Positions 1 through 64,000 of a DNA stretch of 64,000 nt are shown here, piece by piece. Under the pieces are notes generated by a model. It saw only the letters and a list, made by a program, of their open reading frames with translations. It was not told the origin of the DNA and ran no database searches. The position numbers and the translations under genes are program-made. How positions within the stretch are numbered: position 1 is the stretch's first letter; each line of letters begins with the position of its first letter. Source of the stretch: Acuticoccus sp. I52.16.1 (lineage in GTDB: Bacteria; Pseudomonadota; Alphaproteobacteria; Rhizobiales; Amorphaceae); NCBI RefSeq assembly GCF_022865125.1, contig NZ_CP094828.1, forward strand, positions 1,922,001 to 1,986,000. The letters run 5' to 3'.

Positions 1-1
1 A

Positions 2-679
2 GGTGGCGGCGGCGCCGTGCTTGCGCAGGTAGTGCCGGTCGCGCAGGTGGTCGGTGATGGCGCCGGTGCCGGGCGCGAGCGTCAAGGTCAGGTAGGCCAT
101 CCGGGCGATCTCCTCGAGGAGGAAGGCGTTCTCCACCGCCGCCTCGGGCGTCGCGCCCCACACGAACGGCCCGTGGCCCTGGACGAGCGCTGCCGGCACC
201 TCGGCCGGGTCGCGCCCCGCGAAGGTCTCGACGATCACCTCGCCCGTCGCCTCGACGTAGCGGCTGCCGGTCTCCTCCGGCGTCAGCGCGCGCGTCACCG
301 GGACGGGGCCGCGGAAATAGTCCGCGTGGGTGGTGCCGAGGCAGGGGATCGGCCGGCCCGCCTGCGCGAAGATGGTGGCGTAGGTCGAATGGGTGTGCAC
401 CACGCCGCCGATCCCCTCGAACGCGCGGTAGAGGACGACGTGGGTGGCAAGGTCGGACGAGGGCTTGAAGCGGTTGTCCTGCGCCACTCCGTCGAGCGTG
501 GTGACGACGATGGAGTCGGCCGTCAGCGCATCGTAGGGTACGCCGCTCGGCTTGATGGCGATGCGCCCCGCCGCGCGGTCGATCCCGCTGGCGTTGCCGA
601 AGGTGGAGATGACGAGCCCGCGGGCGACCGTCTCGACGTTGGCCGCGCGCACCCGCTCTTTCAGCGCATCAAGGGTCAT
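2..679 (-). CDS. L-ribulose-5-phosphate 4-epimerase (AraD/UlaF/SgbE family), 3' end cut by window edge
   Basis: Class II aldolase/epimerase that would interconvert L-ribulose-5-phosphate and D-xylulose-5-phosphate in the cytoplasm. The reading frame opens MTLDALKERV and carries the zinc-binding HTH motif (GGVVHTHSTYA), the THADYF segment and a later histidine in VQGHGPFVWG. It reaches RKHGAAAT at the window start; family members end a few residues later, so probably only about 3-4 codons are missing. It is the last visible gene of a leftward operon, 77 bp after the binding-protein gene. The related fuculose/rhamnulose aldolases look similar, but the spacing and C-terminus favour the epimerase. 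The exact pentose pathway (arabinose, ascorbate or other) is inferred only from context. Confidence 0.88.
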   Translation of the reverse strand, partial: MTLDALKERVRAANVETVARGLVISTFGNASGIDRAAGRIAIKPSGVPYDALTADSIVVTTLDGVAQDNRFKPSSDLATHVVLYRAFEGIGGVVHTHSTYATIFAQAGRPIPCLGTTHADYFRGPVPVTRALTPEETGSRYVEATGEVIVETFAGRDPAEVPAALVQGHGPFVWGATPEAAVENAFLLEEIARMAYLTLTLAPGTGAITDHLRDRHYLRKHGAAAT

Positions 680-756
680 GGTCCGTCCGATGGAGTTGGG
701 GGCGGCCCGCGCTCGGGGCGCGGGCCGCTGCGTGTCGAAGGGCCGCCGGGCGCGCC

Positions 757-1701
757 TCAGCGCGGGTCCGTCCAGCCCTTGTAGGACTCGAGGTTCTCCG
801 CCGTGATCAGCTCGGGATCGAGGAGCACGGTGTCCTCCTCCGGGGTGTTCCCCTGGAAGGCGTCGTAGCCCATCTTCAACGCCTCGCCCGCCATCACGTA
901 CGGGTCCTGCGAGGCGGACGCCTTGATGAGGGCGCTCTCGTCCTCCAACTCCTCCTCGATGTCCGGCGCGCCGTCCACCGCGGTGATGATGAAGCCGTCC
1001 CGGTTGAGCTGCTTGGCGGCGAGCTGGGCGCCGATCGCGGTCGGGTCGTTGATGGCGAACACCGCGTCGATGTCGTCATAGCGCGTCAGGAGGCCTTGCA
1101 TGACGGCGAGGCCACCCTCGCGCGAGCCCTGACCGTTCTGGTCGTCGGACAGGACGTTGATGCCCGAATGCGCGGAGAACACCTCCTTGCAGCCCTCGAC
1201 GCGGTCGAGGATCGACGACGACGCGGGGCCGTTGATGATGATCACGTTCCCCTCTTCGCCGATCTGGTCGATGATGTACTGGCACGCCTTGCGGCCGGCG
1301 GCGACGTTGTCGGTCATCACGGTCACGTCCGCGCCGGGCGCCGACACGTCGAACGCGGCGACGGTGATGCCGGCGTTCTGCGCGCGCTTCACCGCCGGGG
1401 CGATCGCCTTCGCGTCGACCGCGTTCAGCATGATGATGTCGACACCGGCGGCGATGAAGTTGTCGATCTGGCTGACCTGCTTGTTGAGGTCGTAATCGGC
1501 CGAGACCGAGGTCACCTGCACATCCGGGTTGATCTCCTTGGCGCGGTCCTCGATGCCCTTGATCGTGGCGACGAAGAACGGGTTGCCGAGGAGGCCGACG
1601 GAGATGCCGATCGACTCCAGCTTCTTGTCCTGCGCGCTGGCGCCGGTGGCGACCATGGCGGCGAGCGCCGTGCCGGCGAGCAGCTTGGTGAACTTACCCA
1701 T
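757..1701 (-). CDS. Sugar ABC transporter substrate-binding protein (RbsB-like)
   Basis: Periplasmic binding protein of 314 residues, family 2 (ribose/galactose type). Residues 1-23 form a Sec signal peptide with an ASA-Q cleavage site. The mature part shows the typical opening (ISVGLLGNPFF) and the two-lobe peripla_BP_4 layout, including NAVDAKAIAPAV and AINDPTAIGAQ. It lies 25 bp downstream of the permease gene and upstream of the epimerase, so it most likely binds a pentose or related polyol. The ligand cannot be named from sequence alone. Start chosen at the ATG that gives a full signal peptide. Confidence 0.9.
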   Translation of the reverse strand: MGKFTKLLAGTALAAMVATGASAQDKKLESIGISVGLLGNPFFVATIKGIEDRAKEINPDVQVTSVSADYDLNKQVSQIDNFIAAGVDIIMLNAVDAKAIAPAVKRAQNAGITVAAFDVSAPGADVTVMTDNVAAGRKACQYIIDQIGEEGNVIIINGPASSSILDRVEGCKEVFSAHSGINVLSDDQNGQGSREGGLAVMQGLLTRYDDIDAVFAINDPTAIGAQLAAKQLNRDGFIITAVDGAPDIEEELEDESALIKASASQDPYVMAGEALKMGYDAFQGNTPEEDTVLLDPELITAENLESYKGWTDPR

Positions 1702-1726
1702 GAAACGTTCCTCCCTGTGGTTGGCC

Positions 1727-2716
1727 TCAGGCTCTCGTGCCCTTGAGGCGGTAGCGATCGAGGGCGACGGCGACGATGATGACGAGGCCCTTGATGATGA
1801 ACTGCCAGATGTCCGACACGCCGGTCAGGATGAGACCGTTGGACAGGACGGCGATGATGAGCGCGCCGATCAGCGTGCCCCAGATGGACCCGACGCCGCC
1901 GACGAAGGACGTGCCGCCCAGGATGACGGCGGCGATGGCGTCGAGCTCGTAGGCCTGGCCGAGTTGCAGGCCGTTCGCCGCGTAGAGACGCGCGGCGGAC
2001 ATCACGCCGCCGAGGCCCGCCATGAGCCCGGACATGGCGTAGACGAACAGCAGCACCAGGGAGACCTTGATGCCCGTCAGCCGGGCCGCCTCCTGGTTGC
2101 CGCCGATGGAGTAGATCCACATGCCGAGCACCGTTCGGCGCAGGATCACCCACGACAACAGGATGACCCCGACCGCGATGATGGCGAGCCACGGGACGCC
2201 GAACAGCGAGCCGTTGCCGATCGCCTCGAACGGAAGGTCGGAGTTGAAGACGGTGGTGTCGCCACCCAGGAGCCGCGCGAGGCCGCGGACGGCGGTGAGT
2301 GTGCCTAAGGTGACGATGAACGGTGGCAGGTTGAGGTAGGCGATCAGCGCGCCGTTGGCGAGGCCGCAGGCGAGGCCCATCCCGAGCGCCAGCGGGATGC
2401 CGATCATGCCGATGTCGGGCCACAGCGAGGCGATCACCGCCACCATCGCCGACGCCGCAAGCACCGAGCCGACCGAGAGGTCGATGCCGCCGGTGAGGAT
2501 GACGAAGGTCATGCCCGCGGCCAGCACGATGTTGATCGACGCCTGCTGCATGACGATCGACAGGTTGTTGACCGTCAGGAACTTGCCCGACAGCAGCTCG
2601 AAGCCGATGCCGAGCAGGATCAGCACCGGCAGCATGCCGAGCGCGGTGAAGATCACGCGCAGCTGGTGCTTCCGGTCGAGGCCGCTCTTGGTGTCGTCCT
2701 TCGTCGCTGCGGTCAC
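1727..2716 (-). CDS. Sugar ABC transporter permease (RbsC-like)
   Basis: Inner-membrane permease of 329 residues in the BPD_transp_2 family, with about 8-10 hydrophobic segments. Recognisable family motifs are [35 protein letters not shown] and [13 protein letters not shown]. It would form the channel for the binding protein encoded just downstream. Its start overlaps the end of the ATPase gene by 4 bp, which suggests translational coupling. Transport substrate as for the neighbouring binding protein: a pentose-type sugar by inference. Confidence 0.92.
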
Positions 2717-4254
2717 GCTGTCGCTCCTTGGGTGCGGCGCTCGGCGCCGAGGGCGCCCGTCGAATAGGCCATGATCTCCTCCTGCAGGATCGGCTCGCCG
2801 CGTGGCGGGGCCACCTCGCCGGCGATCGTCCCCTCGCGCATCACGAGCACGCGGTCCGACACGCCGATGATCTCCGGCAGCTCCGACGAGATGACGATGA
2901 CGGCGATCCCGTCGCGCGCCAGACTGTCGATCAGGCGGTAGATCTCGGACTTGGCGCCGACGTCGACGCCGCGGGTCGGCTCGTCGAGGATGACGACGCG
3001 GGGTCCCAGCTCCAGGAGGCGCGCCAGCAGCACCTTCTGCTGGTTGCCGCCCGACAGGGCGTTGGTGTTCAGCTTGGCGCTGGGGGCACGGATCGCGAGG
3101 GACTTCATGGCCTTGCTCGCGCGCCGGCCGGCGGCGCCGGAGTCCAGGAGCCCGCCGGTGCCGGCGTCCCGCTGCAACACGCCGATGTTGACGTTCTCGG
3201 AGATCGACATGTCGAGGAAGAGGCCGAGGCCTTTGCGGTCCTCGGTGAGATAGGCGATGCCGTGCGCCAGCGCGTGACGCGGCGAAGCGATGGTCAACGT
3301 CGCGCCGTCCAGGACGACGCGGCCGGCCGCCGGCTTCTCGGCACCGTAGATGAGCCGCGCCAGCTCGGTGCGCCCCGAGCCGACGAGGCCGGCGATGCCG
3401 ATCACCTCGCCATGCCGCACCTCGAACGAGCAGTCGTGGACGAAGTGCCCGTCGCCCAGTCCCTCGACCTTCAGGACCACCGCGCCCGGCTCGACCGCCG
3501 TGGCGTGGTCCTTCTTGTAGAAGGTGGAGATGTCGCGCCCGACCATCATCGAAACGACCCGCTCGGCGGTGATCTCACGCTTTTCCAGCGTTCCGACCAG
3601 CTCGCCGTCGCGCAGCACGGTGCAACGGTCGGCCAGCGTGTACACCTCCTCCATGCGGTGGGAGATGTAGATGATGGCGATCCCGTCGGCCTTCAGCTGG
3701 GCGATGACGTCGAACAGCTTCTCGGTCTCGCGCGTTGTGAGCGCCGTCGTCGGCTCGTCCATGACGATGAGGCGGGCGTTGGTCGAAAGGGCGCGGGCGA
3801 TCTCCACCATCTGCCGCTCGCCGAGCGACAGGCGCCCGAGCGTGATCGCGGGATGGAAGTCCAGGCCGAGACGCTCGGTCAGGATCTGGCGCGAGCGGCG
3901 GTTCATCTCGCGCCGGTCGATGAAGGGCCCGCGGTGCGGCTCCGCGCCGAGGAAGATGTTTTCCGCCACCGTGAGGTTGGGCGACAGCGCCAGCTCCTGG
4001 TAGATGACGGCGATGCCGTTGGCCTTCGCGACCTTCGGATCCCCGGTCTCGACCTTCTTGCCGCCGATCAGCACTTCGCCGCCGCGGTCGGCCACGTAGG
4101 CCCCGGAAAGGATCTTCATCAAGGTCGACTTGCCGGCGCCGTTTTCGCCCATCAGCGCGTGGACCTCGCCGGCCGCGACCTGAAGCGAGACGTTCGAGAG
4201 CGCCTTCACCGGGCCGAAGGTCTTGGAGATCGAACGCATGTCCAGAAGCGTCAT
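2713..4254 (-). CDS. Sugar ABC transporter ATP-binding protein (RbsA-like, two nucleotide-binding domains)
   Basis: Duplicated ATPase of 513 residues that energises the RbsC-like permease. The first domain has an intact Walker A (GENGAGKST, near residue 37), a signature LSLGERQ and Walker [10 protein letters not shown]. The second domain has the degenerate P-loop usual for the RbsA/MglA family (GLVGSGRTE), signature LSGGNQQK and Walker [11 protein letters not shown]. The degenerate second site is a family trait, not damage. The gene overlaps the regulator upstream and the permease downstream by 4 bp each. Confidence 0.93.
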
Positions 4255-5033
4255 TGGGGCCTCGCGCTGGTTTCGGCGACGATCAGGTTGACGCCCTCTT
4301 CACGCACCATCCGCTCGTGCGCGGGGGTGATGCCGTCGTCGGTGACGAGCGTGGTGATGCGCGACATCGGCAGGGCCACGACGGGCGGACGCAGGGCGAA
4401 TTTCGACGAGTCGACGAGGACGATGATCTCGTTCGCCCGCTCGCTCATCTCCTTCACGAACCGCACCAGCAGCGGGTGCTGCTCGAGGATTCCCTCACCC
4501 GAGACGCCGAGCGCGCCGACGTAGAACTGCGCCGCATAGTGCGTCGGTCCGGGGACGGGATCGAACAGGATGCCCGGCTCGCGATGGATGTCGCCGCCGC
4601 CGACGGTGAGATGACAGGTGCCGTGCTCGGCGAGATAGGCCGCCAGCGGCATCGAGTTGGTGAAGACGCGCACGTTGCGCAGCGCCAGCCGGCAGCCGAA
4701 GGTGAAGCAGGTCGACCCGGCGTGGACGATGACCGACGAGCCGTCGCGCACCAGCCCCTCGGCAGCCGCGGCGATGGCACGCTTCTGCTCGACGGCGAGG
4801 TCGCGATTTTCGACGAAGGGCAGCGCCGAGGGCGGGCGGCGCCACAGGTTGTCCTCCAGCGCGGCGACACCGCCATAGACTTTGCGCGCGACACCGGCCT
4901 CGTTCAGCTTGTCGATATCGCGCCGGACGGTGGCCGCGGAGACGCCGAGCGTCTGCTGCAAGTCGCGCACCGACACGAAAGTCTGTGATGACAACAGCTC
5001 GACGATCGACTGTTGCCGCTCAAGGTCGCTCAT
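4251..5033 (-). CDS. DeoR-family transcriptional regulator (UlaR-like)
   Basis: Repressor-type regulator of 260 residues. An N-terminal winged helix-turn-helix (about residues 1-55, including [17 protein letters not shown]) precedes a DeoR-C sugar-phosphate sensing domain with [10 protein letters not shown] and [12 protein letters not shown]. The latter resembles UlaR more than GlpR or AgaR, by memory only. It is the first gene of the leftward sugar operon and overlaps the ATPase start by 4 bp, so it probably controls its own operon in response to a phosphorylated intermediate. Confidence 0.88.
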
Positions 5034-5241
5034 CCCCAGCCGCCGTTTTGTTACGACTTGCGCACGAGATTAGCGCATTCGCTCACATGAGCAACCCTTT
5101 ATGAGCGATTTCAATCATCGCCGTGCGTCACCTCGCCCATCCCGTCCGGCCTGCGCCCCCCCCGAGTCTAAGACCCATGGCCCGGTTGCGATCTCGAGTT
5201 GCGGCGCCCACCCTGCCGCCCAGCCACGCGGGGAGGACCGG

Positions 5242-6483
5242 GTGAACGAGCACATCACGGGGGCGGCGCCGCTGCCTTTTCGCAACCATCCCGATCGCCA
5301 GACGGCCATCCAGGAGGCGCACGACCGGCCCTACCTGCCGCTGCGGCCGCCGGCGACGATCCACCACCTCGCCTTCCTCACCGCCGACGACGAGACGCGC
5401 CTCGGCCTCTACGCGGCGGTGTTCGGGCTGGAGACGGCCGGCGAAGCGCCGCACACGATCCGCGAGGACGGCGACCTCATCGTCCGCCTCGAGCCGCACA
5501 CCGAGTTCATGACGCTGAGCCTCATCGGCCGTGCGGGACCGGCGGAGGGCGCGGCGCGCCTCACCGCCATCGCGGCCCGCACGCCGGCCAGCGCGGAGCT
5601 CCTGGTGGCGCTGCGGCTGCGGCTGGTGGACCGGCCCGGCCCGGCCTCGGACGCGACCATCGGCGGCATCCTGCGCGGCGACCTCGTGCTGGCGACGACG
5701 TGCCGGCCCGGCCCCGACGGTTTCATCGACTTCGAGGTCGCGGCGCCGGAGATGGGACCGTCGCAGCTCGGCCGACGCATCCAGCGCCTCCTCGAGGCGG
5801 AGACCTACCGCACCGTCTCGCTCATCGGGATCCCCGAGGCGCGCCGCTTCGCCCCGGTGCTGAACGAGCTGGAGGGCGACCTCGCCGACGTCACCGAGGC
5901 GCTGACCAAGGGCGCGCAGAGCGACGAGGCGATCCTGACCAAGCTGCAGCATCTGTCGGCCCGCACCGAGGCGATGCGCTCGGCCACCAGCTACCGGTTC
6001 GCCGCCAGCCGCGCCTACGCCAAGCTGGTGGAGGAGCGGTTGGAAACGCTGCTGGAGGCCAAGCTCGACGAGCGGGCGACCCTGTCCGGCTTCATCACCG
6101 CCAGCCTCGCCCCCGCGGTTCGCACGATCACCTCCACGGAGCGGCGGCAGGACGAGCTGAGCCAGGCCATCGGCCGCGCGCTCGACGTGCTGCGCACGCG
6201 GGTCGACGTGTCGATGGACAAGGCCAACCAGGAGATCATGCGCACCATGAACGAGCGGCAGCACCGCCAGCTCGTGCTGTCCGAGGCGGTGGAGGGCCTC
6301 TCCGTCATCGCGATCAGCTACTACCTGCTCGGCCTGCTCGCCTACCCGGTCCGCGCGCTCAAGGCGGTGCATGTGCTGCCGGTGTCGGAATACGTGGCGC
6401 TGGGGGTCCTGGCGCCGTTCGTGGCGCTCGGGGTCTACGCCATCATGCGCCGCATCCGCGCCCGCTGGGACGCGGACGGGTAG
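5242..6483 (+). CDS. DUF3422 family membrane protein
   Basis: Protein of 413 residues of the DUF3422 family, function unknown. It opens with the family's PFRNHPDRQTAIQEAHDRPY and HHLAFLTADDE segments, followed by a long helical, probably coiled-coil middle. Two membrane helices lie near the C-terminus (AISYYLLGLLAYPVRAL and VALGVLAPFVALGVYAI) before a basic tail. The frame stays open back to an ATG at 5101, but a GTG at 5242 with GGGAGG about 7 bases upstream fits better, because homology to the family begins right after it. It converges on the MscS-type gene. Confidence 0.85.
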   Translation: MNEHITGAAPLPFRNHPDRQTAIQEAHDRPYLPLRPPATIHHLAFLTADDETRLGLYAAVFGLETAGEAPHTIREDGDLIVRLEPHTEFMTLSLIGRAGPAEGAARLTAIAARTPASAELLVALRLRLVDRPGPASDATIGGILRGDLVLATTCRPGPDGFIDFEVAAPEMGPSQLGRRIQRLLEAETYRTVSLIGIPEARRFAPVLNELEGDLADVTEALTKGAQSDEAILTKLQHLSARTEAMRSATSYRFAASRAYAKLVEERLETLLEAKLDERATLSGFITASLAPAVRTITSTERRQDELSQAIGRALDVLRTRVDVSMDKANQEIMRTMNERQHRQLVLSEAVEGLSVIAISYYLLGLLAYPVRALKAVHVLPVSEYVALGVLAPFVALGVYAIMRRIRARWDADG

Positions 6484-6517
6484 CGCGGCCCCGCGTCGCC
6501 GGAGCCGCGCACCCGGC

Positions 6518-8827
6518 CTACTTCTTGGACTTGTCCTGATTGAGGACCTGCCCCGCGGCGGCTGCGGCGGCCTGCTGCTCCTCCTCCGGCGTCAGGTCCT
6601 CGCGGTCGCGCGGGTCGATCCGCACCGTCACGTAGCGGTGGGCGAACTGGATGCCTTCGCGCTCGAACAGCTCGCCGATCCGGGTGTAGACGTGCCGCCG
6701 CACGACGAACTGGTCGCCCGGCTTGGTCATGAACTTCACCCGCAGGATCATCGCCGAGTCTTCCATCTCGATGACGCCTTGCGACTTCAGCGGATCCATG
6801 AACAGCGGCCCGATCTCCGGATCCTCCAGCATCTCCTGGCCGAGCTTCTTGATCAGCTTGCGCACCCGCTCGACGTTGGTCCCGTAGGCGATCCGCAGCG
6901 GAAGCTTCATCACCACCCAGTCGCGCGAGAAGTTCGTCAGCTGCTTGATCTCGCCGAACGGGATCGTGTGCAGCGGCCCGTTGTGGTGGCGGAGCTGGAA
7001 CGAGCGCACGGAGATCTTCTCCACCGCGCCCATGATGCCGCCGACGTCGATATATTCGCCTTTGCGGAAGGCGTCGTCCGCCAGGAAGAAGGCGCCGGAG
7101 AAGATGTCGCGGATGAGCGTCTGCGCCCCGAAGCCGACCGCGAGGCCGACGACGCCGGCACCCGCGAAGAGCGGCGCCACGTTGACCCCCAGCGCCGCGA
7201 GGCCGACCGCGGCCATGAAGGTGAACATGGTCACGATCAACAGGTTGCGCAGCAGCGGCAGCAAGGTGGCGAGGCGCGAGGCGCCGGGGCCCATGCCGTC
7301 CTCGCTTTCGCCATGGCCGTGGCCGGGCGCTTCATCCTCGATCCGGCCGTCGATCCAGGTGCGCATCGCATCGTAGAGGCCCCAGGTGGCGAAGAGCACC
7401 ACCACGAGGCCGAGCGATTCCGAGACGGCGGTGCCGAAGTCCAGGATGCCCAGCGATACGACCACGATGCCGCAGCCGATGACCACCGCGGCCAACCCCG
7501 CCAGCCGCCGGAACAGGGCGTGCCACCGCGCCTGCCAGACCAGCAGCGGCTCGGTGTCGGGCTCGACCGGGGCGACCTCGGCCGTCGCCTCCTCGGCGGG
7601 CGATGCGGGTGGCTGCGCGGGGGCGGACGGCGGCGCGGGCTGCATCGCGGCCTTCAGCGTCGCCTCGGTCGCGTTGAAGCGGCGGGCGAGGATGATGACG
7701 CACACGCCGTAGACCGCCAGGCCGGCGATCGTCGCGAGGATCGGCGCCAGGATCGGGCCGACCTGCGGCGCCGCGCCCGAGACCACCTCGGTCACGTGGA
7801 CCGCCGCGCCCAGCACCAGGTAGGCGACCGCGATCGCGGGCCACACCGTGCCGATGAACTTGCGGAAGGTGTTGGGGCGCTGCGACGTGCCGCGCACCAG
7901 CGCGGTGATCGTCTTGCGATGCACCATCAGGAAGACGATCAGCAGCACCACCGTCACGGCGGCGGAGAGGATCTGCAGCGCATCCACCGTGCGCGGGTCC
8001 ACGCCGACGATCGTCGACCACAGCATCAGGCCGAGAATGACGTAGGCGCAGGCGGTGATCACCTTGAGCTGGCGCAGCATCCGCCGTGCCGTCGCAGCGT
8101 CGAGCCGCAGCAGGCGCACGCTGTCCCGGTCGGGCATGAAGAAGGCCGTCAGCATGTCGACGACGAGGCGATAGGCGGAGACGGCGAGCAGCACGACGAT
8201 GGCGCTGGCGCGAACGGGCCCCGCCGTCGGCACCAGCAGGACCACCACGGCCACACCTGCGAAGAGGAGCGCCAGATCGGCCAAAATCGCGAAGCCGGTG
8301 CGCGAGAGGGCGTGCGTCGTGCGTGGGGCGGGCATCGTGTCCTGCCGCGCCTCCATGCGGGCGAGCACGCGCTTGGCCCACCGCCAGACGAACCACCACG
8401 CGGCCAGCCCGACGACGAGTGCGATCGCGGTGAGGCCCAGCGACCACCACAGCCAGCTCGCCGAATCCGAGTGGTGGGCTTTGCGTGCGGCCTCGGCCAT
8501 CGCGCCGGGGATCGAGGGGATTCGCGCCAGCGTCTCCGCGACGGCGAGGCGCACGGCGACCGCCCCTTCCAGCGCCGCGGCGGGATGTGCGGTGGCGGTG
8601 GTGCCGGCGGCGGGGATGCTCTGGCCGTCGATCAGGATCGTCGCGCCGGCCTCGCGCGCCGCCTTCACCAGCTGTTCCAGCGTGGGGGAGTCGGTGGCGG
8701 CCGGCGCGGGGGCGGTCGCCTCGGCCTCGGCAAGAAGGGCCGCCTCCTGCGCGCCGGCGGCGCCGGCGATCAGCGCCGACACGACCACCGCGACCAACAC
8801 GGCCGCCTGCCTCAACTTGGATAGCAT
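6518..8827 (-). CDS. Large MscS-family mechanosensitive channel
   Basis: Inner-membrane protein of 769 residues that would open under membrane tension and release solutes. A signal peptide (cleavage near AGAQEA) is followed by a periplasmic part and many membrane helices. The conserved MscS pore and beta domain occupies roughly the last 230 residues: FAGAGVVGLAVGFGAQTLI, then DDAFRKGEYIDVGG and TIPFGEIKQLTNFSRD. Length and layout match the extended MscS classes, not the 286-residue E. coli MscS. The frame is open to 8890, but the ATG at 8827 has GGGGGAA just upstream and gives a proper signal peptide. The C-terminus is Glu/Ala-rich. Confidence 0.9.
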   Translation of the reverse strand: MLSKLRQAAVLVAVVVSALIAGAAGAQEAALLAEAEATAPAPAATDSPTLEQLVKAAREAGATILIDGQSIPAAGTTATAHPAAALEGAVAVRLAVAETLARIPSIPGAMAEAARKAHHSDSASWLWWSLGLTAIALVVGLAAWWFVWRWAKRVLARMEARQDTMPAPRTTHALSRTGFAILADLALLFAGVAVVVLLVPTAGPVRASAIVVLLAVSAYRLVVDMLTAFFMPDRDSVRLLRLDAATARRMLRQLKVITACAYVILGLMLWSTIVGVDPRTVDALQILSAAVTVVLLIVFLMVHRKTITALVRGTSQRPNTFRKFIGTVWPAIAVAYLVLGAAVHVTEVVSGAAPQVGPILAPILATIAGLAVYGVCVIILARRFNATEATLKAAMQPAPPSAPAQPPASPAEEATAEVAPVEPDTEPLLVWQARWHALFRRLAGLAAVVIGCGIVVVSLGILDFGTAVSESLGLVVVLFATWGLYDAMRTWIDGRIEDEAPGHGHGESEDGMGPGASRLATLLPLLRNLLIVTMFTFMAAVGLAALGVNVAPLFAGAGVVGLAVGFGAQTLIRDIFSGAFFLADDAFRKGEYIDVGGIMGAVEKISVRSFQLRHHNGPLHTIPFGEIKQLTNFSRDWVVMKLPLRIAYGTNVERVRKLIKKLGQEMLEDPEIGPLFMDPLKSQGVIEMEDSAMILRVKFMTKPGDQFVVRRHVYTRIGELFEREGIQFAHRYVTVRIDPRDREDLTPEEEQQAAAAAAGQVLNQDKSKK

Positions 8828-9134
8828 TTCGAATTCCCCCGGGCCGCCGATCACGTGTCGGATCATTATCACCGGCTTTTGATATAACAATATTACGCGG
8901 CACGATGATTTCCGCGCCGAGGACGGCTCGGCCGAATTCGGCGACTTCCGGGCCCGAAATCGCTGGCATCATGCCGTGTTCGGGGGCAATTTCCGAAATG
9001 CTTACCTTTCCATCTGATTAATTTTGTGCGGTTTTTGATGCGATGTATGGCGTTTGCGGAACGTTTTTGTTCAAAATGGCGGCGAATCCGATGCCCCGCG
9101 TGCAGTGGGCCACAACAAATTCAGGAGCGCTCCG
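8828..9134. other. Divergent intergenic region, mscS-type gene / RTX gene
   Basis: About 307 bp between divergent genes and clearly richer in A and T than the surroundings (for example around 8875-8895 and 9001-9035). It must hold the promoters of both genes. No convincing -35/-10 pair, RNA gene or coding frame could be picked out. Confidence 0.5.
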
Positions 9135-10514
9135 GTGTCGACAGGTCTAAATCTCACAACTGTTAACGTTCGAATCAGCAATGATTTCTTTGGCCCGAAC
9201 TTTGTGGCCGGACTGGCACTGCAATCGGACTCCTACACGGTCGTCAACGACAAGTTGGCGACGCTTTCGTTCACGGCGGCGTACGATCCCGACATCACGA
9301 TTATTCAGGAAGTCCACGGGTACGGCTTCGGATTCGACGACAACGGCCGTTATACCGGCACGGTGACGCATTGGGAGGCCTACGAGGAAGGCAATCCGGA
9401 GAACGGCTGGTCCTTCAGCCCGCTCCATTCTTCGCTGGACCGTGAGAACGAGCTGGCGTCCAACCCCAATGTTACGTTCCAGAATCTCCTCGTCATCCCG
9501 TTGGTCTACAACTTTGTCGGCGCGCAATACGACGACTTCTACATCTTCGGCTCGTTCGACGATCTCGGCCGCGGGTTCGAGGGCAACGACGAGTTCAAGA
9601 CCCTCGACGGCGAGGATACGCTGTACGGCCATTCCGGCGACGACACGCTGGTCGGCGGACCGGGCGACGACCTCTTCTACGGCGGCAACGACGACGACGC
9701 CATCCGCGGCGGCCAGGGCAAGGACACCGTCTATGCCGGGCACGGCGACGACCGCGTCAACGGCGGCACCGAGACCGACATCCTCGACGGCGGCTCCGGC
9801 GACGACACCATGTTCGGCGACGACGGCGACGACTTCATGGAGGGCAAGAGCGGCTTCGACCGCGTCCTCGGCGGCAACGGCTCGGACACCATCCTGGGCG
9901 GCAACGGCGACGATTCGCTGAGCGGCGACAACGACGGCGACACCGTCGTCGGCGGCGCCGGTAACGACACGATGTACGGTGGCCGCGAAGGCGACGCCAT
10001 GCGCGGCAACGCCGGCGACGACACCATCCGCGGCAATGCCGACGACGACACCATCCGCGGCGGCGACGGCGACGATCTGGTGCGCGGCGACGACGGCATC
10101 GACTTCGTCTTCGGCGACGACGGCAACGACACCGTGCTGGGCGACGCCGACACGGACCAGGTGTTCGGCAACCGCGGCAACGACGAGGTTCGCTCCGGCA
10201 CCGGCGCGGACTTCATCGTCGGTGGCCTCGGCGACGATCAGCTCTGGGGCAACGGCGCCGAGGGCGCCGGTGACTTCGACATCGACTCGTTCATCTTCGA
10301 AGGCCCGTTCGGCAACGACACCATCTACGACTTCGAGATCGGCTTCGACGGGATCCAACTCGTCATCGACGAGGCGCTCGACACCGTGGACACCGAGACC
10401 GACGGTGACGACGTCGTCATCACGGTGACGATCGACGGGGCGGACGAGCACACCATCCGCGTGGTGGGCGTCTCCGACCTCTTCAATGCCGACACCGATA
10501 TCGTCATCGCCTGA
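9135..10514 (+). CDS. RTX (haemolysin-type calcium-binding repeat) protein, unknown N-terminal domain
   Basis: Protein of 459 residues, probably secreted by a type I system. Residues 1 to about 155 form an N-terminal domain I do not recognise. Residues about 157-371 are some two dozen nonapeptide repeats of the GGxGxDxUx type (for example GGSGDDTMF, GGNGDDSLS), which fold as a calcium beta-roll. The last 85 residues are acidic and non-repetitive, as expected for a C-terminal type I secretion signal, and no N-terminal signal peptide is present. The GTG at 9135 is preferred over a TTG at 9054 because AGGAG lies 8 bases upstream. It converges on the exo genes with a 24 bp gap. Confidence 0.85.
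   Translation: MSTGLNLTTVNVRISNDFFGPNFVAGLALQSDSYTVVNDKLATLSFTAAYDPDITIIQEVHGYGFGFDDNGRYTGTVTHWEAYEEGNPENGWSFSPLHSSLDRENELASNPNVTFQNLLVIPLVYNFVGAQYDDFYIFGSFDDLGRGFEGNDEFKTLDGEDTLYGHSGDDTLVGGPGDDLFYGGNDDDAIRGGQGKDTVYAGHGDDRVNGGTETDILDGGSGDDTMFGDDGDDFMEGKSGFDRVLGGNGSDTILGGNGDDSLSGDNDGDTVVGGAGNDTMYGGREGDAMRGNAGDDTIRGNADDDTIRGGDGDDLVRGDDGIDFVFGDDGNDTVLGDADTDQVFGNRGNDEVRSGTGADFIVGGLGDDQLWGNGAEGAGDFDIDSFIFEGPFGNDTIYDFEIGFDGIQLVIDEALDTVDTETDGDDVVITVTIDGADEHTIRVVGVSDLFNADTDIVIA
9607..10250 (+). repeat. RTX coding repeats, 27-bp period
   Basis: In-frame degenerate tandem repeats of 27 bp, each encoding one nine-residue calcium-binding unit with recurring ggcggc and gacgac blocks. They are part of the RTX gene and not a non-coding satellite. 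Confidence 0.85.
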
Positions 10515-10525
10515 CCGGCGACGGA

Positions 10526-10539
10526 AACGGCCGGCCGTT
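10526..10539. terminator. Perfect palindrome between convergent genes
   Basis: AACGGCCGGCCGTT is a 14-bp perfect palindrome in the 24 bp between the RTX stop and the glycosyltransferase stop; its last base is shared with the minus-strand stop codon. It could form a cruciform or hairpin that ends transcription on both strands. No U-run follows, so the role is uncertain. Confidence 0.3.
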
Positions 10540-11492
10540 CAGGCGGTCGGCGCGGGTTCGGCGTTGCCGCGGAGGAGGCGGTTGAGGCGGGCGCCGATCG
10601 GGTAGCGGAAGTGGATCGCCGCGCGCGGCCGGCGCAGCACCGCGGCGGTCGCCGCCATCAACCGGCGCGCCTTGAGCTGCTCGACGGCGACGGCGAAGGC
10701 GAGCGCGTCGGTCAGCGCCGAGCGCCGCGCCGCCATCGCCTCCTGCACGTCGCCGGGAAGGTCGTGGTGCGCCTCGAACCCGGCATCGGCGGCGAGCATC
10801 GCCTCGATGTGCCGGACCCCGAGCCGCGCCGAGATCGACCCCGCGCGGCGGCGGTAGACGTAGCCGGTATTGTCGACCACCGCGCACCGCGCGCCGCAGG
10901 CCAGCGCCTCGGCCATCAGGAGGTAGTCCTCGCCGATGCGCAGCATCGGGTCGTAGTGCAGGCCGTTGGTGTCGAGGAAGGTGCGGCGGAAGAGGGGCTT
11001 GGTGTAGCCGAGGGTGTCCTTCTGGGCCATCGGGCTGTTGAGACGCACGTAGTCGCACAGGTCCAGCGTCGGCCCGCCGGCCGCCTCGGCGACGTCGAGC
11101 GTGCGAGGCGGGTGTCCCGTCTCCTCGATGGTGATCGAGTCGACGATGATGTCGGCGTCCGCGCCATGCTTCAGGCAGGCGGCGAGGCGGCCGGGGCGGA
11201 AGGCATCGTCGGCGTCCAATACGGCGATGAACGTGCCGGTGGCGGCGGCGAAGCCGGAATTGCGGGCGACGCCGGGGCCGCCATTGTCGGGAAGTTGCAG
11301 CACACGCACGCGCGGATCGTCGACGGCGCGGGCGGCGTCGGCGGTCCCGTCCGGCGAGGCATCGTCGACGACGATGACCTCCAGGTCGACGTCCTGCGCC
11401 AGCGCGCTGGCGATCGAGGTGGCGATCGAACCCTCGGCGCAGTAGGCGGCAATGATTATCGAGACATCAGGCAACGGCTTCGTCTCCCCCAT
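10539..11492 (-). CDS. Family 2 glycosyltransferase (ExoO-like)
   Basis: GT-A fold glycosyltransferase of 317 residues, probably adding one sugar to the lipid-linked exopolysaccharide repeat unit at the inner membrane face. It shows VSIIIAAYCAEGS at the N-terminus, VVDDASPDGT, the donor-binding AVLDADDAF motif and a later GEDYLLMAEAL segment (acceptor/base region). Its start overlaps the fused ExoA-ExoM gene by 26 bp. The ATG at 11492 lacks a clear ribosome site; an in-frame TTG at 11474 preceded by GGGGGAG is a plausible alternative. It is closer in layout to ExoO/ExoU than to ExoW, but the linkage formed is unknown. Confidence 0.82.
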   Translation of the reverse strand: MGETKPLPDVSIIIAAYCAEGSIATSIASALAQDVDLEVIVVDDASPDGTADAARAVDDPRVRVLQLPDNGGPGVARNSGFAAATGTFIAVLDADDAFRPGRLAACLKHGADADIIVDSITIEETGHPPRTLDVAEAAGGPTLDLCDYVRLNSPMAQKDTLGYTKPLFRRTFLDTNGLHYDPMLRIGEDYLLMAEALACGARCAVVDNTGYVYRRRAGSISARLGVRHIEAMLAADAGFEAHHDLPGDVQEAMAARRSALTDALAFAVAVEQLKARRLMAATAAVLRRPRAAIHFRYPIGARLNRLLRGNAEPAPTA

Positions 11493-13404
11493 AGATCGCG
11501 AGCTTGCGCATTCCGAACAGACGCGAGACCACGCCCGCATGCATCGCGGCGCGCAGGCTCCAGAACGCGACGCGCTGCGCCGACCAGAACGAGGCGAGCG
11601 CCCCGCCCACACAGATCCCCGCCTTGCCGGCGGCGATCAGAATTTGCTTGGCCCGCCCCGCCCGGCTGAGGCCCCGCGTCTCCAGGAGCAGGCCGTGGCT
11701 CTGCCCGGCGCGGAACCGGCGACGCAGGAGCCAGCGGATCGTCGCCCGCGGCCCGGTCACGTCCTCGAAGACGGCGGCGGCGGGTGCTGAGGCGATCCGC
11801 GCCCCGGCGTTGAACGCGTCGTGGAAGAAGGCGGTATCCTCCCCGCCCGAGCGGCCGAGCGCCACGTCGAACCGCCGCCCGTCGAGCGACGGCGCCGTGC
11901 GCGCGAAGAGCACGTTGGAGGTGTACCCCGTCCGGATCGCGCCGCCGGCCACGACCGGGTGCGCGGAGTGGAAGTCCCCGTCACGGATCCAGCGCGGCAC
12001 GTCCGGCGCGTAGCGGGCGATGGCCGGTCCCAGCACCACGTCGGCGCGCGTGGTGCGCTGCACGTCGAGGAGCGAGATCAGCCACTGCGGACTCGCCACC
12101 TCGTCGTCGTCGAGGATGGCGATCCAAGGGGCGTCGGCGGCGTCCAGCGCGGCGTTGCGCGCGGTCGATATGTTTCGGGCTGGGGCGTGCACGTAGAGGG
12201 TGTTTAGCCCGAACTCGTCGCCAAGGCCAATGATGCTCTGCCGGGCGGCGTCGGTCTCGTCGTTGTCGGCGACGATGACGCGCACCGTCATGCCGTGCGG
12301 GAGGCGCAACGCGGCCAGCGAGCGCAGCGTGTCGGCGATGGAGCTGCGGCGGAAGGTGCAGACGCAGATGTCGACCGCGGTGTCGAGCTCGGCCGGCTCC
12401 TGCCAGCGCAGCCGACCGACCGGCGCCGGTGCGGTCGCGAAACGGGCGATGAAGCCCAGCGACCAGGAGAGGTGCATCGTCATGGCGGCGAGCCCCGCGC
12501 ACAAAACACAAGTGTCCCGCCGCTGAACTGCAAGCACGGTGCCACCGCCGAGGGCGGCCGCGGTCCACAGGAGCCCCGGAACGGCGGCAAGTCCCGCCAG
12601 GAGCAGGGAAAACGGCGCGATGAGCGGTGCGACGAGAAGCCCGGCGGCGGAAGGTGCGACGAGGATCGACGCCACCTGGCGCAGCTTCAACCGCATGTCG
12701 TGCTTGCGTACGGTGGAGGCGCGGCCCCGCCCGTAGCTGAGATACTGCTTGAAGAGCCGGCCCAGCGTCTTGCGCGGCAGGTAGACGGGCGGCTCCACCC
12801 CCGCCAGCCAGATCCGCCCGCCCGCATGGGTCAGGCGATAGTCGAACTCGGCGTCCTCGTTGTGGGAGAAGGTCTCGTCATATCCGCCGAGCGCCAGGAA
12901 GCTGTCGATACGCATCGCCGCGTGGTGGCCATGGTCGACATGACCCGGCTCGGCGCCCACGCGGTGGGCCGAGTTGCCGGAGCCGAGGCGCGAGTTCTGC
13001 GCCGCCGCCACCGCGCGCTGCATGCAGGCGACCCCCTCGGTGCGCATCGCGACGACCACCGAGTCCGACCCCACCCGCGCCATCTCGGCGAGAAGCTGCG
13101 AACAATAGGTCGGCGGGTAGAGGCAGTGCGCATCGATCCGGACGAACACCTCGCGCCCCTCGCCGAACTGCCGCACCGCGGCGTTGACGCCGGCGCTCTG
13201 GATGCGCTCCGGATTCTTCATCAGCCGGATGCGCGGATCGCTCGCAGCGCGCTCCATGACGATGGCGCGCGAGCGGTCGCGGCTGCCCCCGTCGGCGACG
13301 ACGATCAGTTCATCCGGGCCGACGTCGGCCGCGACGAGATCGAGAAGGCCGGGGAGGTGTTCCGCCTCGTCGAGGCAGGGGATGACGATGAGCGCGCCGG
13401 TCAT
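11467..13404 (-). CDS. Fused ExoA-ExoM type glycosyltransferase (two GT2 domains)
   Basis: A 645-residue protein combining two enzymes that are separate in Sinorhizobium. Residues about 4-230 resemble ExoA: IPCLDEAEHLPG, VVADGGSRD, the VRIDAHCLYP motif, VDHGHHAAMRI and HNEDAEFDYRL. Residues about 244-320 are hydrophobic membrane segments, as at the ExoA C-terminus. Residues about 343-645 resemble ExoM: ICVCTFRR, VIVADNDE, NISTARNAALDAA, ILDDDE and GGEDTAFF. The joined length matches the sum of the two separate proteins, and there is no stop or frame change between them. By analogy the halves would add the second and fourth sugars of a succinoglycan-like unit. The ATG at 13404 overlaps the ExoL-like stop by 4 bp. 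Confidence 0.87.
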   Translation of the reverse strand: MTGALIVIPCLDEAEHLPGLLDLVAADVGPDELIVVADGGSRDRSRAIVMERAASDPRIRLMKNPERIQSAGVNAAVRQFGEGREVFVRIDAHCLYPPTYCSQLLAEMARVGSDSVVVAMRTEGVACMQRAVAAAQNSRLGSGNSAHRVGAEPGHVDHGHHAAMRIDSFLALGGYDETFSHNEDAEFDYRLTHAGGRIWLAGVEPPVYLPRKTLGRLFKQYLSYGRGRASTVRKHDMRLKLRQVASILVAPSAAGLLVAPLIAPFSLLLAGLAAVPGLLWTAAALGGGTVLAVQRRDTCVLCAGLAAMTMHLSWSLGFIARFATAPAPVGRLRWQEPAELDTAVDICVCTFRRSSIADTLRSLAALRLPHGMTVRVIVADNDETDAARQSIIGLGDEFGLNTLYVHAPARNISTARNAALDAADAPWIAILDDDEVASPQWLISLLDVQRTTRADVVLGPAIARYAPDVPRWIRDGDFHSAHPVVAGGAIRTGYTSNVLFARTAPSLDGRRFDVALGRSGGEDTAFFHDAFNAGARIASAPAAAVFEDVTGPRATIRWLLRRRFRAGQSHGLLLETRGLSRAGRAKQILIAAGKAGICVGGALASFWSAQRVAFWSLRAAMHAGVVSRLFGMRKLAIYGGDEAVA

Positions 13405-14594
13405 GCCGCCTCCGCGTGGGTTGTGGGGATGGTGGCGCCCGCCACGAGGCCGACGAGCCGGCGGCACTCGGCCGCATCGCTGACGAAGGCCGTCCGGTCG
13501 ACCCGCGCCACCGCGGCGGCCATCGCGGCGTAGCGCTCCGGGGTCATCGCGGCGACGAACGCAGCGAGTGCCCGCTGCGGGTCGCCGTCCAGGACATGGC
13601 CGATGCCAAGGTCGGCGAGCCGCGCCGCCGTGGCCGTGCCGGCGCGGGCGATCGGCACCGCGCCGTGGGCGCCGCCCTCGTACAGCCGATTGGGCAGGAG
13701 CCACTCGGAGTTGGCGCCGGCCTCGTAATAGTCGATGCACCAGATGAAGTGGACGCCGCCGTAGAGCGCGGCGAGCCCGTCCGGCCGGTAGGGGCCGGCG
13801 AACGCCACATGCGGCATCGGCGCCACCGTGGCGTCGAGGTCGGCGAAGATCGCCGGCGACGGCCTGCCCCGGATCACGACGTCCAGCGCACCGTCCAACG
13901 CGGCGGCGGCGGCGCCGAGGACCTCCACCGAGCGCCGGTCGCGTAGCGCGCCGAAGAGGCCGACGCGCCAGGGCGGCCCGTCCGTGCGCGGCGGCGTCGC
14001 GGCGGGAGGGTCGAGCAGCTTGTTCTCCACCAGCGCCACCGGCAGGTCGAGCCGCGACAACGGGTCCACGTAGGCCGCGACGAAGTCCGGCGAACTGACG
14101 AGGAGCTGCGATGCCCCGGCGCCCAGCGCCCCCTCGACGCGCCGCAGCAACTCGCCCTTGCGCCCCAGCAGCAGGCGGTGGATGTCGAGTAGCTCGTAGG
14201 TCAGCGGCACCCGGCCGAGGTGGCGGCGCACCGCCGCGGCGACGGCGAGTTGCTCCAGGTTGCGGGCCATCAGCGCATCGACGGGGCCGAGGCGCGCGGC
14301 GATCCGCGCGGCCGACATCCGGCGCCCGACGACGCTCATCGCCCGTGCGGCGAGCTTGCCGTCGGCGGTGTGGCCGAGGGGGATCGGGGCGACGCCGGCG
14401 ACGTCGGCCGGCGGGGTCGCCGTGCGGTGGAAGCCGGCGAGGGCCACCTCGGCACCGCCCCGCTGCAGCATGGTCACGCGGCGAGCGACGGCCGCATCCC
14501 CGAGATCGTGAACAAAATAGCCTATGCGCAAGGCAGGTGTCCTCGTTCGGTTCGTCCCAGCGCTACGGCCGATCCCCTCGAGCGTCTCCATCAT
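13401..14594 (-). CDS. exoL: ExoL-like glycosyltransferase
   Basis: GT-B type glycosyltransferase (up to 397 residues) resembling succinoglycan protein ExoL: IGYFVHDLGDAAVARRV near the start, LTYELLDIHRLLLGRKG, SSPDFVAAYVDPL and a C-terminal LPNRLYEGGAHGAVPIA nucleotide-sugar binding region. It would extend the sugar chain on the lipid carrier. It is first in the leftward exo operon and overlaps the ExoA-ExoM fusion by 4 bp. The start is uncertain: the ATG pair at 14589-14594 has no ribosome site, while a TTG at 14531 lies behind GAGGA and begins directly at the conserved LRIGYF. Confidence 0.82.
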   Translation of the reverse strand: MMETLEGIGRSAGTNRTRTPALRIGYFVHDLGDAAVARRVTMLQRGGAEVALAGFHRTATPPADVAGVAPIPLGHTADGKLAARAMSVVGRRMSAARIAARLGPVDALMARNLEQLAVAAAVRRHLGRVPLTYELLDIHRLLLGRKGELLRRVEGALGAGASQLLVSSPDFVAAYVDPLSRLDLPVALVENKLLDPPAATPPRTDGPPWRVGLFGALRDRRSVEVLGAAAAALDGALDVVIRGRPSPAIFADLDATVAPMPHVAFAGPYRPDGLAALYGGVHFIWCIDYYEAGANSEWLLPNRLYEGGAHGAVPIARAGTATAARLADLGIGHVLDGDPQRALAAFVAAMTPERYAAMAAAVARVDRTAFVSDAAECRRLVGLVAGATIPTTHAEAA

Positions 14595-14682
14595 ATGTTA
14601 TTGAGAACAGGGCCTCCGCCGGAGCCAATGGGGCGAGCATCAACCCCACTCTGGCCCCCGACCAGGGCAAGCAGGAGGCGCT

Positions 14683-15762
14683 GTGGCAGACGAGTCCCGG
14701 CCCGGATCGACGACGCGCGAGGGCGTGGCCGTGATCATCCCGGCCTACAACGCGGCGGGCACCATCGGCGCCGCCGTCGCCTCCGCGCTGGCCGAGCCGG
14801 AGGTCGCCGAGGTCGTCGTCGTCGACGATGCCTCGCGCGACGACACCCCCGGCGCCGCCCGTGATGCGGACGACGGCACCGGCCGCCTCGCCGTCCACCG
14901 CCTCGCCGCCAACGGCGGCCCGTCGCGGGCGCGCAACGTCGCGCTGGAGCGTTCCACCGCGCCGATCGTCGCCATTCTCGATTCGGACGATCGCCTCCTC
15001 GCCGGGCGCTTCCGCCGCCTGCTCGCCATCCCGCACTGGGACCTGATCGCCGACAACATGGTGTTCGTCACCAGCACCCGCGGCGCGGACGAGGCCGCCA
15101 CGCAGTACGCCGCCTGGCCGCAGCGCACCGCCACCACCGTGCTCGACCTAGCGACCTTCGCGCGCGGCAACGTCGGCACGCCGGGGGCGCGGCGGCGGGA
15201 GATGGGCTTCATCCATCCCCTCATGCGCCGCGCCTTCCTGGACCGCCACGCCATCCGCTACAACGAGGCGATGCGGCTGGGCGAGGACTTCGACCTCTAC
15301 GCCCGCGCGCTGCTCGCCGATGCGCGCTTCCTGCTGTGCTCCACCCCCGGCTACCTCGCCGTCGAGCGCGAGGATTCGCTGAGCGCGATGCACCGCGTGG
15401 AGGACCTCGCGGCCTTCCTCGCCTGCCACGATGGCCTGGAGCGCGCCCGCCCTTTGACCCGCGCCGAGGCCGAGGCGCTCGCCCTCCACCGCCGCAGCGT
15501 CGAGGGGCGGTATGCCCTGCGCCGCGTGCTGGCGGACAAGGCGGCCCACGGCGTCGGCCCGGCGGCGGCCTGGCTCGCGGTGCGTCCGCGCCTGTGGGCT
15601 CCGGTTCTCGCCGGTGTCGCGCGCGACAAGGTGGCCGCGCGGCAGGCCCGCCGCGGCATCCCGGCCGACACCAGGGCCGCCACCCTGTTCGACATCCCGC
15701 GCCACGACCCCGCGCCGGCCGCGCCCCGGGCCGATGTCCGCCTCGCCGGAGGACCGCAATGA
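14683..15762 (+). CDS. Family 2 glycosyltransferase (ExoU/ExoO/ExoW-like)
   Basis: GT2 enzyme of 359 residues with VAVIIPAYNAAGT, VVVDDASRDDT, the AILDSDDRLL donor motif and a MRLGEDFDLYARALL acceptor segment. It starts at a GTG with AGGAGG only 4 bases upstream. It is divergent from the ExoL-like gene and its stop overlaps the start of the ExoP-like gene (ATGA), so it is in the rightward exo operon. It most likely adds a side-chain or late backbone sugar. The specific Exo counterpart cannot be fixed by eye. Confidence 0.83.
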   Translation: MADESRPGSTTREGVAVIIPAYNAAGTIGAAVASALAEPEVAEVVVVDDASRDDTPGAARDADDGTGRLAVHRLAANGGPSRARNVALERSTAPIVAILDSDDRLLAGRFRRLLAIPHWDLIADNMVFVTSTRGADEAATQYAAWPQRTATTVLDLATFARGNVGTPGARRREMGFIHPLMRRAFLDRHAIRYNEAMRLGEDFDLYARALLADARFLLCSTPGYLAVEREDSLSAMHRVEDLAAFLACHDGLERARPLTRAEAEALALHRRSVEGRYALRRVLADKAAHGVGPAAAWLAVRPRLWAPVLAGVARDKVAARQARRGIPADTRAATLFDIPRHDPAPAAPRADVRLAGGPQ

Positions 15763-17954
15763 ACGAGTTGCCGACGCATCTGCGCTTCACCGACCGCCGC
15801 GGCATCGACCCGTCGCCGCCGCCCGCCACCGGCCAGGCGGAGGACTATATCGACCTGCGCGAGGTCATCCGGGCGTGCTGGCGTCAGGCGTGGGTGGTGG
15901 TGCTGTGCGTGGTCCTGTTCGCTGCGCTCGCCATCGCCTACGCCCTCTCGCTGCAACCGAGGTTCACGTCCTACGCCACGATCCTGCTCGACCAGGACCG
16001 GGCCGCGCTGGTCGAGCTGATCTCCGAACAGCAGATCGAGGCGCTGCGCGACGGCATCGTGCAGAGCGAGGTGGAGATCCTGAAGAGCCAGGAGTTGGCG
16101 CTGCGGGTGGTCGACGACCTCGATCTCGCGGCGCGGCCGGGCGTCCTCGACACCGCCGCCTCGCCCGCCGCGGCGGCGCTCGGGGGGATCAAGGCGGGCC
16201 TCGGCGCGCTGGTGGGCGGGATGACCGGCGGTACGCCCGAGGTCGCAGCGCCCGTGGCCGACGAGGCCACGCGCCTGACGCGGCTGAAGGAGAAGCTCGC
16301 GCTCCGGCTGCGCGGGCAGCTCTCGGTGCAGCGGGTGGGGCGCAGCTACGTGCTCGGCCTGTCGATGAAGGCGTCCGACCCGGCGCTCGCCCAGGAGCTG
16401 GCCGAGGGCTATGTCGACGCCTACCTCGAGTTCGGCCGGGCGGGCGATGCGGCCGCGCTCGACAGCGCCGTCGCCTGGCTGCGCCAGCGCACCGACGACC
16501 TGCGCAAGGCCGCCACCGAGGCCGGCCGCGCACTGGAGCAGTACCGGATCGACAACGGCCTCGTCAGCGTCGGCTCGCGGCTCCTGTCGGAGCAGGAGGT
16601 GTCCGAGCTGATGAGTCAGCTCATCCTCGCCGAGGCGGAGGCCTCCGCGGCACGGGCGATGGCCGCGCACGGCGCCGACGCGGTCGCTTCGGGGCCCGAA
16701 GCCGCGCTCGCCAACCTCGCTTCGCTGAGCGCCGACGGCGCCGGCCGCGACCAGGCGATCGATACGCTGCGCGCCGAGTACCTGTCGCTGAGCCGCGAGC
16801 GCAGCCGGGTGGCCGAGCGGTTCGGCCCGCGGCATTCCGAGGTGACGGCCATCGACGCTCGCCTCGCCTCGGTGCAGGGGCTCCTCTTCGAGGAGGTCGA
16901 ACGCCGCGCCACACAGGCCGAAAACCGCGCCGACGTGCAGACCCGGCGCGTCGCCGCCCTGCGCGAGGGCCTGTCGAGCGCCACCGAGAACGCCTCCGGC
17001 GACACCGGCGCGCAATACGAGCTGTTGCAGCTTCAGGAGACGGCGGAGAGCTACAAGCAGCTCTACCAGTCGGCGCTGACACGGCTGGAGCGCACGGTGA
17101 ACCAGCTCTCGCTGCCGATCGTCGACGCGCGCGTCCTCACCGCACCCGACACGCCGACCGGCGCCAGCAGCCCGCAAAAGGCCAAGTACGCCGCGCTCGG
17201 CATCGCGCTGGGCGGGTTCCTGGGCGCGCTGATCGGGCTGGTGCGGGAGATGACCCGCACCGCGCTGCGCACCAGCGAGGACGTCCGCCGCGCGCTGGGG
17301 CTTCCGGTGCTGGCGACGATGCGCAAGCGCCGGCCCTGGTGGCGCCGCCAGCTCACCGGCGCCCGGCGCGACCGCGCCCGCACCAACGCGCTGCGGTCGA
17401 TGAAGATCGCGGTCGACGGGCACACGCGCCGCTCGGGCCTGCGCACGGTCGCCTTCATCTCCGCCCGCTCGGGCGAGGATCGCGAAGGCCTGGCCTACGA
17501 GTTCGCCGTCATGTTGGCCGGGCACGGGATCCCGACCTTGCTCCTGGACCTCGCCCAGGACAGTCGCCGTCCACCGCACGGGCACAGCCTGGTGGGGATG
17601 ATGGACGGTGCCCCGGAGCCCGCGTTCGAGGCCCTGACGGTGAGCCCGGAGCTGCCGCTGGCGCATCTGCCCGGCGCCGCGGCCGACTCGCGCGACCCCG
17701 GCGAGACGGCCGTGTTCGCCGGTGGCGACCGCATGGCCGAGGTCATCGCCGCGGTGAGCCAGCCGGCGCAATATATCGTCCTGGACCTGCCGGCCGCCAG
17801 CGAGGGTCCCGGCGCGCGCGCCTTCGCCGAGTACGCGCAGACGGCGATCCTGGTGCACCGCGCCGGCAAGGCGAGCGACCGCGAGGTCCAGTCCCTCGCC
17901 GCGCAGCCCGATTGGGACGAGAAGCTCTGCGGCGCCGTCCTGGTCGAAGGATAG
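15759..17954 (+). CDS. ExoP/Wzc-like polysaccharide copolymerase with degenerate kinase domain
   Basis: Inner-membrane protein of 731 residues controlling chain length and export. A first membrane helix lies at about residues 44-63, followed by a Wzz domain with long coiled coils (about 70-470), a GNVR-type region and a second helix at about 477-496. The last 185 residues have the BY-kinase fold (RTVAFISAR, TLLLDLAQDSRRP, YIVLDLP). The Walker A lysine motif is missing: where GEGKS/T is expected the sequence reads SGEDREG (near residue 570). There is also no C-terminal tyrosine cluster, so tyrosine kinase activity is unlikely. The ATG at 15759 overlaps the preceding stop. Confidence 0.88.
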   Translation: MNELPTHLRFTDRRGIDPSPPPATGQAEDYIDLREVIRACWRQAWVVVLCVVLFAALAIAYALSLQPRFTSYATILLDQDRAALVELISEQQIEALRDGIVQSEVEILKSQELALRVVDDLDLAARPGVLDTAASPAAAALGGIKAGLGALVGGMTGGTPEVAAPVADEATRLTRLKEKLALRLRGQLSVQRVGRSYVLGLSMKASDPALAQELAEGYVDAYLEFGRAGDAAALDSAVAWLRQRTDDLRKAATEAGRALEQYRIDNGLVSVGSRLLSEQEVSELMSQLILAEAEASAARAMAAHGADAVASGPEAALANLASLSADGAGRDQAIDTLRAEYLSLSRERSRVAERFGPRHSEVTAIDARLASVQGLLFEEVERRATQAENRADVQTRRVAALREGLSSATENASGDTGAQYELLQLQETAESYKQLYQSALTRLERTVNQLSLPIVDARVLTAPDTPTGASSPQKAKYAALGIALGGFLGALIGLVREMTRTALRTSEDVRRALGLPVLATMRKRRPWWRRQLTGARRDRARTNALRSMKIAVDGHTRRSGLRTVAFISARSGEDREGLAYEFAVMLAGHGIPTLLLDLAQDSRRPPHGHSLVGMMDGAPEPAFEALTVSPELPLAHLPGAAADSRDPGETAVFAGGDRMAEVIAAVSQPAQYIVLDLPAASEGPGARAFAEYAQTAILVHRAGKASDREVQSLAAQPDWDEKLCGAVLVEG

Positions 17955-18484
17955 CCCGTCGCGGCGATGACGGCCGCGACGCCGAGCGCGACCGCACGTC
18001 CCCCGAAAAGGCGCCTCTCGCGGGCGCCTTTTTCTCGTTGCGCGACAGGCACCGCAACTCCGCGACGATGCTGAAAGTGCCAGAAAATAGGATATTGTGC
18101 CTATTTTTGGCGACGAGACACACCGCGGCCGACGCTGCGAAACACAATTCCAATACAACAAAAAAGAGTTGCGATTCGCGCATAGCACGAATGTCCAAAC
18201 GCGGTGGGGTCGTCGCCGGCGCGTCACGAAGGCATCAATTCGCCGGCGAATCCGCAAGCAGACGGCTTATAATATGATCATTCGCCAAACTCTCACCGCA
18301 ATTGGGCGGCTTCGCGCTGCAAATGCAGTAAAAGCGTCAAATTCAATGGCTTGCAGCCCCTTTTGCGGCCCATTCCCAAATTAGCAAATGATAATGAGTG
18401 GGGTGGTGCCATTGCCCTTACTCGCTCACATGAAGCCCGCTCGAACCTCATTCGAACGGCGCAAACTGCAACGCGGGAACAACA
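17955..18484. promoter_or_regulatory. Long intergenic region upstream of exoY
   Basis: A 530-bp gap inside the exo cluster. After a terminator hairpin at 18006-18032 the DNA becomes unusually AT-rich for this window (about 18060-18480). It contains a CTGCA-N2-TGCAG palindrome at 18317-18328 and short repeated elements such as TCGAAC/TTCGAAC near 18438-18456. No convincing gene is present. It is a strong candidate for the regulated promoter of exoY-exoF-galE, but no single promoter hexamer pair can be defended. Confidence 0.5.
18006..18032 (+). terminator. Rho-independent terminator after the ExoP-like gene
   Basis: A perfect 10-bp stem, AAAAGGCGCC (18006-18015) and GGCGCCTTTT (18023-18032), encloses a 7-base loop and runs into five T residues. 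It lies 50 bp after the ExoP-like stop and would separate this operon from exoY. Confidence 0.85.
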
Positions 18485-19228
18485 ATGGGTGGTGTTGTGA
18501 ATTCGACCGTCCTAGCCGCGGACGCGTACCGGAAGCACGTAAAAGCGTGGCGTATCCGGTCGACAAAGCCTAGGCATTCGACCCTAGGCCGCGCCGCTGG
18601 CGACCCGACGAAACCTCTCGGCCAGGCCGCCAAGCGGTGGGTGGACATCCTCGCCGCGTCGGCGGGACTCGTGGCGGGGGCGCCGATCCTCGCCGTGGCG
18701 GCGATCGGTACCAAGCTGAACGATCCGGGGCCGATCTTCTTCGCCCACGAGCGCATCGGCAAGGACGGCCGCCGCTTCCGCTGCCTCAAGCTGCGCAGCA
18801 TGATGGTGGACGGCGACGCCGTCCTCGCCCGGCATCTCGCCACCAATGCCGCGGCCGCGGCCGAGTGGGCCGAGACGCAGAAGCTGCGTGACGATCCGCG
18901 CGTGACCGCCTGGGGCGGCTTCCTGCGCAAGAGTTCGATCGACGAGCTGCCGCAACTCGTCAACGTCCTGCGCGGCGACATGAGCATCGTCGGCCCGCGC
19001 CCGGTGACGGAGACCGAGCTCGCCCGCTACGGCCGGCAGCAATGGGCCTACCTCTCGGTCCGGCCGGGGGTCACGGGGCCGTGGCAGGTCTCCGGCCGGT
19101 CCTCGATCGGCTTCCAGCGCCGCGTCGCTCTCGACACCCACTACGTCAAGACGTGGTCCTTCATGAAGGACATCCGCCTCATGGTGCTCACCGTCCCCGC
19201 GGTCCTGGCGAGCCGGGGCAGCTATTGA
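18485..19228 (+). CDS. exoY: Undecaprenyl-phosphate sugar-1-phosphate transferase (ExoY-like)
   Basis: Initiating transferase of 247 residues (bacterial sugar transferase family) that loads the first sugar phosphate, galactose in succinoglycan, onto undecaprenyl phosphate. A single N-terminal hydrophobic hairpin (DILAASAGLVAGAPILAV) is followed by GPIFFAHERIGKDGR, FRCLKLRSM, the catalytic SSIDELPQLVNVLRGDMS and VRPGVTGPWQVSGRS. It lacks the long multi-helix N-terminus of WbaP/ExoQ-type relatives, as expected for ExoY. The first 45 residues are basic and poorly conserved, and their DNA contains three CTAG tetramers, so the true start could lie further in. Its stop overlaps the exoF start by 1 bp. 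Confidence 0.92.
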   Translation: MGGVVNSTVLAADAYRKHVKAWRIRSTKPRHSTLGRAAGDPTKPLGQAAKRWVDILAASAGLVAGAPILAVAAIGTKLNDPGPIFFAHERIGKDGRRFRCLKLRSMMVDGDAVLARHLATNAAAAAEWAETQKLRDDPRVTAWGGFLRKSSIDELPQLVNVLRGDMSIVGPRPVTETELARYGRQQWAYLSVRPGVTGPWQVSGRSSIGFQRRVALDTHYVKTWSFMKDIRLMVLTVPAVLASRGSY

Positions 19229-20562
19229 TGCGCCGCTCGCGCGCCTCGGCCGTCGTCATCCTCACGGCGGGGACCCTCGCGCTGGGTGTGCTGACTCCCG
19301 GCGCGCTCTCGCCGGCGGCCGCCCAGGCGAGCGGCGACCTCGTCCACCCGCTCGACACGCTGCGGCTCGACGTCGCCGCGTGGTCGACCGAGACGCGGTC
19401 GCTGACGCCGCTCCCCTTCATGGCCGGCGAGTTCGCGGTCGAGACCAACGGCACCGTGTCGCTGCCGGTGATCGGCCGGCTGGACGTCGAGGGGCGCTCC
19501 CTGAGCGACCTTTCGACCACCATGACGCACGCGTTGCAGCAGCGCCTCGGCATCGTCGACGAGATCTTCGTTTCGCTGAAGATTGCCGAGAACGCGCCCT
19601 TCTTCGTGGTCGGCGCCGTGGAGAGCCCCGGCGCGTTCGAGTACCGCCCCGGAATGACCGCGATCCAGGCGATCGCGGTCGCCGGCGGCGTGCGGCGCTC
19701 GCAGACCATCTTCTCACGCACCGACCGCGACGCCGCGCGGGCACTGGGCGACCACCGCCTCCTCGAGCTGGAGCGGCGGCGCACGCTGGCCACCATCGCC
19801 CGCCTGGAAGCCGAGCGAGACGGCAAGGCGGAGATCGACCCGCCCGCCGAGCTGGCCGGCGCCGACATGGCCGAGGCCTACCTCGACGTCGAGCGCGAGG
19901 TGATGAAGGCGCGCCAGGACGAGCACGCCGCGGCGCTGGAATCGATCGCCGAGCTGAAATCCCTCGTGACCGCGCGCATCGCCACGATGGGCCGGGAGAA
20001 GGACATGCGCCAGAAGATCGTCGAGGCGACGCGCGACGAGATGAAGACGATGCGCGGCCTCGTCGACCGGGGCCTGGCGCAGACCTCGCGCGCCAATTCC
20101 ACCGAGCGCCAGCTGGCCGACGCCGAGGCGCGGCTGCTGGAGCTGGAGACCGCCGTCCTCGCCGCCGAGCAGCAACTCAACGAAGCCCAGCGCGACGAGG
20201 TGGAACTCAAGGGTCAGCGGCGCGTCACCATCGTGTCCGAGTTGCAGAACGCGCGGACGGAGCTGGGACGCATCGAGGTGAAGCTCGGGACCGCCGAGTC
20301 GCTCTTCGCCGAGGCCGCCCGCTTCGGCTCGACGATCGCCGAGCTGTCCGCCGAGGAGCGCGACCGCACGGTGTCACTCGTCGTGACGCGGAGTGGGCGC
20401 CAGGCGGAGCGCACCTTCGTCGCCGATGCCGGCACCGTGTTGCGGCCCGGCGACGTCCTCGAGGTCCGTGCGCCGGACATCGACGGGGCGGGGGCAGGGT
20501 TCGACCCGACCCCGACCCTGCCGAACGCCGACGCGTCGATCGATGCCGATGCCCTCAACTGA
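19228..20562 (+). CDS. exoF: Polysaccharide export outer-membrane protein (ExoF-like)
   Basis: Exported protein of 444 residues with a signal peptide (cleavage near AAAQAS) and a Poly_export/SLBB core: DTLRLDVAAW, GTVSLPVIGRLDVEGRS and APFFVVGAVESPGAFEYRPGM. A long coiled-coil section (about residues 170-380) follows, which distinguishes ExoF from shorter Wza proteins. It would form or gate the outer-membrane exit for the polysaccharide together with the ExoP-like protein. Translationally coupled to exoY. Confidence 0.88.
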   Translation: MRRSRASAVVILTAGTLALGVLTPGALSPAAAQASGDLVHPLDTLRLDVAAWSTETRSLTPLPFMAGEFAVETNGTVSLPVIGRLDVEGRSLSDLSTTMTHALQQRLGIVDEIFVSLKIAENAPFFVVGAVESPGAFEYRPGMTAIQAIAVAGGVRRSQTIFSRTDRDAARALGDHRLLELERRRTLATIARLEAERDGKAEIDPPAELAGADMAEAYLDVEREVMKARQDEHAAALESIAELKSLVTARIATMGREKDMRQKIVEATRDEMKTMRGLVDRGLAQTSRANSTERQLADAEARLLELETAVLAAEQQLNEAQRDEVELKGQRRVTIVSELQNARTELGRIEVKLGTAESLFAEAARFGSTIAELSAEERDRTVSLVVTRSGRQAERTFVADAGTVLRPGDVLEVRAPDIDGAGAGFDPTPTLPNADASIDADALN

Positions 20563-20622
20563 ACCTCTGAGCGGCGCGGCGCACGCCTCGCGGTCGCCGG
20601 CGCCCTTTCACGGAGTGAGGTC

Positions 20623-21624
20623 ATGAACAGAGTCCTGGTCACCGGCGGCGCCGGCTATATCGGGAGCCACTGCTGCAAGGCCCTGGCCGCCGCGGGGTTC
20701 GAGCCCGTCGTCTACGACAACCTGTCCACCGGGCATCGCCACTTCTGCAAATGGGGCCCCCTCGTTCCCGGCGACATCCGCGACGCCGACACGCTGGCCC
20801 GCACCTTCGAGGCGATGCGGCCGGTCGCGGTGATGCACTTCGCCGCGCAGTCCATCGTCCCGCGCTCGACCGCAGACCCGCAGGAGACGTTCGACGTCAA
20901 CGTCGCCGGCACGCTCAACCTCCTCGAAGTGATGAAGCGCTTCGCGGTGGAGCGGCTGGTCTTCTCGTCGACCTGTGCGATCTACGGCAATGCCGGTCGC
21001 GGGCCGATCGACGAGGCGCATTCCAACAACCCGATCACCCCCTACGGCACGTCCAAGGCGATGGTGGAGAGCATCCTCGCCTCCTACGAGGCGGCGTACG
21101 GCCTGCGCTCGGTGCGCCTGCGTTACTTCAACGCCGCCGGTGCGGACGAGGACGCCGCGGTCGGCGAATGGCACGAGCCGGAGACCCACCTCATCCCCAT
21201 CGTGCTCGACGTCGCCCTCGGCCTGCGCCCGGCGTTGCAGATCAACGGCAGCGACTACGACACCGAGGACGGCACCGCGGTGCGCGACTACATCCACGTC
21301 GAGGATCTCGCCAGCGCCCACGTGGCGGCGCTGACGCACCTGCTCGACGGGGGCGAAGGCATCTCGGTCAACGTCGGCACCGGGGCCGGCCACTCGGTCG
21401 CCGAGATCGTGCGCGCGGTGTCGCGGCTGACCGGCCGCGCGGTGCCGACGATCCACGGGCCGCGCCGGCTGGGCGACCCGCCGCGCCTGGTCGCCAATCC
21501 CCGGCGCGCCCTCCAACTCCTGAGCTGGCGGCCGACCCGCGACATCGAGGCGATGATCCGCGACGCCTGGCGCTGGCACCAGGATCTGCGCCGGACGGAC
21601 GGGGTGACGAGCCTGACGGCCTAG
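20623..21624 (+). CDS. galE: UDP-glucose 4-epimerase
   Basis: SDR-family enzyme of 333 residues (also called ExoB in rhizobia) that converts UDP-glucose to UDP-galactose, the donor used by ExoY-type transferases. It has the NAD-binding GGAGYIGSH, the SSTCAIYG serine/threonine region and the catalytic tyrosine and lysine in TPYGTSKAM, plus the substrate-binding YFNAAGAD. It lies 60 bp after exoF in the same orientation and is probably co-transcribed. A GGAGTG-like site precedes the ATG. Confidence 0.93.
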   Translation: MNRVLVTGGAGYIGSHCCKALAAAGFEPVVYDNLSTGHRHFCKWGPLVPGDIRDADTLARTFEAMRPVAVMHFAAQSIVPRSTADPQETFDVNVAGTLNLLEVMKRFAVERLVFSSTCAIYGNAGRGPIDEAHSNNPITPYGTSKAMVESILASYEAAYGLRSVRLRYFNAAGADEDAAVGEWHEPETHLIPIVLDVALGLRPALQINGSDYDTEDGTAVRDYIHVEDLASAHVAALTHLLDGGEGISVNVGTGAGHSVAEIVRAVSRLTGRAVPTIHGPRRLGDPPRLVANPRRALQLLSWRPTRDIEAMIRDAWRWHQDLRRTDGVTSLTA

Positions 21625-21713
21625 CCCCGCGGCCGCTCCGCCGCCGTCCCCACACCAACGGACTTCCGTGGCCGTCCCTCGGAAGGGTCCACCCGTGTTC
21701 CCTCTCAGCCTTG

Positions 21714-21725
21714 CATCCGCGGATG
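21714..21725. promoter_or_regulatory. Palindromic operator candidate upstream of the Crp/Fnr gene
   Basis: CATCCGCGGATG is a perfect 12-bp palindrome, 7 bases before the AAGGAG ribosome site. Its placement suits autoregulation or another regulator, but it does not match a classical Crp/Fnr box. Confidence 0.25.
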
Positions 21726-21745
21726 TACGGCCAAGGAGTCGATGA

Positions 21746-22531
21746 GTGACTGCGAACAACAAGCTTCGGCCCATCAGTCGACGAATCGAGGCTCTCAGCC
21801 ACACCAATTCGAGCATTCTGCATCGCCTGGAGCGCCTCCTCGGCCGCACCAACGAGCACAGTCGCGGCAGTCTCTACAGCGAGGTCGGGGCGGTTCAGTC
21901 GCGGCCCCAGGTGATCGTCGAGGGGTGGATGCAGCGCACCCACCTCCTTCAGGACGGCCGGCAACAGGTGCTCGGCCACCTGCTGCCGGGCGACTTCGTG
22001 AACTTCGCGCTGCATCCGCAGGTGCCTTCCCTCACCAACGTCGAGTGCGTGACCGACGTCGTCCTCGCCGACGCGTCGGACCTGCGCGACCACATCGCCG
22101 CCGTCGGGCCGGACGATCCGCTCGCCAGCGCGATCCTGCTGGTGCTGGGGGTCGACGAGGCGATCACCATGAACTGCATCGTGCGGCTCACGCGCCAGTC
22201 GGCCTACGAGCGGCTGGCGCACCTCCTCCTCGACCTGCACTACCGCCTGTCGCTGGCCGGCATGGTGGACGACAACAGCTTCGAGTTGCCGCTGACGCAG
22301 CAGGCGTTGGGCGAGGCGCTCGGCCTGTCCGTGGTGCACCTCAACCGCGTCCTCATGCAGCTGCGGCGCGACGGCTCGCTGGAGCGCGCCGGGCGGACCA
22401 TCACGCTCCTGGAACCGGAGCGTCTGCGGCGCCGGGTCGACCATACGTTCCCGCGCTCGCGCATTCCGGCCCCGTTTCCCGCCGGCTGCGGCGCCTTCGC
22501 CGGGCGCCCCGCCGCCTTCGCCACGCACTGA
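21746..22531 (+). CDS. Crp/Fnr-family transcriptional regulator
   Basis: Regulator of 261 residues with a cyclic-nucleotide-binding-like beta roll (about residues 40-150, including LLPGDFVNFALHP) and a C-terminal winged helix (LTQQALGEALGLSVVHLNRVL). No cysteine pattern for an Fnr iron-sulphur cluster is seen. The start is a GTG with AAGGAG 7 bases upstream. Its position between galE and the UDP-glucose dehydrogenase gene suggests it controls polysaccharide precursor or export genes; this is inference from context only. Confidence 0.85.
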   Translation: MTANNKLRPISRRIEALSHTNSSILHRLERLLGRTNEHSRGSLYSEVGAVQSRPQVIVEGWMQRTHLLQDGRQQVLGHLLPGDFVNFALHPQVPSLTNVECVTDVVLADASDLRDHIAAVGPDDPLASAILLVLGVDEAITMNCIVRLTRQSAYERLAHLLLDLHYRLSLAGMVDDNSFELPLTQQALGEALGLSVVHLNRVLMQLRRDGSLERAGRTITLLEPERLRRRVDHTFPRSRIPAPFPAGCGAFAGRPAAFATH

Positions 22532-22552
22532 CGCCAACGCGGACCCAGAACC

Positions 22553-23929
22553 ATGAACGTCACCATCATCGGCACCGGCTATGTCGGCCTCGTCTCGGGC
22601 GCCTGCTTCGCGGACTTCGGCCACACCGTAACCTGCGTCGACAAGGACGCCGCCAAGGTCGAGCGGCTGCGCGCCGGTGAGGTGCCGATCTACGAGCCGG
22701 AGCTCGACCGGCTGATCGCCGCCAACCAGGCCGTCGGCCGCATCAGCTTCACCACCGACCCGGCCGAGGCCGTCGGCAGCGCGGACGTGGTCTTCCTCGC
22801 CGTCGGCACGCCCTCGCGCCGCGGCGGCGGCCATGCCGACCTCACCTACGTCTACGAGGCGGCGCGGGAGGTGGCGGCTTTGGTGCGCGGCTACACGGTG
22901 ATCTGCACCAAGTCGACCGTTCCCGTCGGCACGGGCGACGAGGTCGAGGCGATCGTCGCGGCGGTGGCGCCGTTCGCCGACGTCGACGTCGCCTCCAATC
23001 CGGAGTTCCTGCGCGAGGGCGCCGCGATCGGCGACTTCAAGCGGCCCGACCGGGTGATCGTCGGCGCCGAATCCTCGCGCGCCGTCGCGGTCATGCGCGA
23101 GCTCTACCGCCCCCTCTTCCTCAACGAGACGCCGATCCTCTTCACCTCGCGGCGCACCGCCGAGCTGACGAAGTATGCCGCAAACGCCTTCCTCGCCGCC
23201 AAGATCACGTTCATCAACGAGATGGCGGACCTGTGCGAGAAGGTCGGCGCGGACGTGCAGGACGTCGCCAAGGGGATGGGGCTCGACAAGCGCATCGGGC
23301 CCAAGTTCCTCAACGCCGGTCCAGGCTATGGCGGCTCCTGCTTCCCCAAGGACACGCTGGCGCTCGCCGCCACCGCCAACGACTACGCCACGCCCGTGAC
23401 CCTGGTCGACGCGGTGGTCGAGGCCAACGCCAGGCGCAAGGGGCGGATGGCGCGGGTGATCGTCGAGGCGGCGGGCGGATCGCTGGCGAACAGGCGGGTC
23501 GCCGTCCTCGGCCTCGCCTTCAAGCCACAGACCGACGACATGCGCGAGGCGCCGAGCCTGGTGATCGTCCCGGCGCTGCAAAAGGCCGGCGCCACGGTCG
23601 TCGCCTACGACCCGGAAGCGATGACCGAGGCCGCCAAGGTGCTCGACGTGCCGTTCGCCGAGGGCGCCTACGAGGCGATGAAGGGCGCGGACGTGACGGT
23701 GATCCTCACCGAATGGAACGAATTCCGCGCTTTGGACCTTGAGAGGGTGCGAGCGACGATGCGGGGCGATGTGCTGGTGGACTTGCGCAACATCTATTCG
23801 GCCGAAACGGCCGGGCGAGCGGGCCTCACCTACCGCTCCGTCGGCCGCACCGACGCGCCGCTCGGCCTCCCGGCGGCGCACGTGACCGGCACCGACCTCA
23901 GCGACATTCAGGGCCTTTTGAAGAATTAG
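22553..23929 (+). CDS. UDP-glucose 6-dehydrogenase
   Basis: Cytoplasmic enzyme of 458 residues that makes UDP-glucuronate from UDP-glucose with two NAD+. It shows the N-terminal Rossmann motif GTGYVGLVSGACFADFG, FLAVGTP, the central ELTKYAANAFLA helix and the catalytic cysteine in GGSCFPKD. The C-terminal domain carries VLGLAFKPQTDDMREAPS. It is a member of the Ugd/RkpK/TuaD group. Placement at the end of the exo cluster implies that the polymer, or another surface glycan, contains uronic acid. Confidence 0.94.
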   Translation: MNVTIIGTGYVGLVSGACFADFGHTVTCVDKDAAKVERLRAGEVPIYEPELDRLIAANQAVGRISFTTDPAEAVGSADVVFLAVGTPSRRGGGHADLTYVYEAAREVAALVRGYTVICTKSTVPVGTGDEVEAIVAAVAPFADVDVASNPEFLREGAAIGDFKRPDRVIVGAESSRAVAVMRELYRPLFLNETPILFTSRRTAELTKYAANAFLAAKITFINEMADLCEKVGADVQDVAKGMGLDKRIGPKFLNAGPGYGGSCFPKDTLALAATANDYATPVTLVDAVVEANARRKGRMARVIVEAAGGSLANRRVAVLGLAFKPQTDDMREAPSLVIVPALQKAGATVVAYDPEAMTEAAKVLDVPFAEGAYEAMKGADVTVILTEWNEFRALDLERVRATMRGDVLVDLRNIYSAETAGRAGLTYRSVGRTDAPLGLPAAHVTGTDLSDIQGLLKN

Positions 23930-23932
23930 ATC

Positions 23933-23977
23933 GGCGACGGGGACCGCGGCTCGATCCAGCACGCCGTCCCCGCCGCC
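23933..23977. terminator. Hairpin between convergent genes, first stem
   Basis: GGCGACGGGGAC (23933-23944) pairs with GTCCCCGCCGCC (23966-23977) over 12 positions with one wobble, around a 21-base loop. It begins 4 bp after the dehydrogenase stop. No T-run follows. Confidence 0.4.
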
Positions 23978-23986
23978 CACTCCGAC

Positions 23987-24022
23987 ATGCGCCCGGTGGC
24001 CTCACCCGCCAACCGGGCGCAT
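23987..24022. terminator. Hairpin between convergent genes, second stem
   Basis: A perfect 11-bp inverted repeat, ATGCGCCCGGT (23987-23997) and ACCGGGCGCAT (24012-24022), encloses a 14-base loop in the gap before the convergent beta-helix gene. Probably a bidirectional transcription end, though without a clear U-tract. Confidence 0.5.
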
Positions 24023-24028
24023 CGCGTT

Positions 24029-25852
24029 TCAGCACAGCAGCAGGTCGACCTCCGCCGCACTCGCCTGCCGCAGCGAGATGTCGGCGAACGTCGTGTCGGC
24101 GCCGCCCATCGCCGCATCGTCGGTGATGAACACGAGGTCGACGAATTCTCCCACGAGATCCGGATCGACCAGCGCGCCGACGGGGATCTCGAAGTGCGTC
24201 ACCGCGCCGTCGGCGGAGGCCTCGCCGGCGGCCCACTGGTTGCCCCACGTCTGCGTGCCGAGGAGCTGGAAGACATTGTCCGGATCCATCGGCCCTGCGG
24301 TGTCGAAGCCGATGGCGTGGAGGTCGCCCTCGTCGGTGGCGGCGAAGTCGAACGAGAGCACGGTCCCGGCCGTCAGCTTGAAGGTCGACACCTCCTTCCG
24401 GGCACCCGCTTCGAGGGTGACGCCGGCGCCTCCCGGCGCGACGGTGGCGCTCCCTTCGTCTCCCCCCTCGCCGAAGGTGCGCAGCCGGTAGCCCTTGCCG
24501 TCGATCACCAGCTCGTGGGCCATGTAGGCCCGCTCCACCGGACCGAGATCGACCGACCGCCCCGCCCCGCCGCCGAGGCCGGCGATATCGACGTCGCGCG
24601 GCAGACCGCGGGCGTCGGTCACGAGGGGGCTGCCGTCGGCCCCGAGGGAGAAGGACGCGTCGCCGGCATCCACCGCGGGGTTGGCGTAGGTAGGATCGAG
24701 GTTGATGGTGCGCGTCGGGCCGCCGTTGTCGGTCAACGCCACGCCCTGCCGGAAGATGTCCGCCGGGTTGGCCGCCCCGGTCACCGCCTCCCCGTCGTAG
24801 ACGTTGGTGCCGACGATGTTTCCGCCCAGGACGTGCACCGTGCCGCCCGCGACGCCCGGCCCGTCCGCCGGGCTCTCGAAAACGATGCTGTTGGTGAGGG
24901 TCGCGGTGCCCGAGTTCTCGATCTCGACCGAGGTGCGGTCCGAGTAGTGGCCGGCGACGATGGAATGCACCAAGGCCAGCGCGCCGCCGTTGTCGACCCC
25001 GCTGCCCTCCCGATAGACGCTCGAACGGATCGAGTTCAGCGCGATCGTGCTGTTGACGAAGAGCGCGTCGCCGACGTTGTAGACACCGGCGCCCTCGCCC
25101 CCGCCATTCTCCGCGACGAGGCTCGCCGTCGCCGAGAGCGACCCCGCGTTGTAGATCCCGCCACCCTGCTGCATGCCCCGGCCCGAGGCGCGGTTGCCCG
25201 ACACCTCGACCCGTTCCATCGTCAGCGTTCCGGCGTTGTAGATGCCGCCGCCGACACCGCCCGCCTGATCCCAGCCGACACCGTTGCCGGTGATATCGAC
25301 GTCGCGCAGCGTCAACGTGCCGGCGTTGTGGATGCCGCCGCCTTCGCCGTAGGCTTGGGTGAACCAGCCGTTGACGATCTCGGCGTCGCTGATCTCGACG
25401 ACCGCGCCCGCGGCGATCCCGATCCCGGCGAGGTAGCCGACGTCGGGGTAGTCGATCCCGTCCGCCCATGCCGGGCCGGCGCCCTCGATCCGCAGGTCGT
25501 CCAACGCGAGGTTCGTCCCGGCCGCCACGTCGACGATGCGCGCGGCGGAGTAGGCCTGGGTGCCGCCGAAGATGGTGATATCGCCGGCGCCATCGCCGAG
25601 CGGGTCGCCGTGGATGGCGAGGTCGTAGCCGGAGGCCGTGCCCGGCGCGATGGCGAGCGGCCCTTGCTCCAGCTCGATGGTGCCGCCGGCGAGCCGCGGC
25701 GCGAACACGATCTCCACCGACGCATCGTCGTAGGCGGCGCCGACCGTGACGGCCTCGCGCAGGCTGAGGCCGCTCCCGTCGACGGCCTCGACCGTCGCGA
25801 CTGTGGTCCCGGCCGCTTCGTCGTCCAGCGTGGTGACGGTCAGGGTGATCAT
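24029..25852 (-). CDS. Right-handed parallel beta-helix protein, unknown function
   Basis: Protein of 607 residues. The first 450 show the repeating pattern of a parallel beta-helix or choice-of-anchor Q surface protein: LSLREAVTVGAAY near the start, then recurring GGGIYNAGTLT-like rungs and the TDNGGPTRTINLDPTYANPAVDAGD closing segment. The last 150 residues form a beta-sandwich-like domain (GKGYRLRTFG to TTFADISLRQ) of unknown type. There is no signal peptide, so export by a type I system is possible, but no RTX repeats are visible. The start at 25852 follows GGGAGGAG. Adhesin or polysaccharide-acting roles are both guesses. Confidence 0.75.
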   Translation of the reverse strand: MITLTVTTLDDEAAGTTVATVEAVDGSGLSLREAVTVGAAYDDASVEIVFAPRLAGGTIELEQGPLAIAPGTASGYDLAIHGDPLGDGAGDITIFGGTQAYSAARIVDVAAGTNLALDDLRIEGAGPAWADGIDYPDVGYLAGIGIAAGAVVEISDAEIVNGWFTQAYGEGGGIHNAGTLTLRDVDITGNGVGWDQAGGVGGGIYNAGTLTMERVEVSGNRASGRGMQQGGGIYNAGSLSATASLVAENGGGEGAGVYNVGDALFVNSTIALNSIRSSVYREGSGVDNGGALALVHSIVAGHYSDRTSVEIENSGTATLTNSIVFESPADGPGVAGGTVHVLGGNIVGTNVYDGEAVTGAANPADIFRQGVALTDNGGPTRTINLDPTYANPAVDAGDASFSLGADGSPLVTDARGLPRDVDIAGLGGGAGRSVDLGPVERAYMAHELVIDGKGYRLRTFGEGGDEGSATVAPGGAGVTLEAGARKEVSTFKLTAGTVLSFDFAATDEGDLHAIGFDTAGPMDPDNVFQLLGTQTWGNQWAAGEASADGAVTHFEIPVGALVDPDLVGEFVDLVFITDDAAMGGADTTFADISLRQASAAEVDLLLC

Positions 25853-26020
25853 GGCGCTCCTCCCGCCCGCCCGACCATCGTCGGCCACGAGCCGAGGGCG
25901 GGACCGGGCGCTGCTATGTGAGGAGGGAGTGTCGTCCCCGCCGCCGGCCCGCGCATGCGCATATGCGATTGCGACGGGCCGCGAAGCGCCATATCCTGAG
26001 CCTTCGCGACCGCAGGCGCG

Positions 26021-26110
26021 GCCGGCTCCCGTGGCGCGGCCGGCTCCCGTGGCTCGGCCGGCTCCCGTGGCTCGGCCGGTTCAGGAGGCTCTGCCGGTTC
26101 AGGATGCGAT
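26021..26110. repeat. 18-bp tandem repeat overlapping the purD 3' end
   Basis: Five consecutive 18-bp units beginning GCCGG. The three units at 26021-26074 (gccggctcccgtggctcg) are nearly identical, and the two at 26075-26110 are diverged and run into the purD stop region. No role is evident; replication slippage is the likely origin. Confidence 0.75.
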
Positions 26111-27361
26111 GTCGCGGCGCATGCGGCCGCCCGGCCAGTCGAGGTGCTCGAGCGCGGCGTAGACGTCGCGCCGCGCGTCCGCCGGCGTGGCGCCCCGTGC
26201 CACCACCGTCAGCACCCGCCCGCCGTTGGAGAGGACCTCGCCCCCCTCGGGCTTCGTGCCGGAATGGAAGACCGCGGTGCCGGCCGCCGCCACCTCGTCC
26301 AGCCCGCGGATCGGCTCGCCCTTTGCCACCGGTCCGGGATAACCCTCGGCCGCCACCACGACACCCACGGCGCTCTCGTCCGACACCGTCAACGGCGCGC
26401 TCGCCAGGGTGCCCGCAGCGGTGGCATAGAGCAGCTCGAACGGGTCGCTCGTCACCCGCTCCCACATGATCTGGCACTCGGGATCGCCGAAGCGCACGTT
26501 GTACTCGATGAGCTTGGGGCCATCGGCCGTCAGCATCAGCCCCGCATAGAGGACGCCGACATAGGGCGTGCCGTTCTCTGCCAACCAGTCGAGCGTCGGA
26601 CGCACGATGGTCGCCATCGCCTCCTCGCACAGCGCGTCGGTGAAGCCGGGCGCGGGGGAGACGGCGCCCATGCCGCCGGTATTGGGGCCGGCGTCCCCGT
26701 CATAGGCGCGCTTGTAGTCGCGCGCGGAGGCGAATTCGCGCACGACGGCGCCGTCGGACAGCGCGAACAGGCTCACCTCCGGCCCTTCCAGCTTTTCCTC
26801 GATGACGACGCGGTGCCCGGCTTCGCCGAACGCGCCGTCCATGGCGCTGCGAACCGCCGCGGTCGCCTCGTCCATCGTCTCGGCGATGACGACGCCCTTG
26901 CCCGCGGCCAGCCCGTCGGCCTTCACCACCAGCGGCGCGCCCATCGCCGCGACGGCCGCGAGCGCGTCGTCCAGCGTCTCGGCAATGGCCGCCTTGGCGG
27001 TCGGCAGGCCGAGCGCCTCGCATACGCGCTTGGTGTAGGCCTTGGAGGACTCGAGCTGCGCGGCGGCGGCGGAGGGGCCGAACACCCGTCGGCCCGCGGC
27101 GCGCAGCCGGTCGGCGAGGCCTTCGGCCAGCGGCGCCTCCGGGCCGATGACGACGAGGTCCATCGTCGCGGCCGCGGCCTCGATCTCGGCCGGGTCGATC
27201 GCCTCGGCGATGGTGGCGAGGCCGGCATTGGGGCCGCCGGCGAAGGCGAGGTAGGCGACCTTCGGCGAGCGTTTCACCGCCGCGGCGAGCGCGTGCTCCC
27301 GCCCGCCCGAGCCGACGATCAGAACTCGTGCACCCGAAGGCGCCGCAGACGGAGACGACAT
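26099..27361 (-). CDS. purD: Phosphoribosylamine-glycine ligase
   Basis: ATP-grasp enzyme of 420 residues catalysing the second step of purine synthesis, joining 5-phosphoribosylamine and glycine. It begins [16 protein letters not shown] and contains the ATP-grasp motifs [27 protein letters not shown] and [12 protein letters not shown], with metal and ATP ligands in [11 protein letters not shown]. Length agrees with the family (about 420-430). The ATG at 27361 is chosen over an upstream in-frame ATG at 27403 because homology begins soon after it. Its stop codon lies within an 18-bp tandem repeat tract. Confidence 0.95.
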
Positions 27362-27444
27362 GCCGCGAAGGATCCTGTGTGCGTGTGATTTGCGAGCCGT
27401 CATAGACCATGCGAGGTCAGGAGGCGAACACCGGAGGATGGACC

Positions 27445-28383
27445 GTGGTAACGCGTGTGGACCAGGGGCGTGTGGCCGACGCCCCAGCGCAGAATTTCGT
27501 CGACCGGGTGCTGCCGCAGGCGCTGCGCCCCTATGCCCGCCTGGCGCGGCTCGACCGGCCGATCGGCTGGTGGCTGCTGCTGTGGCCGGGCTGGTGGAGC
27601 GTGGCGCTGGCCGGTGTCGCCCTCGGCGCGCCGCCCGACGTGTGGCATCTGGTGCTGCTGCTGGTCGGCGCGGTGGTGATGCGCGGTGCCGGCTGCACCT
27701 ACAACGACATCCTCGACCGAGACATCGACGCGCGCGTCGAACGCACCCGATCGCGACCGATCCCGTCCGGCCAGGTGAAGGTCGAGGCGGCGATGCTGTT
27801 CATGCTGGGGCTGGCGTTCGTCGGCCTCGCGGTGGTGCTGCAATTCAACGCCTTCACGATCGTCCTGTCGTTCGGCTCGCTGGTGATCGTGGCGCTCTAC
27901 CCACTCGCCAAGCGCGTCACGGACTTCCCGCAGGTGGTGCTGGGGTTCGCCTTCTCGTGGGCGGCCCTGGTCGGCTGGGCGGCGACATTCGGCAGCCTCT
28001 CCGCAGCGCCGGTGCTCATCTATGTCGGGTCGATCTTCTGGACGGTGGGGTACGACACGATCTACGCGCACCAGGATCGGCGCGACGATGCCATCATCGG
28101 CGTGCGCTCCACGGCGCGGCTCTTCGGCGGGCACAGCAAGCCGGCGGTGGGCGGGGTCTACGCCATCGCCGTGGCGCTGTTCGCGGCGGCGACCTACCTC
28201 GCCGGCGGTGGTGTGCTGGCGTTCGCGGGGCTGGCGGCGTTCGCGGCACACCTGGCGCAGCAGGTGACGCGCCTGTCGCCGGACGATCCGGCCGCCTGCC
28301 TCGCCGCGTTCCGGTCCAATCGCTGGGCCGGCTGGCTCTTCTTCGCCGGCCTGGTGGCCGACGGGGTGTTCGCCTCGATCTGA
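27445..28383 (+). CDS. ubiA: 4-hydroxybenzoate polyprenyltransferase
   Basis: Integral membrane prenyltransferase of 312 residues for ubiquinone synthesis, with 8-9 membrane helices. It carries the two Asp-rich prenyl-diphosphate motifs, NDILDRDID in GCTYNDILDRD and YAHQDRRDD. Family marks RLDRPIGWWLLLWPGWW and RPIPSG are present. The GTG at 27445, with GGAGG 7 bases upstream, is preferred over a further open extension to 27409. Divergent from purD. Confidence 0.93.
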   Translation: MVTRVDQGRVADAPAQNFVDRVLPQALRPYARLARLDRPIGWWLLLWPGWWSVALAGVALGAPPDVWHLVLLLVGAVVMRGAGCTYNDILDRDIDARVERTRSRPIPSGQVKVEAAMLFMLGLAFVGLAVVLQFNAFTIVLSFGSLVIVALYPLAKRVTDFPQVVLGFAFSWAALVGWAATFGSLSAAPVLIYVGSIFWTVGYDTIYAHQDRRDDAIIGVRSTARLFGGHSKPAVGGVYAIAVALFAAATYLAGGGVLAFAGLAAFAAHLAQQVTRLSPDDPAACLAAFRSNRWAGWLFFAGLVADGVFASI

Positions 28384-28389
28384 GCGGGA

Positions 28390-28424
28390 GGGCGCGTGCC
28401 GCCCCCCGTCGGTGGATCGCGCCC
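28390..28424. terminator. Short hairpin between ubiA and the protease gene
   Basis: GGGCGCG (28390-28396) and CGCGCCC (28418-28424) form a 7-bp stem in the 46-bp gap between two convergent genes. No T-run; weak candidate for a shared transcription end. Confidence 0.3.
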
Positions 28425-28429
28425 CTCGG

Positions 28430-30559
28430 TCAGAGGATGAAGTCGTCGGCCGAGAGGTCGGCCAGGGTGGCGCCCTCCACCGTGAGGCCGTCTTCCCGGC
28501 CGAAGGTGATGTGGACGCCGCGCCCGGTCTGCACCATCGCGCCGGTGAGCGCCGCGTAGGTCCCGAGCGACAGCGCGGCGAGATGGATCTTGTCCACGCC
28601 CGGCTCGAAATCGCGGATCGTGTCGTTCCCTTGGTCGGGACCGACGACGAAGCGGTCCGCCCCGCGCCCCCCGATCAGCAGATCCGTGCCGGTTCCGCCC
28701 CGCAGATTGTCGCGCCCGGCGTTGCCGAACAGGACGTCGTTGCCGTCCTGTCCGAGGAGCACGTCGTTGCCGCCTTCGCCGCGGACGACGTCGGCGCCCC
28801 GGCCGCCGCGGATCCGATCGTCGCCCTCGCCGCCCGACAGCGCGTTGCGCCCCGCGTTGCCGAGGATGAAGTTGGCCCGCGCATCACCGGTCACGTCGAG
28901 CCCCGCGGTGCCCGTCAGCGCCGCGACCTCGACGTTGCGGTAGGCGCCGAGGTCGATGTCGACGGTGGCGGAGCGCACCAGGTCGACCCCCTCGCCCGCC
29001 GCCTCGACGATGCGATCGCCCCGTTGGTCGACGACGTAGACGTCGTTGCCGGAGCCACCTTCCATCGTGTCGGCGCCCGGCCCTCCGTCCAGCGTGTCGT
29101 TCCCCGCGCCGCCGGCGAGCGTGTCGCCCCCGGCATTGCCGGAGAGGAGGTTGGCGAGGCCGTTGCCGCCGATGGCGTCCGCGCCCGACCCGCCGGACGC
29201 GTTCTCGATCGCGACCCCGCCGGCGATGGTGAAGCCACCGTAGATCCCCGCCGCGTAGGACACGACGCCCCCGCCGGTCGCAGCGGAACCGGTGATGGTC
29301 GCGGCGGTGAGGTCGATCACCGTGGCGCGGGTGCCGGCGGCGGCGATGGTGTCGACCCCGCCGGTGTCCCAGATGGTGGCGTAGCCGGTGCCGGGGGCGT
29401 TGGTCATGGGCAGGGTGTAGGTGTCATTCCCGGCGTTGTGGGTGGTGTCGGCACCGTATTTCTTCTGGATCAGGGCGATGTCGAGCGCGGCGGGCGTGAG
29501 ATTGAATCCGTAGCGCTGGTCCGGCGACGGGCCGGACGGCCCGTCCCACCAACCGTCGTTGTAGGACATGACGGTGAAGACGCCCTGATCGAGGCTGGGG
29601 CCGCCGGTCGCGCCGGCCATGATGGTGGAGCCGCCACCGTCGTCGTGCGGGTGGGCGAGGCCCAGGCCATGCCCGAACTCGTGCAGGAAGGTGAGGAAGG
29701 TGTTGGATCCGGCCGCCAGGAGGCCACCCGCGGCATCGGACCAGAGGTCGGCGCCGTCGTTGAACCAGCCGACGCCCTCCTGCCAGCCGAGCGAGGGGTC
29801 GGGCGGGTTGAACCAGCCGAGCGCATCGCCGCCGGGATTCTTCGTCAGGATGAAGTCGGCCGTGCCGGCGCTCGCGACCTCCACGAAGCTCAGGTTGGAG
29901 ACGTCCTCGTAGGTGCCGAGCGCCTCGAACACCTGGGCGCGCTCGTAGGGGGTCCAGTCGGCATCGTTGCGGCTACCGTCGAAGCTCTCGCCGCCCCGCG
30001 CGAAGTAGACCGCGACCGTGGTCCCCGCGACGCGCACGCCCCAGTCGATCGCCTCCAGAGGGTCTGCGGCGTCGGCCTGGGTGACCTTGAGCCGGTAGCC
30101 ACCGGAATCGTTGGCGTAATAGGAGCCGGGGACGACGTAATAGGTCGCATCCTCGGCGAAGCCGATGGTGAGCGCGGCGTCGAGGCCGACCGCGTCGTCG
30201 TTCTCGGCGACGACGTTGCCGCGCGCGTCGACCAGGGTGAGGTAGGGATCGGACAGGCGCACGCCCGCGATGCGCACCGCGCTCAGGGTGATGTCGTACG
30301 TCTCGCCGGCGACGAAGTCGAACGCGTACCAGTCTTCGTCGATCGACGGGTGGTCGGGATTGCGGCGCACGACGATGGAGCCGAGGACCGGCGTGTCCAG
30401 GGCCAGGGGGGCCGCGGTCGCCGGTGTGTCGCCAGGGTCGCCGCGGTTGACGGCGGACGGGGCGGGGCCGGCCGGGCGCGGCTGGGGTGCGGCCTGCCCG
30501 CCGGGGGCAGGTTCGGTGTCGCGCGCCGAGGGTGCGCCGGTCGAGATCGTCCCTGCCAT
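28430..30559 (-). CDS. Serralysin-like M10 metalloprotease with PPC domain and RTX repeats
   Basis: Secreted zinc protease of 709 residues. Residues about 60-160 look like a bacterial pre-peptidase C-terminal (PPC) beta domain (IDEDWYAFDFVAGETYD). The catalytic domain follows, with the zinc motif HEFGHGLGLAHP starting at residue 293 and a Met-turn in FTVMSYNDG. A peptidase M10 C-terminal region and RTX nonapeptides (GGEGDDRIRGGRGADVV and others) occupy roughly residues 430-660, ending in a short hydrophobic tail (ADDFIL) typical of type I secretion signals. No N-terminal signal peptide. No type I secretion genes are in the window. Confidence 0.9.
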   Translation of the reverse strand: MAGTISTGAPSARDTEPAPGGQAAPQPRPAGPAPSAVNRGDPGDTPATAAPLALDTPVLGSIVVRRNPDHPSIDEDWYAFDFVAGETYDITLSAVRIAGVRLSDPYLTLVDARGNVVAENDDAVGLDAALTIGFAEDATYYVVPGSYYANDSGGYRLKVTQADAADPLEAIDWGVRVAGTTVAVYFARGGESFDGSRNDADWTPYERAQVFEALGTYEDVSNLSFVEVASAGTADFILTKNPGGDALGWFNPPDPSLGWQEGVGWFNDGADLWSDAAGGLLAAGSNTFLTFLHEFGHGLGLAHPHDDGGGSTIMAGATGGPSLDQGVFTVMSYNDGWWDGPSGPSPDQRYGFNLTPAALDIALIQKKYGADTTHNAGNDTYTLPMTNAPGTGYATIWDTGGVDTIAAAGTRATVIDLTAATITGSAATGGGVVSYAAGIYGGFTIAGGVAIENASGGSGADAIGGNGLANLLSGNAGGDTLAGGAGNDTLDGGPGADTMEGGSGNDVYVVDQRGDRIVEAAGEGVDLVRSATVDIDLGAYRNVEVAALTGTAGLDVTGDARANFILGNAGRNALSGGEGDDRIRGGRGADVVRGEGGNDVLLGQDGNDVLFGNAGRDNLRGGTGTDLLIGGRGADRFVVGPDQGNDTIRDFEPGVDKIHLAALSLGTYAALTGAMVQTGRGVHITFGREDGLTVEGATLADLSADDFIL

Positions 30560-30907
30560 CAGGTACTCTTATACCGTGGAAGCGCTGCCGATCCCGCGCA
30601 ATCTAGGCGCTTTTTCGACGAGCCGAATCTATCACTGCGCGCATCGCCGCAACAGGCATCGCACGCTAAAGTCAGCTACCGGGAAATGACGGTGGGTTCG
30701 ATTTCCATGCGCACCATGGCGCCGGATCGCACCAGATCGCGGCCGAGCGAGCGGCAGCGGAGCACCCGCGGCGAACGGGCGGCGTGCGATACGTCGTAAG
30801 CCCGGCGCGAGGCGGTCGGGCGGGAGGTCAGCGTCGGGCGAGGCCGGCGCGGGGGAGGCGAGGGTCGGAATGCCCGGCGCGCCTCGGCGGGCGCCCCGGC
30901 GGGTGTC
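30560..30907. other. Intergenic region upstream of the protease gene
   Basis: About 348 bp between two minus-strand genes. The right half (about 30780-30907) is extremely GC-rich; the part next to the protease start (30560-30690) is less so and should contain its promoter. No gene, RNA or repeat is recognised. Confidence 0.4.
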
Positions 30908-31510
30908 TCAGCGTGCGGCGCTGCGGTGCACGTCGGCGGCGCGGCGCTTGCGGCCGTAGCGGGAGCGGCGGCCGACCAGCGCGGAGCCCCGGCGGCGCGG
31001 CGAAGGCCGCTCGGCCAGCACCACGCCCATCGCGGTCAGCTCGGCGTGCACGCTGCCGTCTTCGTTGACGGCCAGCAGCGGCAGGTTCAGCGCCTTGGCC
31101 CAGGCCTGCCACTCCCGCGCCACGGTCGCAGCCTCGGTCGAGGTGGACAGCGGGATCGACAGACGCGGATTCTCGTGCACCAGGGTCAGGTTGAAGACCG
31201 GCTCGCCGTCACCGCTGCGCACCGCGACGCCCACCCCCCGGAAGGAGGAGACCGGCCGGGTGGAGATCCCGTCCGAGGCCGCCGCCATTTGGGTGACGTT
31301 CAGGGTGTGATTGGCAACCTCCAGCGCAACCGTCGTGTCGGCATCGCCGCTCATGAGGCCCTCGATCTTGCGCGGCGCGGTCGGCCGGCGGACACCCATG
31401 CGGTGTGGCTCCATGTCGTTGTCCGGCACCCAGCGGAAGGCGGACAGCGGGGCACGGACGGTCGCGATATGAACGGCATCGGGGGTCGACTGGCAGGCGG
31501 TGGCGTTCAT
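30908..31510 (-). CDS. DUF6101-like hypothetical protein
   Basis: Cytoplasmic protein of 200 residues, no signal peptide or membrane segment. The middle and end match my recollection of the rhizobial DUF6101 family: a FRGVGVAVR segment, LVHENPRLSIPLS, an REWQAWAKALNLPLL motif and a very basic C-terminus (PSPRRRGSALVGRRSR). The last 30 residues are rich in arginine, which could bind nucleic acid or membrane. Function unknown. It is divergent from pmbA. Confidence 0.7.
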   Translation of the reverse strand: MNATACQSTPDAVHIATVRAPLSAFRWVPDNDMEPHRMGVRRPTAPRKIEGLMSGDADTTVALEVANHTLNVTQMAAASDGISTRPVSSFRGVGVAVRSGDGEPVFNLTLVHENPRLSIPLSTSTEAATVAREWQAWAKALNLPLLAVNEDGSVHAELTAMGVVLAERPSPRRRGSALVGRRSRYGRKRRAADVHRSAAR

Positions 31511-31708
31511 GGGGCGTCTCTTCGAAACGTGAACTCGTCGGATGAAGAGAGACTACCCCCGCCGCTTTTCGTCTCGGCTAAGTGCGAATGGTGAATCCGG
31601 AGGCCGCTGTTGAGAGAGGCGTAACCTTGTCCGAGCGGGACCCGCAGAATGCCTGGAGGTTGGGTGAACGCCTTGCCGTGGCGATTCAGGCTTCCTAAAC
31701 CCTATTCG

Positions 31709-33064
31709 ATGCCAAACCCCACTGCGTTCTCAAACACTGCCGATCTGACCAGCCTCGCGGAGGCCGCGCTCGACGCGGCCAAGGCCGCCGGTGCGGATGC
31801 GGCCGATACGGTGGTCGCCGCCGGCACGTCCACGGCGGTGACCCTGCGCAACGGCGTGACCGAGGAGGTCGAGCGCTCCGAAGGCGCGGAGATCGGCCTT
31901 CGCGTCTTCGTCGGCGCCCGCAGCGCCCTGGTGGGGGTCGCCGACCAGCGCGACCTCGCCGAAGCCGCCGCCCGGGCCGTCGCCATGGCCAAGGCGGCCC
32001 CGGAGGACGACACCGTCGCCCTCGCCCCGGCCGACCAACTCGCCAAACCGCCCTTCCCGGACCTCGACCTCGACGACGGCGTGGAGCCGGACGTCGACGC
32101 GCTGACCGCCCGCGCGCGCACGATGGAAGAGGCGATGCTGGCCGTCGCCGGCGTCACCAACTCCAACGGCGTGTCGGCGGGGGCACGGCGGGCGACGCGG
32201 GTGCTCGCGACCAGCACCGGCTTCCTCGCCGCCTACGGCGCGACGATGCATCACCAGAGCGCGACGGCGATCGCCGGCGACGGCACGCGGATGGAACGCG
32301 ACAGCTGGTCGAGCGTGCGCCGGCACCTGGCGGACCTCGCCGCGGCGGACGAGATCGGCCGCATCGCCGCCGAGCGCACCGTGCGCAAGCTCGACGCGCG
32401 ACAGCTCACCACGCGCCGCGGCACCATCATCTTCGAGCCGCGCGCGGCGTCCGGGTTCGTCGGGCACCTCCTGTCGGCCGTCAACGGCGCGGCGGTGGCG
32501 CGGGGGGCCAGCATCCTCGCCGGAAAGCGCGGCACCGAGGTGATGGCCGACACGATCACCATCCGCGACGACCCGGCATTGCCGCGCGGCCGCGCCTCCC
32601 GCCCGTTCGACGGCGAGGGCCTCGCCGCCGCTGCGGTCGACATCGTCTCCGGTGGCACTCTCCAGGCCTACATCCTGGACCTGTCCACCGCGCGGCGTCT
32701 GGGCGAGACGTCCAACGGGCGCGCCGCCCGCGGCACCGGCTCACCGAGCCCGGCGCCGACCAACGTCACGGTCACCGGCGGCTCGGGCGACCTCGCGGCG
32801 CTGATGGCGGAGGCGGGGTCGGGCGTGCTGGTGACGGATCTGATCGGCATGGGCGCGAACGTCGTCAACGGCAATTATTCGCGCGGCGCGGCCGGGTTCT
32901 GGTTCGAGAACGGCGAGATCGCCTACCCGGTCGCGGAGATCACCGTCGCCGGGTCGCTGGCGCAGATGTTCGCCGCCGCCCGCTTCGGAGACGACGCGCC
33001 GGGCCTCGCCTCGGTGGACGCCCCCTCGATCGCCATCGCGGGAATGACGATCGGTGGCCGCTGA
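31709..33064 (+). CDS. pmbA: TldD/PmbA-family metalloprotease subunit
   Basis: Protein of 451 residues (E. coli PmbA/TldE is 450). In the TldD/TldE pair the TldD partner carries the active site and PmbA is the companion that helps clear or process peptides. Family features are the N-terminal TSTAVTLRNGVTEEVERSEG, GLRVFVGARSALV and the C-terminal LVTDLIGMGANVVNGNYSRG and GFWFENGEIAYPVAEITVAG. A 60-base upstream extension is open, but the ATG at 31709 fits the family. Its end overlaps the phosphatase gene by 11 bp. Confidence 0.9.
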   Translation: MPNPTAFSNTADLTSLAEAALDAAKAAGADAADTVVAAGTSTAVTLRNGVTEEVERSEGAEIGLRVFVGARSALVGVADQRDLAEAAARAVAMAKAAPEDDTVALAPADQLAKPPFPDLDLDDGVEPDVDALTARARTMEEAMLAVAGVTNSNGVSAGARRATRVLATSTGFLAAYGATMHHQSATAIAGDGTRMERDSWSSVRRHLADLAAADEIGRIAAERTVRKLDARQLTTRRGTIIFEPRAASGFVGHLLSAVNGAAVARGASILAGKRGTEVMADTITIRDDPALPRGRASRPFDGEGLAAAAVDIVSGGTLQAYILDLSTARRLGETSNGRAARGTGSPSPAPTNVTVTGGSGDLAALMAEAGSGVLVTDLIGMGANVVNGNYSRGAAGFWFENGEIAYPVAEITVAGSLAQMFAAARFGDDAPGLASVDAPSIAIAGMTIGGR

Positions 33065-33830
33065 GAGCGATCTCGACCTCCTGGTGCGCGCCGTGCGCCG
33101 GGCGGGGCAGGTCGCCCTCGCGTGGCGAGGAACGGCGCGCAGCTGGTCCAAGGCCGACGGTTCGCCGGTGTCGGAGGCGGACCTCGCCGCCAACGACGCG
33201 TTGCAGGACGTCCTGTGCGCCGCCCGGCCGGACTACGGCTGGCTGTCGGAAGAGAACGGCGGCAAGTCCGGCTCGGGGCGGAGCTTCGTCGTCGACCCGA
33301 TCGACGGCACCCGAGCCTACGTCGCCGGCGGCAGCGACTGGACGGTCGTCGCGGCGGTGCTCGATGGGGGCCGGCCGGTCGCGGGGGCGATTTTCCGGCC
33401 GGTCGTCGGCACACTCTATAGTGCAGCGCGCGGCGGCGGGGCGATGCGCGACGGCCGCCCGGCGAAAGTCTCGCGCCATGCGGGCCTGCAGGCGGCGCGC
33501 GTCGCCATGCCGGCGCCGCTCTACCGCGACGGACCGTTCCAAGAGGCCGGCGTGGAGCGGGCGAAGTACATCTCGTCGATGGCGCTGCGGCTGGCCAAGG
33601 CGGGCGACGGACGGCTCGACGCGGTCATCACCAAGCAAGGCCCGCACCATTGGGACCTTGCGGCGGCCGACCTCTTCGTGCACGAGGCTGGCGGTACGTT
33701 GACTGACCTGGCAGGCGAGACGCTGGACTATGCGGCCGAAACCACGAGCCATGGCGCGATCGTCGCCGGAAGTCCCGACCTGTCGGACTCCTTGCGGCGC
33801 CTGGCGGCCGGCCACGATCCCGCAATGTAA
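33054..33830 (+). CDS. Inositol-monophosphatase-family phosphatase (CysQ-like)
   Basis: Lithium-sensitive-type phosphatase of 258 residues, probably a 3'(2'),5'-bisphosphate nucleotidase or inositol monophosphatase. It has the metal-site motifs WLSEEN, VDPIDGTRAYVAG and the later HWDLAAADLFVHEAGG. The start is a GTG inside the end of pmbA. The neighbourhood (pmbA, DUF4170, waaA, lpxK) is common in alphaproteobacteria. The sequence does not decide between the nucleotidase and the inositol phosphatase. Confidence 0.87.
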   Translation: MAAESDLDLLVRAVRRAGQVALAWRGTARSWSKADGSPVSEADLAANDALQDVLCAARPDYGWLSEENGGKSGSGRSFVVDPIDGTRAYVAGGSDWTVVAAVLDGGRPVAGAIFRPVVGTLYSAARGGGAMRDGRPAKVSRHAGLQAARVAMPAPLYRDGPFQEAGVERAKYISSMALRLAKAGDGRLDAVITKQGPHHWDLAAADLFVHEAGGTLTDLAGETLDYAAETTSHGAIVAGSPDLSDSLRRLAAGHDPAM

Positions 33831-33887
33831 TCGACTGTAATTTCTGGCGACGTTACTTCCCGATACGTTAACATAAACGGAACGGAC

Positions 33888-34121
33888 ATGGCGGACAAGC
33901 AGCTTCTTCATCTCGTCATCGGCGGCGAGCTGGCCGACCCCACGGGCGTGACTTTCCGTGATCTCGAGGATGTCGACATCGTCGGCGTCTTCCCCAACTA
34001 CGCCGAGGCACACAAAGCGTGGCAGAAAAAGGCGCAGCAGACGGTGGACAATGCGCACATGCGCTACTTCATCGTCCACCTTCACCGCCTGCTCGACCCG
34101 GAGACCGGCCAGCCCGCGTGA
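33888..34121 (+). CDS. DUF4170 family protein
   Basis: Small protein of 77 residues, starting MADKQLLHLVIGGE, with a central VGVFPNYAEAHKAWQKKAQ segment and an IVHLHRLLDPETG end. This matches the alphaproteobacterial DUF4170 family, function unknown. It overlaps the waaA start (GTGA), suggesting it is translated together with the Kdo transferase. Confidence 0.85.
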   Translation: MADKQLLHLVIGGELADPTGVTFRDLEDVDIVGVFPNYAEAHKAWQKKAQQTVDNAHMRYFIVHLHRLLDPETGQPA

Positions 34122-35461
34122 CGGGCCTCGTCTGGTCGCTCTACGGGGCGGTCGGCCGGGCCGCCGCGCCGCTCGCACGGCGCTATCTGGCACGCCGGGT
34201 CCTCCGCGGTAAGGAAGACCCCGCGCGCCTCGACGAGAAACGCGGCGTCGCCTCGCTGCCGGCGTTCGGCGAGGCCCCGCTCTGGATCCACGCCGTCAGC
34301 ATCGGCGAGAGCGTCGCGGCGCTGACCTTGGCGCAGCGGCTCGCCGCGCGCGGCTGGCCCATCCTCCTCACCACGTCGACCCCCGCGGCCGCGGCGCGCC
34401 TGGCCCCGGCGCTGACGGACCGCATCGTCCAGCAATATGCTCCGCTGGACGCGCCGCCCTTCGTGGCGCGCTTCCTGGCGCACTGGCGCCCGGCCGCGGC
34501 GATCTTCATCGAGTCCGAGATCTGGCCGACGACGCTGCGGGCCCTTGCCCGGCGCGGCATCCCCCTGGCCCACGTCAACGCCCGCCTGTCGGACCGCTCG
34601 TTCGCCGGCTGGCAGCGCTGGAGCGGACTCGCCCGTCCGCTCTTCGAGGCGATCGACCTGGCGCTCGCCCAGTCTCCCGAGCAGGCCCGCCGGTTCGGCG
34701 CCCTCGGCGCCCGTCGCGCGACATCGACCGGGAACATCAAGTTCGATGCCGCCCCGCCCGAGGCCGACCCCGAGGCCGCCGCGGACCTCGCCGCCGTGAT
34801 CGGCGATCGGCCGGTGTGGCTCGCCGCCAGCACCCACCCCGGCGAGGACGAGGTGGTGCTCGCCGCCCACCGCAGCCTCGCCGCGCGCTGGCCGAACGTG
34901 CTGACCATCATCGCCCCCCGCCACATCGACCGCGGGACCGGCGTGGCGGAGCTGGCGTCGGCCGCCGGCCCGGTCACGCGGCGCAGCGCAGGCGCAGGGC
35001 CCACCGGCGCCATCTACATCGCCGATACCATGGGCGAACTCGCCACCCTGTTCGACGTGGTCGGCACGGTGCTGCTGGGCGCGTCGCTGCGACCCTATGG
35101 CGGGCACAACCCGGCCGAGCCGGCCGCCTTCGGCGCCGCCCTCCTGACCGGGCCGACCCACGGCGTGATGTTCGAACCCTTCCTCGCCGCCGGCGCCGCC
35201 CGCCTCGTCGACGATGCGACCTTGGCCGACGCGGTCGGCGAACTCCTGGCCGACCCGGCCGAGCGAGCACGTCGCGGCGAGCTCTCCCGCACCGTGCTCG
35301 AGGCCGAGCGCGGCGCCGTCGACCGGACCATGGACGCGCTCGCCGCATGGCTTCCCGGCCGCCTCGCCGCACGATCGCCCGCCGCGCGGGCCGCCCCGGC
35401 CGTGCGGGGCGACACGGGCGGCACGGGCGACAATGCCGACGTCGACGGGGGGGCGACGTGA
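34118..35461 (+). CDS. waaA: 3-deoxy-D-manno-octulosonic acid (Kdo) transferase
   Basis: GT30 enzyme of 447 residues that transfers Kdo from CMP-Kdo to lipid A precursor at the inner membrane. An N-terminal membrane anchor is followed by IWIHAVSIGE-like residues (LWIHAVSIGES), the catalytic IFIESEIWPTTL, TGNIKFD and the C-terminal YGGHNPAEPAAFG. The GTG start overlaps the DUF4170 stop and the end overlaps lpxK, both by 4 bp. The last 45 residues are an Ala/Gly/Asp-rich extension beyond the catalytic domain. Confidence 0.93.
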   Translation: MTGLVWSLYGAVGRAAAPLARRYLARRVLRGKEDPARLDEKRGVASLPAFGEAPLWIHAVSIGESVAALTLAQRLAARGWPILLTTSTPAAAARLAPALTDRIVQQYAPLDAPPFVARFLAHWRPAAAIFIESEIWPTTLRALARRGIPLAHVNARLSDRSFAGWQRWSGLARPLFEAIDLALAQSPEQARRFGALGARRATSTGNIKFDAAPPEADPEAAADLAAVIGDRPVWLAASTHPGEDEVVLAAHRSLAARWPNVLTIIAPRHIDRGTGVAELASAAGPVTRRSAGAGPTGAIYIADTMGELATLFDVVGTVLLGASLRPYGGHNPAEPAAFGAALLTGPTHGVMFEPFLAAGAARLVDDATLADAVGELLADPAERARRGELSRTVLEAERGAVDRTMDALAAWLPGRLAARSPAARAAPAVRGDTGGTGDNADVDGGAT

Positions 35462-36441
35462 GGGCGCCGGACTTCTGGTGGGCGCCGCGGATGGGCCTCG
35501 CCGCCTCGCTGCTGGCGCCGGCCGGCTGGGTCGTCGGCACCGTCGCCGCGCACCGCATGCGCCGTGCGCCGGACGCGCGGCTCGCGATCCCGGTCGTGTG
35601 CATCGGCAACCCCACCGTCGGCGGCGCGGGCAAGACGCCCGTCTCGATCGCCGTGGCGCGCGCGCTCGTCGCCGCCGGCGCCCGCCCCGTCTTCCTCACT
35701 CGCGGCTATGGCGGGAAGGCCGCCGCGCCGCGGATCGTCGCCGGCCAGTCCGCCTCCGAGGTCGGCGACGAACCGCTGCTGCTGGCCGCGGTCGCCCCGA
35801 CCGTCGTCTCGCCGGACCGCGCCGCCGGCGGCCGCCTCGCCGCCACGCTCGGCGACGTCGTGGTGATGGACGACGGCTTCCAGAACCCCGGCCTCGCCAA
35901 GAGCTGGTCGGCGATGGTGATCGACGCGGCGGTCGGTCTCGGCAACGGCGCGGTCACGCCGGCCGGGCCGCTGCGTGCCCCGCTGGCGGCGCACCTCGGT
36001 GCCGACGCGTGGCTCGTCGTCACCGGCGACGATCGCGTGCGCGCGGCGCTGCCGGCCACACTGCCCGCGCGCGCGGTCCACGAGGTCCGCCTCGTCGCCG
36101 CCGCGCCCGAGCCGCTGGACGCCCGGCCCGTCCTCGCCTTCGCCGGGATCGGCCGGCCGCAGAAGTTCTTCGCCAGCGTCCAGGCCCTCGGCGGCCACAT
36201 CGCCGAGCGCCACCCCTTCGCCGACCATCATCATTATAGCGAGGCCGACGCCGAGCGGATCACGGCGCGCGCCGCCGCGCTCGGCGCCCGGCCGGTGACG
36301 ACGGCGAAGGATCACGTACGGCTGGCCGCCGCCGGCGCAGCGGGGCGACGGCTCGCCGAGGCGGCCTTGGTGGTCACGGTGGAGGCGGTCCTGCCGCCGG
36401 CGGTGGTGGATCAGGTGACGGCGCTCGTTCAGGCCGCGTAG
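35458..36441 (+). CDS. lpxK: Tetraacyldisaccharide 4'-kinase
   Basis: Lipid A 4'-kinase of 327 residues, anchored by an N-terminal hydrophobic stretch. It has the P-loop in GNPTVGGAGKTPVSIAVA, LTRGYGGK and the VMDDGFQNPGLAKS motif, then PAGPLR and a FAGIGRPQKFF segment. The family-typical substitution of the standard NTPase motifs is present. The GTG start overlaps waaA by 4 bp. Together with waaA this completes a lipid A-Kdo block. Confidence 0.93.
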   Translation: MRAPDFWWAPRMGLAASLLAPAGWVVGTVAAHRMRRAPDARLAIPVVCIGNPTVGGAGKTPVSIAVARALVAAGARPVFLTRGYGGKAAAPRIVAGQSASEVGDEPLLLAAVAPTVVSPDRAAGGRLAATLGDVVVMDDGFQNPGLAKSWSAMVIDAAVGLGNGAVTPAGPLRAPLAAHLGADAWLVVTGDDRVRAALPATLPARAVHEVRLVAAAPEPLDARPVLAFAGIGRPQKFFASVQALGGHIAERHPFADHHHYSEADAERITARAAALGARPVTTAKDHVRLAAAGAAGRRLAEAALVVTVEAVLPPAVVDQVTALVQAA

Positions 36442-36458
36442 GCGGGGTGCCGGCGCGC

Positions 36459-36635
36459 TCAGCGCGGGGCGCGGGAGAGACCGCGCCGGCAGAAATCGCG
36501 CACCGCGCGGTAAGCGGTGCGCCGGGGCACGGCCACCGCCGGGCGCACGGCCGCGCGCGGCGTCCGCAGGGCGATCGGCCACGCCTCCCGCGCTATGCGC
36601 CTCAGCTCCTGGTGCTCGAAGTCGACAAAAGGCAT
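36459..36635 (-). CDS. Possible small hypothetical protein
   Basis: A 58-codon frame starting MPFVDFEHQELRRIAREAW and very rich in arginine. A GAGGA sequence precedes the ATG by 7-8 bases. It fills the gap between lpxK and the malonyl-CoA decarboxylase gene. No family recognised; coding status is uncertain because GC-rich DNA opens many short frames. Confidence 0.3.
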   Translation of the reverse strand: MPFVDFEHQELRRIAREAWPIALRTPRAAVRPAVAVPRRTAYRAVRDFCRRGLSRAPR

Positions 36636-36692
36636 CGTCCCATCCTCGTCCTGCTCATCATTCGCGCTTGGAATAAGTGAGCCGGATATAGG

Positions 36693-38138
36693 TCAGGCCG
36701 TGGGCGCCTCCGTGCTCTCCGTCACAGTGTCGCGCGGCGGCTCGTCCACCTCGCGCGTGTCCGTCCGGGTCGGCGGTGGGAGTTGCGCGGGCCCGCCCGC
36801 CGGCGCCCGCTCCGCCACCTTCACCGAGCGCGCCAGCTTCGACACCGCCGGCGCCACGGCGATCCTGCCCTCGTTGACGAACGCCTCGTGGTTCTTCTCC
36901 ACCTCGGACAGGACGTAGCGGTAGTTGACCATCATGCCGTAGGCGCTGGCGAGACCGCGGGGCGACACGTCGCCGGCGAAGTTGATCTGCTCCAGCCGTG
37001 CCCCGTTGCCGAGATGGAAGCGCGCCACCGGGTCCCGGGGGCGCCCATGGTCCTTCGCCTCCAGCAGGTAATGCGCCGTCAACGGCACGAAGGCGGCCTC
37101 CGCGGCCTTAGCCTGGGCGGTGTTGTTGACCCAGCCGTCCTCCAGCGCCCTCAGCAGCGTGCGGGTCGCCTCGTCCACCGCGCTGGTCGGCCGCGCCGTC
37201 TCCTCGGAGAGCCATTTGGCGAAGCCCGGCACCGGCGACAGGGTGACGAAGTTCTTCAGGTTCGGCAGCTCGTTGGCGAGGTCCGTCGCCACTTGCTTGA
37301 TCAGGAAGGAGCCGAACGAGATCCCCCGCAGCCCGTCCTGGCAGTTGGAGATCGAGTAGAAGACGGCCGTCGTCGCGCTCTGCGGGTCGATCGGCTCGCG
37401 CTCGCCCGACAGGATGGGGCCGATGGCGCGCGGGATCTCGGTCGTCAGCGCCACCTCGACGAAGATCAGCGGCTCGTCGCCCAGGCGCGGGTGGAAGAAG
37501 CCGAAGAGGCGGCGGTCCGGCACGTCGATCCGCCGGCGCAGGTCGTTCCAGTCGGTGATCGCGTGGACGGCCTCGTAGCGGATGATCTTCTCCAGCACGG
37601 CCGCCGAGGTCTGCCAGCTGATCTCCCGCAGCATCAGGAAGCCACGGTTGAACCACGCCGCGAACAGGCGCTTGAGGTCGTCGTCGACCGTTGCGAGGTC
37701 GGGGTGGTTGGACAGCCGGTCGATCAGCTCGCAGCGCATCGCCACCAGCGCCTGCGTGCCGCCCTGCACCTGGTTGAGGCGGCGGAAGATCTCGACGCGG
37801 CGCGGCTCGGCCGCGCGTTGCAATGCCTTCGCGGTGACGCCACTCGGCTTGTCGAGGTAGGCCTCGGCGGCCTCGGCGAGGCGCTCCGGCTCGGGACCAT
37901 AGTCGGCCGCCAGGGTGCGGAAGACGAACGTGCGCCCGGCGCTGTCGAGGTCACGGTAGGCGCGCAGGAATTCCGCCGCACGCTCCAGCGACGAGGACTC
38001 GCCCCGCCCGTTGAGCAGGCTCTCGATCAGCTGGGCGAGATCGCGCCGGCTGGTGCGCCGTGGCTTGCGGCGCTCGCCGAAGAGGCGATTGTCCGTGATG
38101 GTGGAGAGCAGGTCGTTGATGACGCTGGTCTGTCGCAT
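36693..38138 (-). CDS. Malonyl-CoA decarboxylase
   Basis: Enzyme of 481 residues converting malonyl-CoA to acetyl-CoA and CO2. An N-terminal helical domain (residues about 1-170) is followed by the GNAT-like catalytic domain: HAITDWNDLRRRID, RRLFGFFHPRLGDEPLIFVEVALT, FYSISNCQDGLRGISFGSF and the catalytic SPVPGF region. A His near GNGARLEQINFAGD completes the site. The last 45 residues are Pro/Thr-rich and absent from the usual family. The ATG at 38138 is preceded by GGGAG; open sequence further upstream is a shadow. Confidence 0.9.
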   Translation of the reverse strand: MRQTSVINDLLSTITDNRLFGERRKPRRTSRRDLAQLIESLLNGRGESSSLERAAEFLRAYRDLDSAGRTFVFRTLAADYGPEPERLAEAAEAYLDKPSGVTAKALQRAAEPRRVEIFRRLNQVQGGTQALVAMRCELIDRLSNHPDLATVDDDLKRLFAAWFNRGFLMLREISWQTSAAVLEKIIRYEAVHAITDWNDLRRRIDVPDRRLFGFFHPRLGDEPLIFVEVALTTEIPRAIGPILSGEREPIDPQSATTAVFYSISNCQDGLRGISFGSFLIKQVATDLANELPNLKNFVTLSPVPGFAKWLSEETARPTSAVDEATRTLLRALEDGWVNNTAQAKAAEAAFVPLTAHYLLEAKDHGRPRDPVARFHLGNGARLEQINFAGDVSPRGLASAYGMMVNYRYVLSEVEKNHEAFVNEGRIAVAPAVSKLARSVKVAERAPAGGPAQLPPPTRTDTREVDEPPRDTVTESTEAPTA

Positions 38139-38198
38139 GGGTACGCTCCCGCGCGGCGTGGCACAAACTTGCCTTAGGGTATAGCACTCGGCGGACCG

Positions 38199-38801
38199 AT
38201 GAGGATGCGAATGCCCGAACAGAGTTATAGCGTGCGGCACGTGAAGACGGCCTACTCCGGCTTCATGACCCTCGACCTTTATGAAGCGACGATCGAGTTG
38301 AACGGCCACGCCACCGAGATGGTGCGCGAGGTGCACGACCATGGCCATGGCGCGTGTGTCCTGCCGTTCGATCCGGAGCGCCGCACATGCCTCCTGGTCC
38401 GCCAGCTGAGGTTGCCCGTCCACGTGGTGGAAGGCAATGGCCTCATCCTGGAGGCGGCCGCCGGGCTGATCGACAAGGACGACGCCAGCCCCGCCGCCGC
38501 CGCGCAGCGCGAGGCCGCGGAGGAGTTGCGCTACCTGGTGCGAAACGTCGCGCCGGTGGGCACCGTCTACCCGATCCCCGGCATGGTGACGGAGCTGATG
38601 CACTGCTTCGTCGCCGAGTACGCCGCCGCCGACCGGATCACCGAGGGCTTCGCCGCGGACGAGGACGAGGTGATCGAGGTCGAGGAGTGGGGCCTCGACG
38701 ACCTGTGGCGCGCCTGGAAGGACGGCCGTCTGCGCGACGGCAAGGCGGTCATGTGCCTCATGGGCCTGAAGCTCGACCGGCCGGAGCTCTTCACCGTCTG
38801 A
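38199..38801 (+). CDS. Nudix hydrolase (ADP-ribose pyrophosphatase / NudK type)
   Basis: Nudix enzyme of 200 residues, likely hydrolysing ADP-ribose, GDP-mannose or a similar nucleoside diphosphate derivative. The Nudix box runs from AAGLIDKDD to QREAAEELRY. It keeps the REAAEE core but has Asp in place of the first Glu and Arg in place of the usual Gly after EE. The C-terminal half, with PIPGMVTELMHCFVAEY, fits the YffH/NudK group. Divergent from the decarboxylase gene. The substrate is not predictable. Confidence 0.85.
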   Translation: MRMRMPEQSYSVRHVKTAYSGFMTLDLYEATIELNGHATEMVREVHDHGHGACVLPFDPERRTCLLVRQLRLPVHVVEGNGLILEAAAGLIDKDDASPAAAAQREAAEELRYLVRNVAPVGTVYPIPGMVTELMHCFVAEYAAADRITEGFAADEDEVIEVEEWGLDDLWRAWKDGRLRDGKAVMCLMGLKLDRPELFTV

Positions 38802-38814
38802 GGCGACGATCGCC

Positions 38815-39717
38815 TCACGCGCCCGCCGGGATCGCCGGCGGTGCGGCGGGGGCGGCCTCCCACTGGCGCACCATCGTGCGGGCCAGCGTCTCGGCGGCGC
38901 AGCGGTTGGGGCCGTCGGGCGAAACGCCGATGGAGTAGACCGCCCCGGCGACGCGCAAGTCCGGCCAAGGCTCCACCAGGAGGCCCTGGGAGAGCTGTGG
39001 GCCGAGCAGCTCCAGCGGCGCCACGATGGCGCCGAGCCCGGCGAGCGCCGCCTCCAGCGCGACATAATAATGCGGGTAGACCTTCGCCGGGCGCGCCGGC
39101 CGCCCGCGGAACGCGTGCTGGCACCAGCGGGCGAGCTCGCCGGTGCGCGTCGCCGCGTCGACGAAGGGGAGGCGCGCCGGGTCGGTCACGTCGAGAAGGT
39201 TGGGCGGCACCAGGAGGCCGAGCTGCTCGACGAAGAGCGGCCGCGGCGCGAAGCGCGGCGCCAGTGCCTCCCCCCGCCGCACCACCAGATCGAACTGCAG
39301 TGCGTCCCAGTCCTCGGTGGTGTGGGTCGGGCGGACGCGGATCCCCGTGTCGCTGCCGGCGATATCGAGCCGTGGCAGGCGCGGGATGAGCCAGCGCATG
39401 GCGAAGGTGGCGGGAGCGACGACCGTCAGCACCTCCTGCCGGTCGCTGGCGAGCACATCGTCGAGTGCGGTCTCGATTTCCTCCAGCGCGCCGCCGACGG
39501 CCGCCGCGAGACGCTCGCCGGCCGCGTTGGCGACCATGCCGCCCCGCCGACCGCTGAACAACGGCCGCCCCAGCCACTGCTCCAGATGTGCGAGTTGCTT
39601 ACTCACCGCTCCGTGCGTCACGGATAAATCATCGGCCGCGGCCGACACACTGCCCGTTCGCACGACACTCTCCAGTGCAATGAGAGATTTTATCGGCAGT
39701 ATTCGTCGTTTTGTCAT
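38815..39717 (-). CDS. LysR-family regulator, candidate PhnR
   Basis: LysR-type regulator of 300 residues with an N-terminal winged helix (about residues 5-64: IALESVVRTGSVSAAADDLSV) and a periplasmic-binding-fold effector domain (VVAPATFAMRWLIPRLPRL). It is GcvA-like in style. It is divergent from the phosphonoacetate hydrolase gene 165 bp away; in Pseudomonas fluorescens a LysR protein, PhnR, activates phnA in the presence of phosphonoacetate. By position this gene is the likely equivalent. A TGTGA-N7-TCACA palindrome overlaps its start codon. Confidence 0.85.
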   Translation of the reverse strand: MTKRRILPIKSLIALESVVRTGSVSAAADDLSVTHGAVSKQLAHLEQWLGRPLFSGRRGGMVANAAGERLAAAVGGALEEIETALDDVLASDRQEVLTVVAPATFAMRWLIPRLPRLDIAGSDTGIRVRPTHTTEDWDALQFDLVVRRGEALAPRFAPRPLFVEQLGLLVPPNLLDVTDPARLPFVDAATRTGELARWCQHAFRGRPARPAKVYPHYYVALEAALAGLGAIVAPLELLGPQLSQGLLVEPWPDLRVAGAVYSIGVSPDGPNRCAAETLARTMVRQWEAAPAAPPAIPAGA

Positions 39718-39733
39718 GTGAATTCATCTCACA
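39717..39733. promoter_or_regulatory. Inverted repeat in the phnR-phnA divergent region
   Basis: TGTGA-N7-TCACA. It overlaps the LysR gene's start codon and lies about 150 bp before phnA. It could be an autoregulatory LysR operator. The spacing is one base longer than a Crp site. Confidence 0.35.
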
Positions 39734-39881
39734 TTGCGCGAATTTATTTCCATTGCTTGCGAGTCGTCGTTGGCGCTACCTCGTTCCCCAACGCGAATGC
39801 GTTCTGTATTCTTGACGAACCTCCTTATACATCAAACACATGGCGGTTTGATTACGGGCGGTCGTGAGCGCTGGAGGATCA

Positions 39882-41156
39882 ATGGCTCTCGCAATGGACA
39901 CCGCCACAGGAACCCCCGCCGCCGAGGTCGAAGTCAACGGGCGCCGCTATGCGCTGCCGCACCGCCCGGTCGCCGTGATCTGCTACGACGGGTGCGACCC
40001 GGCCTACGTCGCCGCCGCGCGCGAGGCCGGCATCGTCCCGCACCTCGCCCGCATGATGGACGAGGGCTTCGCCGCCACCGCGCTCGCCGCGATGCCGACC
40101 TTCACCAACCCCAACAACGTCTCCATCGTCACCGGCGCGCCGCCGGCCGTCCACGGCATCTCCGGCAACTACTATTACGACGCCGCGACCGGCCGTGAAA
40201 TCATGATGCTCGACGCGGAGGGGATGCGCGGCGGCACGGTGCTGGCCGCGCTCGCCGCGGCAGGCGTGCGCGTCGCGGCGGTGACGGCCAAGGACAAGCT
40301 CCTCAAGGCCCTCGCGAAGGACCTCGCCGGTATCGCCTTCTCCGCCGAGCGTGCCGACGAGGCGACCCTCGCCGCCAACGGCATCGAGGACGCCACCCGC
40401 CTCGTCGGCCGCCCGGCGCCGGAGCCGTACGTCCCCGATCTCTCGCTCTTCGTGCTCGACGCCGGCGTGCGGCTCATCGGCGAGGGGATGGCCGACGTCG
40501 CCTACCTCTCGCTGTCGGACCTCGTGCAGCACTCGCACGCTCCCGGCACGCCCGAGGCCAACGCCTTCATGGCGGCAGTCGACCAGCGCGTCGGCGCGCT
40601 GCTGGCGGCGGGGGCGGTGGTCGGCATCGTCGCCGACCACGGCATGAACGACATGGCCGAGGACGGCGGAGCGGCGCGGGTCACCTACCTCGCCGATCGC
40701 CTGGACGCCGCGTTCGGCGAAGGCCGCACCCGCGTCGTCTGTCCCATCACCGACCCGTTCGTGCGCCATCACGGCGCGCTGGGCGGTTTCGTGCGGGTCC
40801 ACGTCACCGACCCGGCGCTCGCCGCCGCCGAGGTGCTGGCCGCGGTGGCGGCGATGGACGGCGTCGGCGAGGCCCTCTCCGGGGCCGAGGCCGCCGCCCG
40901 GTTCGAGCTGCCGCCCGAGCGCGAGGGCGACGTCGTGGCGATCGGCGCCCCCAACGTCGCGCTCGGGGCCCATGCGGCGGACCACGACCTCTCGGCCCTG
41001 GCCGGCACGCGGCTGCGCTCCCACGGCGGGCTCGCCGAGCAGCGGGTGCCGTTCGTCCTGTCCCATCCGCTCACCGACGCCTACCGCGCCAAGGCCGCCG
41101 GCCCGCTGCGCAACTTCGACATCTTCGACTTCGCGCTGAACGGGGTGCGCGGATGA
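39882..41156 (+). CDS. phnA: Phosphonoacetate hydrolase
   Basis: Zinc-dependent alkaline-phosphatase-superfamily enzyme of 424 residues that cleaves the C-P bond of phosphonoacetate to acetate and phosphate. Metal and nucleophile residues are visible: VICYDGCDP (Asp36), the nucleophile Thr75 in MPTFTNPNN, SDLVQHSHAPG, VADHGMND and SHGGLAEQ. The close similarity to the Sinorhizobium PhnA active-site layout supports the call. The ATG at 39882 has GGAGG 4 bases upstream; a GTG at 39864 is less likely. The stop overlaps the next gene by 4 bp. Confidence 0.9.
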   Translation: MALAMDTATGTPAAEVEVNGRRYALPHRPVAVICYDGCDPAYVAAAREAGIVPHLARMMDEGFAATALAAMPTFTNPNNVSIVTGAPPAVHGISGNYYYDAATGREIMMLDAEGMRGGTVLAALAAAGVRVAAVTAKDKLLKALAKDLAGIAFSAERADEATLAANGIEDATRLVGRPAPEPYVPDLSLFVLDAGVRLIGEGMADVAYLSLSDLVQHSHAPGTPEANAFMAAVDQRVGALLAAGAVVGIVADHGMNDMAEDGGAARVTYLADRLDAAFGEGRTRVVCPITDPFVRHHGALGGFVRVHVTDPALAAAEVLAAVAAMDGVGEALSGAEAAARFELPPEREGDVVAIGAPNVALGAHAADHDLSALAGTRLRSHGGLAEQRVPFVLSHPLTDAYRAKAAGPLRNFDIFDFALNGVRG

Positions 41157-42451
41157 CCCGCGCCTTCGCCATCGTCCTCGACGGGTTGCGCCGCGACCTC
41201 GTCACGCCCGAAACGACGCCGCACCTGATGCGCTTCGCCGACACCGCGACGCGCTTCACCGCCCACCGCTCGGTCTTCCCGTCGGCGACACGCGTGGTTT
41301 CGGCCGCGTTCGCCACCGGCTGCCATCCGGCCCGCAACGGGTTGCAGGGCAACACCGTGGCGCTGATGGCCAACGGGCGGCTGGCGCTTCACGACGTCGG
41401 CAAGCCGGAGTTCTTCGCCACCAAGCGGGCGGCGACCGGCAGCACGCTCGACCAGCCCACCATGGCCGAGCGGCTTTCGGATCGCGGCGGCGTCGTCGTC
41501 TTCAACAACGTCTCGCCGGGGGCGGCCTACGCGCACGACCCGGACGGGCACGGCACCGTCTACCACCGCGCCGGCTCGCACGGGCCGGGCCTCGGCCCGG
41601 TCGCCCGCCCGCTCGCCGTCACGCTCGGCATCGACGGGGACGAGGCGATGGCCGAGCGTTTCGTCGCCGAGGCGGTCGACCCCGCCGGCCCGCACGGGCG
41701 CACCGCGCTCGCCGTCCTGTGGCTCTCCGAGCCCGACACCACGCAGCACGCCGCCCCGCTCGGCTCGCCGGACGCCCTCGCGGTGCTCCGGCGGGCGGAC
41801 GCCGTCGCCGGCCGCGTCCTCGCCGCGATCGACGCCGCGCATCCGGCCGGCCCCGACGCGCCGCTCGTCGCCATCCTCTCCGACCACGGCCACCAGACGG
41901 TCGGCAGCGTGATCGACATCGACGCCTTCCTCGTCGCCGAGGGGCTGAAGGCGAAGGGCGCGGACGACGTCCTCGTCGCGCCCAACGGGACCGGCGCCCT
42001 CGTCTACGTCCACCCGGACGGCGCCGACCGCATACCCGCCATCGTCCGCGCGCTGGAGGCGGTGCCCTGGACCGGCGCGGTCTACGCCGGCGAAGAGCTC
42101 GCCCGTGTCGGCCACGCGCCGGTCGGCGGGCTCGCCGTCGCCGTTTCCATGGCGGCCAGCGACGCGCCCAACGCCTACGGCATCCGCGGCACCAGCGCCG
42201 TCGTGCGGCCCTGCGGCAGCAAGGCCGACCGGCTCGGCTGCGGCCAGCACGGCGGTCTCGGCGCCGGCGAGCAGTCTCCCTTCCTCATGATGCGTGGCGC
42301 GGGCTTCCGCCCCGGTGCCGCGCTCGGCGAGCCGACCTCCGCGGTCGACCTCGCGCCCACCATCCTCACCCATCTCGGCGTCCCCCACCGGGGGCTCGAT
42401 GGGCGGGACCTCCACGCCACTCTGGAACCCATCGGAGATCAACGGCCATGA
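41153..42451 (+). CDS. Alkaline-phosphatase-superfamily phosphodiesterase/phosphonatase, substrate unknown
   Basis: Enzyme of 432 residues of the type I phosphodiesterase/nucleotide pyrophosphatase group. It keeps a complete two-zinc site: AIVLDGLRRD, the nucleophile Thr in FPSATRVVSAAFATG, LWLSEPDTTQH, LSDHGHQ and CGQHGG. It differs from phnA, so it is not a simple duplicate, and the phosphate-binding residues of known phosphonatases cannot be assigned by eye. It sits between phnA and the binding-protein gene with 4-bp overlaps on both sides, so it probably acts on the same phosphorus compound or a related ester. Confidence 0.8.
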   Translation: MTRAFAIVLDGLRRDLVTPETTPHLMRFADTATRFTAHRSVFPSATRVVSAAFATGCHPARNGLQGNTVALMANGRLALHDVGKPEFFATKRAATGSTLDQPTMAERLSDRGGVVVFNNVSPGAAYAHDPDGHGTVYHRAGSHGPGLGPVARPLAVTLGIDGDEAMAERFVAEAVDPAGPHGRTALAVLWLSEPDTTQHAAPLGSPDALAVLRRADAVAGRVLAAIDAAHPAGPDAPLVAILSDHGHQTVGSVIDIDAFLVAEGLKAKGADDVLVAPNGTGALVYVHPDGADRIPAIVRALEAVPWTGAVYAGEELARVGHAPVGGLAVAVSMAASDAPNAYGIRGTSAVVRPCGSKADRLGCGQHGGLGAGEQSPFLMMRGAGFRPGAALGEPTSAVDLAPTILTHLGVPHRGLDGRDLHATLEPIGDQRP

Positions 42452-44013
42452 CGACCAAGCCCTTCGCCCGGATCGACCGCCGCCGGCTCATGCTCGGCAC
42501 CGCCGCCGCAGCGCTGTTCGCGTCGGCACCGCTGGCCCTCGCCCCCGAGGCGCGCGCCCAGGACCCCGTCAAAGGCGGCACCCTGCGCTACGCGACGCTC
42601 GGCCTCGACACCTCCGACCCCCACCGCCACACCGGCTCCATCGCCGTGCAGCAGCTCTATGTCGAGGCGCTGACCTCGATCGGTCCCGACGGCCGCGTCG
42701 AGCCCTTCCTCGCGAAGGGGTGGGACATCTCCGAGGACGGCAAGACCTACACCTTCACGCTGCGCGACGGCGTCACCTTCCACAACGGCGACCCGATGGA
42801 TGCCGAGGCGGTCGCCGCCAACATCCGCCGCGTGAAGGAGAACGTCACCGGCGGCTGGCTCGCCTCCGCGATGAAGCTCGTCGAGAGCGTCAAGACCGAG
42901 GGCGACGACGCCGTCGTCATCACCATGAGCGAGCCCTACGCCCCGCTCGTGAACCTCATGTCCGAGCTGTGGATCGTCTCCCCCGCCTCCGAGGGCTGGG
43001 ACGAGACCATCAAGACCCCGATCGGCACCGGCCCGTTCACCTTCGGCGAGTGGCGCCCGCAGGTGTCGCTGACCGCCCCGGCCTACGAAGCCTACTGGCG
43101 CGGCGACGACATGCCCTACCTCGCCGCGGTCGAGGTGAACCTTCGCGAGGACATCGACAAGGGCAACGCTCTGCGCGCCGGCGACCTCGACATCGTCAAC
43201 GTCGACCGTGACGTCGCCCGCCGCCTCGCCCAGGACCCGGCGATCCGCACGTCGACGCTGAAGGACTCCACCTGGTACTTCGCCGCGTTCAACAACCGCA
43301 GCCCCCGCGCCCCGTTCGACGACCCGAAGGTCCGCGAAGCGCTGATGTACGCGATCGACAAGCGTGCCTTCATGCAATTCATCGCCCCCGAAACGGGCGT
43401 AGTCTCCAACCAGATGGTCATGCCCGGCCACGTCTACTACGACGCGGCGATCGGCGAGGCGGACGCGCACAAGGGTGCCGACCTCGACAAAGCGAAGGCG
43501 CTGCTGGCCGAGGCCGGCGTCGACCCCTCCACCATCACCATCGACCTCGTCTCCTGGCAGGAGAGCTACCCGCAGGTCGTCGTCCAGATGCTGCGCCAGC
43601 TCGGCTTCAAGGTGGAGCACTCCGCGCTCGACGACCTCGGCGCGCAGAACCGCCTCGGCCAGTACGACTGGGACATGGCGGTGATGGCCTCCGGCCCGCG
43701 TGCCGACATCTTCCTGCGCTACGTGCGGCTGATGAGCGACGGGCCGAACCCGGTCCTGTGGGGCGGCATCCAGGACGCCGAGCTCGACGGCCTCATCAAG
43801 GCCGCCGTCGCCGAGACCGACGAGGACGCCCGAAAGGCGCTCTATACCGAGGCCTTCCAGCGCGTGATCGACAACAAATACTTCATGGTGCTGGGTCATG
43901 CGCCGAACGCGATCGCCATGCGCGAGGCGGTGAAGGGCTACGAGCCGGGCTTCACCTGGTCGCCCAACTGGGTGAGCGGCGGCATCGCCCAGACCTTCCT
44001 GATCGAGGACTGA
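42448..44013 (+). CDS. ABC transporter substrate-binding protein, family 5 (peptide/nickel type), Tat-exported
   Basis: Periplasmic solute-binding protein of 521 residues. The N-terminus has a twin-arginine signal (RRRLMLG, cleavage near ARAQDP). The mature part starts GGTLRYATLG and has the family 5 signature GKTYTFTLRDGVTFHNGDP and a DDPKVREALMYAIDK segment. Family 5 proteins usually bind peptides, nickel or related solutes. In this operon, after two AP-superfamily enzymes, the ligand is more likely a phosphonate or phosphoester; this is inference. Confidence 0.9.
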   Translation: MTTKPFARIDRRRLMLGTAAAALFASAPLALAPEARAQDPVKGGTLRYATLGLDTSDPHRHTGSIAVQQLYVEALTSIGPDGRVEPFLAKGWDISEDGKTYTFTLRDGVTFHNGDPMDAEAVAANIRRVKENVTGGWLASAMKLVESVKTEGDDAVVITMSEPYAPLVNLMSELWIVSPASEGWDETIKTPIGTGPFTFGEWRPQVSLTAPAYEAYWRGDDMPYLAAVEVNLREDIDKGNALRAGDLDIVNVDRDVARRLAQDPAIRTSTLKDSTWYFAAFNNRSPRAPFDDPKVREALMYAIDKRAFMQFIAPETGVVSNQMVMPGHVYYDAAIGEADAHKGADLDKAKALLAEAGVDPSTITIDLVSWQESYPQVVVQMLRQLGFKVEHSALDDLGAQNRLGQYDWDMAVMASGPRADIFLRYVRLMSDGPNPVLWGGIQDAELDGLIKAAVAETDEDARKALYTEAFQRVIDNKYFMVLGHAPNAIAMREAVKGYEPGFTWSPNWVSGGIAQTFLIED

Positions 44014-44018
44014 GGCCG

Positions 44019-44909
44019 GTGGCCCTCGCGATCAAGGCGGACGGGGCCCTCCCCGCCGCAGCGGCCCGCCGGGCGGGGGGCGGCCGCGTCCTCGTCGGCA
44101 TCGCGGGGGCGGTCGTCTTCGCCATCATCCTCGCAGCGGTGTTCGCGCCGTGGCTCGTCACGCACGACCCGTTCGCGCAGGACCTTTTTCACCTCAACAC
44201 GGCGCCGGGGGGCGAGCACCCCCTCGGCACCGACCATATCGGCCGCGACGTCTACTCCCGCCTCGTCATGGGGGCGCGGCTGACGCTGATCGTCGGTGCC
44301 GGAGGCGCGGCGATCGCCTTCCTGCTGGGCGGCGCGCTGGGGCTCCTCGGCATGGCGCTCGGCCGCTGGGGCGAACGGGTGGTCTTCGCCGTGATCGACC
44401 TCGTGCGCGCCGTCCCCGGCATCCTGCTGGCGCTCCTCATCATCGTCGCCGTCGGCGAGGGGACGGGGCCGGTGACCTTGGCGCTCGGCGTCTCGTTCGC
44501 GCCGTTCTTCGCCTACGTCGCGCGGGCGACGTTCAAGCGCGAGGCGGCGCAGGACTATGTACGCGTCGCCGGGCTCTTCGGCGGCGGGCGGCTGCATGTC
44601 CTGCGGCTGCACATCCTGCCCAACCTCTGCGGCAGCCTCGTCACGCAGGCGGCGATCATCCTGCCGCGCTGCATCGTGACCGAGTCGGTGCTGTCGTTCC
44701 TCGGCCTCGGCTCCTCGCCCGACGCGCCGACCTGGGGCCGCATGATCTCCGACGCCAGCCGCTACCTGGAAGTCTCGCCGCACGCGATCCTGGCACCCAT
44801 CGCCGCCCTCGTCGCGCTGACGGTCAGCCTCCTGGTGCTGGGCGACGCACTGCGCGAGCGGCTCGACCCGCTGCGCGCCGGCGCCCTCCCGCCGGGAGCG
44901 GTCCGATGA
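44019..44909 (+). CDS. ABC transporter permease, OppC/DppC type
   Basis: Inner-membrane permease of 296 residues with a cytoplasmic N-terminus and 5-6 membrane segments. The LGTDHIGRDVYSRLVMGAR motif is typical of the C-type subunit, as is the EAA-like loop RVAGLFGGGRLHVLRLHILPN. GTG start, 5 bp after the binding-protein stop. It is encoded before the B-type permease, the reverse of the usual dpp order. Confidence 0.9.
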   Translation: MALAIKADGALPAAAARRAGGGRVLVGIAGAVVFAIILAAVFAPWLVTHDPFAQDLFHLNTAPGGEHPLGTDHIGRDVYSRLVMGARLTLIVGAGGAAIAFLLGGALGLLGMALGRWGERVVFAVIDLVRAVPGILLALLIIVAVGEGTGPVTLALGVSFAPFFAYVARATFKREAAQDYVRVAGLFGGGRLHVLRLHILPNLCGSLVTQAAIILPRCIVTESVLSFLGLGSSPDAPTWGRMISDASRYLEVSPHAILAPIAALVALTVSLLVLGDALRERLDPLRAGALPPGAVR

Positions 44910-45817
44910 CGCGCCTCGGCGCCGTCGCCCTCGCCCTCCTGCGCATGGCGGTGCAGGCGGCGGGCATCGTCCTCGTCGTCTTCCTCTTGTGCCGCGTGGC
45001 GCCGGGCGACGCGGTCGACCGCATGGCCCTCGAGGGCGGGCTGACCGCCAGCGAAGAAGCCGAGTTGCGCAGCGAGATGGGCCTCGACAAACCCCTCCTC
45101 GTCGACCTCGCCAGCTGGGCCGGCCACGCGATCACCGGCGACTTCGGCCTCTCGCTGCGCTACGGCCGCCCGGTCGCCGACATGCTGGCGACCGCGCTCC
45201 CCACCACGCTCGCCCTTGCCGCCGGCTCCTTCGCGCTGGGGCTGATCATCGCGATGGGGCTCGCGGTGTCGGCCGCCGTCACCGGAAGCCGCGTGCTGGT
45301 GGGGTTCGTCAACCTCGTCAACATATGGTCCATCGCGCTGCCGACTTTCTGCGTCGGCGTGGTGGCGATCCTCGTCTTCTCCGTCTGGCTCGGCTGGCTG
45401 CCGGTGGTCGGCGCGCTGGCGATGCCGATCGTCATCATCGCGATCGACAATGCCGGGCAGATCGGCAAACCCCTCTTCGAGGAGCTGCGCGAGGCGGCGA
45501 CCTCGGCCCATGTGCGCACCGCACACGCCAAGGGGCTCGGCCGGCCGCGCGTCGCCCTCTTCCACCTCCTCCCCACCGCGCTCCCCGTGGCGCTCGCCCT
45601 CTCGGGCCTGGTGCTGGCGGGGCTGGTGGCGGGGACGCTCACCATGGAGATCCTCTTCAGCCTGCCCGGTATCGGCAGCCTGATGCTCAACGCGATCCAC
45701 GGGCGCGACTATCCCGTGGTGCAGGCCGCGATCACCGTCGTCGCCGTGGCGCTGGTGGTCATCAACGCGGTCATCGACATCATCCACCGCACTGTCGACC
45801 CGAGGCTGACGCGATGA
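44906..45817 (+). CDS. ABC transporter permease, OppB/DppB type
   Basis: Inner-membrane permease of 303 residues with an N-terminal helix and CRVAPGDAVDRMA (the B-type RLxPGD motif), the GLDKPLLVDLASWAGH periplasmic segment and the coupling loop RTAHAKGLGRPRVALFHLLP. It overlaps both neighbours by 4 bp and forms the heterodimeric channel with the preceding permease. Confidence 0.9.
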   Translation: MTRLGAVALALLRMAVQAAGIVLVVFLLCRVAPGDAVDRMALEGGLTASEEAELRSEMGLDKPLLVDLASWAGHAITGDFGLSLRYGRPVADMLATALPTTLALAAGSFALGLIIAMGLAVSAAVTGSRVLVGFVNLVNIWSIALPTFCVGVVAILVFSVWLGWLPVVGALAMPIVIIAIDNAGQIGKPLFEELREAATSAHVRTAHAKGLGRPRVALFHLLPTALPVALALSGLVLAGLVAGTLTMEILFSLPGIGSLMLNAIHGRDYPVVQAAITVVAVALVVINAVIDIIHRTVDPRLTR

Positions 45818-47394
45818 CCGACACCCCCCTCCTCGCCGTCGACGGACTGACGGTCCGCGCCGGCTCGCGCCCGATCGTGGTGGACGCGTCGCTGCGGCTC
45901 GCCCGCGGCGGCACGCTGGCGATCGTCGGCGAATCCGGTTCCGGCAAGTCCACGTTGGCCCTCGCGGTCACGGGCCTGCTGCCGCGCGGCCTGCACGCCG
46001 CGGCAGGCGCGATCCGCTTCGACGGTGCGCCGCTGCCCCTGAACGACGTCAAGGCGATGCGGGCGCTGCGCGGCCGGCGGATCGGCATGATCTTCCAGGA
46101 CCCGATGGCCTCGCTGAACCCGTTCATGCGGGCCGGTCGTCAGATCGGCGAAGCGCTTGGCCGGGCCGGCGTCGCCGGGGCGGAGGCGCGGCGGCGGACC
46201 GAGGCGCTGCTGACCGAGGTGGAGCTGTCGCCGGCGCTGGCGACGCGCTACCCGCACGAACTCTCCGGCGGCCAACAGCAGCGCGTGATGATCGCGATGG
46301 CGCTGGCGGGCGCGCCCGACCTCCTGGTCGCCGACGAGCCGACGAGCGCGCTCGACCCCAACACCACCGCCGAGATCATCGCCCTGCTGGAGCGCCTGCA
46401 GCGGGATCACGGCATGGCACTCCTCCTCGTCAGCCACGACCTCTCCCTGGCGGCCGACGCCGACGACGTGATCGTCATGCGCGAGGGCCGCATCGTCGAG
46501 GCCGGCGCGGCCGCCTCGGTGCTCAACGCCCCGCGCGAGCCCTACACGCGCCGCCTGGTCGACGCCCGGCGCATGCTGAGCGACACGCGCGCGCCCGCCG
46601 CCCCCGCCGACGCACCCATCCGGGCCGCTGCCGAGCGCCTCGGCGTCGACTATCGCGGCGCCGGCCTCTTCGCCCGCCCGGTGCGGGCGGTGCGGAGCGC
46701 CGACGCGACGCTGCGCGCCGGACGCACGCTGGGCATCCTCGGCCGCTCCGGCTCGGGCAAGAGCACCTTGGCGCAGACGCTGGCGGCGATGCAGCGCCCC
46801 AGCACCGGCCGCGTGCAACTCCTCACCGCGACGATCACCGCGGACGGACCGCGGCTGCCGCGTGCGGACCGCCGCGCGGTACAATACGTCTTCCAGAACC
46901 CGCAAGGGGCGCTCAACCCGCGTCTGACGGTCGGCCGCGCGCTCGCCGAGCCGCTGCGCCTGGCAGGCCGGCAGGCCGGCCTCGCGGATCGGATCGCGGC
47001 GGCCCTCGGCGAAGTCGGCCTCGACCCGGCGATGGCGGCCCGCTATCCGCACCAGCTCTCGGGCGGCCAGCGGCAACGTGTGTGCATCGCTCGGGCGCTG
47101 ATCTGCGAGCCGCAGGTGCTGATCTGCGACGAGGTCGTCTCCGCGCTGGACATGACGGTGCAGGCCGAGATCCTCGCCCTACTGGCCCGTCTGCAACGCG
47201 AGCGCGGCTTCGCGATGGCCTTCATCGGCCACGACGTCGACGTGGTACGCTGGATCGCCGACGAGATCGTCGTGATGTTCGAGGGCGCCATCGTCGACCG
47301 CTGCGCGCCGACGGACCTCGACGCACCGGAGCGCCACGCCGAAACGCGCCGCCTGCTCGCGCGGCGAACCCCACCGGCGCTGGCGGCCGCCTAG
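45814..47394 (+). CDS. Fused ABC transporter ATPase (DppD-DppF type)
   Basis: Single protein of 526 residues with two ATPase domains that are separate in many dpp systems. Domain 1 has Walker A GESGSGKST, signature LSGGQQQRV and Walker B VADEPTSALD. Domain 2 has Walker A GRSGSGKST, signature LSGGQRQRV and CDEVVSALD, where Val replaces the usual Pro. Both sites look active. It ends with a TAG at 47392-47394 that lies in the CTAG target of the adjacent insertion sequence; the C-terminus is intact. Confidence 0.92.
   Translation: MTDTPLLAVDGLTVRAGSRPIVVDASLRLARGGTLAIVGESGSGKSTLALAVTGLLPRGLHAAAGAIRFDGAPLPLNDVKAMRALRGRRIGMIFQDPMASLNPFMRAGRQIGEALGRAGVAGAEARRRTEALLTEVELSPALATRYPHELSGGQQQRVMIAMALAGAPDLLVADEPTSALDPNTTAEIIALLERLQRDHGMALLLVSHDLSLAADADDVIVMREGRIVEAGAAASVLNAPREPYTRRLVDARRMLSDTRAPAAPADAPIRAAAERLGVDYRGAGLFARPVRAVRSADATLRAGRTLGILGRSGSGKSTLAQTLAAMQRPSTGRVQLLTATITADGPRLPRADRRAVQYVFQNPQGALNPRLTVGRALAEPLRLAGRQAGLADRIAAALGEVGLDPAMAARYPHQLSGGQRQRVCIARALICEPQVLICDEVVSALDMTVQAEILALLARLQRERGFAMAFIGHDVDVVRWIADEIVVMFEGAIVDRCAPTDLDAPERHAETRRLLARRTPPALAAA
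47391..47394. repeat. Left CTAG target duplication of the IS
   Basis: CTAG, matched by a second copy at 48233-48236. Its last three bases form the stop codon of the ABC ATPase gene. Confidence 0.75.
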
Positions 47395-48232
47395 GTCGTG
47401 AACTCATGGTCCGGGATTCTCAAATGGTCGCGCCCATGATTCAATCTCCTGTCAGTCAGGAGTCGCGGTGTGGCACGTTACGATCTGAGCGAAGTGGAAT
47501 GGTCGATCATCGAGCCGCTGTTGCCGCCGGCGCCGGCCGGAAAGCAGCGTGTGGACGACCGGCGTGTCCTCAACGGCATCTTCTGGGTGTTGCGGACCGG
47601 GTCACCGTGGCGCGACTTGCCGGCGCGCTATGGCCCATCGACGACGGTCTACAATCGCTTCAACAGATGGGCCAAGCGCGGCGTATGGCTGGCGGTGTTC
47701 GAGGCACTTGCTCGAGAAGAGCCGGCCGCGCTCCAGCTCATCGACAGCTCCATCGTGAAGGCTCACCAGCACGCAGCCGGCGGAAAAAAGGGGGCCCGGA
47801 TCACGCCATTGGCCGTTCTCGTGGAGGACTGACGACCAAACTCCACGCCGTCGTCAACGAGCGGGGCCTGCCGATCCGCTTCGTAATCACGGCTGGTCAG
47901 GCCTCCGACAAGACAACAGCGCCGATCCTCCTCGACGGGCTCCCACTCGCACCGGACATCGTGGCCGACCGCGGCTACAGCGCCAAGGCGCTGATCGAAT
48001 GGTGTGCGGCCAGAGGCGCCACCGCCCACATCCCGAGCCAGCGCAACGTTCGTGTTATGCGCACCGTTGCGCCACCGCTCTATCGGCTGCGCAACCTCGT
48101 CGAGCGGTACTTCAACAAGCTGAAGCACTTCCGCCGCATTGCCACCCGATTCGACAAACTCGCCCGAAACTTCATGGCCGCCGTCGCCTTGGCATCGACC
48201 CGCCTATGGCTACGACACCATGAGTCCACGAC
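47395..48232 (+). mobile_element. IS5-family insertion sequence (IS427-like), 838 bp
   Basis: The ends are 16-bp inverted repeats with one mismatch: left GTCGTGAACTCATGGT (47395-47410), right end read inward GTCGTGGACTCATGGT (48217-48232). CTAG flanks both sides. It carries a transposase in two overlapping frames, the usual IS427 design. Because CTAG is palindromic, the duplication could also be TA only, which would move the ends by one base. Both ends and the transposase look intact, so the copy may be active. Confidence 0.88.
47470..47832 (+). CDS. IS5-family transposase, first frame (OrfA)
   Basis: Open frame of 120 codons from a GTG with AGGAG upstream, starting MARYDLSEVEWSIIEPLLPP. It contains the DUF4096/helix-turn-helix part and the first catalytic Asp (LIDSSIVK). 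Without a frameshift translation ends at 47832, giving a short protein that may act as an inhibitor, as OrfA products do in some IS families. Confidence 0.8.
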   Translation: MARYDLSEVEWSIIEPLLPPAPAGKQRVDDRRVLNGIFWVLRTGSPWRDLPARYGPSTTVYNRFNRWAKRGVWLAVFEALAREEPAALQLIDSSIVKAHQHAAGGKKGARITPLAVLVED

Positions 48233-48236
48233 CTAG
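47470..48236 (+). CDS. IS5-family transposase, full product by -1 frameshift
   Basis: Joining OrfA (to 47790) with the -1 frame (47790-48236) gives 255 residues, the normal length for this family. The shift site is A-AAA-AAG at 47784-47790, in the correct phase. The fused protein has the full DDE set: Asp in LIDSS, Asp in VADRGYSAK and Glu in NLVERYFNKLKHFRR. The stop TAG (48234-48236) lies beyond the inverted repeat, in the target duplication, so the frame runs to the very end of the element. Confidence 0.82.
48233..48236. repeat. Right CTAG target duplication of the IS
   Basis: CTAG, identical to 47391-47394. It supplies stop codons for both the transposase (plus strand) and the DMT transporter (minus strand). 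Confidence 0.75.
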
Positions 48237-49141
48237 AGCGCGGCCGGCGACGAGCGCATCGCGATGGCGACCCCGCCCAGGGTGAGCGCGAAGGCGACCG
48301 CCGCGCGCGGCCCCAGCGGTTCGCCGAGCATGAGGGCGGTCGACACGGCGCCGATGATCGGGATCATCAGAAGGCCGGTCGAGGCGGTCGCGACCGGCAG
48401 CCGGCTCGCCGCCGCGAACCAGGCGAGATAGCACAGCGCCATCGGAAACAGCGCCATGTAGCCGAGGGCGGCGGCACCCCGGCCCGTCAGCGCCCCCAGC
48501 TCCGGCCAGTCGATCACCACGCTGGCGGCGATCATCATCGCCGAGCCGATGCCGATCAGCCACCCGGTGCGCACGGTCGGCGTCAGCGGCACGGGGCGGG
48601 GCAGCAGCACCGAGCCGAGGGCGAAGCAGATCGCCGCGGTGAGGGCGAGGCCGATGCCGGGAAGGTCGTCCGCCGCGCCGTCCGGCCGGGTCCCGAAGAG
48701 GACGACGAGCCCGCCGAAACCCAGCGCGATGGCCGCCCAGTCGGCGAGCCGCGGCCGCTGGCCGAGCAGCGGCCAGGCGAACAGCGTCGCCCAGATTGGC
48801 ATCGTGAAGGTGACGAGCGCCGCCTCGGACACGTTGAGCCACAGGAGCGCCAGCGCGGTGAGCCCCATCCAGGCGAAGACGTTGGTGAAGGCCGCGACGA
48901 GGATGGGCCCGCACGCCGAGCGCGGCGGCAAGAGGACGTCGCGCCGGACCGCGCCGACGGCCAGGAGCCCGAAGGCGGCGACCAGACCGGCGGCACCACG
49001 CGCGAAGAGCGGCGGCCAGTCCTCCATGGCGATCTTGATCATCGGCCAGCCGAGGCCCCAGCCGAGCGCGGTCACGGAGAGAAAGGCCCATCCGAGGGGC
49101 TTCGCGTCGAGATCGGCCAAGGAGGGCTCCCCGCGCCCCAC
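48233..49141 (-). CDS. DMT-family transporter (EamA)
   Basis: Inner-membrane exporter of 302 residues with about ten helices arranged as two EamA repeats, for example SVTALGWGLGWPMIKIAME and LTALALLWLNVSEAALVTFTMP. The substrate is unknown; EamA proteins export amino acids or other metabolites. The stop TAG (48233-48235) uses the right-hand CTAG next to the IS, so the gene is complete. Start uncertain: the GTG at 49141 lacks a ribosome site, while a TTG at 49120 follows GGGGAG. Confidence 0.87.
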   Translation of the reverse strand: MGRGEPSLADLDAKPLGWAFLSVTALGWGLGWPMIKIAMEDWPPLFARGAAGLVAAFGLLAVGAVRRDVLLPPRSACGPILVAAFTNVFAWMGLTALALLWLNVSEAALVTFTMPIWATLFAWPLLGQRPRLADWAAIALGFGGLVVLFGTRPDGAADDLPGIGLALTAAICFALGSVLLPRPVPLTPTVRTGWLIGIGSAMMIAASVVIDWPELGALTGRGAAALGYMALFPMALCYLAWFAAASRLPVATASTGLLMIPIIGAVSTALMLGEPLGPRAAVAFALTLGGVAIAMRSSPAAL

Positions 49142-49260
49142 CGGCGCCGTTCGAAATGAGGGCGGACGCCCCCGCCCCCGTTATGCACGTTCCAGCACGC
49201 GCCCGCACCGCCGAGGCACGAGGCGGCGCCGGCGCCGGGACGGTTCGCCTCCGGGGCGGA

Positions 49261-50070
49261 TCAGCCGGCGTTGGGGCGGACGCGGGCGGCGGTCTTGTCG
49301 GCGAAGGCGGCGAGGCGCTCGCGGGCGGCGGGCTGTGTGTTGACGACGCCCGCGACGACCGCCTCGGCATAAGCGGCATCGAACGAGGACATGTTCTGCA
49401 TGTGGCTGATCGCCGAGCAGATGGCGAAGTTGGTCAGCGGCAGGTTGGCGGCCGCGCGGGTCGCGAGTTCCAACGCCTTGTCGAAGCTGGACCCCTCGAC
49501 GCGGTATTGCGCGAGGCCGACGTCGATCGCCTCCTGGCCGTGGTAGACGCGGCCGGTCAGCATCATGTCGATCATGCGCGCCTTGCCGATGAGATCGGCG
49601 ACGCGGATCGTGGCACCGCCACCGGTGAACAGGCCTCGCTGACCCTCGGGGAGGGCGAAGTAGGTCGTCGCGTCGGCGACACGCACGTGGGCCGCGCTCG
49701 CAAGCTCCAGCCCGCCACCGACGACCGCGCCCTTCAGCGCCGCGATCACCGGCACGCCGCCGTACTCCATCTTGTTGAAGGCCTCGTGCCAGCGCATGCA
49801 AAGGTGCATGAAGTCGGCCGGGCTGCGGTCGGCGTCGTGATGCTCGATGAGGTCGAGGCCGGCACAGAAGTGATCGCCCGCGGCGGTCAGCACCATAGCG
49901 CGGGCGCCGCGGCGCGGGGCGGTGGAGAAGAGCTCGACCAGTTCTTCGATGGTGGCCGCGTCGAGCGCGTTGCGCTTGGCCGGCCGGTTCAGCGTCACCA
50001 CCCAGACGCCGTCCTCGCGGGTGTCGAGGTCGAGGTTGGTGAAGCGCAGAAAGTTCAGGACGGACGACAT
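49261..50070 (-). CDS. Enoyl-CoA hydratase/isomerase family protein (crotonase, possibly DmdD-like)
   Basis: Crotonase of 269 residues acting on CoA thioesters. The oxyanion-hole motifs are HFCAGLDL and [12 protein letters not shown], and both catalytic glutamates are present (GGGLELA and FALPEGQRG). The start ATG at 50070 follows AAGGAA. It lies downstream of an acyl-CoA dehydrogenase gene in the same direction, with a 147-bp gap. The pair recalls DmdD/DmdC of DMSP breakdown, but ordinary beta-oxidation or amino-acid degradation is equally possible. Confidence 0.86.
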
Positions 50071-50217
50071 CGGGTGTTCCTTCGAGGAGTCGTTGCCGGC
50101 CCCGGCGGCGGACGAAGCGCTGCGGGCCGGCGAATGGAGGCGGCCGCACGGCAAAGGGTGCGGTCCGCGCGTCGGGGTTCGGTCGCCCGGCGTCGCGGCC
50201 GGGCGGGGTGCCGGCGG

Positions 50218-51999
50218 TCAGAGTGCGACCGCGGCGGCCTCCAGCATGCTCTCGCCGCCCTCGACGATGCGGTCGCGCATCGCCTCGGCATCGTTGAGGA
50301 TGTGGTCGGCGTAGAAGCGGGCGGTGGCGATCTTGGCGGTCATGAACTGCGGGTCGTTGCCGGCGGCGAGTTCGGCTTCGGCCGCCAGCAGCGCCCGGCC
50401 GAGCTGCCAGCCGACCATGAGGTTGCCGGCGAGCATCAGGTAGGGGACCGAGCCGGCGAAGACGTTCTGCGGGTCGCGCGGCGTCTCCAGGACGACGAAG
50501 TCGACCACCGCCAGGAACGCCTCGCGCGCCCTGGCGAGGCGCCGGGCGACGGCGCGGGCGGCGAGCCCGTCGGACGCGTTCAGCGCCTCTTCGGTCTCGG
50601 CGATCATCTCGGCGATGCGGTAGGCGGTGCGGCCGCCGTCGCGCAGCGTCTTGCGGCCGACGAGGTCGTTGGCCTGGATCGCTGTGGTGCCCTCGTAGAT
50701 CGGCAGGATGCGCGCGTCGCGGTAGTGCTGCGCGGCGCCGGTCTCCTCGATGAAGCCCATACCGCCGTGCACCTGGATGCCGCAGGACGCGACGTCGACG
50801 CTCATCTCGGTGGAGTAGCCCTTGACGAGCGGCACCAGGAACTCGGCGACGGCCTTCGCCTCGGCCCGGCGGTCCGGATCCTCGGCGTGGCGCGCCAGGT
50901 CCTGCCAACCGGCGGCGGCGGCGGCGAGCGCGCGGCACCCTTCGGTGACGGCCCGCATGCGCATCAGGAGCCGGCGCACGTCCGGATGGCGGATGATGGC
51001 GACGCTCTCGTTGGACGACCCGTCGACCGGGCGGCTCTGCACCCGATCCCGCGCATAGGCGAGCGCCTGCTGGTAGGCCCGCTCGGAGACGGCGATGCCC
51101 TGGATGCCGACGGCGAACCGGGCAGAGTTCATCATGACGAACATGATGTCGAGCCCGCGGTTCTCCTCGCCCAGCAGGTACCCGGTGGCGCCCTCGTATT
51201 CGAGGACGGCCGTGGGGCTCGCCCGGATGCCGAGCTTGTGCTCGATCGAGACGGTGCGCACCGCGTTGCGGGCGCCGAGCGTGCCGTCCTCGTCGACGAG
51301 GATCTTCGGCACCACGAAGAGGCTGATCCCCTTCACGCCCGCCGGCGCACCCGGAATGCGAGCGAGCACCAGGTGGACGATGTTCTCGGACTGCTCGTGG
51401 TCGCCGTAGGTGATGAAGATCTTGGTGCCGGTGACGGCGTAGGTGCCGTCGCCGCGCGGCTCGGCGCGAGTGCGCAGGAGCGCCAGATCGCTGCCGGCCT
51501 GCGGCTCGGTCAGGTTCATCGTGCCGGACCAGCGGCCGGAGACGAGGTTCGGCAGGTAGGTGTCCTTCTGCGCGTCGGTCCCGGCGGTCAGGAGCGCGTC
51601 AATAGCCCCATCCGTCAAAAGCGGGCAGAGGGCGAAGCTCATGTTGGCGGCGTTGAAGATCTCGCCGCAGGCGGCGCCCACGGCGCGCGGCAGACCCTGC
51701 CCGCCGTACTCCACCGGGTGCTGCAGGCTCTGCCAGCCGGTGTCGACGAACTGGGCGTAGGCCGCGGCGAACCCCTCCGGCAGGTGCACGCGCTCACCGT
51801 CGAAACGGGAGCTGGCGCGGTCGCCGCTGGCATTGAGGGGGGCCAGCACTTCGGAGGCGAATCGGGCGCATTCCTCGACGATCGCGCCCGAGGTCTCGAG
51901 CTCGACGTCGGCGAACTCGGGGAGCTGGGTCAGTTCGGCCCAGCCGGAAAGGTGCTCGATGGCGAACACCATGTCTTTTACGGGCGCCGCGAAAATCAT
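50218..51999 (-). CDS. Acyl-CoA dehydrogenase (long form, DmdC-like)
   Basis: FAD enzyme of 593 residues. The extra N-terminal cap and C-terminal domain (about 150 residues beyond the standard 380) match the DmdC/long acyl-CoA dehydrogenase group. Motifs include GEIFNAANMSFALCPL, TMNLTEPQAGSDLALLRT, YGDHEQSENIVHLVLARI and the catalytic-glutamate region IYEGTTAIQANDLVGRK. The ATG at 51999 follows GGAGG. It would oxidise an acyl-CoA to the enoyl-CoA used by the neighbouring crotonase. Divergent from an AraC regulator gene. Confidence 0.88.
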   Translation of the reverse strand: MIFAAPVKDMVFAIEHLSGWAELTQLPEFADVELETSGAIVEECARFASEVLAPLNASGDRASSRFDGERVHLPEGFAAAYAQFVDTGWQSLQHPVEYGGQGLPRAVGAACGEIFNAANMSFALCPLLTDGAIDALLTAGTDAQKDTYLPNLVSGRWSGTMNLTEPQAGSDLALLRTRAEPRGDGTYAVTGTKIFITYGDHEQSENIVHLVLARIPGAPAGVKGISLFVVPKILVDEDGTLGARNAVRTVSIEHKLGIRASPTAVLEYEGATGYLLGEENRGLDIMFVMMNSARFAVGIQGIAVSERAYQQALAYARDRVQSRPVDGSSNESVAIIRHPDVRRLLMRMRAVTEGCRALAAAAAGWQDLARHAEDPDRRAEAKAVAEFLVPLVKGYSTEMSVDVASCGIQVHGGMGFIEETGAAQHYRDARILPIYEGTTAIQANDLVGRKTLRDGGRTAYRIAEMIAETEEALNASDGLAARAVARRLARAREAFLAVVDFVVLETPRDPQNVFAGSVPYLMLAGNLMVGWQLGRALLAAEAELAAGNDPQFMTAKIATARFYADHILNDAEAMRDRIVEGGESMLEAAAVAL

Positions 52000-52122
52000 G
52001 GGCCGCCTCCCCGCCATTGCGATCAGAGGCCGAACATAGTGATGCAGGCCGGGCCGAGACTATCGCTGTTTCGGACGCGCAATTTGCAAAAAGTGCCAAA
52101 CTGCATCACGCTCGATCGGACC

Positions 52123-53229
52123 ATGGCATCCCTGTCCGCCCGTCGCACCGTTCATCTGTCGACCGTGTCCTACGCCTTCGTGGAGGATTGGCTCGGCACG
52201 CTGCGCGCGCAATGCGGACCGGAGGAACTCGCCGTCCTCCTCGACCACGCCGGCCTGACGCCGCCCGAAGCGGACCCGGAGCTGGCCCGCGTCACGCACG
52301 ACCAGATCGTCGGCCTCTACCAACAGGTGGTCCGCGAGACCGGCGACGAGATGATGGGCCTGTGGAGCCGGCCGATCCGCTCCGGCGCGCTGAAGCACCT
52401 GTGCACGGTGGTCTTGGAGGCGTCGTCGATCCTCACCAGCATGCATCGCTTCACCAGCTTCTGGAACATGCTGCTCGACGATTATCGCCTGGAGCTGGAG
52501 CGCGACAGCGAGGCGATCCGTGTCAGCCTGGTGCCGCGCGACGAGGGCCTCGCCCCGCACCGCTTCGGCCACATGCTGCTGCTGAAGCTGACGCACGGGA
52601 TGATCTCGTGGCTCGCCGGGCGCGAACTGCCGCTGCGGGAGGTGGGCTTCGCCTTCGCCCGGCCGGATTTCGCCGAGGACTACCCGATCCTCTTCCCCGC
52701 GACGATCGGCTTCGACGAGGCGCATTCCTCGATCAGCTTCGACCGGGCGCTCGGCGGGTTGCCGGTGACGCGCTCGGCGGCGGAGATGCAGGCGTTTCTG
52801 ATGCGCGCCCCGCGCGACTGGATCTTCACCGACTACAAGGAACATGCGCTGCCTCTCAGGGTCCGCGAGCTGCTGCACCGCTCCCGCCGCATGAGCTGTC
52901 AGCTCGAGGACGCCGCCAGCGCGCTGAACATGACGTCGCGCACCCTGATCCGGCGCCTCGCGGCGGACGCGACCTCGTTTCAGGGGATCAAGGATGGATT
53001 GCGGCGCGACATCGCGATCCGCGAGCTGACGCACGGCAGCAAGAGCCTGGAGGCGATCAGCCAGGACCTCGGCTTCGCGTCGGCGCCCAACTTCCACCGC
53101 GCCTTCAAGCAGTGGACCGGCAGCACCCCGGCGAGCTACCGCCAGCGCCACAGCGCGGCCGACGGCGCCCCCGCCGCGAAAGGCACCCGCGACGGCTCTC
53201 GCGCCGGCCTCGCCGCGACGCCCAACTGA
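52123..53229 (+). CDS. AraC-family transcriptional regulator
   Basis: Regulator of 368 residues in the OruR/ArgR-like AraC group. An N-terminal arabinose-binding-like domain of about 200 residues (SYAFVEDWLGTL to FPATIGFDEAHS) is followed by the C-terminal double helix-turn-helix (LEDAASALNMTSRTLIRRL and EAISQDLGFASAPNFHRAFKQWTG). The 30-residue Ala/Gly tail is not conserved. Divergent from the acyl-CoA dehydrogenase gene (123 bp), so it probably activates that pathway. Confidence 0.88.
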   Translation: MASLSARRTVHLSTVSYAFVEDWLGTLRAQCGPEELAVLLDHAGLTPPEADPELARVTHDQIVGLYQQVVRETGDEMMGLWSRPIRSGALKHLCTVVLEASSILTSMHRFTSFWNMLLDDYRLELERDSEAIRVSLVPRDEGLAPHRFGHMLLLKLTHGMISWLAGRELPLREVGFAFARPDFAEDYPILFPATIGFDEAHSSISFDRALGGLPVTRSAAEMQAFLMRAPRDWIFTDYKEHALPLRVRELLHRSRRMSCQLEDAASALNMTSRTLIRRLAADATSFQGIKDGLRRDIAIRELTHGSKSLEAISQDLGFASAPNFHRAFKQWTGSTPASYRQRHSAADGAPAAKGTRDGSRAGLAATPN

Positions 53230-53263
53230 CGGCGCGGCCCGCCAGCCCTCCGGAGCCCGCGCC

Positions 53264-54241
53264 TCAGTCGACCACCACCAGTTCGCGGGGGAAACGCGTC
53301 AGCATCTCGCACCCGCCGGCGTCGACGCGCACGGTGTCGCTGATCGCCATGACGAAGTCCTCACGCGCCAGCGTCGGCACCAGATGGAAGGTCATGTTCT
53401 CGCGCAGGACCGTGCCGTCCTCCGGCCGCACTGCACGCGAGCAGCCCTCCGGACCGGAGGGGAAGCCGAGGCCGATGCTGTACCCCGTGCGCGAGCTGAC
53501 GTGATTGTCGAGCCCGTAGCGCTCCATGGTGGCCCGGCAATGGCGGTCGATGTCACCGGCGGTGCGGCCCGGGCGGATCACTTCGGTGGCCGCCTCCAGC
53601 AGCGTCACCAGGGCCTCGGCACACGCCTTGTGCTCTTCGGTGGGGGTGCCGACGATCGCGCTGCGGGCCATCACCGCGTGGTGCCGGTCGACGCAGCCCG
53701 CCCCCTCGACCATCACCACGTCACCGTGGCCGATCGCCTTGCGCCGCCAGCGCGCGAACGATTGCGCCGAGCGCCGCCCGGCCACCACGACCGGCGGATG
53801 GCCCACATAGTCGCTCCCCGCGGCGATGGAGCCGGCGTAGAACGCGGCCGCAATGTCGTTCTCGGTGGCGCCGGGCCGGATCGCCGACAGCGCCTCGGTC
53901 ATCCCCGCCTCGGCGGTCGCCGCCGCCCGACGCATGCGCTCCAGCTCGACCGGCCCCTTGACCCGCCGCCGGCCCTCGATCACCCCGTCGAAGTCCTCGA
54001 ACTGTACGCCGGCCATCTGCACCAGCTGCCGGTGATCATGCACGCTCAGATAGTGCGACGTGGTCTCCAGGCCGACCCGGCGACCGGCCGGCAGCAACCC
54101 CGCCAGCACCGTCACCGCCAACTGGCATTCGCTGATGACGACGACCTCGCCGATGCCGGGATAGCCGCGCGACATGCGCGCGTCCGCCGTGCAGGTGAGG
54201 ATCGTGGGCCATCCGCTCAGCGGCACGAACAGCGCCTGCAT
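53264..54241 (-). CDS. M24-family protein, creatinase/ectoine-hydrolase-like (metal ligands lost)
   Basis: Pita-bread fold protein of 325 residues. The usual N-terminal creatinase domain is shortened: family members are closer to 390 residues, and an in-frame stop lies just upstream. The C-terminal half shows VVMVEGAGCVDRHHAVMARS, where metal-dependent aminopeptidases carry two Asp ligands; here they are absent, as in creatinase and the ectoine hydrolase DoeA. The ending MTFHLVPTLAREDF and FPRELVV also fits that group. Substrate unknown; an amidinohydrolase-like C-N cleavage is plausible. Divergent from a LysR regulator. Confidence 0.78.
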   Translation of the reverse strand: MQALFVPLSGWPTILTCTADARMSRGYPGIGEVVVISECQLAVTVLAGLLPAGRRVGLETTSHYLSVHDHRQLVQMAGVQFEDFDGVIEGRRRVKGPVELERMRRAAATAEAGMTEALSAIRPGATENDIAAAFYAGSIAAGSDYVGHPPVVVAGRRSAQSFARWRRKAIGHGDVVMVEGAGCVDRHHAVMARSAIVGTPTEEHKACAEALVTLLEAATEVIRPGRTAGDIDRHCRATMERYGLDNHVSSRTGYSIGLGFPSGPEGCSRAVRPEDGTVLRENMTFHLVPTLAREDFVMAISDTVRVDAGGCEMLTRFPRELVVVD

Positions 54242-54374
54242 CGTCCCCTGACCGCAGGCGTGAAACCCGCTCAGTCAGAAAATATTTTCGCGATCGAAGA
54301 CAAGAATCCCAGCCAGGCCGCGGCCTGCAATCTCACGCTGTATCAGTGTCAGGCGTTTCTGCAGCAACCCATGG

Positions 54375-54389
54375 TGAAATGATATTTCA
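54375..54389. promoter_or_regulatory. LysR-type operator candidate
   Basis: TGAAAT-GAT-ATTTCA, a perfect inverted repeat in the 286-bp gap between the M24 gene and the divergent LysR gene. It is AT-rich, placed where a LysR regulator would act on both promoters. Confidence 0.45.
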
Positions 54390-54527
54390 TCTCGCCAGGG
54401 CTCGCGCTCGTCTGCAAATGATCCTTCCATAGACACGATCGCGCGTGACCCTCTGCAACGGGAGTTGCAGTTTCTTTCATATCCGAACTATAGCTTCAAA
54501 TTGCTTTTTCGTGGACTAGAGCAAACT

Positions 54528-55466
54528 ATGGCTATGACCCCCCGGCAAGTAGAAGTCTTTCGCGCCATCATGCGCGCGGGGTCGGTGACGGATGGTGCCC
54601 GCCAACTTCACCTCAGCCAGCCGGCCGCGAGCAAACAGCTGCGTTTGCTCGAGGAAAGCCTCGGCTTTCCTCTGTTCGAGCGATCCAAGAACCGCATCGT
54701 GCCGACCTACGAGGCCGAGGCGCTCGCCGAGCAGATCGAGGCGGTCTACTCCGGCCTCGACGAGCTGGACCGGTTCGCCGCGGCGCTGCGGCACAACAAC
54801 CACGGCGGCATCTCCGTCGCCACCCTGCCGATGCTGACCCACCGCTGGATGCCGGCCTTGCTCGGCGCCTTCGCGACGGAATATCCCAACGTCTCGATGT
54901 CGATCCCGGTCCGCAGCACCAGCTGGATCGTCAAGGCGGTGGCGGCCGGACGGGTGGAGATGGGCGTGGGGTTGCAGAACTCGGCGGAACCGACGCTGCA
55001 GCTGACCCGGCTGATGCGCCTCCCCGTCGCCTGCGTGATGGTGCCGGACCATCCCCTCGCCGCGCTCCGACGCATCGAGCCGCGCGAGCTGCGCGGGCAT
55101 GACTGCATCACCCTCACCAACCTCGGCGCCAACCCGCTCGGCCTGCCGCCGGACCTCAGAGGAGATACGATCGGCGGGCGGCGGCGGCTCGAATCATTTT
55201 CCTCCGTCTTCGCGTGCGAGTTCGCCCGCGCCGGGATCGGCCTCGCCATCGTCGACGGCCTGAGCGCCATGTACTCGACCGGAGACGGGCTGGTGGCGCG
55301 CCCGCTCAACGTCGCCAACACCTTCGACATCGCGCTGATGACGCCGCGGCGGCGGCACCGCTCGCGCCTCGCGCAGATCCTGCACGCCCGCTTCGTCGAG
55401 GCGGGGGCCGCCACCGAGGCCACCGTCACCGGCTTCTTCGCCGCGCTCGACCCGGCGTCCGCCTGA
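54528..55466 (+). CDS. LysR-family transcriptional regulator
   Basis: Regulator of 312 residues. The N-terminal winged helix is MTPRQVEVFRAIMRAGSV and LSQPAASKQLRLLEESLGF. The effector domain has ISVATLPMLTHRWMPALLGAF. Divergent from the M24 gene, so it probably controls that gene and perhaps itself. The reading frame extends upstream to 54465, but homology begins at the ATG at 54528, with a second ATG at 54534. Confidence 0.88.
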   Translation: MAMTPRQVEVFRAIMRAGSVTDGARQLHLSQPAASKQLRLLEESLGFPLFERSKNRIVPTYEAEALAEQIEAVYSGLDELDRFAAALRHNNHGGISVATLPMLTHRWMPALLGAFATEYPNVSMSIPVRSTSWIVKAVAAGRVEMGVGLQNSAEPTLQLTRLMRLPVACVMVPDHPLAALRRIEPRELRGHDCITLTNLGANPLGLPPDLRGDTIGGRRRLESFSSVFACEFARAGIGLAIVDGLSAMYSTGDGLVARPLNVANTFDIALMTPRRRHRSRLAQILHARFVEAGAATEATVTGFFAALDPASA

Positions 55467-55482
55467 ACGCCGGGCTCGCCGC

Positions 55483-56157
55483 CTACGCGTTGAACGCCGC
55501 CCGCAGCCGCACGACGTCGGCCTCGACGAGGCCATGCATCGCCCCCGGCGCCACGTCGAGATCGACTTGCGCGCCCATCGCCGCCAGCACCGCCGCGCTC
55601 TCGCGTGCCCGCTGGGCCGGGATGTGCGGGTCCTGCGCATGCACGCTGATGCGCACCGGCAGCCCGGCGAGCGCGGCGTCGTAGTCGAACCGCTTGGGGT
55701 GGTGGCCGTAGAGCGCGTCCGTCGCCGGCCCGTCGTCGTCCGCGGTGCCGATCAGGCCGCCCGACAGGCCGAACACCGCCGCGAACGGGACGCCGCGACG
55801 CGCCGCATATTCCAGCGCCAGGCATCCCCCCTGGCTGAAGCCCAGGAGGACCGTGTCGGCGGCGCGGTAGCCCTCCGCCTCGGCCGCGGCGACGGCCCGG
55901 TCGACCGCCGCCAGCGCGGAGGTGACGAACGGCTCCATCTGGGCCGAGGGCGCCAGGAAGCTCGTCGGCCACCAGGTGCGTCCGGCGGCCTCGGGGGCGA
56001 AGACGGCGACGTCGGGAAAGCCGAGATCGGCCACCAGGCCGCCCATGTCCTCCGCCCCGGCCCCGCGACCGTGCAACCCGATCGCCGCCCGGCGCGCCCC
56101 GCCGTCCGTGGGGCCGAAGCGCGCCAGACGCCCCTGCGCATGGATATCCGCCGTCAC
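55483..56157 (-). CDS. Alpha/beta hydrolase, phospholipase/carboxylesterase type (MhqD-like)
   Basis: Serine hydrolase of 224 residues with the nucleophile elbow GFSQGG, an oxyanion region AAIGLHGRGAGAEDM and a C-terminal His in APGAMHGL. It resembles the YpfH/MhqD group of carboxylesterases. The GTG start overlaps the end of the dioxygenase gene by 4 bp, so the two act together. In Bacillus the paired mhqO and mhqD genes respond to quinones; the same role here is inference. Confidence 0.82.
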   Translation of the reverse strand: MTADIHAQGRLARFGPTDGGARRAAIGLHGRGAGAEDMGGLVADLGFPDVAVFAPEAAGRTWWPTSFLAPSAQMEPFVTSALAAVDRAVAAAEAEGYRAADTVLLGFSQGGCLALEYAARRGVPFAAVFGLSGGLIGTADDDGPATDALYGHHPKRFDYDAALAGLPVRISVHAQDPHIPAQRARESAAVLAAMGAQVDLDVAPGAMHGLVEADVVRLRAAFNA

Positions 56158-57065
56158 GCCGGCACCTTGATCGGCGGCAGGATGTCCTCGATCCGCTGGC
56201 GATGCTGCTCGTACTGCGGCGGCAGCTTGAGCGCCTCGCCCAGCGTCTCGGGCGCCTCGTCCACCGCGAAGCCGGGGGGATCGGTCGCGATCTCGAACAA
56301 CACGCCGCCGGGCTCGCGGAAGTAGATCGCGTTGAAGTACTGCCGGTCGATCACCGGCGTCACCTCGAACCCGGCCGCGCGCACCTTCTCCTGCCACGCG
56401 AGCTGCTCCTCGTTGGTGCGGGCGCGGAAGGCGACGTGATGGATCGTCCCCGCTCCCTGCCGGCCGGACGCACCCGCGGTCGCCCGCTTCAGGTCGACGA
56501 AGCTGCCCCCCTCGCCGCCGGCCTCCAGGCGCAGCCGGGTGGTCGCCCCGTCCGCCTCCTCGCCCACGTTCCGGTAGCCGAAGATGTCGCTCAAGAGCCG
56601 CGCGGTGGGCTCGACGTCGCTCAGTTGCAGCGTCACCGAGTGGAAGGCGTGCGCCGCCTCGGGTGCGCCATCGGCCTCGACGATCTCGACCGGCATCCCG
56701 TCGGGATCGCGCAGGGTGAGGATGCGCGCGCCGAACCGCTCGGCCGGCCCCTCGAAATCGACCGCGCCCAGCGCCAGGCGCTCCATCGCCGCGTCGAAGC
56801 CCGCCGGCGCGACCTTGTAGGCGACGGCCTCGGCCATCCCCGGCCCGGCGCGGCCCGGACCGGCGTCGACGAAGGGGAAGAAGGTCAAGATGGTGCCCGG
56901 CGAGCCGGCGGCGTCCCCATAATAGAGGTGGTAGGTGCCCGGCGCGTCGAAGTTGACGGTGCGCTTGACGAGGCGCTGACCCATCGTCTTGACGTAGAAG
57001 TCGACGTTCTCCTGCGGCGATCCGCAGATCGCCGTAACATGATGCAGTCCCACGATCCCAGTCAT
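56154..57065 (-). CDS. Ring-cleaving dioxygenase, VOC superfamily (MhqO-like)
   Basis: Extradiol-type dioxygenase of 303 residues built of two vicinal-oxygen-chelate modules. The first begins GIVGLHHVTAICGSPQENV, the second AHAFHSVTLQLSDVE. Metal ligands are visible as the His in LHHVT, the His in IHHVAFR and the Glu in VLFEIATD. It resembles MhqO/LinE-PcpA type enzymes acting on hydroquinones. The ATG follows GGAGG by 9 bases. Coupled to the hydrolase downstream. Confidence 0.88.
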   Translation of the reverse strand: MTGIVGLHHVTAICGSPQENVDFYVKTMGQRLVKRTVNFDAPGTYHLYYGDAAGSPGTILTFFPFVDAGPGRAGPGMAEAVAYKVAPAGFDAAMERLALGAVDFEGPAERFGARILTLRDPDGMPVEIVEADGAPEAAHAFHSVTLQLSDVEPTARLLSDIFGYRNVGEEADGATTRLRLEAGGEGGSFVDLKRATAGASGRQGAGTIHHVAFRARTNEEQLAWQEKVRAAGFEVTPVIDRQYFNAIYFREPGGVLFEIATDPPGFAVDEAPETLGEALKLPPQYEQHRQRIEDILPPIKVPA

Positions 57066-57929
57066 TGGCTCGGTCCTCCGTGCCGTACGGCGCGGCCGGG
57101 GTGGCATCGCGCCTGCCCGGCCGGCAATGATCCGCCCCACCCGGCGCCGCGACCGGCCCGAGACCGGCGGCGGCCCCGCGACGGGGGCGGCGTTGCGGCC
57201 AATATAGTGCCGGACAACCCCCGGATCTTGTTCACCAACAACTGAAACGCCGCCATCGTGGCCCCGGACGAGCGGCGACCGCGGCCGCGCGGCACCCCTC
57301 TCGTTCGCAGCCGGGCTGCCACAACAACAGGATAGCAGGCCGACCGAATCTTTCCGGTAGGCGTTCTTTCCATGCCCTTTCGCGACAGCAACGCACCCAT
57401 GTTCCACCCGGCCCTTGCGCGACCGCGCCGGCAGGCCGACCTGCCACGGGTTTGGGCGCGCACCGCCCGCCGGCTCGCTTGCGCCGCGGCGACCGTGTGC
57501 CTCGTGGGCGCGGCGGCACGGGCCGACAGCGTCGTCTCCATCGAGGCGCCGCCTCGCCGAAAGATAGGCGGCGGCCGGCATCAGCTCGGCGGCCGTGCAT
57601 TCCGGCAAGGGGGGCATAACTGTCATCGCGGGAACCACCGTCCTGACGGACCGCGGACCAGACCCCGCAGAGTCAGCGGCGTTTTATACCCTTTCGGTTA
57701 GTTTCCCGTGCCGGACGGATACGGGATCATCGCCGATCGGCGCGCCGGCCCATTGCATCGGGCCTCATTGTCGCGCACCTTAATCGACACCGGCTCAGCA
57801 AAACGGGCCGGCACCGGCCAGCAACAGCAGGGATTCCGAAGGTTTCGTCCGGCCGGGCCTGCCGCCAGCGTGCGTTCGCGGCCGCACGACCCGAAACGGC
57901 CCTGCCGAACCGAAGAGGGGACGGAACGA
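57066..57929. other. Poorly coding region between mhqO-like and a small gene
   Basis: About 860 bp without a clear gene. On the minus strand AATATA (57201-57206, reading TATATT) may be a -10 element for the dioxygenase, without a clear -35. The middle holds one doubtful frame (57372-57701). The right part, about 57690-57900, has a lower GC content but no recognisable element. It may be eroded sequence. Confidence 0.4.
57372..57701 (+). CDS. Doubtful short exported protein
   Basis: A 109-codon frame whose first 50 residues look like a signal peptide (CAAATVCLVGAAARADS) and then lose normal codon bias, with His/Arg-rich sequence. No ribosome site is evident before the ATG. It may be a decayed gene or a chance frame. 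Confidence 0.25.
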   Translation: MPFRDSNAPMFHPALARPRRQADLPRVWARTARRLACAAATVCLVGAAARADSVVSIEAPPRRKIGGGRHQLGGRAFRQGGHNCHRGNHRPDGPRTRPRRVSGVLYPFG

Positions 57930-58175
57930 ATGCCTGACATCATCTCGCCCCAACGCGGCGACTTCTGGAACGCACCGGCCCGCAGCCGCCCGCCAGCGCG
58001 CATCGTCGTCGACGCGGACTTCGAGCCTGTCCCCCGTGCCACCGTGCCGAGCGTGCGGCCCGAAGTGGTCGCGGTTCCGCTCGCGGCGGAGGTCGTCCGC
58101 CCCGCCCCGCCCACGCGGCCGAGCAAGACGCCCCGCGCGGTGCTGAAGCTCGTCGAGGACGGCATCATCGTCTGA
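57930..58175 (+). CDS. Small hypothetical protein
   Basis: Frame of 81 residues starting MPDIISPQRGDFWNAPAR, with a Pro/Val-rich middle and the end AVLKLVEDGIIV. GAGGGGAC precedes the ATG by about 7-8 bases, a good ribosome site. No signal peptide, no family recognised. It ends just before a hairpin and converges on the TRAP genes. Confidence 0.55.
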   Translation: MPDIISPQRGDFWNAPARSRPPARIVVDADFEPVPRATVPSVRPEVVAVPLAAEVVRPAPPTRPSKTPRAVLKLVEDGIIV

Positions 58176-58177
58176 GG

Positions 58178-58199
58178 GCCGCCGGAGTCTACCGGCGGC
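58178..58199. terminator. Hairpin between convergent genes
   Basis: A perfect 8-bp stem (GCCGCCGG / CCGGCGGC) with a 6-base loop, between the small hypothetical gene and the TRAP permease gene stop. No U-tract on either strand. Confidence 0.45.
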
Positions 58200-58204
58200 A
58201 GCTA

Positions 58205-59821
58205 TCAGTTCCCGTAGAACACCGTCGGCAGCCACGTCGCCATCGACGGGATGTACCAGAGCGCGACCAGCATGCCGATCTGGATGATCACGAACGGGAT
58301 GATGCCGCGGTAGATCGCGGTGGTGCGAACCTCCGGCGGCGCGACGCCCCGCAGGTAGAAGAGCGCGAAGCCGAAGGGCGGCGTCAGGAACGACGTCTGC
58401 AGGTTCACCGCCATCATGATGCCGAGCCAGACCGGGCTCATCGTCGACCCGTCGGGCATCTCCAGCATCAGGAGCACCGGCGCCACCAGCGGCACCACGA
58501 CGAAGACGATCTCCAGGAAGTCGAGGAAGAAGCCGAGCACGAACATGATCAGCATCACCGCGATCATCGCCCCCAGCGCGCCGCCCGGCATGCCCGACAG
58601 CGCCTCCTCGACCATGTCGTCCCCGCCCAGACCGCGGAACACGAGGCTGAAGAGCGCGGCGCCGATCAGGATGACGAACACCATCGAGGTGATCTCGCCG
58701 GTGGAGCGCACGATCGACGTCAGCACGCCCGAGCGTGCCACCCGCGCCAGCGACACCAGGATGCCGATCGAGACGATCGCCACCAGCACCGCGGCGACGT
58801 AGATGCCGATCTGGTCCGCCTCGGAGATCACCGAGCGCGACACGCGCAGGTCCATCGTCCCGACCATCACCAGGAGCACGAACAGCGCCAGCGCCGCGGC
58901 GTAGATGAAGAACGGCCTGTCCTCCTCGAGGCGGTAGCCGGCCAGCAGCAAGGCGCCGATGCCGCCCACCGCGGCCGCCTCCGTCGGCGTCGCGACGCCG
59001 GCGAGGATGGAGCCCAGCACCGCGACGATCAGCACGATCGGCGGCACCAGGGCGTGGAAGACGCGCTTCAGCGTGATCGGGTTCTCCGGATCGCGCGGCA
59101 CCGGCGGGGCCGACTTGGGCGACACGAAGGCGATGAAGATCATGTAGAGGATGTACAGCAGCACCAGGATGATGCCCGGCAGCAGCGCCCCCGCGAAGAG
59201 GTCGCCCACCGAGACCGGCGGCCCCGGCACGAACGAGAAGTCGTTGTTGGCCCACGCCTGCTCCTGCAGGACGCGCTGGCTCTCCTGGTAGGCGTTGGAG
59301 ATCTGGTCGCCCAGGATGACGAGCACGATCGACGGCGGAATGATCTGCCCCAGCGTGCCCGAGGCGGCGATCGTGCCGGAGGCGAGCGCCGGCGAATAGC
59401 CGTAGCGCAGCATGGTCGGCAGCGACAGGAGGCCCATGGTGACCACCGTGGCGCCGACGATGCCGGTCGACGCCGCCAGGAGCGCGCCGACGATGCAGAC
59501 CGCGATGCCCACGCCGCCGCGCATCGGGCCGAAGAGCTGGCCCATCGTCTCGAGCAGCTCCTCCGCCACGCGGCTCCGCTCCAACGTGACGCCCATGAAG
59601 ACGAACAGCGGCACCGCGATCAGCACCTCGTTCGTCATCGTGCCGTAGATGCGCTGCGGCAGCGCGTTGACGAAGGCGAAGTCGAAGACGCCGTTGGCGA
59701 CGCCCAGGAAGGCGAAGATGAGGCCCGTGCCGGCGAGGGTGAAGGCGACCGGGAAGCCCGTCAGAAGCAGGACGATCGCCACGCCGAACATGGCGATGTC
59801 GAGATAGTTGCCGAAATCCAT
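58205..59821 (-). CDS. TRAP transporter large permease (DctM type)
   Basis: Inner-membrane protein of 538 residues with many helices. Most DctM proteins have about 430 residues; the extra 100 lie after the LAGVATPTEAAAVGG motif and add about two to three helices (FFIYAAALALFVLLVMVG and IGIYVAAVLVAIVSIGI). This longer form occurs with TakP-type binding proteins. Other marks are GATVVTMGLLSLPTMLRYGY and PPSIVLVILGDQ. It starts 2 bp after the small permease stop. Confidence 0.9.
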   Translation of the reverse strand: MDFGNYLDIAMFGVAIVLLLTGFPVAFTLAGTGLIFAFLGVANGVFDFAFVNALPQRIYGTMTNEVLIAVPLFVFMGVTLERSRVAEELLETMGQLFGPMRGGVGIAVCIVGALLAASTGIVGATVVTMGLLSLPTMLRYGYSPALASGTIAASGTLGQIIPPSIVLVILGDQISNAYQESQRVLQEQAWANNDFSFVPGPPVSVGDLFAGALLPGIILVLLYILYMIFIAFVSPKSAPPVPRDPENPITLKRVFHALVPPIVLIVAVLGSILAGVATPTEAAAVGGIGALLLAGYRLEEDRPFFIYAAALALFVLLVMVGTMDLRVSRSVISEADQIGIYVAAVLVAIVSIGILVSLARVARSGVLTSIVRSTGEITSMVFVILIGAALFSLVFRGLGGDDMVEEALSGMPGGALGAMIAVMLIMFVLGFFLDFLEIVFVVVPLVAPVLLMLEMPDGSTMSPVWLGIMMAVNLQTSFLTPPFGFALFYLRGVAPPEVRTTAIYRGIIPFVIIQIGMLVALWYIPSMATWLPTVFYGN

Positions 59822-59823
59822 GA

Positions 59824-60366
59824 TTAAGCGCCCTTGATCGGCTCGACGGTCGGCGCGGGGCGCGTCACCGCGCGGCCCGACAGCACCAGCGCGGAGCGGA
59901 TGATGATCGTCACGCCCTGGGCCGTCAGCAGCATGCCCATCACCGGGATCGCCGTCTTGAGCAGGAACACCGCCGGGATGCCCGACGCCTCCTGCGAGCT
60001 TTCCAGCACCCGCCACGACCCGGCGACATAGTTCCAGCTCGACGTCACGATGATGAGGGAGACCGGGATCAGGAGGCAGAGGGAGCCCAGCATGTCGACC
60101 AGCGCGCGGTAGCGCAGCGAGGCGTCGCGGTAGAAGATGTCGACCCGCACGTGGCCGTCTTCGGACAGGGTGTAGGCGGCCGCCAGCGTGAACAGGAAGC
60201 CGTGCATGTAGATGATGGATTCCTGTGCCCACAGGTCGCCGATGCCGAAGACGTACCGCGCCAGGACCACGCCGAACTGGACGAGGACCATCAGCAGCAC
60301 CAGCCAACAGACGACCTTGCCGATCGCTCTGTTGGTGTTGTCGATCGCAGTCGCGAGGAGTTCCAT
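59824..60366 (-). CDS. TRAP transporter small permease (DctQ type)
   Basis: Inner-membrane protein of 180 residues with four helices, including the family motif WAQESIIYMHGFLFTLAAAY and the EDGHVRVDIFY loop. AGGTGA lies 6 bases before the ATG at 60366. The open frame upstream to 60420 is not supported. It works with the DctM-type subunit downstream. Confidence 0.88.
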   Translation of the reverse strand: MELLATAIDNTNRAIGKVVCWLVLLMVLVQFGVVLARYVFGIGDLWAQESIIYMHGFLFTLAAAYTLSEDGHVRVDIFYRDASLRYRALVDMLGSLCLLIPVSLIIVTSSWNYVAGSWRVLESSQEASGIPAVFLLKTAIPVMGMLLTAQGVTIIIRSALVLSGRAVTRPAPTVEPIKGA

Positions 60367-60462
60367 CCCGATCACCTGCCCAAAGAGTTGCGGCGCAGGG
60401 CTGGGGCCGCTGCGCCGCATGGTTTCGTCATGCCGCGGGCCGATCGCCGCGGCGAAGTCGCA

Positions 60463-61542
60463 TCAGCCGCCCGTCCGCTGGCGCGCGTTGGTGTAGGCCT
60501 GGATCGAGATCTCGGTCCAGGCGCCGTAGTCGGCGCGCGCCTTGCGGTAGCTGTCGAGGATCTTCTTGGAGAGCGCGTCGTAGTCGCCCACCTTCTCGAT
60601 CACCTCGTCGCAGGCGCCGGCGAAGGCGTCGAACACCTCTTCCGGGAACTCCTTCAGCTGCACGCCGTGCTGGTTGACCAGCGTGTTGAGCGCCTGGCCG
60701 TTCTTGGCCACGAACTCGGCGTACATGTAGCTGTCCTCGGCGAGGCAGGCGTTCTCTACGGCGGCCTTGTCGGTGTCCGACAGCTCGTTGAAGGCATCGA
60801 GGTTCACGCCGCAGGCGATGGTCGGCGCCGGCTCGTGGAAGCCCGGATAGTAGTAGTTCTTGGCGATGCGATAGAAGCCGAAGGCCAGATCGTTCCACGG
60901 ACCGACCCACTCGGTGCCGTCGATCGCGCCGGTCTGCAGCGCCTGGAAGATCTCACCGCCCGGCAGCGCGATGACGTTGACGCCGAGCTGGCGTAGCGCC
61001 TCGCCGCCGAGGCCCGGCATACGGAACTTGAGGCCCTGCAGGTCGTCGACCGAGTTGATCTCGTTGCGGAACCAGCCGCCCATCTGGACGCCGGTGTTGC
61101 CACAGGGGAAGGGCTTCACGTTGAACTGGTTGGACAGCTCGTTCCACAGCTCCATGCCGCCGCCGTGCATCAGCCAGGCGTTCTGCTCGGAGTAGATGAG
61201 GCCCATCGGCACGCAGGCGAAGAACGGGAAGGCCGGGTGCTTGCCCTGAAAGTAGTAGTCCGGCGCGTGGTACAGCTCGGCGGTGCCGTTGGAGACGGCG
61301 TCGAACGCCTCGAACGCCGGCACCAGCTCGCCCGCGGCGAAGAGCTTCACGGTCACACGGCCGTCGGTCAGCTTGGTGATGCGGTCGGCGGCGCGCTGCG
61401 CGCCGGTCCCGAGGCCCGGGAAGTTCTTGGGCCAGGTGGTCACCATCTTCCACTCTTTACGGCCCTGCGAAATGGCAGGGGCGGCGAGAGTCGTACCGGC
61501 GGCGACGGCGCCGGTGCCCATCAAAAACGAACGACGATCCAT
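60463..61542 (-). CDS. TRAP transporter substrate-binding protein, TakP-like, Tat-exported
   Basis: Periplasmic DctP-family binding protein of 359 residues with a twin-arginine signal (MDRRSFLMGTGA, cleavage near AISQG). It resembles the alpha-keto acid binder TakP: WPKNFPGLGTGAQRAADRI, the conserved LKFRMPGLGGEALRQLG and the ligand region GTEWVGPWNDLAFGF with YYYPGFHEP. Likely ligand is a keto acid or other carboxylate. First gene of the leftward TRAP operon, 96 bp before the DctQ gene. Confidence 0.9.
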   Translation of the reverse strand: MDRRSFLMGTGAVAAGTTLAAPAISQGRKEWKMVTTWPKNFPGLGTGAQRAADRITKLTDGRVTVKLFAAGELVPAFEAFDAVSNGTAELYHAPDYYFQGKHPAFPFFACVPMGLIYSEQNAWLMHGGGMELWNELSNQFNVKPFPCGNTGVQMGGWFRNEINSVDDLQGLKFRMPGLGGEALRQLGVNVIALPGGEIFQALQTGAIDGTEWVGPWNDLAFGFYRIAKNYYYPGFHEPAPTIACGVNLDAFNELSDTDKAAVENACLAEDSYMYAEFVAKNGQALNTLVNQHGVQLKEFPEEVFDAFAGACDEVIEKVGDYDALSKKILDSYRKARADYGAWTEISIQAYTNARQRTGG

Positions 61543-61700
61543 CGAATCCTCCCTCTAAACGCGCTACCGTTGAAGTCTGGTGCGGATTTTGAGCGCGACG
61601 TGTAGTCTGACTCCGCGGCGCGAGACAAGACCCCATTCCACCCGCCGAGTTGCTAAGTTACCGGTTTGGCCCGCGTTTCGCCGTTCCTAGGAGATCTTCC

Positions 61701-62462
61701 ATGGCCCCGCCTCTGGTCGTCGTAACCTCCGATGCCATCACGCATAACGACGCTTCGTGGTCCGGCGGACCGACGACCTACCTCGCCGCGCTCGACGTCG
61801 CGGGGTGTCTCCCGGTCCAACTCCCGGTGCTCGACCAACCGCTTGACCCCGCCCCGCTTCTCGACGTCGCGGCCGGCGTTCTCGTCACCGGTTCGCGCTC
61901 CAACGTGCACCCGCCGCTTTATGGCGGCGTGGCGACGGAGGCGGCCGGACCTTACGACCAGGCGCGCGATCGCACGACCCTGCCGCTGATCCGCGAGACA
62001 CTGCGTCGCGGATTGCCGCTGCTGTGCATCTGCCGCGGCGTGCAGGAGCTGAACGTCGCGCTCGGCGGCACGCTGCACGCCGAACTGCACGAGATCCCCG
62101 GCCGGGACGACCACCGCTCGCCGCCGCAGCCGGACCTCGACGCCCGCTTCGCGCTCCGCCACGACGTCAGCCTGACGCCGAACGGCTGCCTCGCCGCGGT
62201 GCTGGGGGCCGGCCCGGTGCGGGTCAACTCGGTGCACCGCCAAGGCATCGACCGACTGGGCGACGGTCTCACGGTCGAGGCCCTCGCCGCCGACGGCACG
62301 ATCGAGGCCGTCAGCGTGGACCATGCGAGGGCGTTCGCGCTCGGCGTCCAGTGGCACCCCGAACATTGGGTGCGCAGCGACGGACCCTCGCGCGCCATCT
62401 TCGACGCGTTCGCCGCCGCCTGCCGTACCGCCCAGACCGCCCGCACCAAGGAAGCCGCCTGA
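61701..62462 (+). CDS. Class I glutamine amidotransferase-like hydrolase (PuuD family)
   Basis: Hydrolase of 253 residues of the gamma-glutamyl-GABA hydrolase group. Catalytic triad: Cys111 in [10 protein letters not shown], His219 and Glu221 in [20 protein letters not shown] is the PuuD-type substrate loop. It would split gamma-glutamyl amides. AGGAG lies 8 bases before the ATG. It ends 2 bp before the nitrile hydratase alpha gene, so the genes share an mRNA; the functional link is discussed among the findings. Confidence 0.88.
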
Positions 62463-62464
62463 TC

Positions 62465-63097
62465 ATGGCCGCGCACGACGACCACCATCACCACGACCAT
62501 GACCACGACGACCACAGCCACCTCTCCGAGATGGAGGTGCGGGTGCGGGCGCTACAGTCTCTCCTCGAGGCGAAGGGCTTCGTCGACCCGGCGGCCATCG
62601 ACGAGATCGTCACCCTCTACGAGCACGAGGTGGGGCCGCAGAACGGCGCCAAGGTGGTGGCCCGCGCCTGGACCGACCCCGCTTTCGCCGACCGGCTCTT
62701 CGCCGACGCCACGGCGGCAGTCGCGGAGCTGGGCTTCTCCGGCCGGCAGGGGGAACACCTCGTCGCCGTCGCCAACACGCCACAGGTGCACAACATGGTC
62801 GTGTGCACGCTGTGCTCCTGCTACCCGTGGACGGTGCTGGGCGTCCCGCCGGTCTGGTACAAGTCCGCCGCCTACCGTGCCAAGGCGGTGGCCGACCCGC
62901 GCGGCGTGCTGAGCGACTTCGGCGTCACCCTCCCGCAGGCGACGAAGATCCGGGTGTGGGACTCCACGGCCGAGATGCGCTACCTCGTCGTGCCGCTGCG
63001 CCCGGCCGGGACCGAGGCGCTCGACGAGGCGGCACTCGCCGCGCTCGTGACCCGCGACTCGATGATCGGCACCGGGCTCGCCGGGGGCGCCGCGTGA
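62465..63097 (+). CDS. nthA: Nitrile hydratase alpha subunit, cobalt type
   Basis: Subunit of 210 residues holding the metal centre of nitrile hydratase, which adds water to nitriles to give amides. The claw motif VCTLCSC (Cys114, Cys117, Cys119) has Thr, the mark of the cobalt type; iron types have Ser there. [15 protein letters not shown] follows as in the family. The N-terminus (residues 4-19) holds nine His and six Asp, an unusual metal-binding-like extension. Its stop overlaps the beta gene by 4 bp. Confidence 0.94.
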
Positions 63098-63708
63098 ACG
63101 GGCCGGCGGACCTCGGCGGCAAGCACGGCTTCGGCCCGGTGATCCCGGAGAAGAACGAGCCGAAATTCCACGCCCAGTGGGAGCGCGAGGTGATGGGGCT
63201 GGTGCTGGCGATGGGCGCCTCGGGCCTGTGGCCGCTCGACCGCGCGCGCTACATGCGCGAGACGTTGCCCCACGTCACCTACTACAGCTCCACCTACTAC
63301 CAGATCTGGTTCGCGGCGCTGGAGCGGCTGATCGCCGAGGCCGACCTCGACACCGCGCCCCCGCGCGTCCTGCGGCGCGAGGACGTGCGCCCGGCGATGG
63401 CCCGCGGCAGCCCCTACGACCGCCCCGGCCCCGCCCCGGCCTTCTCGGTGGGCGACAGGGTGCGCGTCCACCCGATGCGCCCGGCGACACACACCCGCGC
63501 CCCGGCCTATGTGCGCGGCCGCGTCGGCACCATCGAGAGTGTCCGCGGCAGCCACGTCTTCCCCGACAGCAACGCCCACGGCGAAGGCGAGAACCCGGTG
63601 CCGCTCTACACCGTCCTCTTCACCGCCGAGGCGCTGTGGGGACCGGACACCACCGCCGACGAGGTGTGCGCCGACCTCTTCGAGCCGTACCTGGAGCGGG
63701 TGCAATGA
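63094..63708 (+). CDS. nthB: Nitrile hydratase beta subunit
   Basis: Subunit of 204 residues that pairs with the alpha subunit and completes the active site. It begins [15 protein letters not shown], contains [18 protein letters not shown] and the SH3-like C-terminal domain with [25 protein letters not shown] and [12 protein letters not shown]. The start is a GTG. It overlaps the alpha and accessory genes by 4 bp each. Confidence 0.93.
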
Positions 63709-64000
63709 GCGCCGAAGCCGCCGCGGCGCCGACCCTCGGCGAGCTCGCCCGGGACGACGGCCCCGCCTTCGCCGCGCCGTGGGAGGCGACCGCCTTCGCC
63801 CTGCGGGCCCACCTCCTCGACCGCGGCCTCGTCGACCCCGCGCGCTTCGCCGAGCTCTATGGCGAGGAACTTCGCCGCGGCCACGCCCAGCCGGAGGACG
63901 GCACCGCCGACTATGTGGCCTTCGTGCGCGCCCTGGAGCGGGCGATCGCCGCCGTCGCGCCCGAGGCCGACCTCGTCGCCGAGCAGCAACGCTGGCGCGA
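63705..64000 (+). CDS. Nitrile hydratase accessory protein (P14K type), 3' end outside the window
   Basis: First 98 residues of the small chaperone that helps load cobalt into the alpha subunit. The sequence AFAAPWEATAFALRAHLLDRGL and FAELYGEELRRG matches the beta-like N-terminal fold typical of these activators. ATGA overlap with the beta gene. Truncated by the window end only. Confidence 0.85.
   Translation, partial: MSAEAAAAPTLGELARDDGPAFAAPWEATAFALRAHLLDRGLVDPARFAELYGEELRRGHAQPEDGTADYVAFVRALERAIAAVAPEADLVAEQQRWR

Follow-up and report, generated by a model that had tools for sequence, protein, structure and literature searches.

An IS427-like Insertion Sequence at the Shared CTAG of Two Convergent Stop Codons, and a Bias of Its Copies toward Gene Ends in Acuticoccus sp. 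I52.16.1

Results

The Insertion and Its Two Neighboring Genes

The stretch of Acuticoccus sp. I52.16.1 DNA analyzed here (contig NZ_CP094828.1, positions 1,922,001 to 1,986,000; 64,000 nucleotides, referred to as the window) carries an insertion sequence between two convergent transporter genes, at a CTAG that appears to have held the stop codons of both. Taken with the other copies in the genome, the data make it likely that a recently active IS427-like element targets CTAG in G/C-rich sequence and restores both the tetranucleotide and the stop codons that it contains, with insertions falling or surviving at gene ends. The features of the junction are as follows, in window coordinates.

45814..47394, plus strand: ABC transporter ATPase gene with two nucleotide-binding domains (two stretches matching Pfam ABC_tran; start from our own gene caller).
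47391..47394, either strand: left CTAG, with the stop of the ABC ATPase gene as TAG at 47392-47394.
47394..48233, plus strand: insertion sequence, window copy, 840 bp if the G...C tips are included and TA is the duplicated target (from the sequence, the inverted repeats and the TA reading obtained in relatives).
47395..47410, plus strand: left terminal inverted repeat, GTCGTGAACTCATGGT.
47470..47832, plus strand: transposase ORFA, 120 aa (Pfam DUF4096, 4.1e-30; NCBIfam NF033580, IS5 family, 138.6 bits).
47784..47794, plus strand: A6G5 run, probably the slippery sequence at which a −1 frameshift leads into ORFB, as suggested by the sequence and by the −1 frame of ORFB.
47793..48236, plus strand: transposase ORFB as analyzed, inside a longer open frame (Pfam DDE_Tnp_1, 1.8e-20; NF033580, 147.2 bits).
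48217..48232, minus strand: right terminal inverted repeat, GTCGTGGACTCATGGT, 15/16 identical to the left one.
48233..48236, either strand: right CTAG, with the stop of the DMT gene as minus-strand TAG (48235-48233) and the stop of ORFB as plus-strand TAG.
48233..49141, minus strand: EamA/DMT transporter gene (Pfam EamA, 8.4e-33; gene call).

The ABC ATPase gene (plus strand) and the EamA/DMT gene (minus strand) converge on the element, whose two flanking CTAG are separated by 838 bp. The initial annotation had placed a CTAG on each side, assigning the left one to the stop of the ABC ATPase gene and the right one, read on the minus strand, to that of the DMT gene, and all three statements were borne out: the tetranucleotides lie at 47391-47394 and 48233-48236, TAG at 47392-47394 ends the ABC reading frame, and CTA at 48233-48235 ends that of EamA/DMT. 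Its further proposal, that excision together with one CTAG restores overlapping stops, was reproduced in silico; removal of the element and one CTAG gives ccgcCTAGagcg, in which both TAG stops overlap by TA. The same annotation credited the duplicated target with re-creating both stops. Both are indeed rebuilt, but the duplication more probably comprises TA alone, the G...C tips of the element completing each CTAG. The insertion has thus rewritten both stops and left both neighboring genes undamaged, and expression of the ABC and DMT genes is presumably unchanged by it.

The possibility that the shared stop was made by the insertion itself was considered and rejected. The TA reading puts the outer C on the left and the outer G on the right in the flanks, so that the target already read CTAG; if four bases were duplicated, the target would be CTAG in any case.

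An Empty Counterpart in the Same Genus

A relative of the same genus (G005) provides the uninterrupted junction with overlapping stops that had been predicted for element-free relatives. Its orthologous gene pair (76% identity for DMT and 74% for ABC) lacks the element, and a single CTAG, at positions 2376-2379 of locus L018, holds the TAG stops of both genes. No transposase match was found in this genome at E≤1e-35. The comparison supports a reading in which the window site was a pre-existing shared CTAG before insertion. Another genome of the genus, G004, carries a transposase match.

Shared CTAG were also sought in relatives at the two other gene pairs whose convergent stops the element occupies (loci L003 and L004). 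None was found for the L003 pair, the left gene of which is present in two of the nine other family genomes; the pair is kept in G005 and G002, where our own gene caller gives an overlap of 28 bp and a gap of 9 bp. For the L004 pair, none was found in any of the nine other family genomes (9/9), in all of which the pair is convergent, with gaps of −43 to +25. At a ChaC-like/acyltransferase convergent junction (L281-L289), stops and overlaps shift freely across nine relatives (gaps −43 to +25), and the gene ends have clearly turned over.

Structure and Coding of the Element

The inverted repeat pair of the window element, GTCGTGRACTCATGGT, matches at 15 of 16 bases. ORFB lies in the −1 frame relative to ORFA with the A6G5 run between them, and frameshifting at this run probably joins the two. 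Programmed −1 frameshifting is a feature of the IS427 group. Both ORFs exceed the 110-bit cut-off of NF033580 (138.6 and 147.2 bits). The stop of ORFB, plus-strand TAG at 48234-48236, lies within the target-derived right CTAG, and the right CTAG supplies this stop at all 10 insertion loci of the genome.

The element is classed, from its sequence features, as IS5 family and IS427-like. Profile matches of both ORFs, terminal inverted repeats and multiple copies, as in the IS5 family, were all found for the window element, and so was a two-ORF transposase, which is given as a trait of IS427 in PMC9241763.

Copies across the Genome

A search of the genome returned 16 element matches: nine full copies, one interrupted copy (L010 with L011), one fragment (L012) and four divergent pieces (L013-L016, 68-75%). 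The analysis below uses 10 insertion loci, namely the nine full copies and the interrupted one; L012 and L013-L016 were left out. Compared with the window copy, eight full copies show 3 to 5 differences over 838 positions, and the spread is therefore recent. The interrupted copy (G000:C1 about 2454020-2456170) is split by a second element of ~1.3 kb, a frame of which looks like an IS3-type transposase. The fragment (G000:C1:4901496-4901568) is a 73-bp left end preceded by CTGT, the only left tip seen in the genome without CTAG. Two copies, L003 and L004, have a common variant tip, A to G at position 837 (CACGGCC), which replaces the final T of the transposase with A; because they carry the same variant, these copies would come from one sub-lineage.

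CTAG stands on both sides at 10/10 insertion loci, which is not chance, although the tetranucleotide is about five-fold rarer than expected (163 seen against 810 expected in an 800-kb sample). By position the loci fall into three classes.

Shared stops of convergent genes: L001 (window), L003, L004.
One stop: L002, L005, L007, L008, L009.
Intergenic: L006, L010.

None of the 10 insertion loci lies inside a called gene. A target-gene stop is retained at eight of them, and at three of those eight the stops of two genes each. Ten flanking proteins from seven copies were compared with Pfam; each has a family match, and the products of both genes at L003 and of both at L004 are among them.

Bias toward Stop Codons

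The background consisted of 50 sample stretches of the genome (1.0 Mb, 70% G+C), with element-end CTAG left out. Gene ends were taken from our own codon-usage caller rather than a published one, and the test was repeated with bare open frames. The 196 background CTAG comprise 98 intergenic sites, 50 inside genes, 47 at one stop and 1 at a shared stop. The last of these, L060, is an empty shared-stop CTAG with weaker flanks.

Occupied sites differ from this background both for shared stops (3/10 versus 1/196, p = 0.0003) and for any stop (8/10 versus 48/196, p = 0.0006), and the bias persists when the open-frame criteria are loosened or tightened in four ways (190 background CTAG, p ≤ 0.0007). 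The enrichment of insertions at stop-sharing CTAG that the initial annotation had anticipated is thus found within the element's own genome. It is carried by only 10 copies. A small set of copies that happened onto stops might look the same, and the p values in relatives described below (0.03 and 0.04) are in keeping with such an accident; the own-genome values and their stability under the four criteria argue strongly against it, as does a further shared-stop landing in a distant relative (L207), and we regard chance as very improbable.

Replication in Relatives

Order- and class-wide searches for close copies found few, and the replicate consists mostly of draft genomes with single flanks. 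The 97 transposase places in relatives gave 27 pairs, 28 right ends only and 42 unresolved places. In close relatives, 17/55 junction sides are at stops compared with 56/304 background sides of the same loci (p = 0.03); without internal sites the stop excess has p = 0.05. Junctions in called genes (7/55 versus 58/304 in the background, p = 0.18) are not clearly fewer. The stop share is very uneven by genome, from 6/9 (G799) to 0/5 (G699) in the close set.

In a wider set of 90 sides, from which duplicates and flanks shorter than 400 bp were dropped and in which unresolved places with a right CTAG were kept, 17 are at stops and 7 in genes; the corresponding background of 659 CTAG has 3 at shared stops and 66 at one stop. 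Among 18 two-sided copies, one is at a shared stop (L207) and four are at one stop (any stop, p = 0.04; shared stop, p = 0.10). The bias in relatives is in the same direction as in the element's own genome, but weaker and uneven.

Which Bases Are Duplicated

All copies in the element's own genome have CTAG at both ends, and 2-bp and 4-bp duplications are indistinguishable from these copies. Relatives yielded 29 end pairs in a search that required CTA at the right end: CTAG/CTAG in 17, CTAG/CTAA in three, and TTAG/CTAA, GTAG/CTAG and CTAA/CTAG in one each; the other six were broken or out of register. The asymmetric ends, namely the three CTAG/CTAA and the one TTAG/CTAA, favor a duplication of TA. 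The more likely reading of these junctions is that TA alone is duplicated and that the tips, G on the left and C on the right, belong to the element and complete CTAG. Duplication of the four bases CTAG is less favored, in view of the same four end pairs among the 29. The CTAA/CTAG pair, from the second element of L209, conflicts with the tip reading. Elements of the IS427 group make a short, TA-centered target duplication, 2 bp TA. If TA is duplicated, a plus-strand frame reaching the left TA would meet TA followed by G, and a minus-strand frame would do likewise at the right, so that a TAA or TAG stop in the target would remain a stop.

An Extended G/C-rich Target

In relatives, the target extends beyond CTAG. 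Among 60 junctions of relatives whose inverted repeats are of the same kind, 43 have G at −2 (about 21 expected) and 30 have C at −3, against 105/304 in the background (p = 0.02). The −2 G is also seen at intergenic junctions alone (22/31 versus 56/170, p = 9e-5) and therefore cannot be put down to codon usage where genes end. Copies in the element's own genome have C at −3 in 13/20 half-sites (p = 0.004) and either G or C at −2 (nine each) instead of the strong −2 G of relatives. Flanks made up entirely of G/C, from −4 to −2 and from +2 to +4, are found at 6 of the 10 own sites, compared with 13/196 background sites (p = 5e-5).

CTAG is extremely scarce in the whole genome (G000), where the pattern SSSNCTAGNSSS occurs 71 times and its backward-read control (with GATC) 5056 times. 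The census covers the matches listed of these 71; one is an element tip, and 52 were classified as empty extended sites. Extended-target sites are often stops, 8/13 in the unbiased sample and 20/52 in the census among the matches listed, and the motif thus explains part of the stop bias.

It is possible, if clearly less likely than the reading we prefer, that the motif does all the work: G/C-flanked CTAG would be preferred, such sites would often be stops in a G+C-rich genome, and neither selection nor a preference for gene ends would be needed. The −2 G of relatives, including that at intergenic junctions, and the all-G/C flanks of six own sites, a context in which 8 of the 13 background sites are stops, speak for this explanation. 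With the motif counted in, however, 4.8 of 10 stops are expected from the sample, or about 3.4 from the census among the matches listed, and eight were seen. Moreover, shared stops account for 0/52 classified empty extended sites among the matches listed and for 3/6 occupied ones (p = 0.0006). The extended motif does not account for the shared-stop excess.

The suggestion in the initial annotation that CTAG at convergent gene ends is a general safe site is therefore kept in part: it is supported by the enrichment in the element's own genome and weakened by the share that the motif explains, by the weaker bias in relatives (p = 0.03) and by the 7/55 junctions there that fall in called genes.

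Convergent Surroundings and Possible Selective Retention

Six of the 10 copies lie between convergent genes, compared with 19/118 non-internal CTAG (p = 0.004), and the 3′ end of a neighbor faces the site on 14/19 sides versus 107/233 (p = 0.02). Predicted folding is also stronger at own sites (median −21.5 versus −14.7, p = 0.02). These observations would suit a transposase that is actively directed to converging gene ends, for instance by supercoiling or by DNA hairpins where transcription stops. The stronger folding, however, accompanies a higher G+C content (0.775 versus 0.67), and selection against polar or promoter insertions predicts the same picture, and we consider active targeting unlikely. 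The extra bias toward shared stops may stem from selective retention, with insertions elsewhere being lost.

Discussion

Collectively, these data suggest the following course of events for the preferred reading. The element would recognize a CTAG set in G/C-rich sequence and most likely duplicate the TA at its center; the G at the left end of the element and the C at its right end would then re-form CTAG at both junctions. A gene with its TAG stop in the target would keep a TAG on either side, and the transposase would borrow its own stop from the right CTAG. In a genome of 70% G+C, where CTAG is rare and a G/C-flanked CTAG is often a stop codon, insertions would consequently land or persist at the ends of genes. 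A CTAG shared by convergent genes would be the mildest site of all, with no codon lost and no downstream gene or promoter cut.

A stronger version, which we hold to be doubtful, would make the element in effect a stop-codon seeker: the G/C-flanked palindromic CTAG would mimic gene ends, the tips would rebuild both TAG, the target would supply the TAG of the transposase, converging ends would be further favored, and G/C-flanked shared-stop junctions would be saturated home sites (three occupied and none empty in 52 classified extended sites among the matches listed).

Mobile elements need to multiply without harm to the host. A tetramer that is rare in genes, frequent at stops and rebuilt on both strands would provide a simple safe-harbor rule without a partner protein. 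Because shared-stop CTAG can be listed in any genome, the question of selection versus targeting becomes countable. For annotation, the present case is a warning that an insertion sequence can touch a stop codon and still leave the gene intact.

Comparison with Known Systems

CTAG targeting that rebuilds stop codons is already published for IS870 and TnRErm46. The title of Fournier et al. (1993) states that IS870 requires a CTAG target to generate the stop codon of its large ORF1, and going by that title both IS870 and the window element take the transposase stop from the target. IS870 differs in its transposase family, being listed with Tc1-mariner-IS630 in PMC4678618. For TnRErm46/ISRe46 of Rhodococcus equi, the sections of PMC6794481 at hand describe a CTAG target at which target genes are left whole with a stop supplied by the element. 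This system belongs to the IS481 family and has a hexanucleotide repeat, NCTAGN; single stops are described in those sections, with no shared convergent stop and no background count. Both hallmarks of the IS870/TnRErm46 type, a target-supplied transposase stop (10/10 loci) and a kept target-gene stop (8/10), were found here.

Within the IS5 family, excerpts of PMC5493358 report that IS5 of Escherichia coli duplicates Py-T-A-Pu, with CTAG, the preferred target, making up 15 of 24 listed targets, and excerpts of PMC9241763 report 4-base CTAG repeats for ISMysh01 of Mycobacterium shottsii. Both are described there as 4-bp duplications, and those excerpts do not mention restoration of the neighbors' stops. 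The closest comparison is with IS427-like elements. Plasmid relatives with ~55% identity are annotated as "IS5-like element IS427 family transposase," and many relatives also terminate on CTAG; there is no difference in kind from the window copy, which sits on a double stop codon.

Our searches of the open-licence literature yielded no double landing on a shared convergent stop with an empty counterpart, and no tip reading, extended target or background count. The new elements here are the double landing, together with the empty junction that matches it, the extended target and the counts against background, and the window event is well supported as a clean variant of a known trick.
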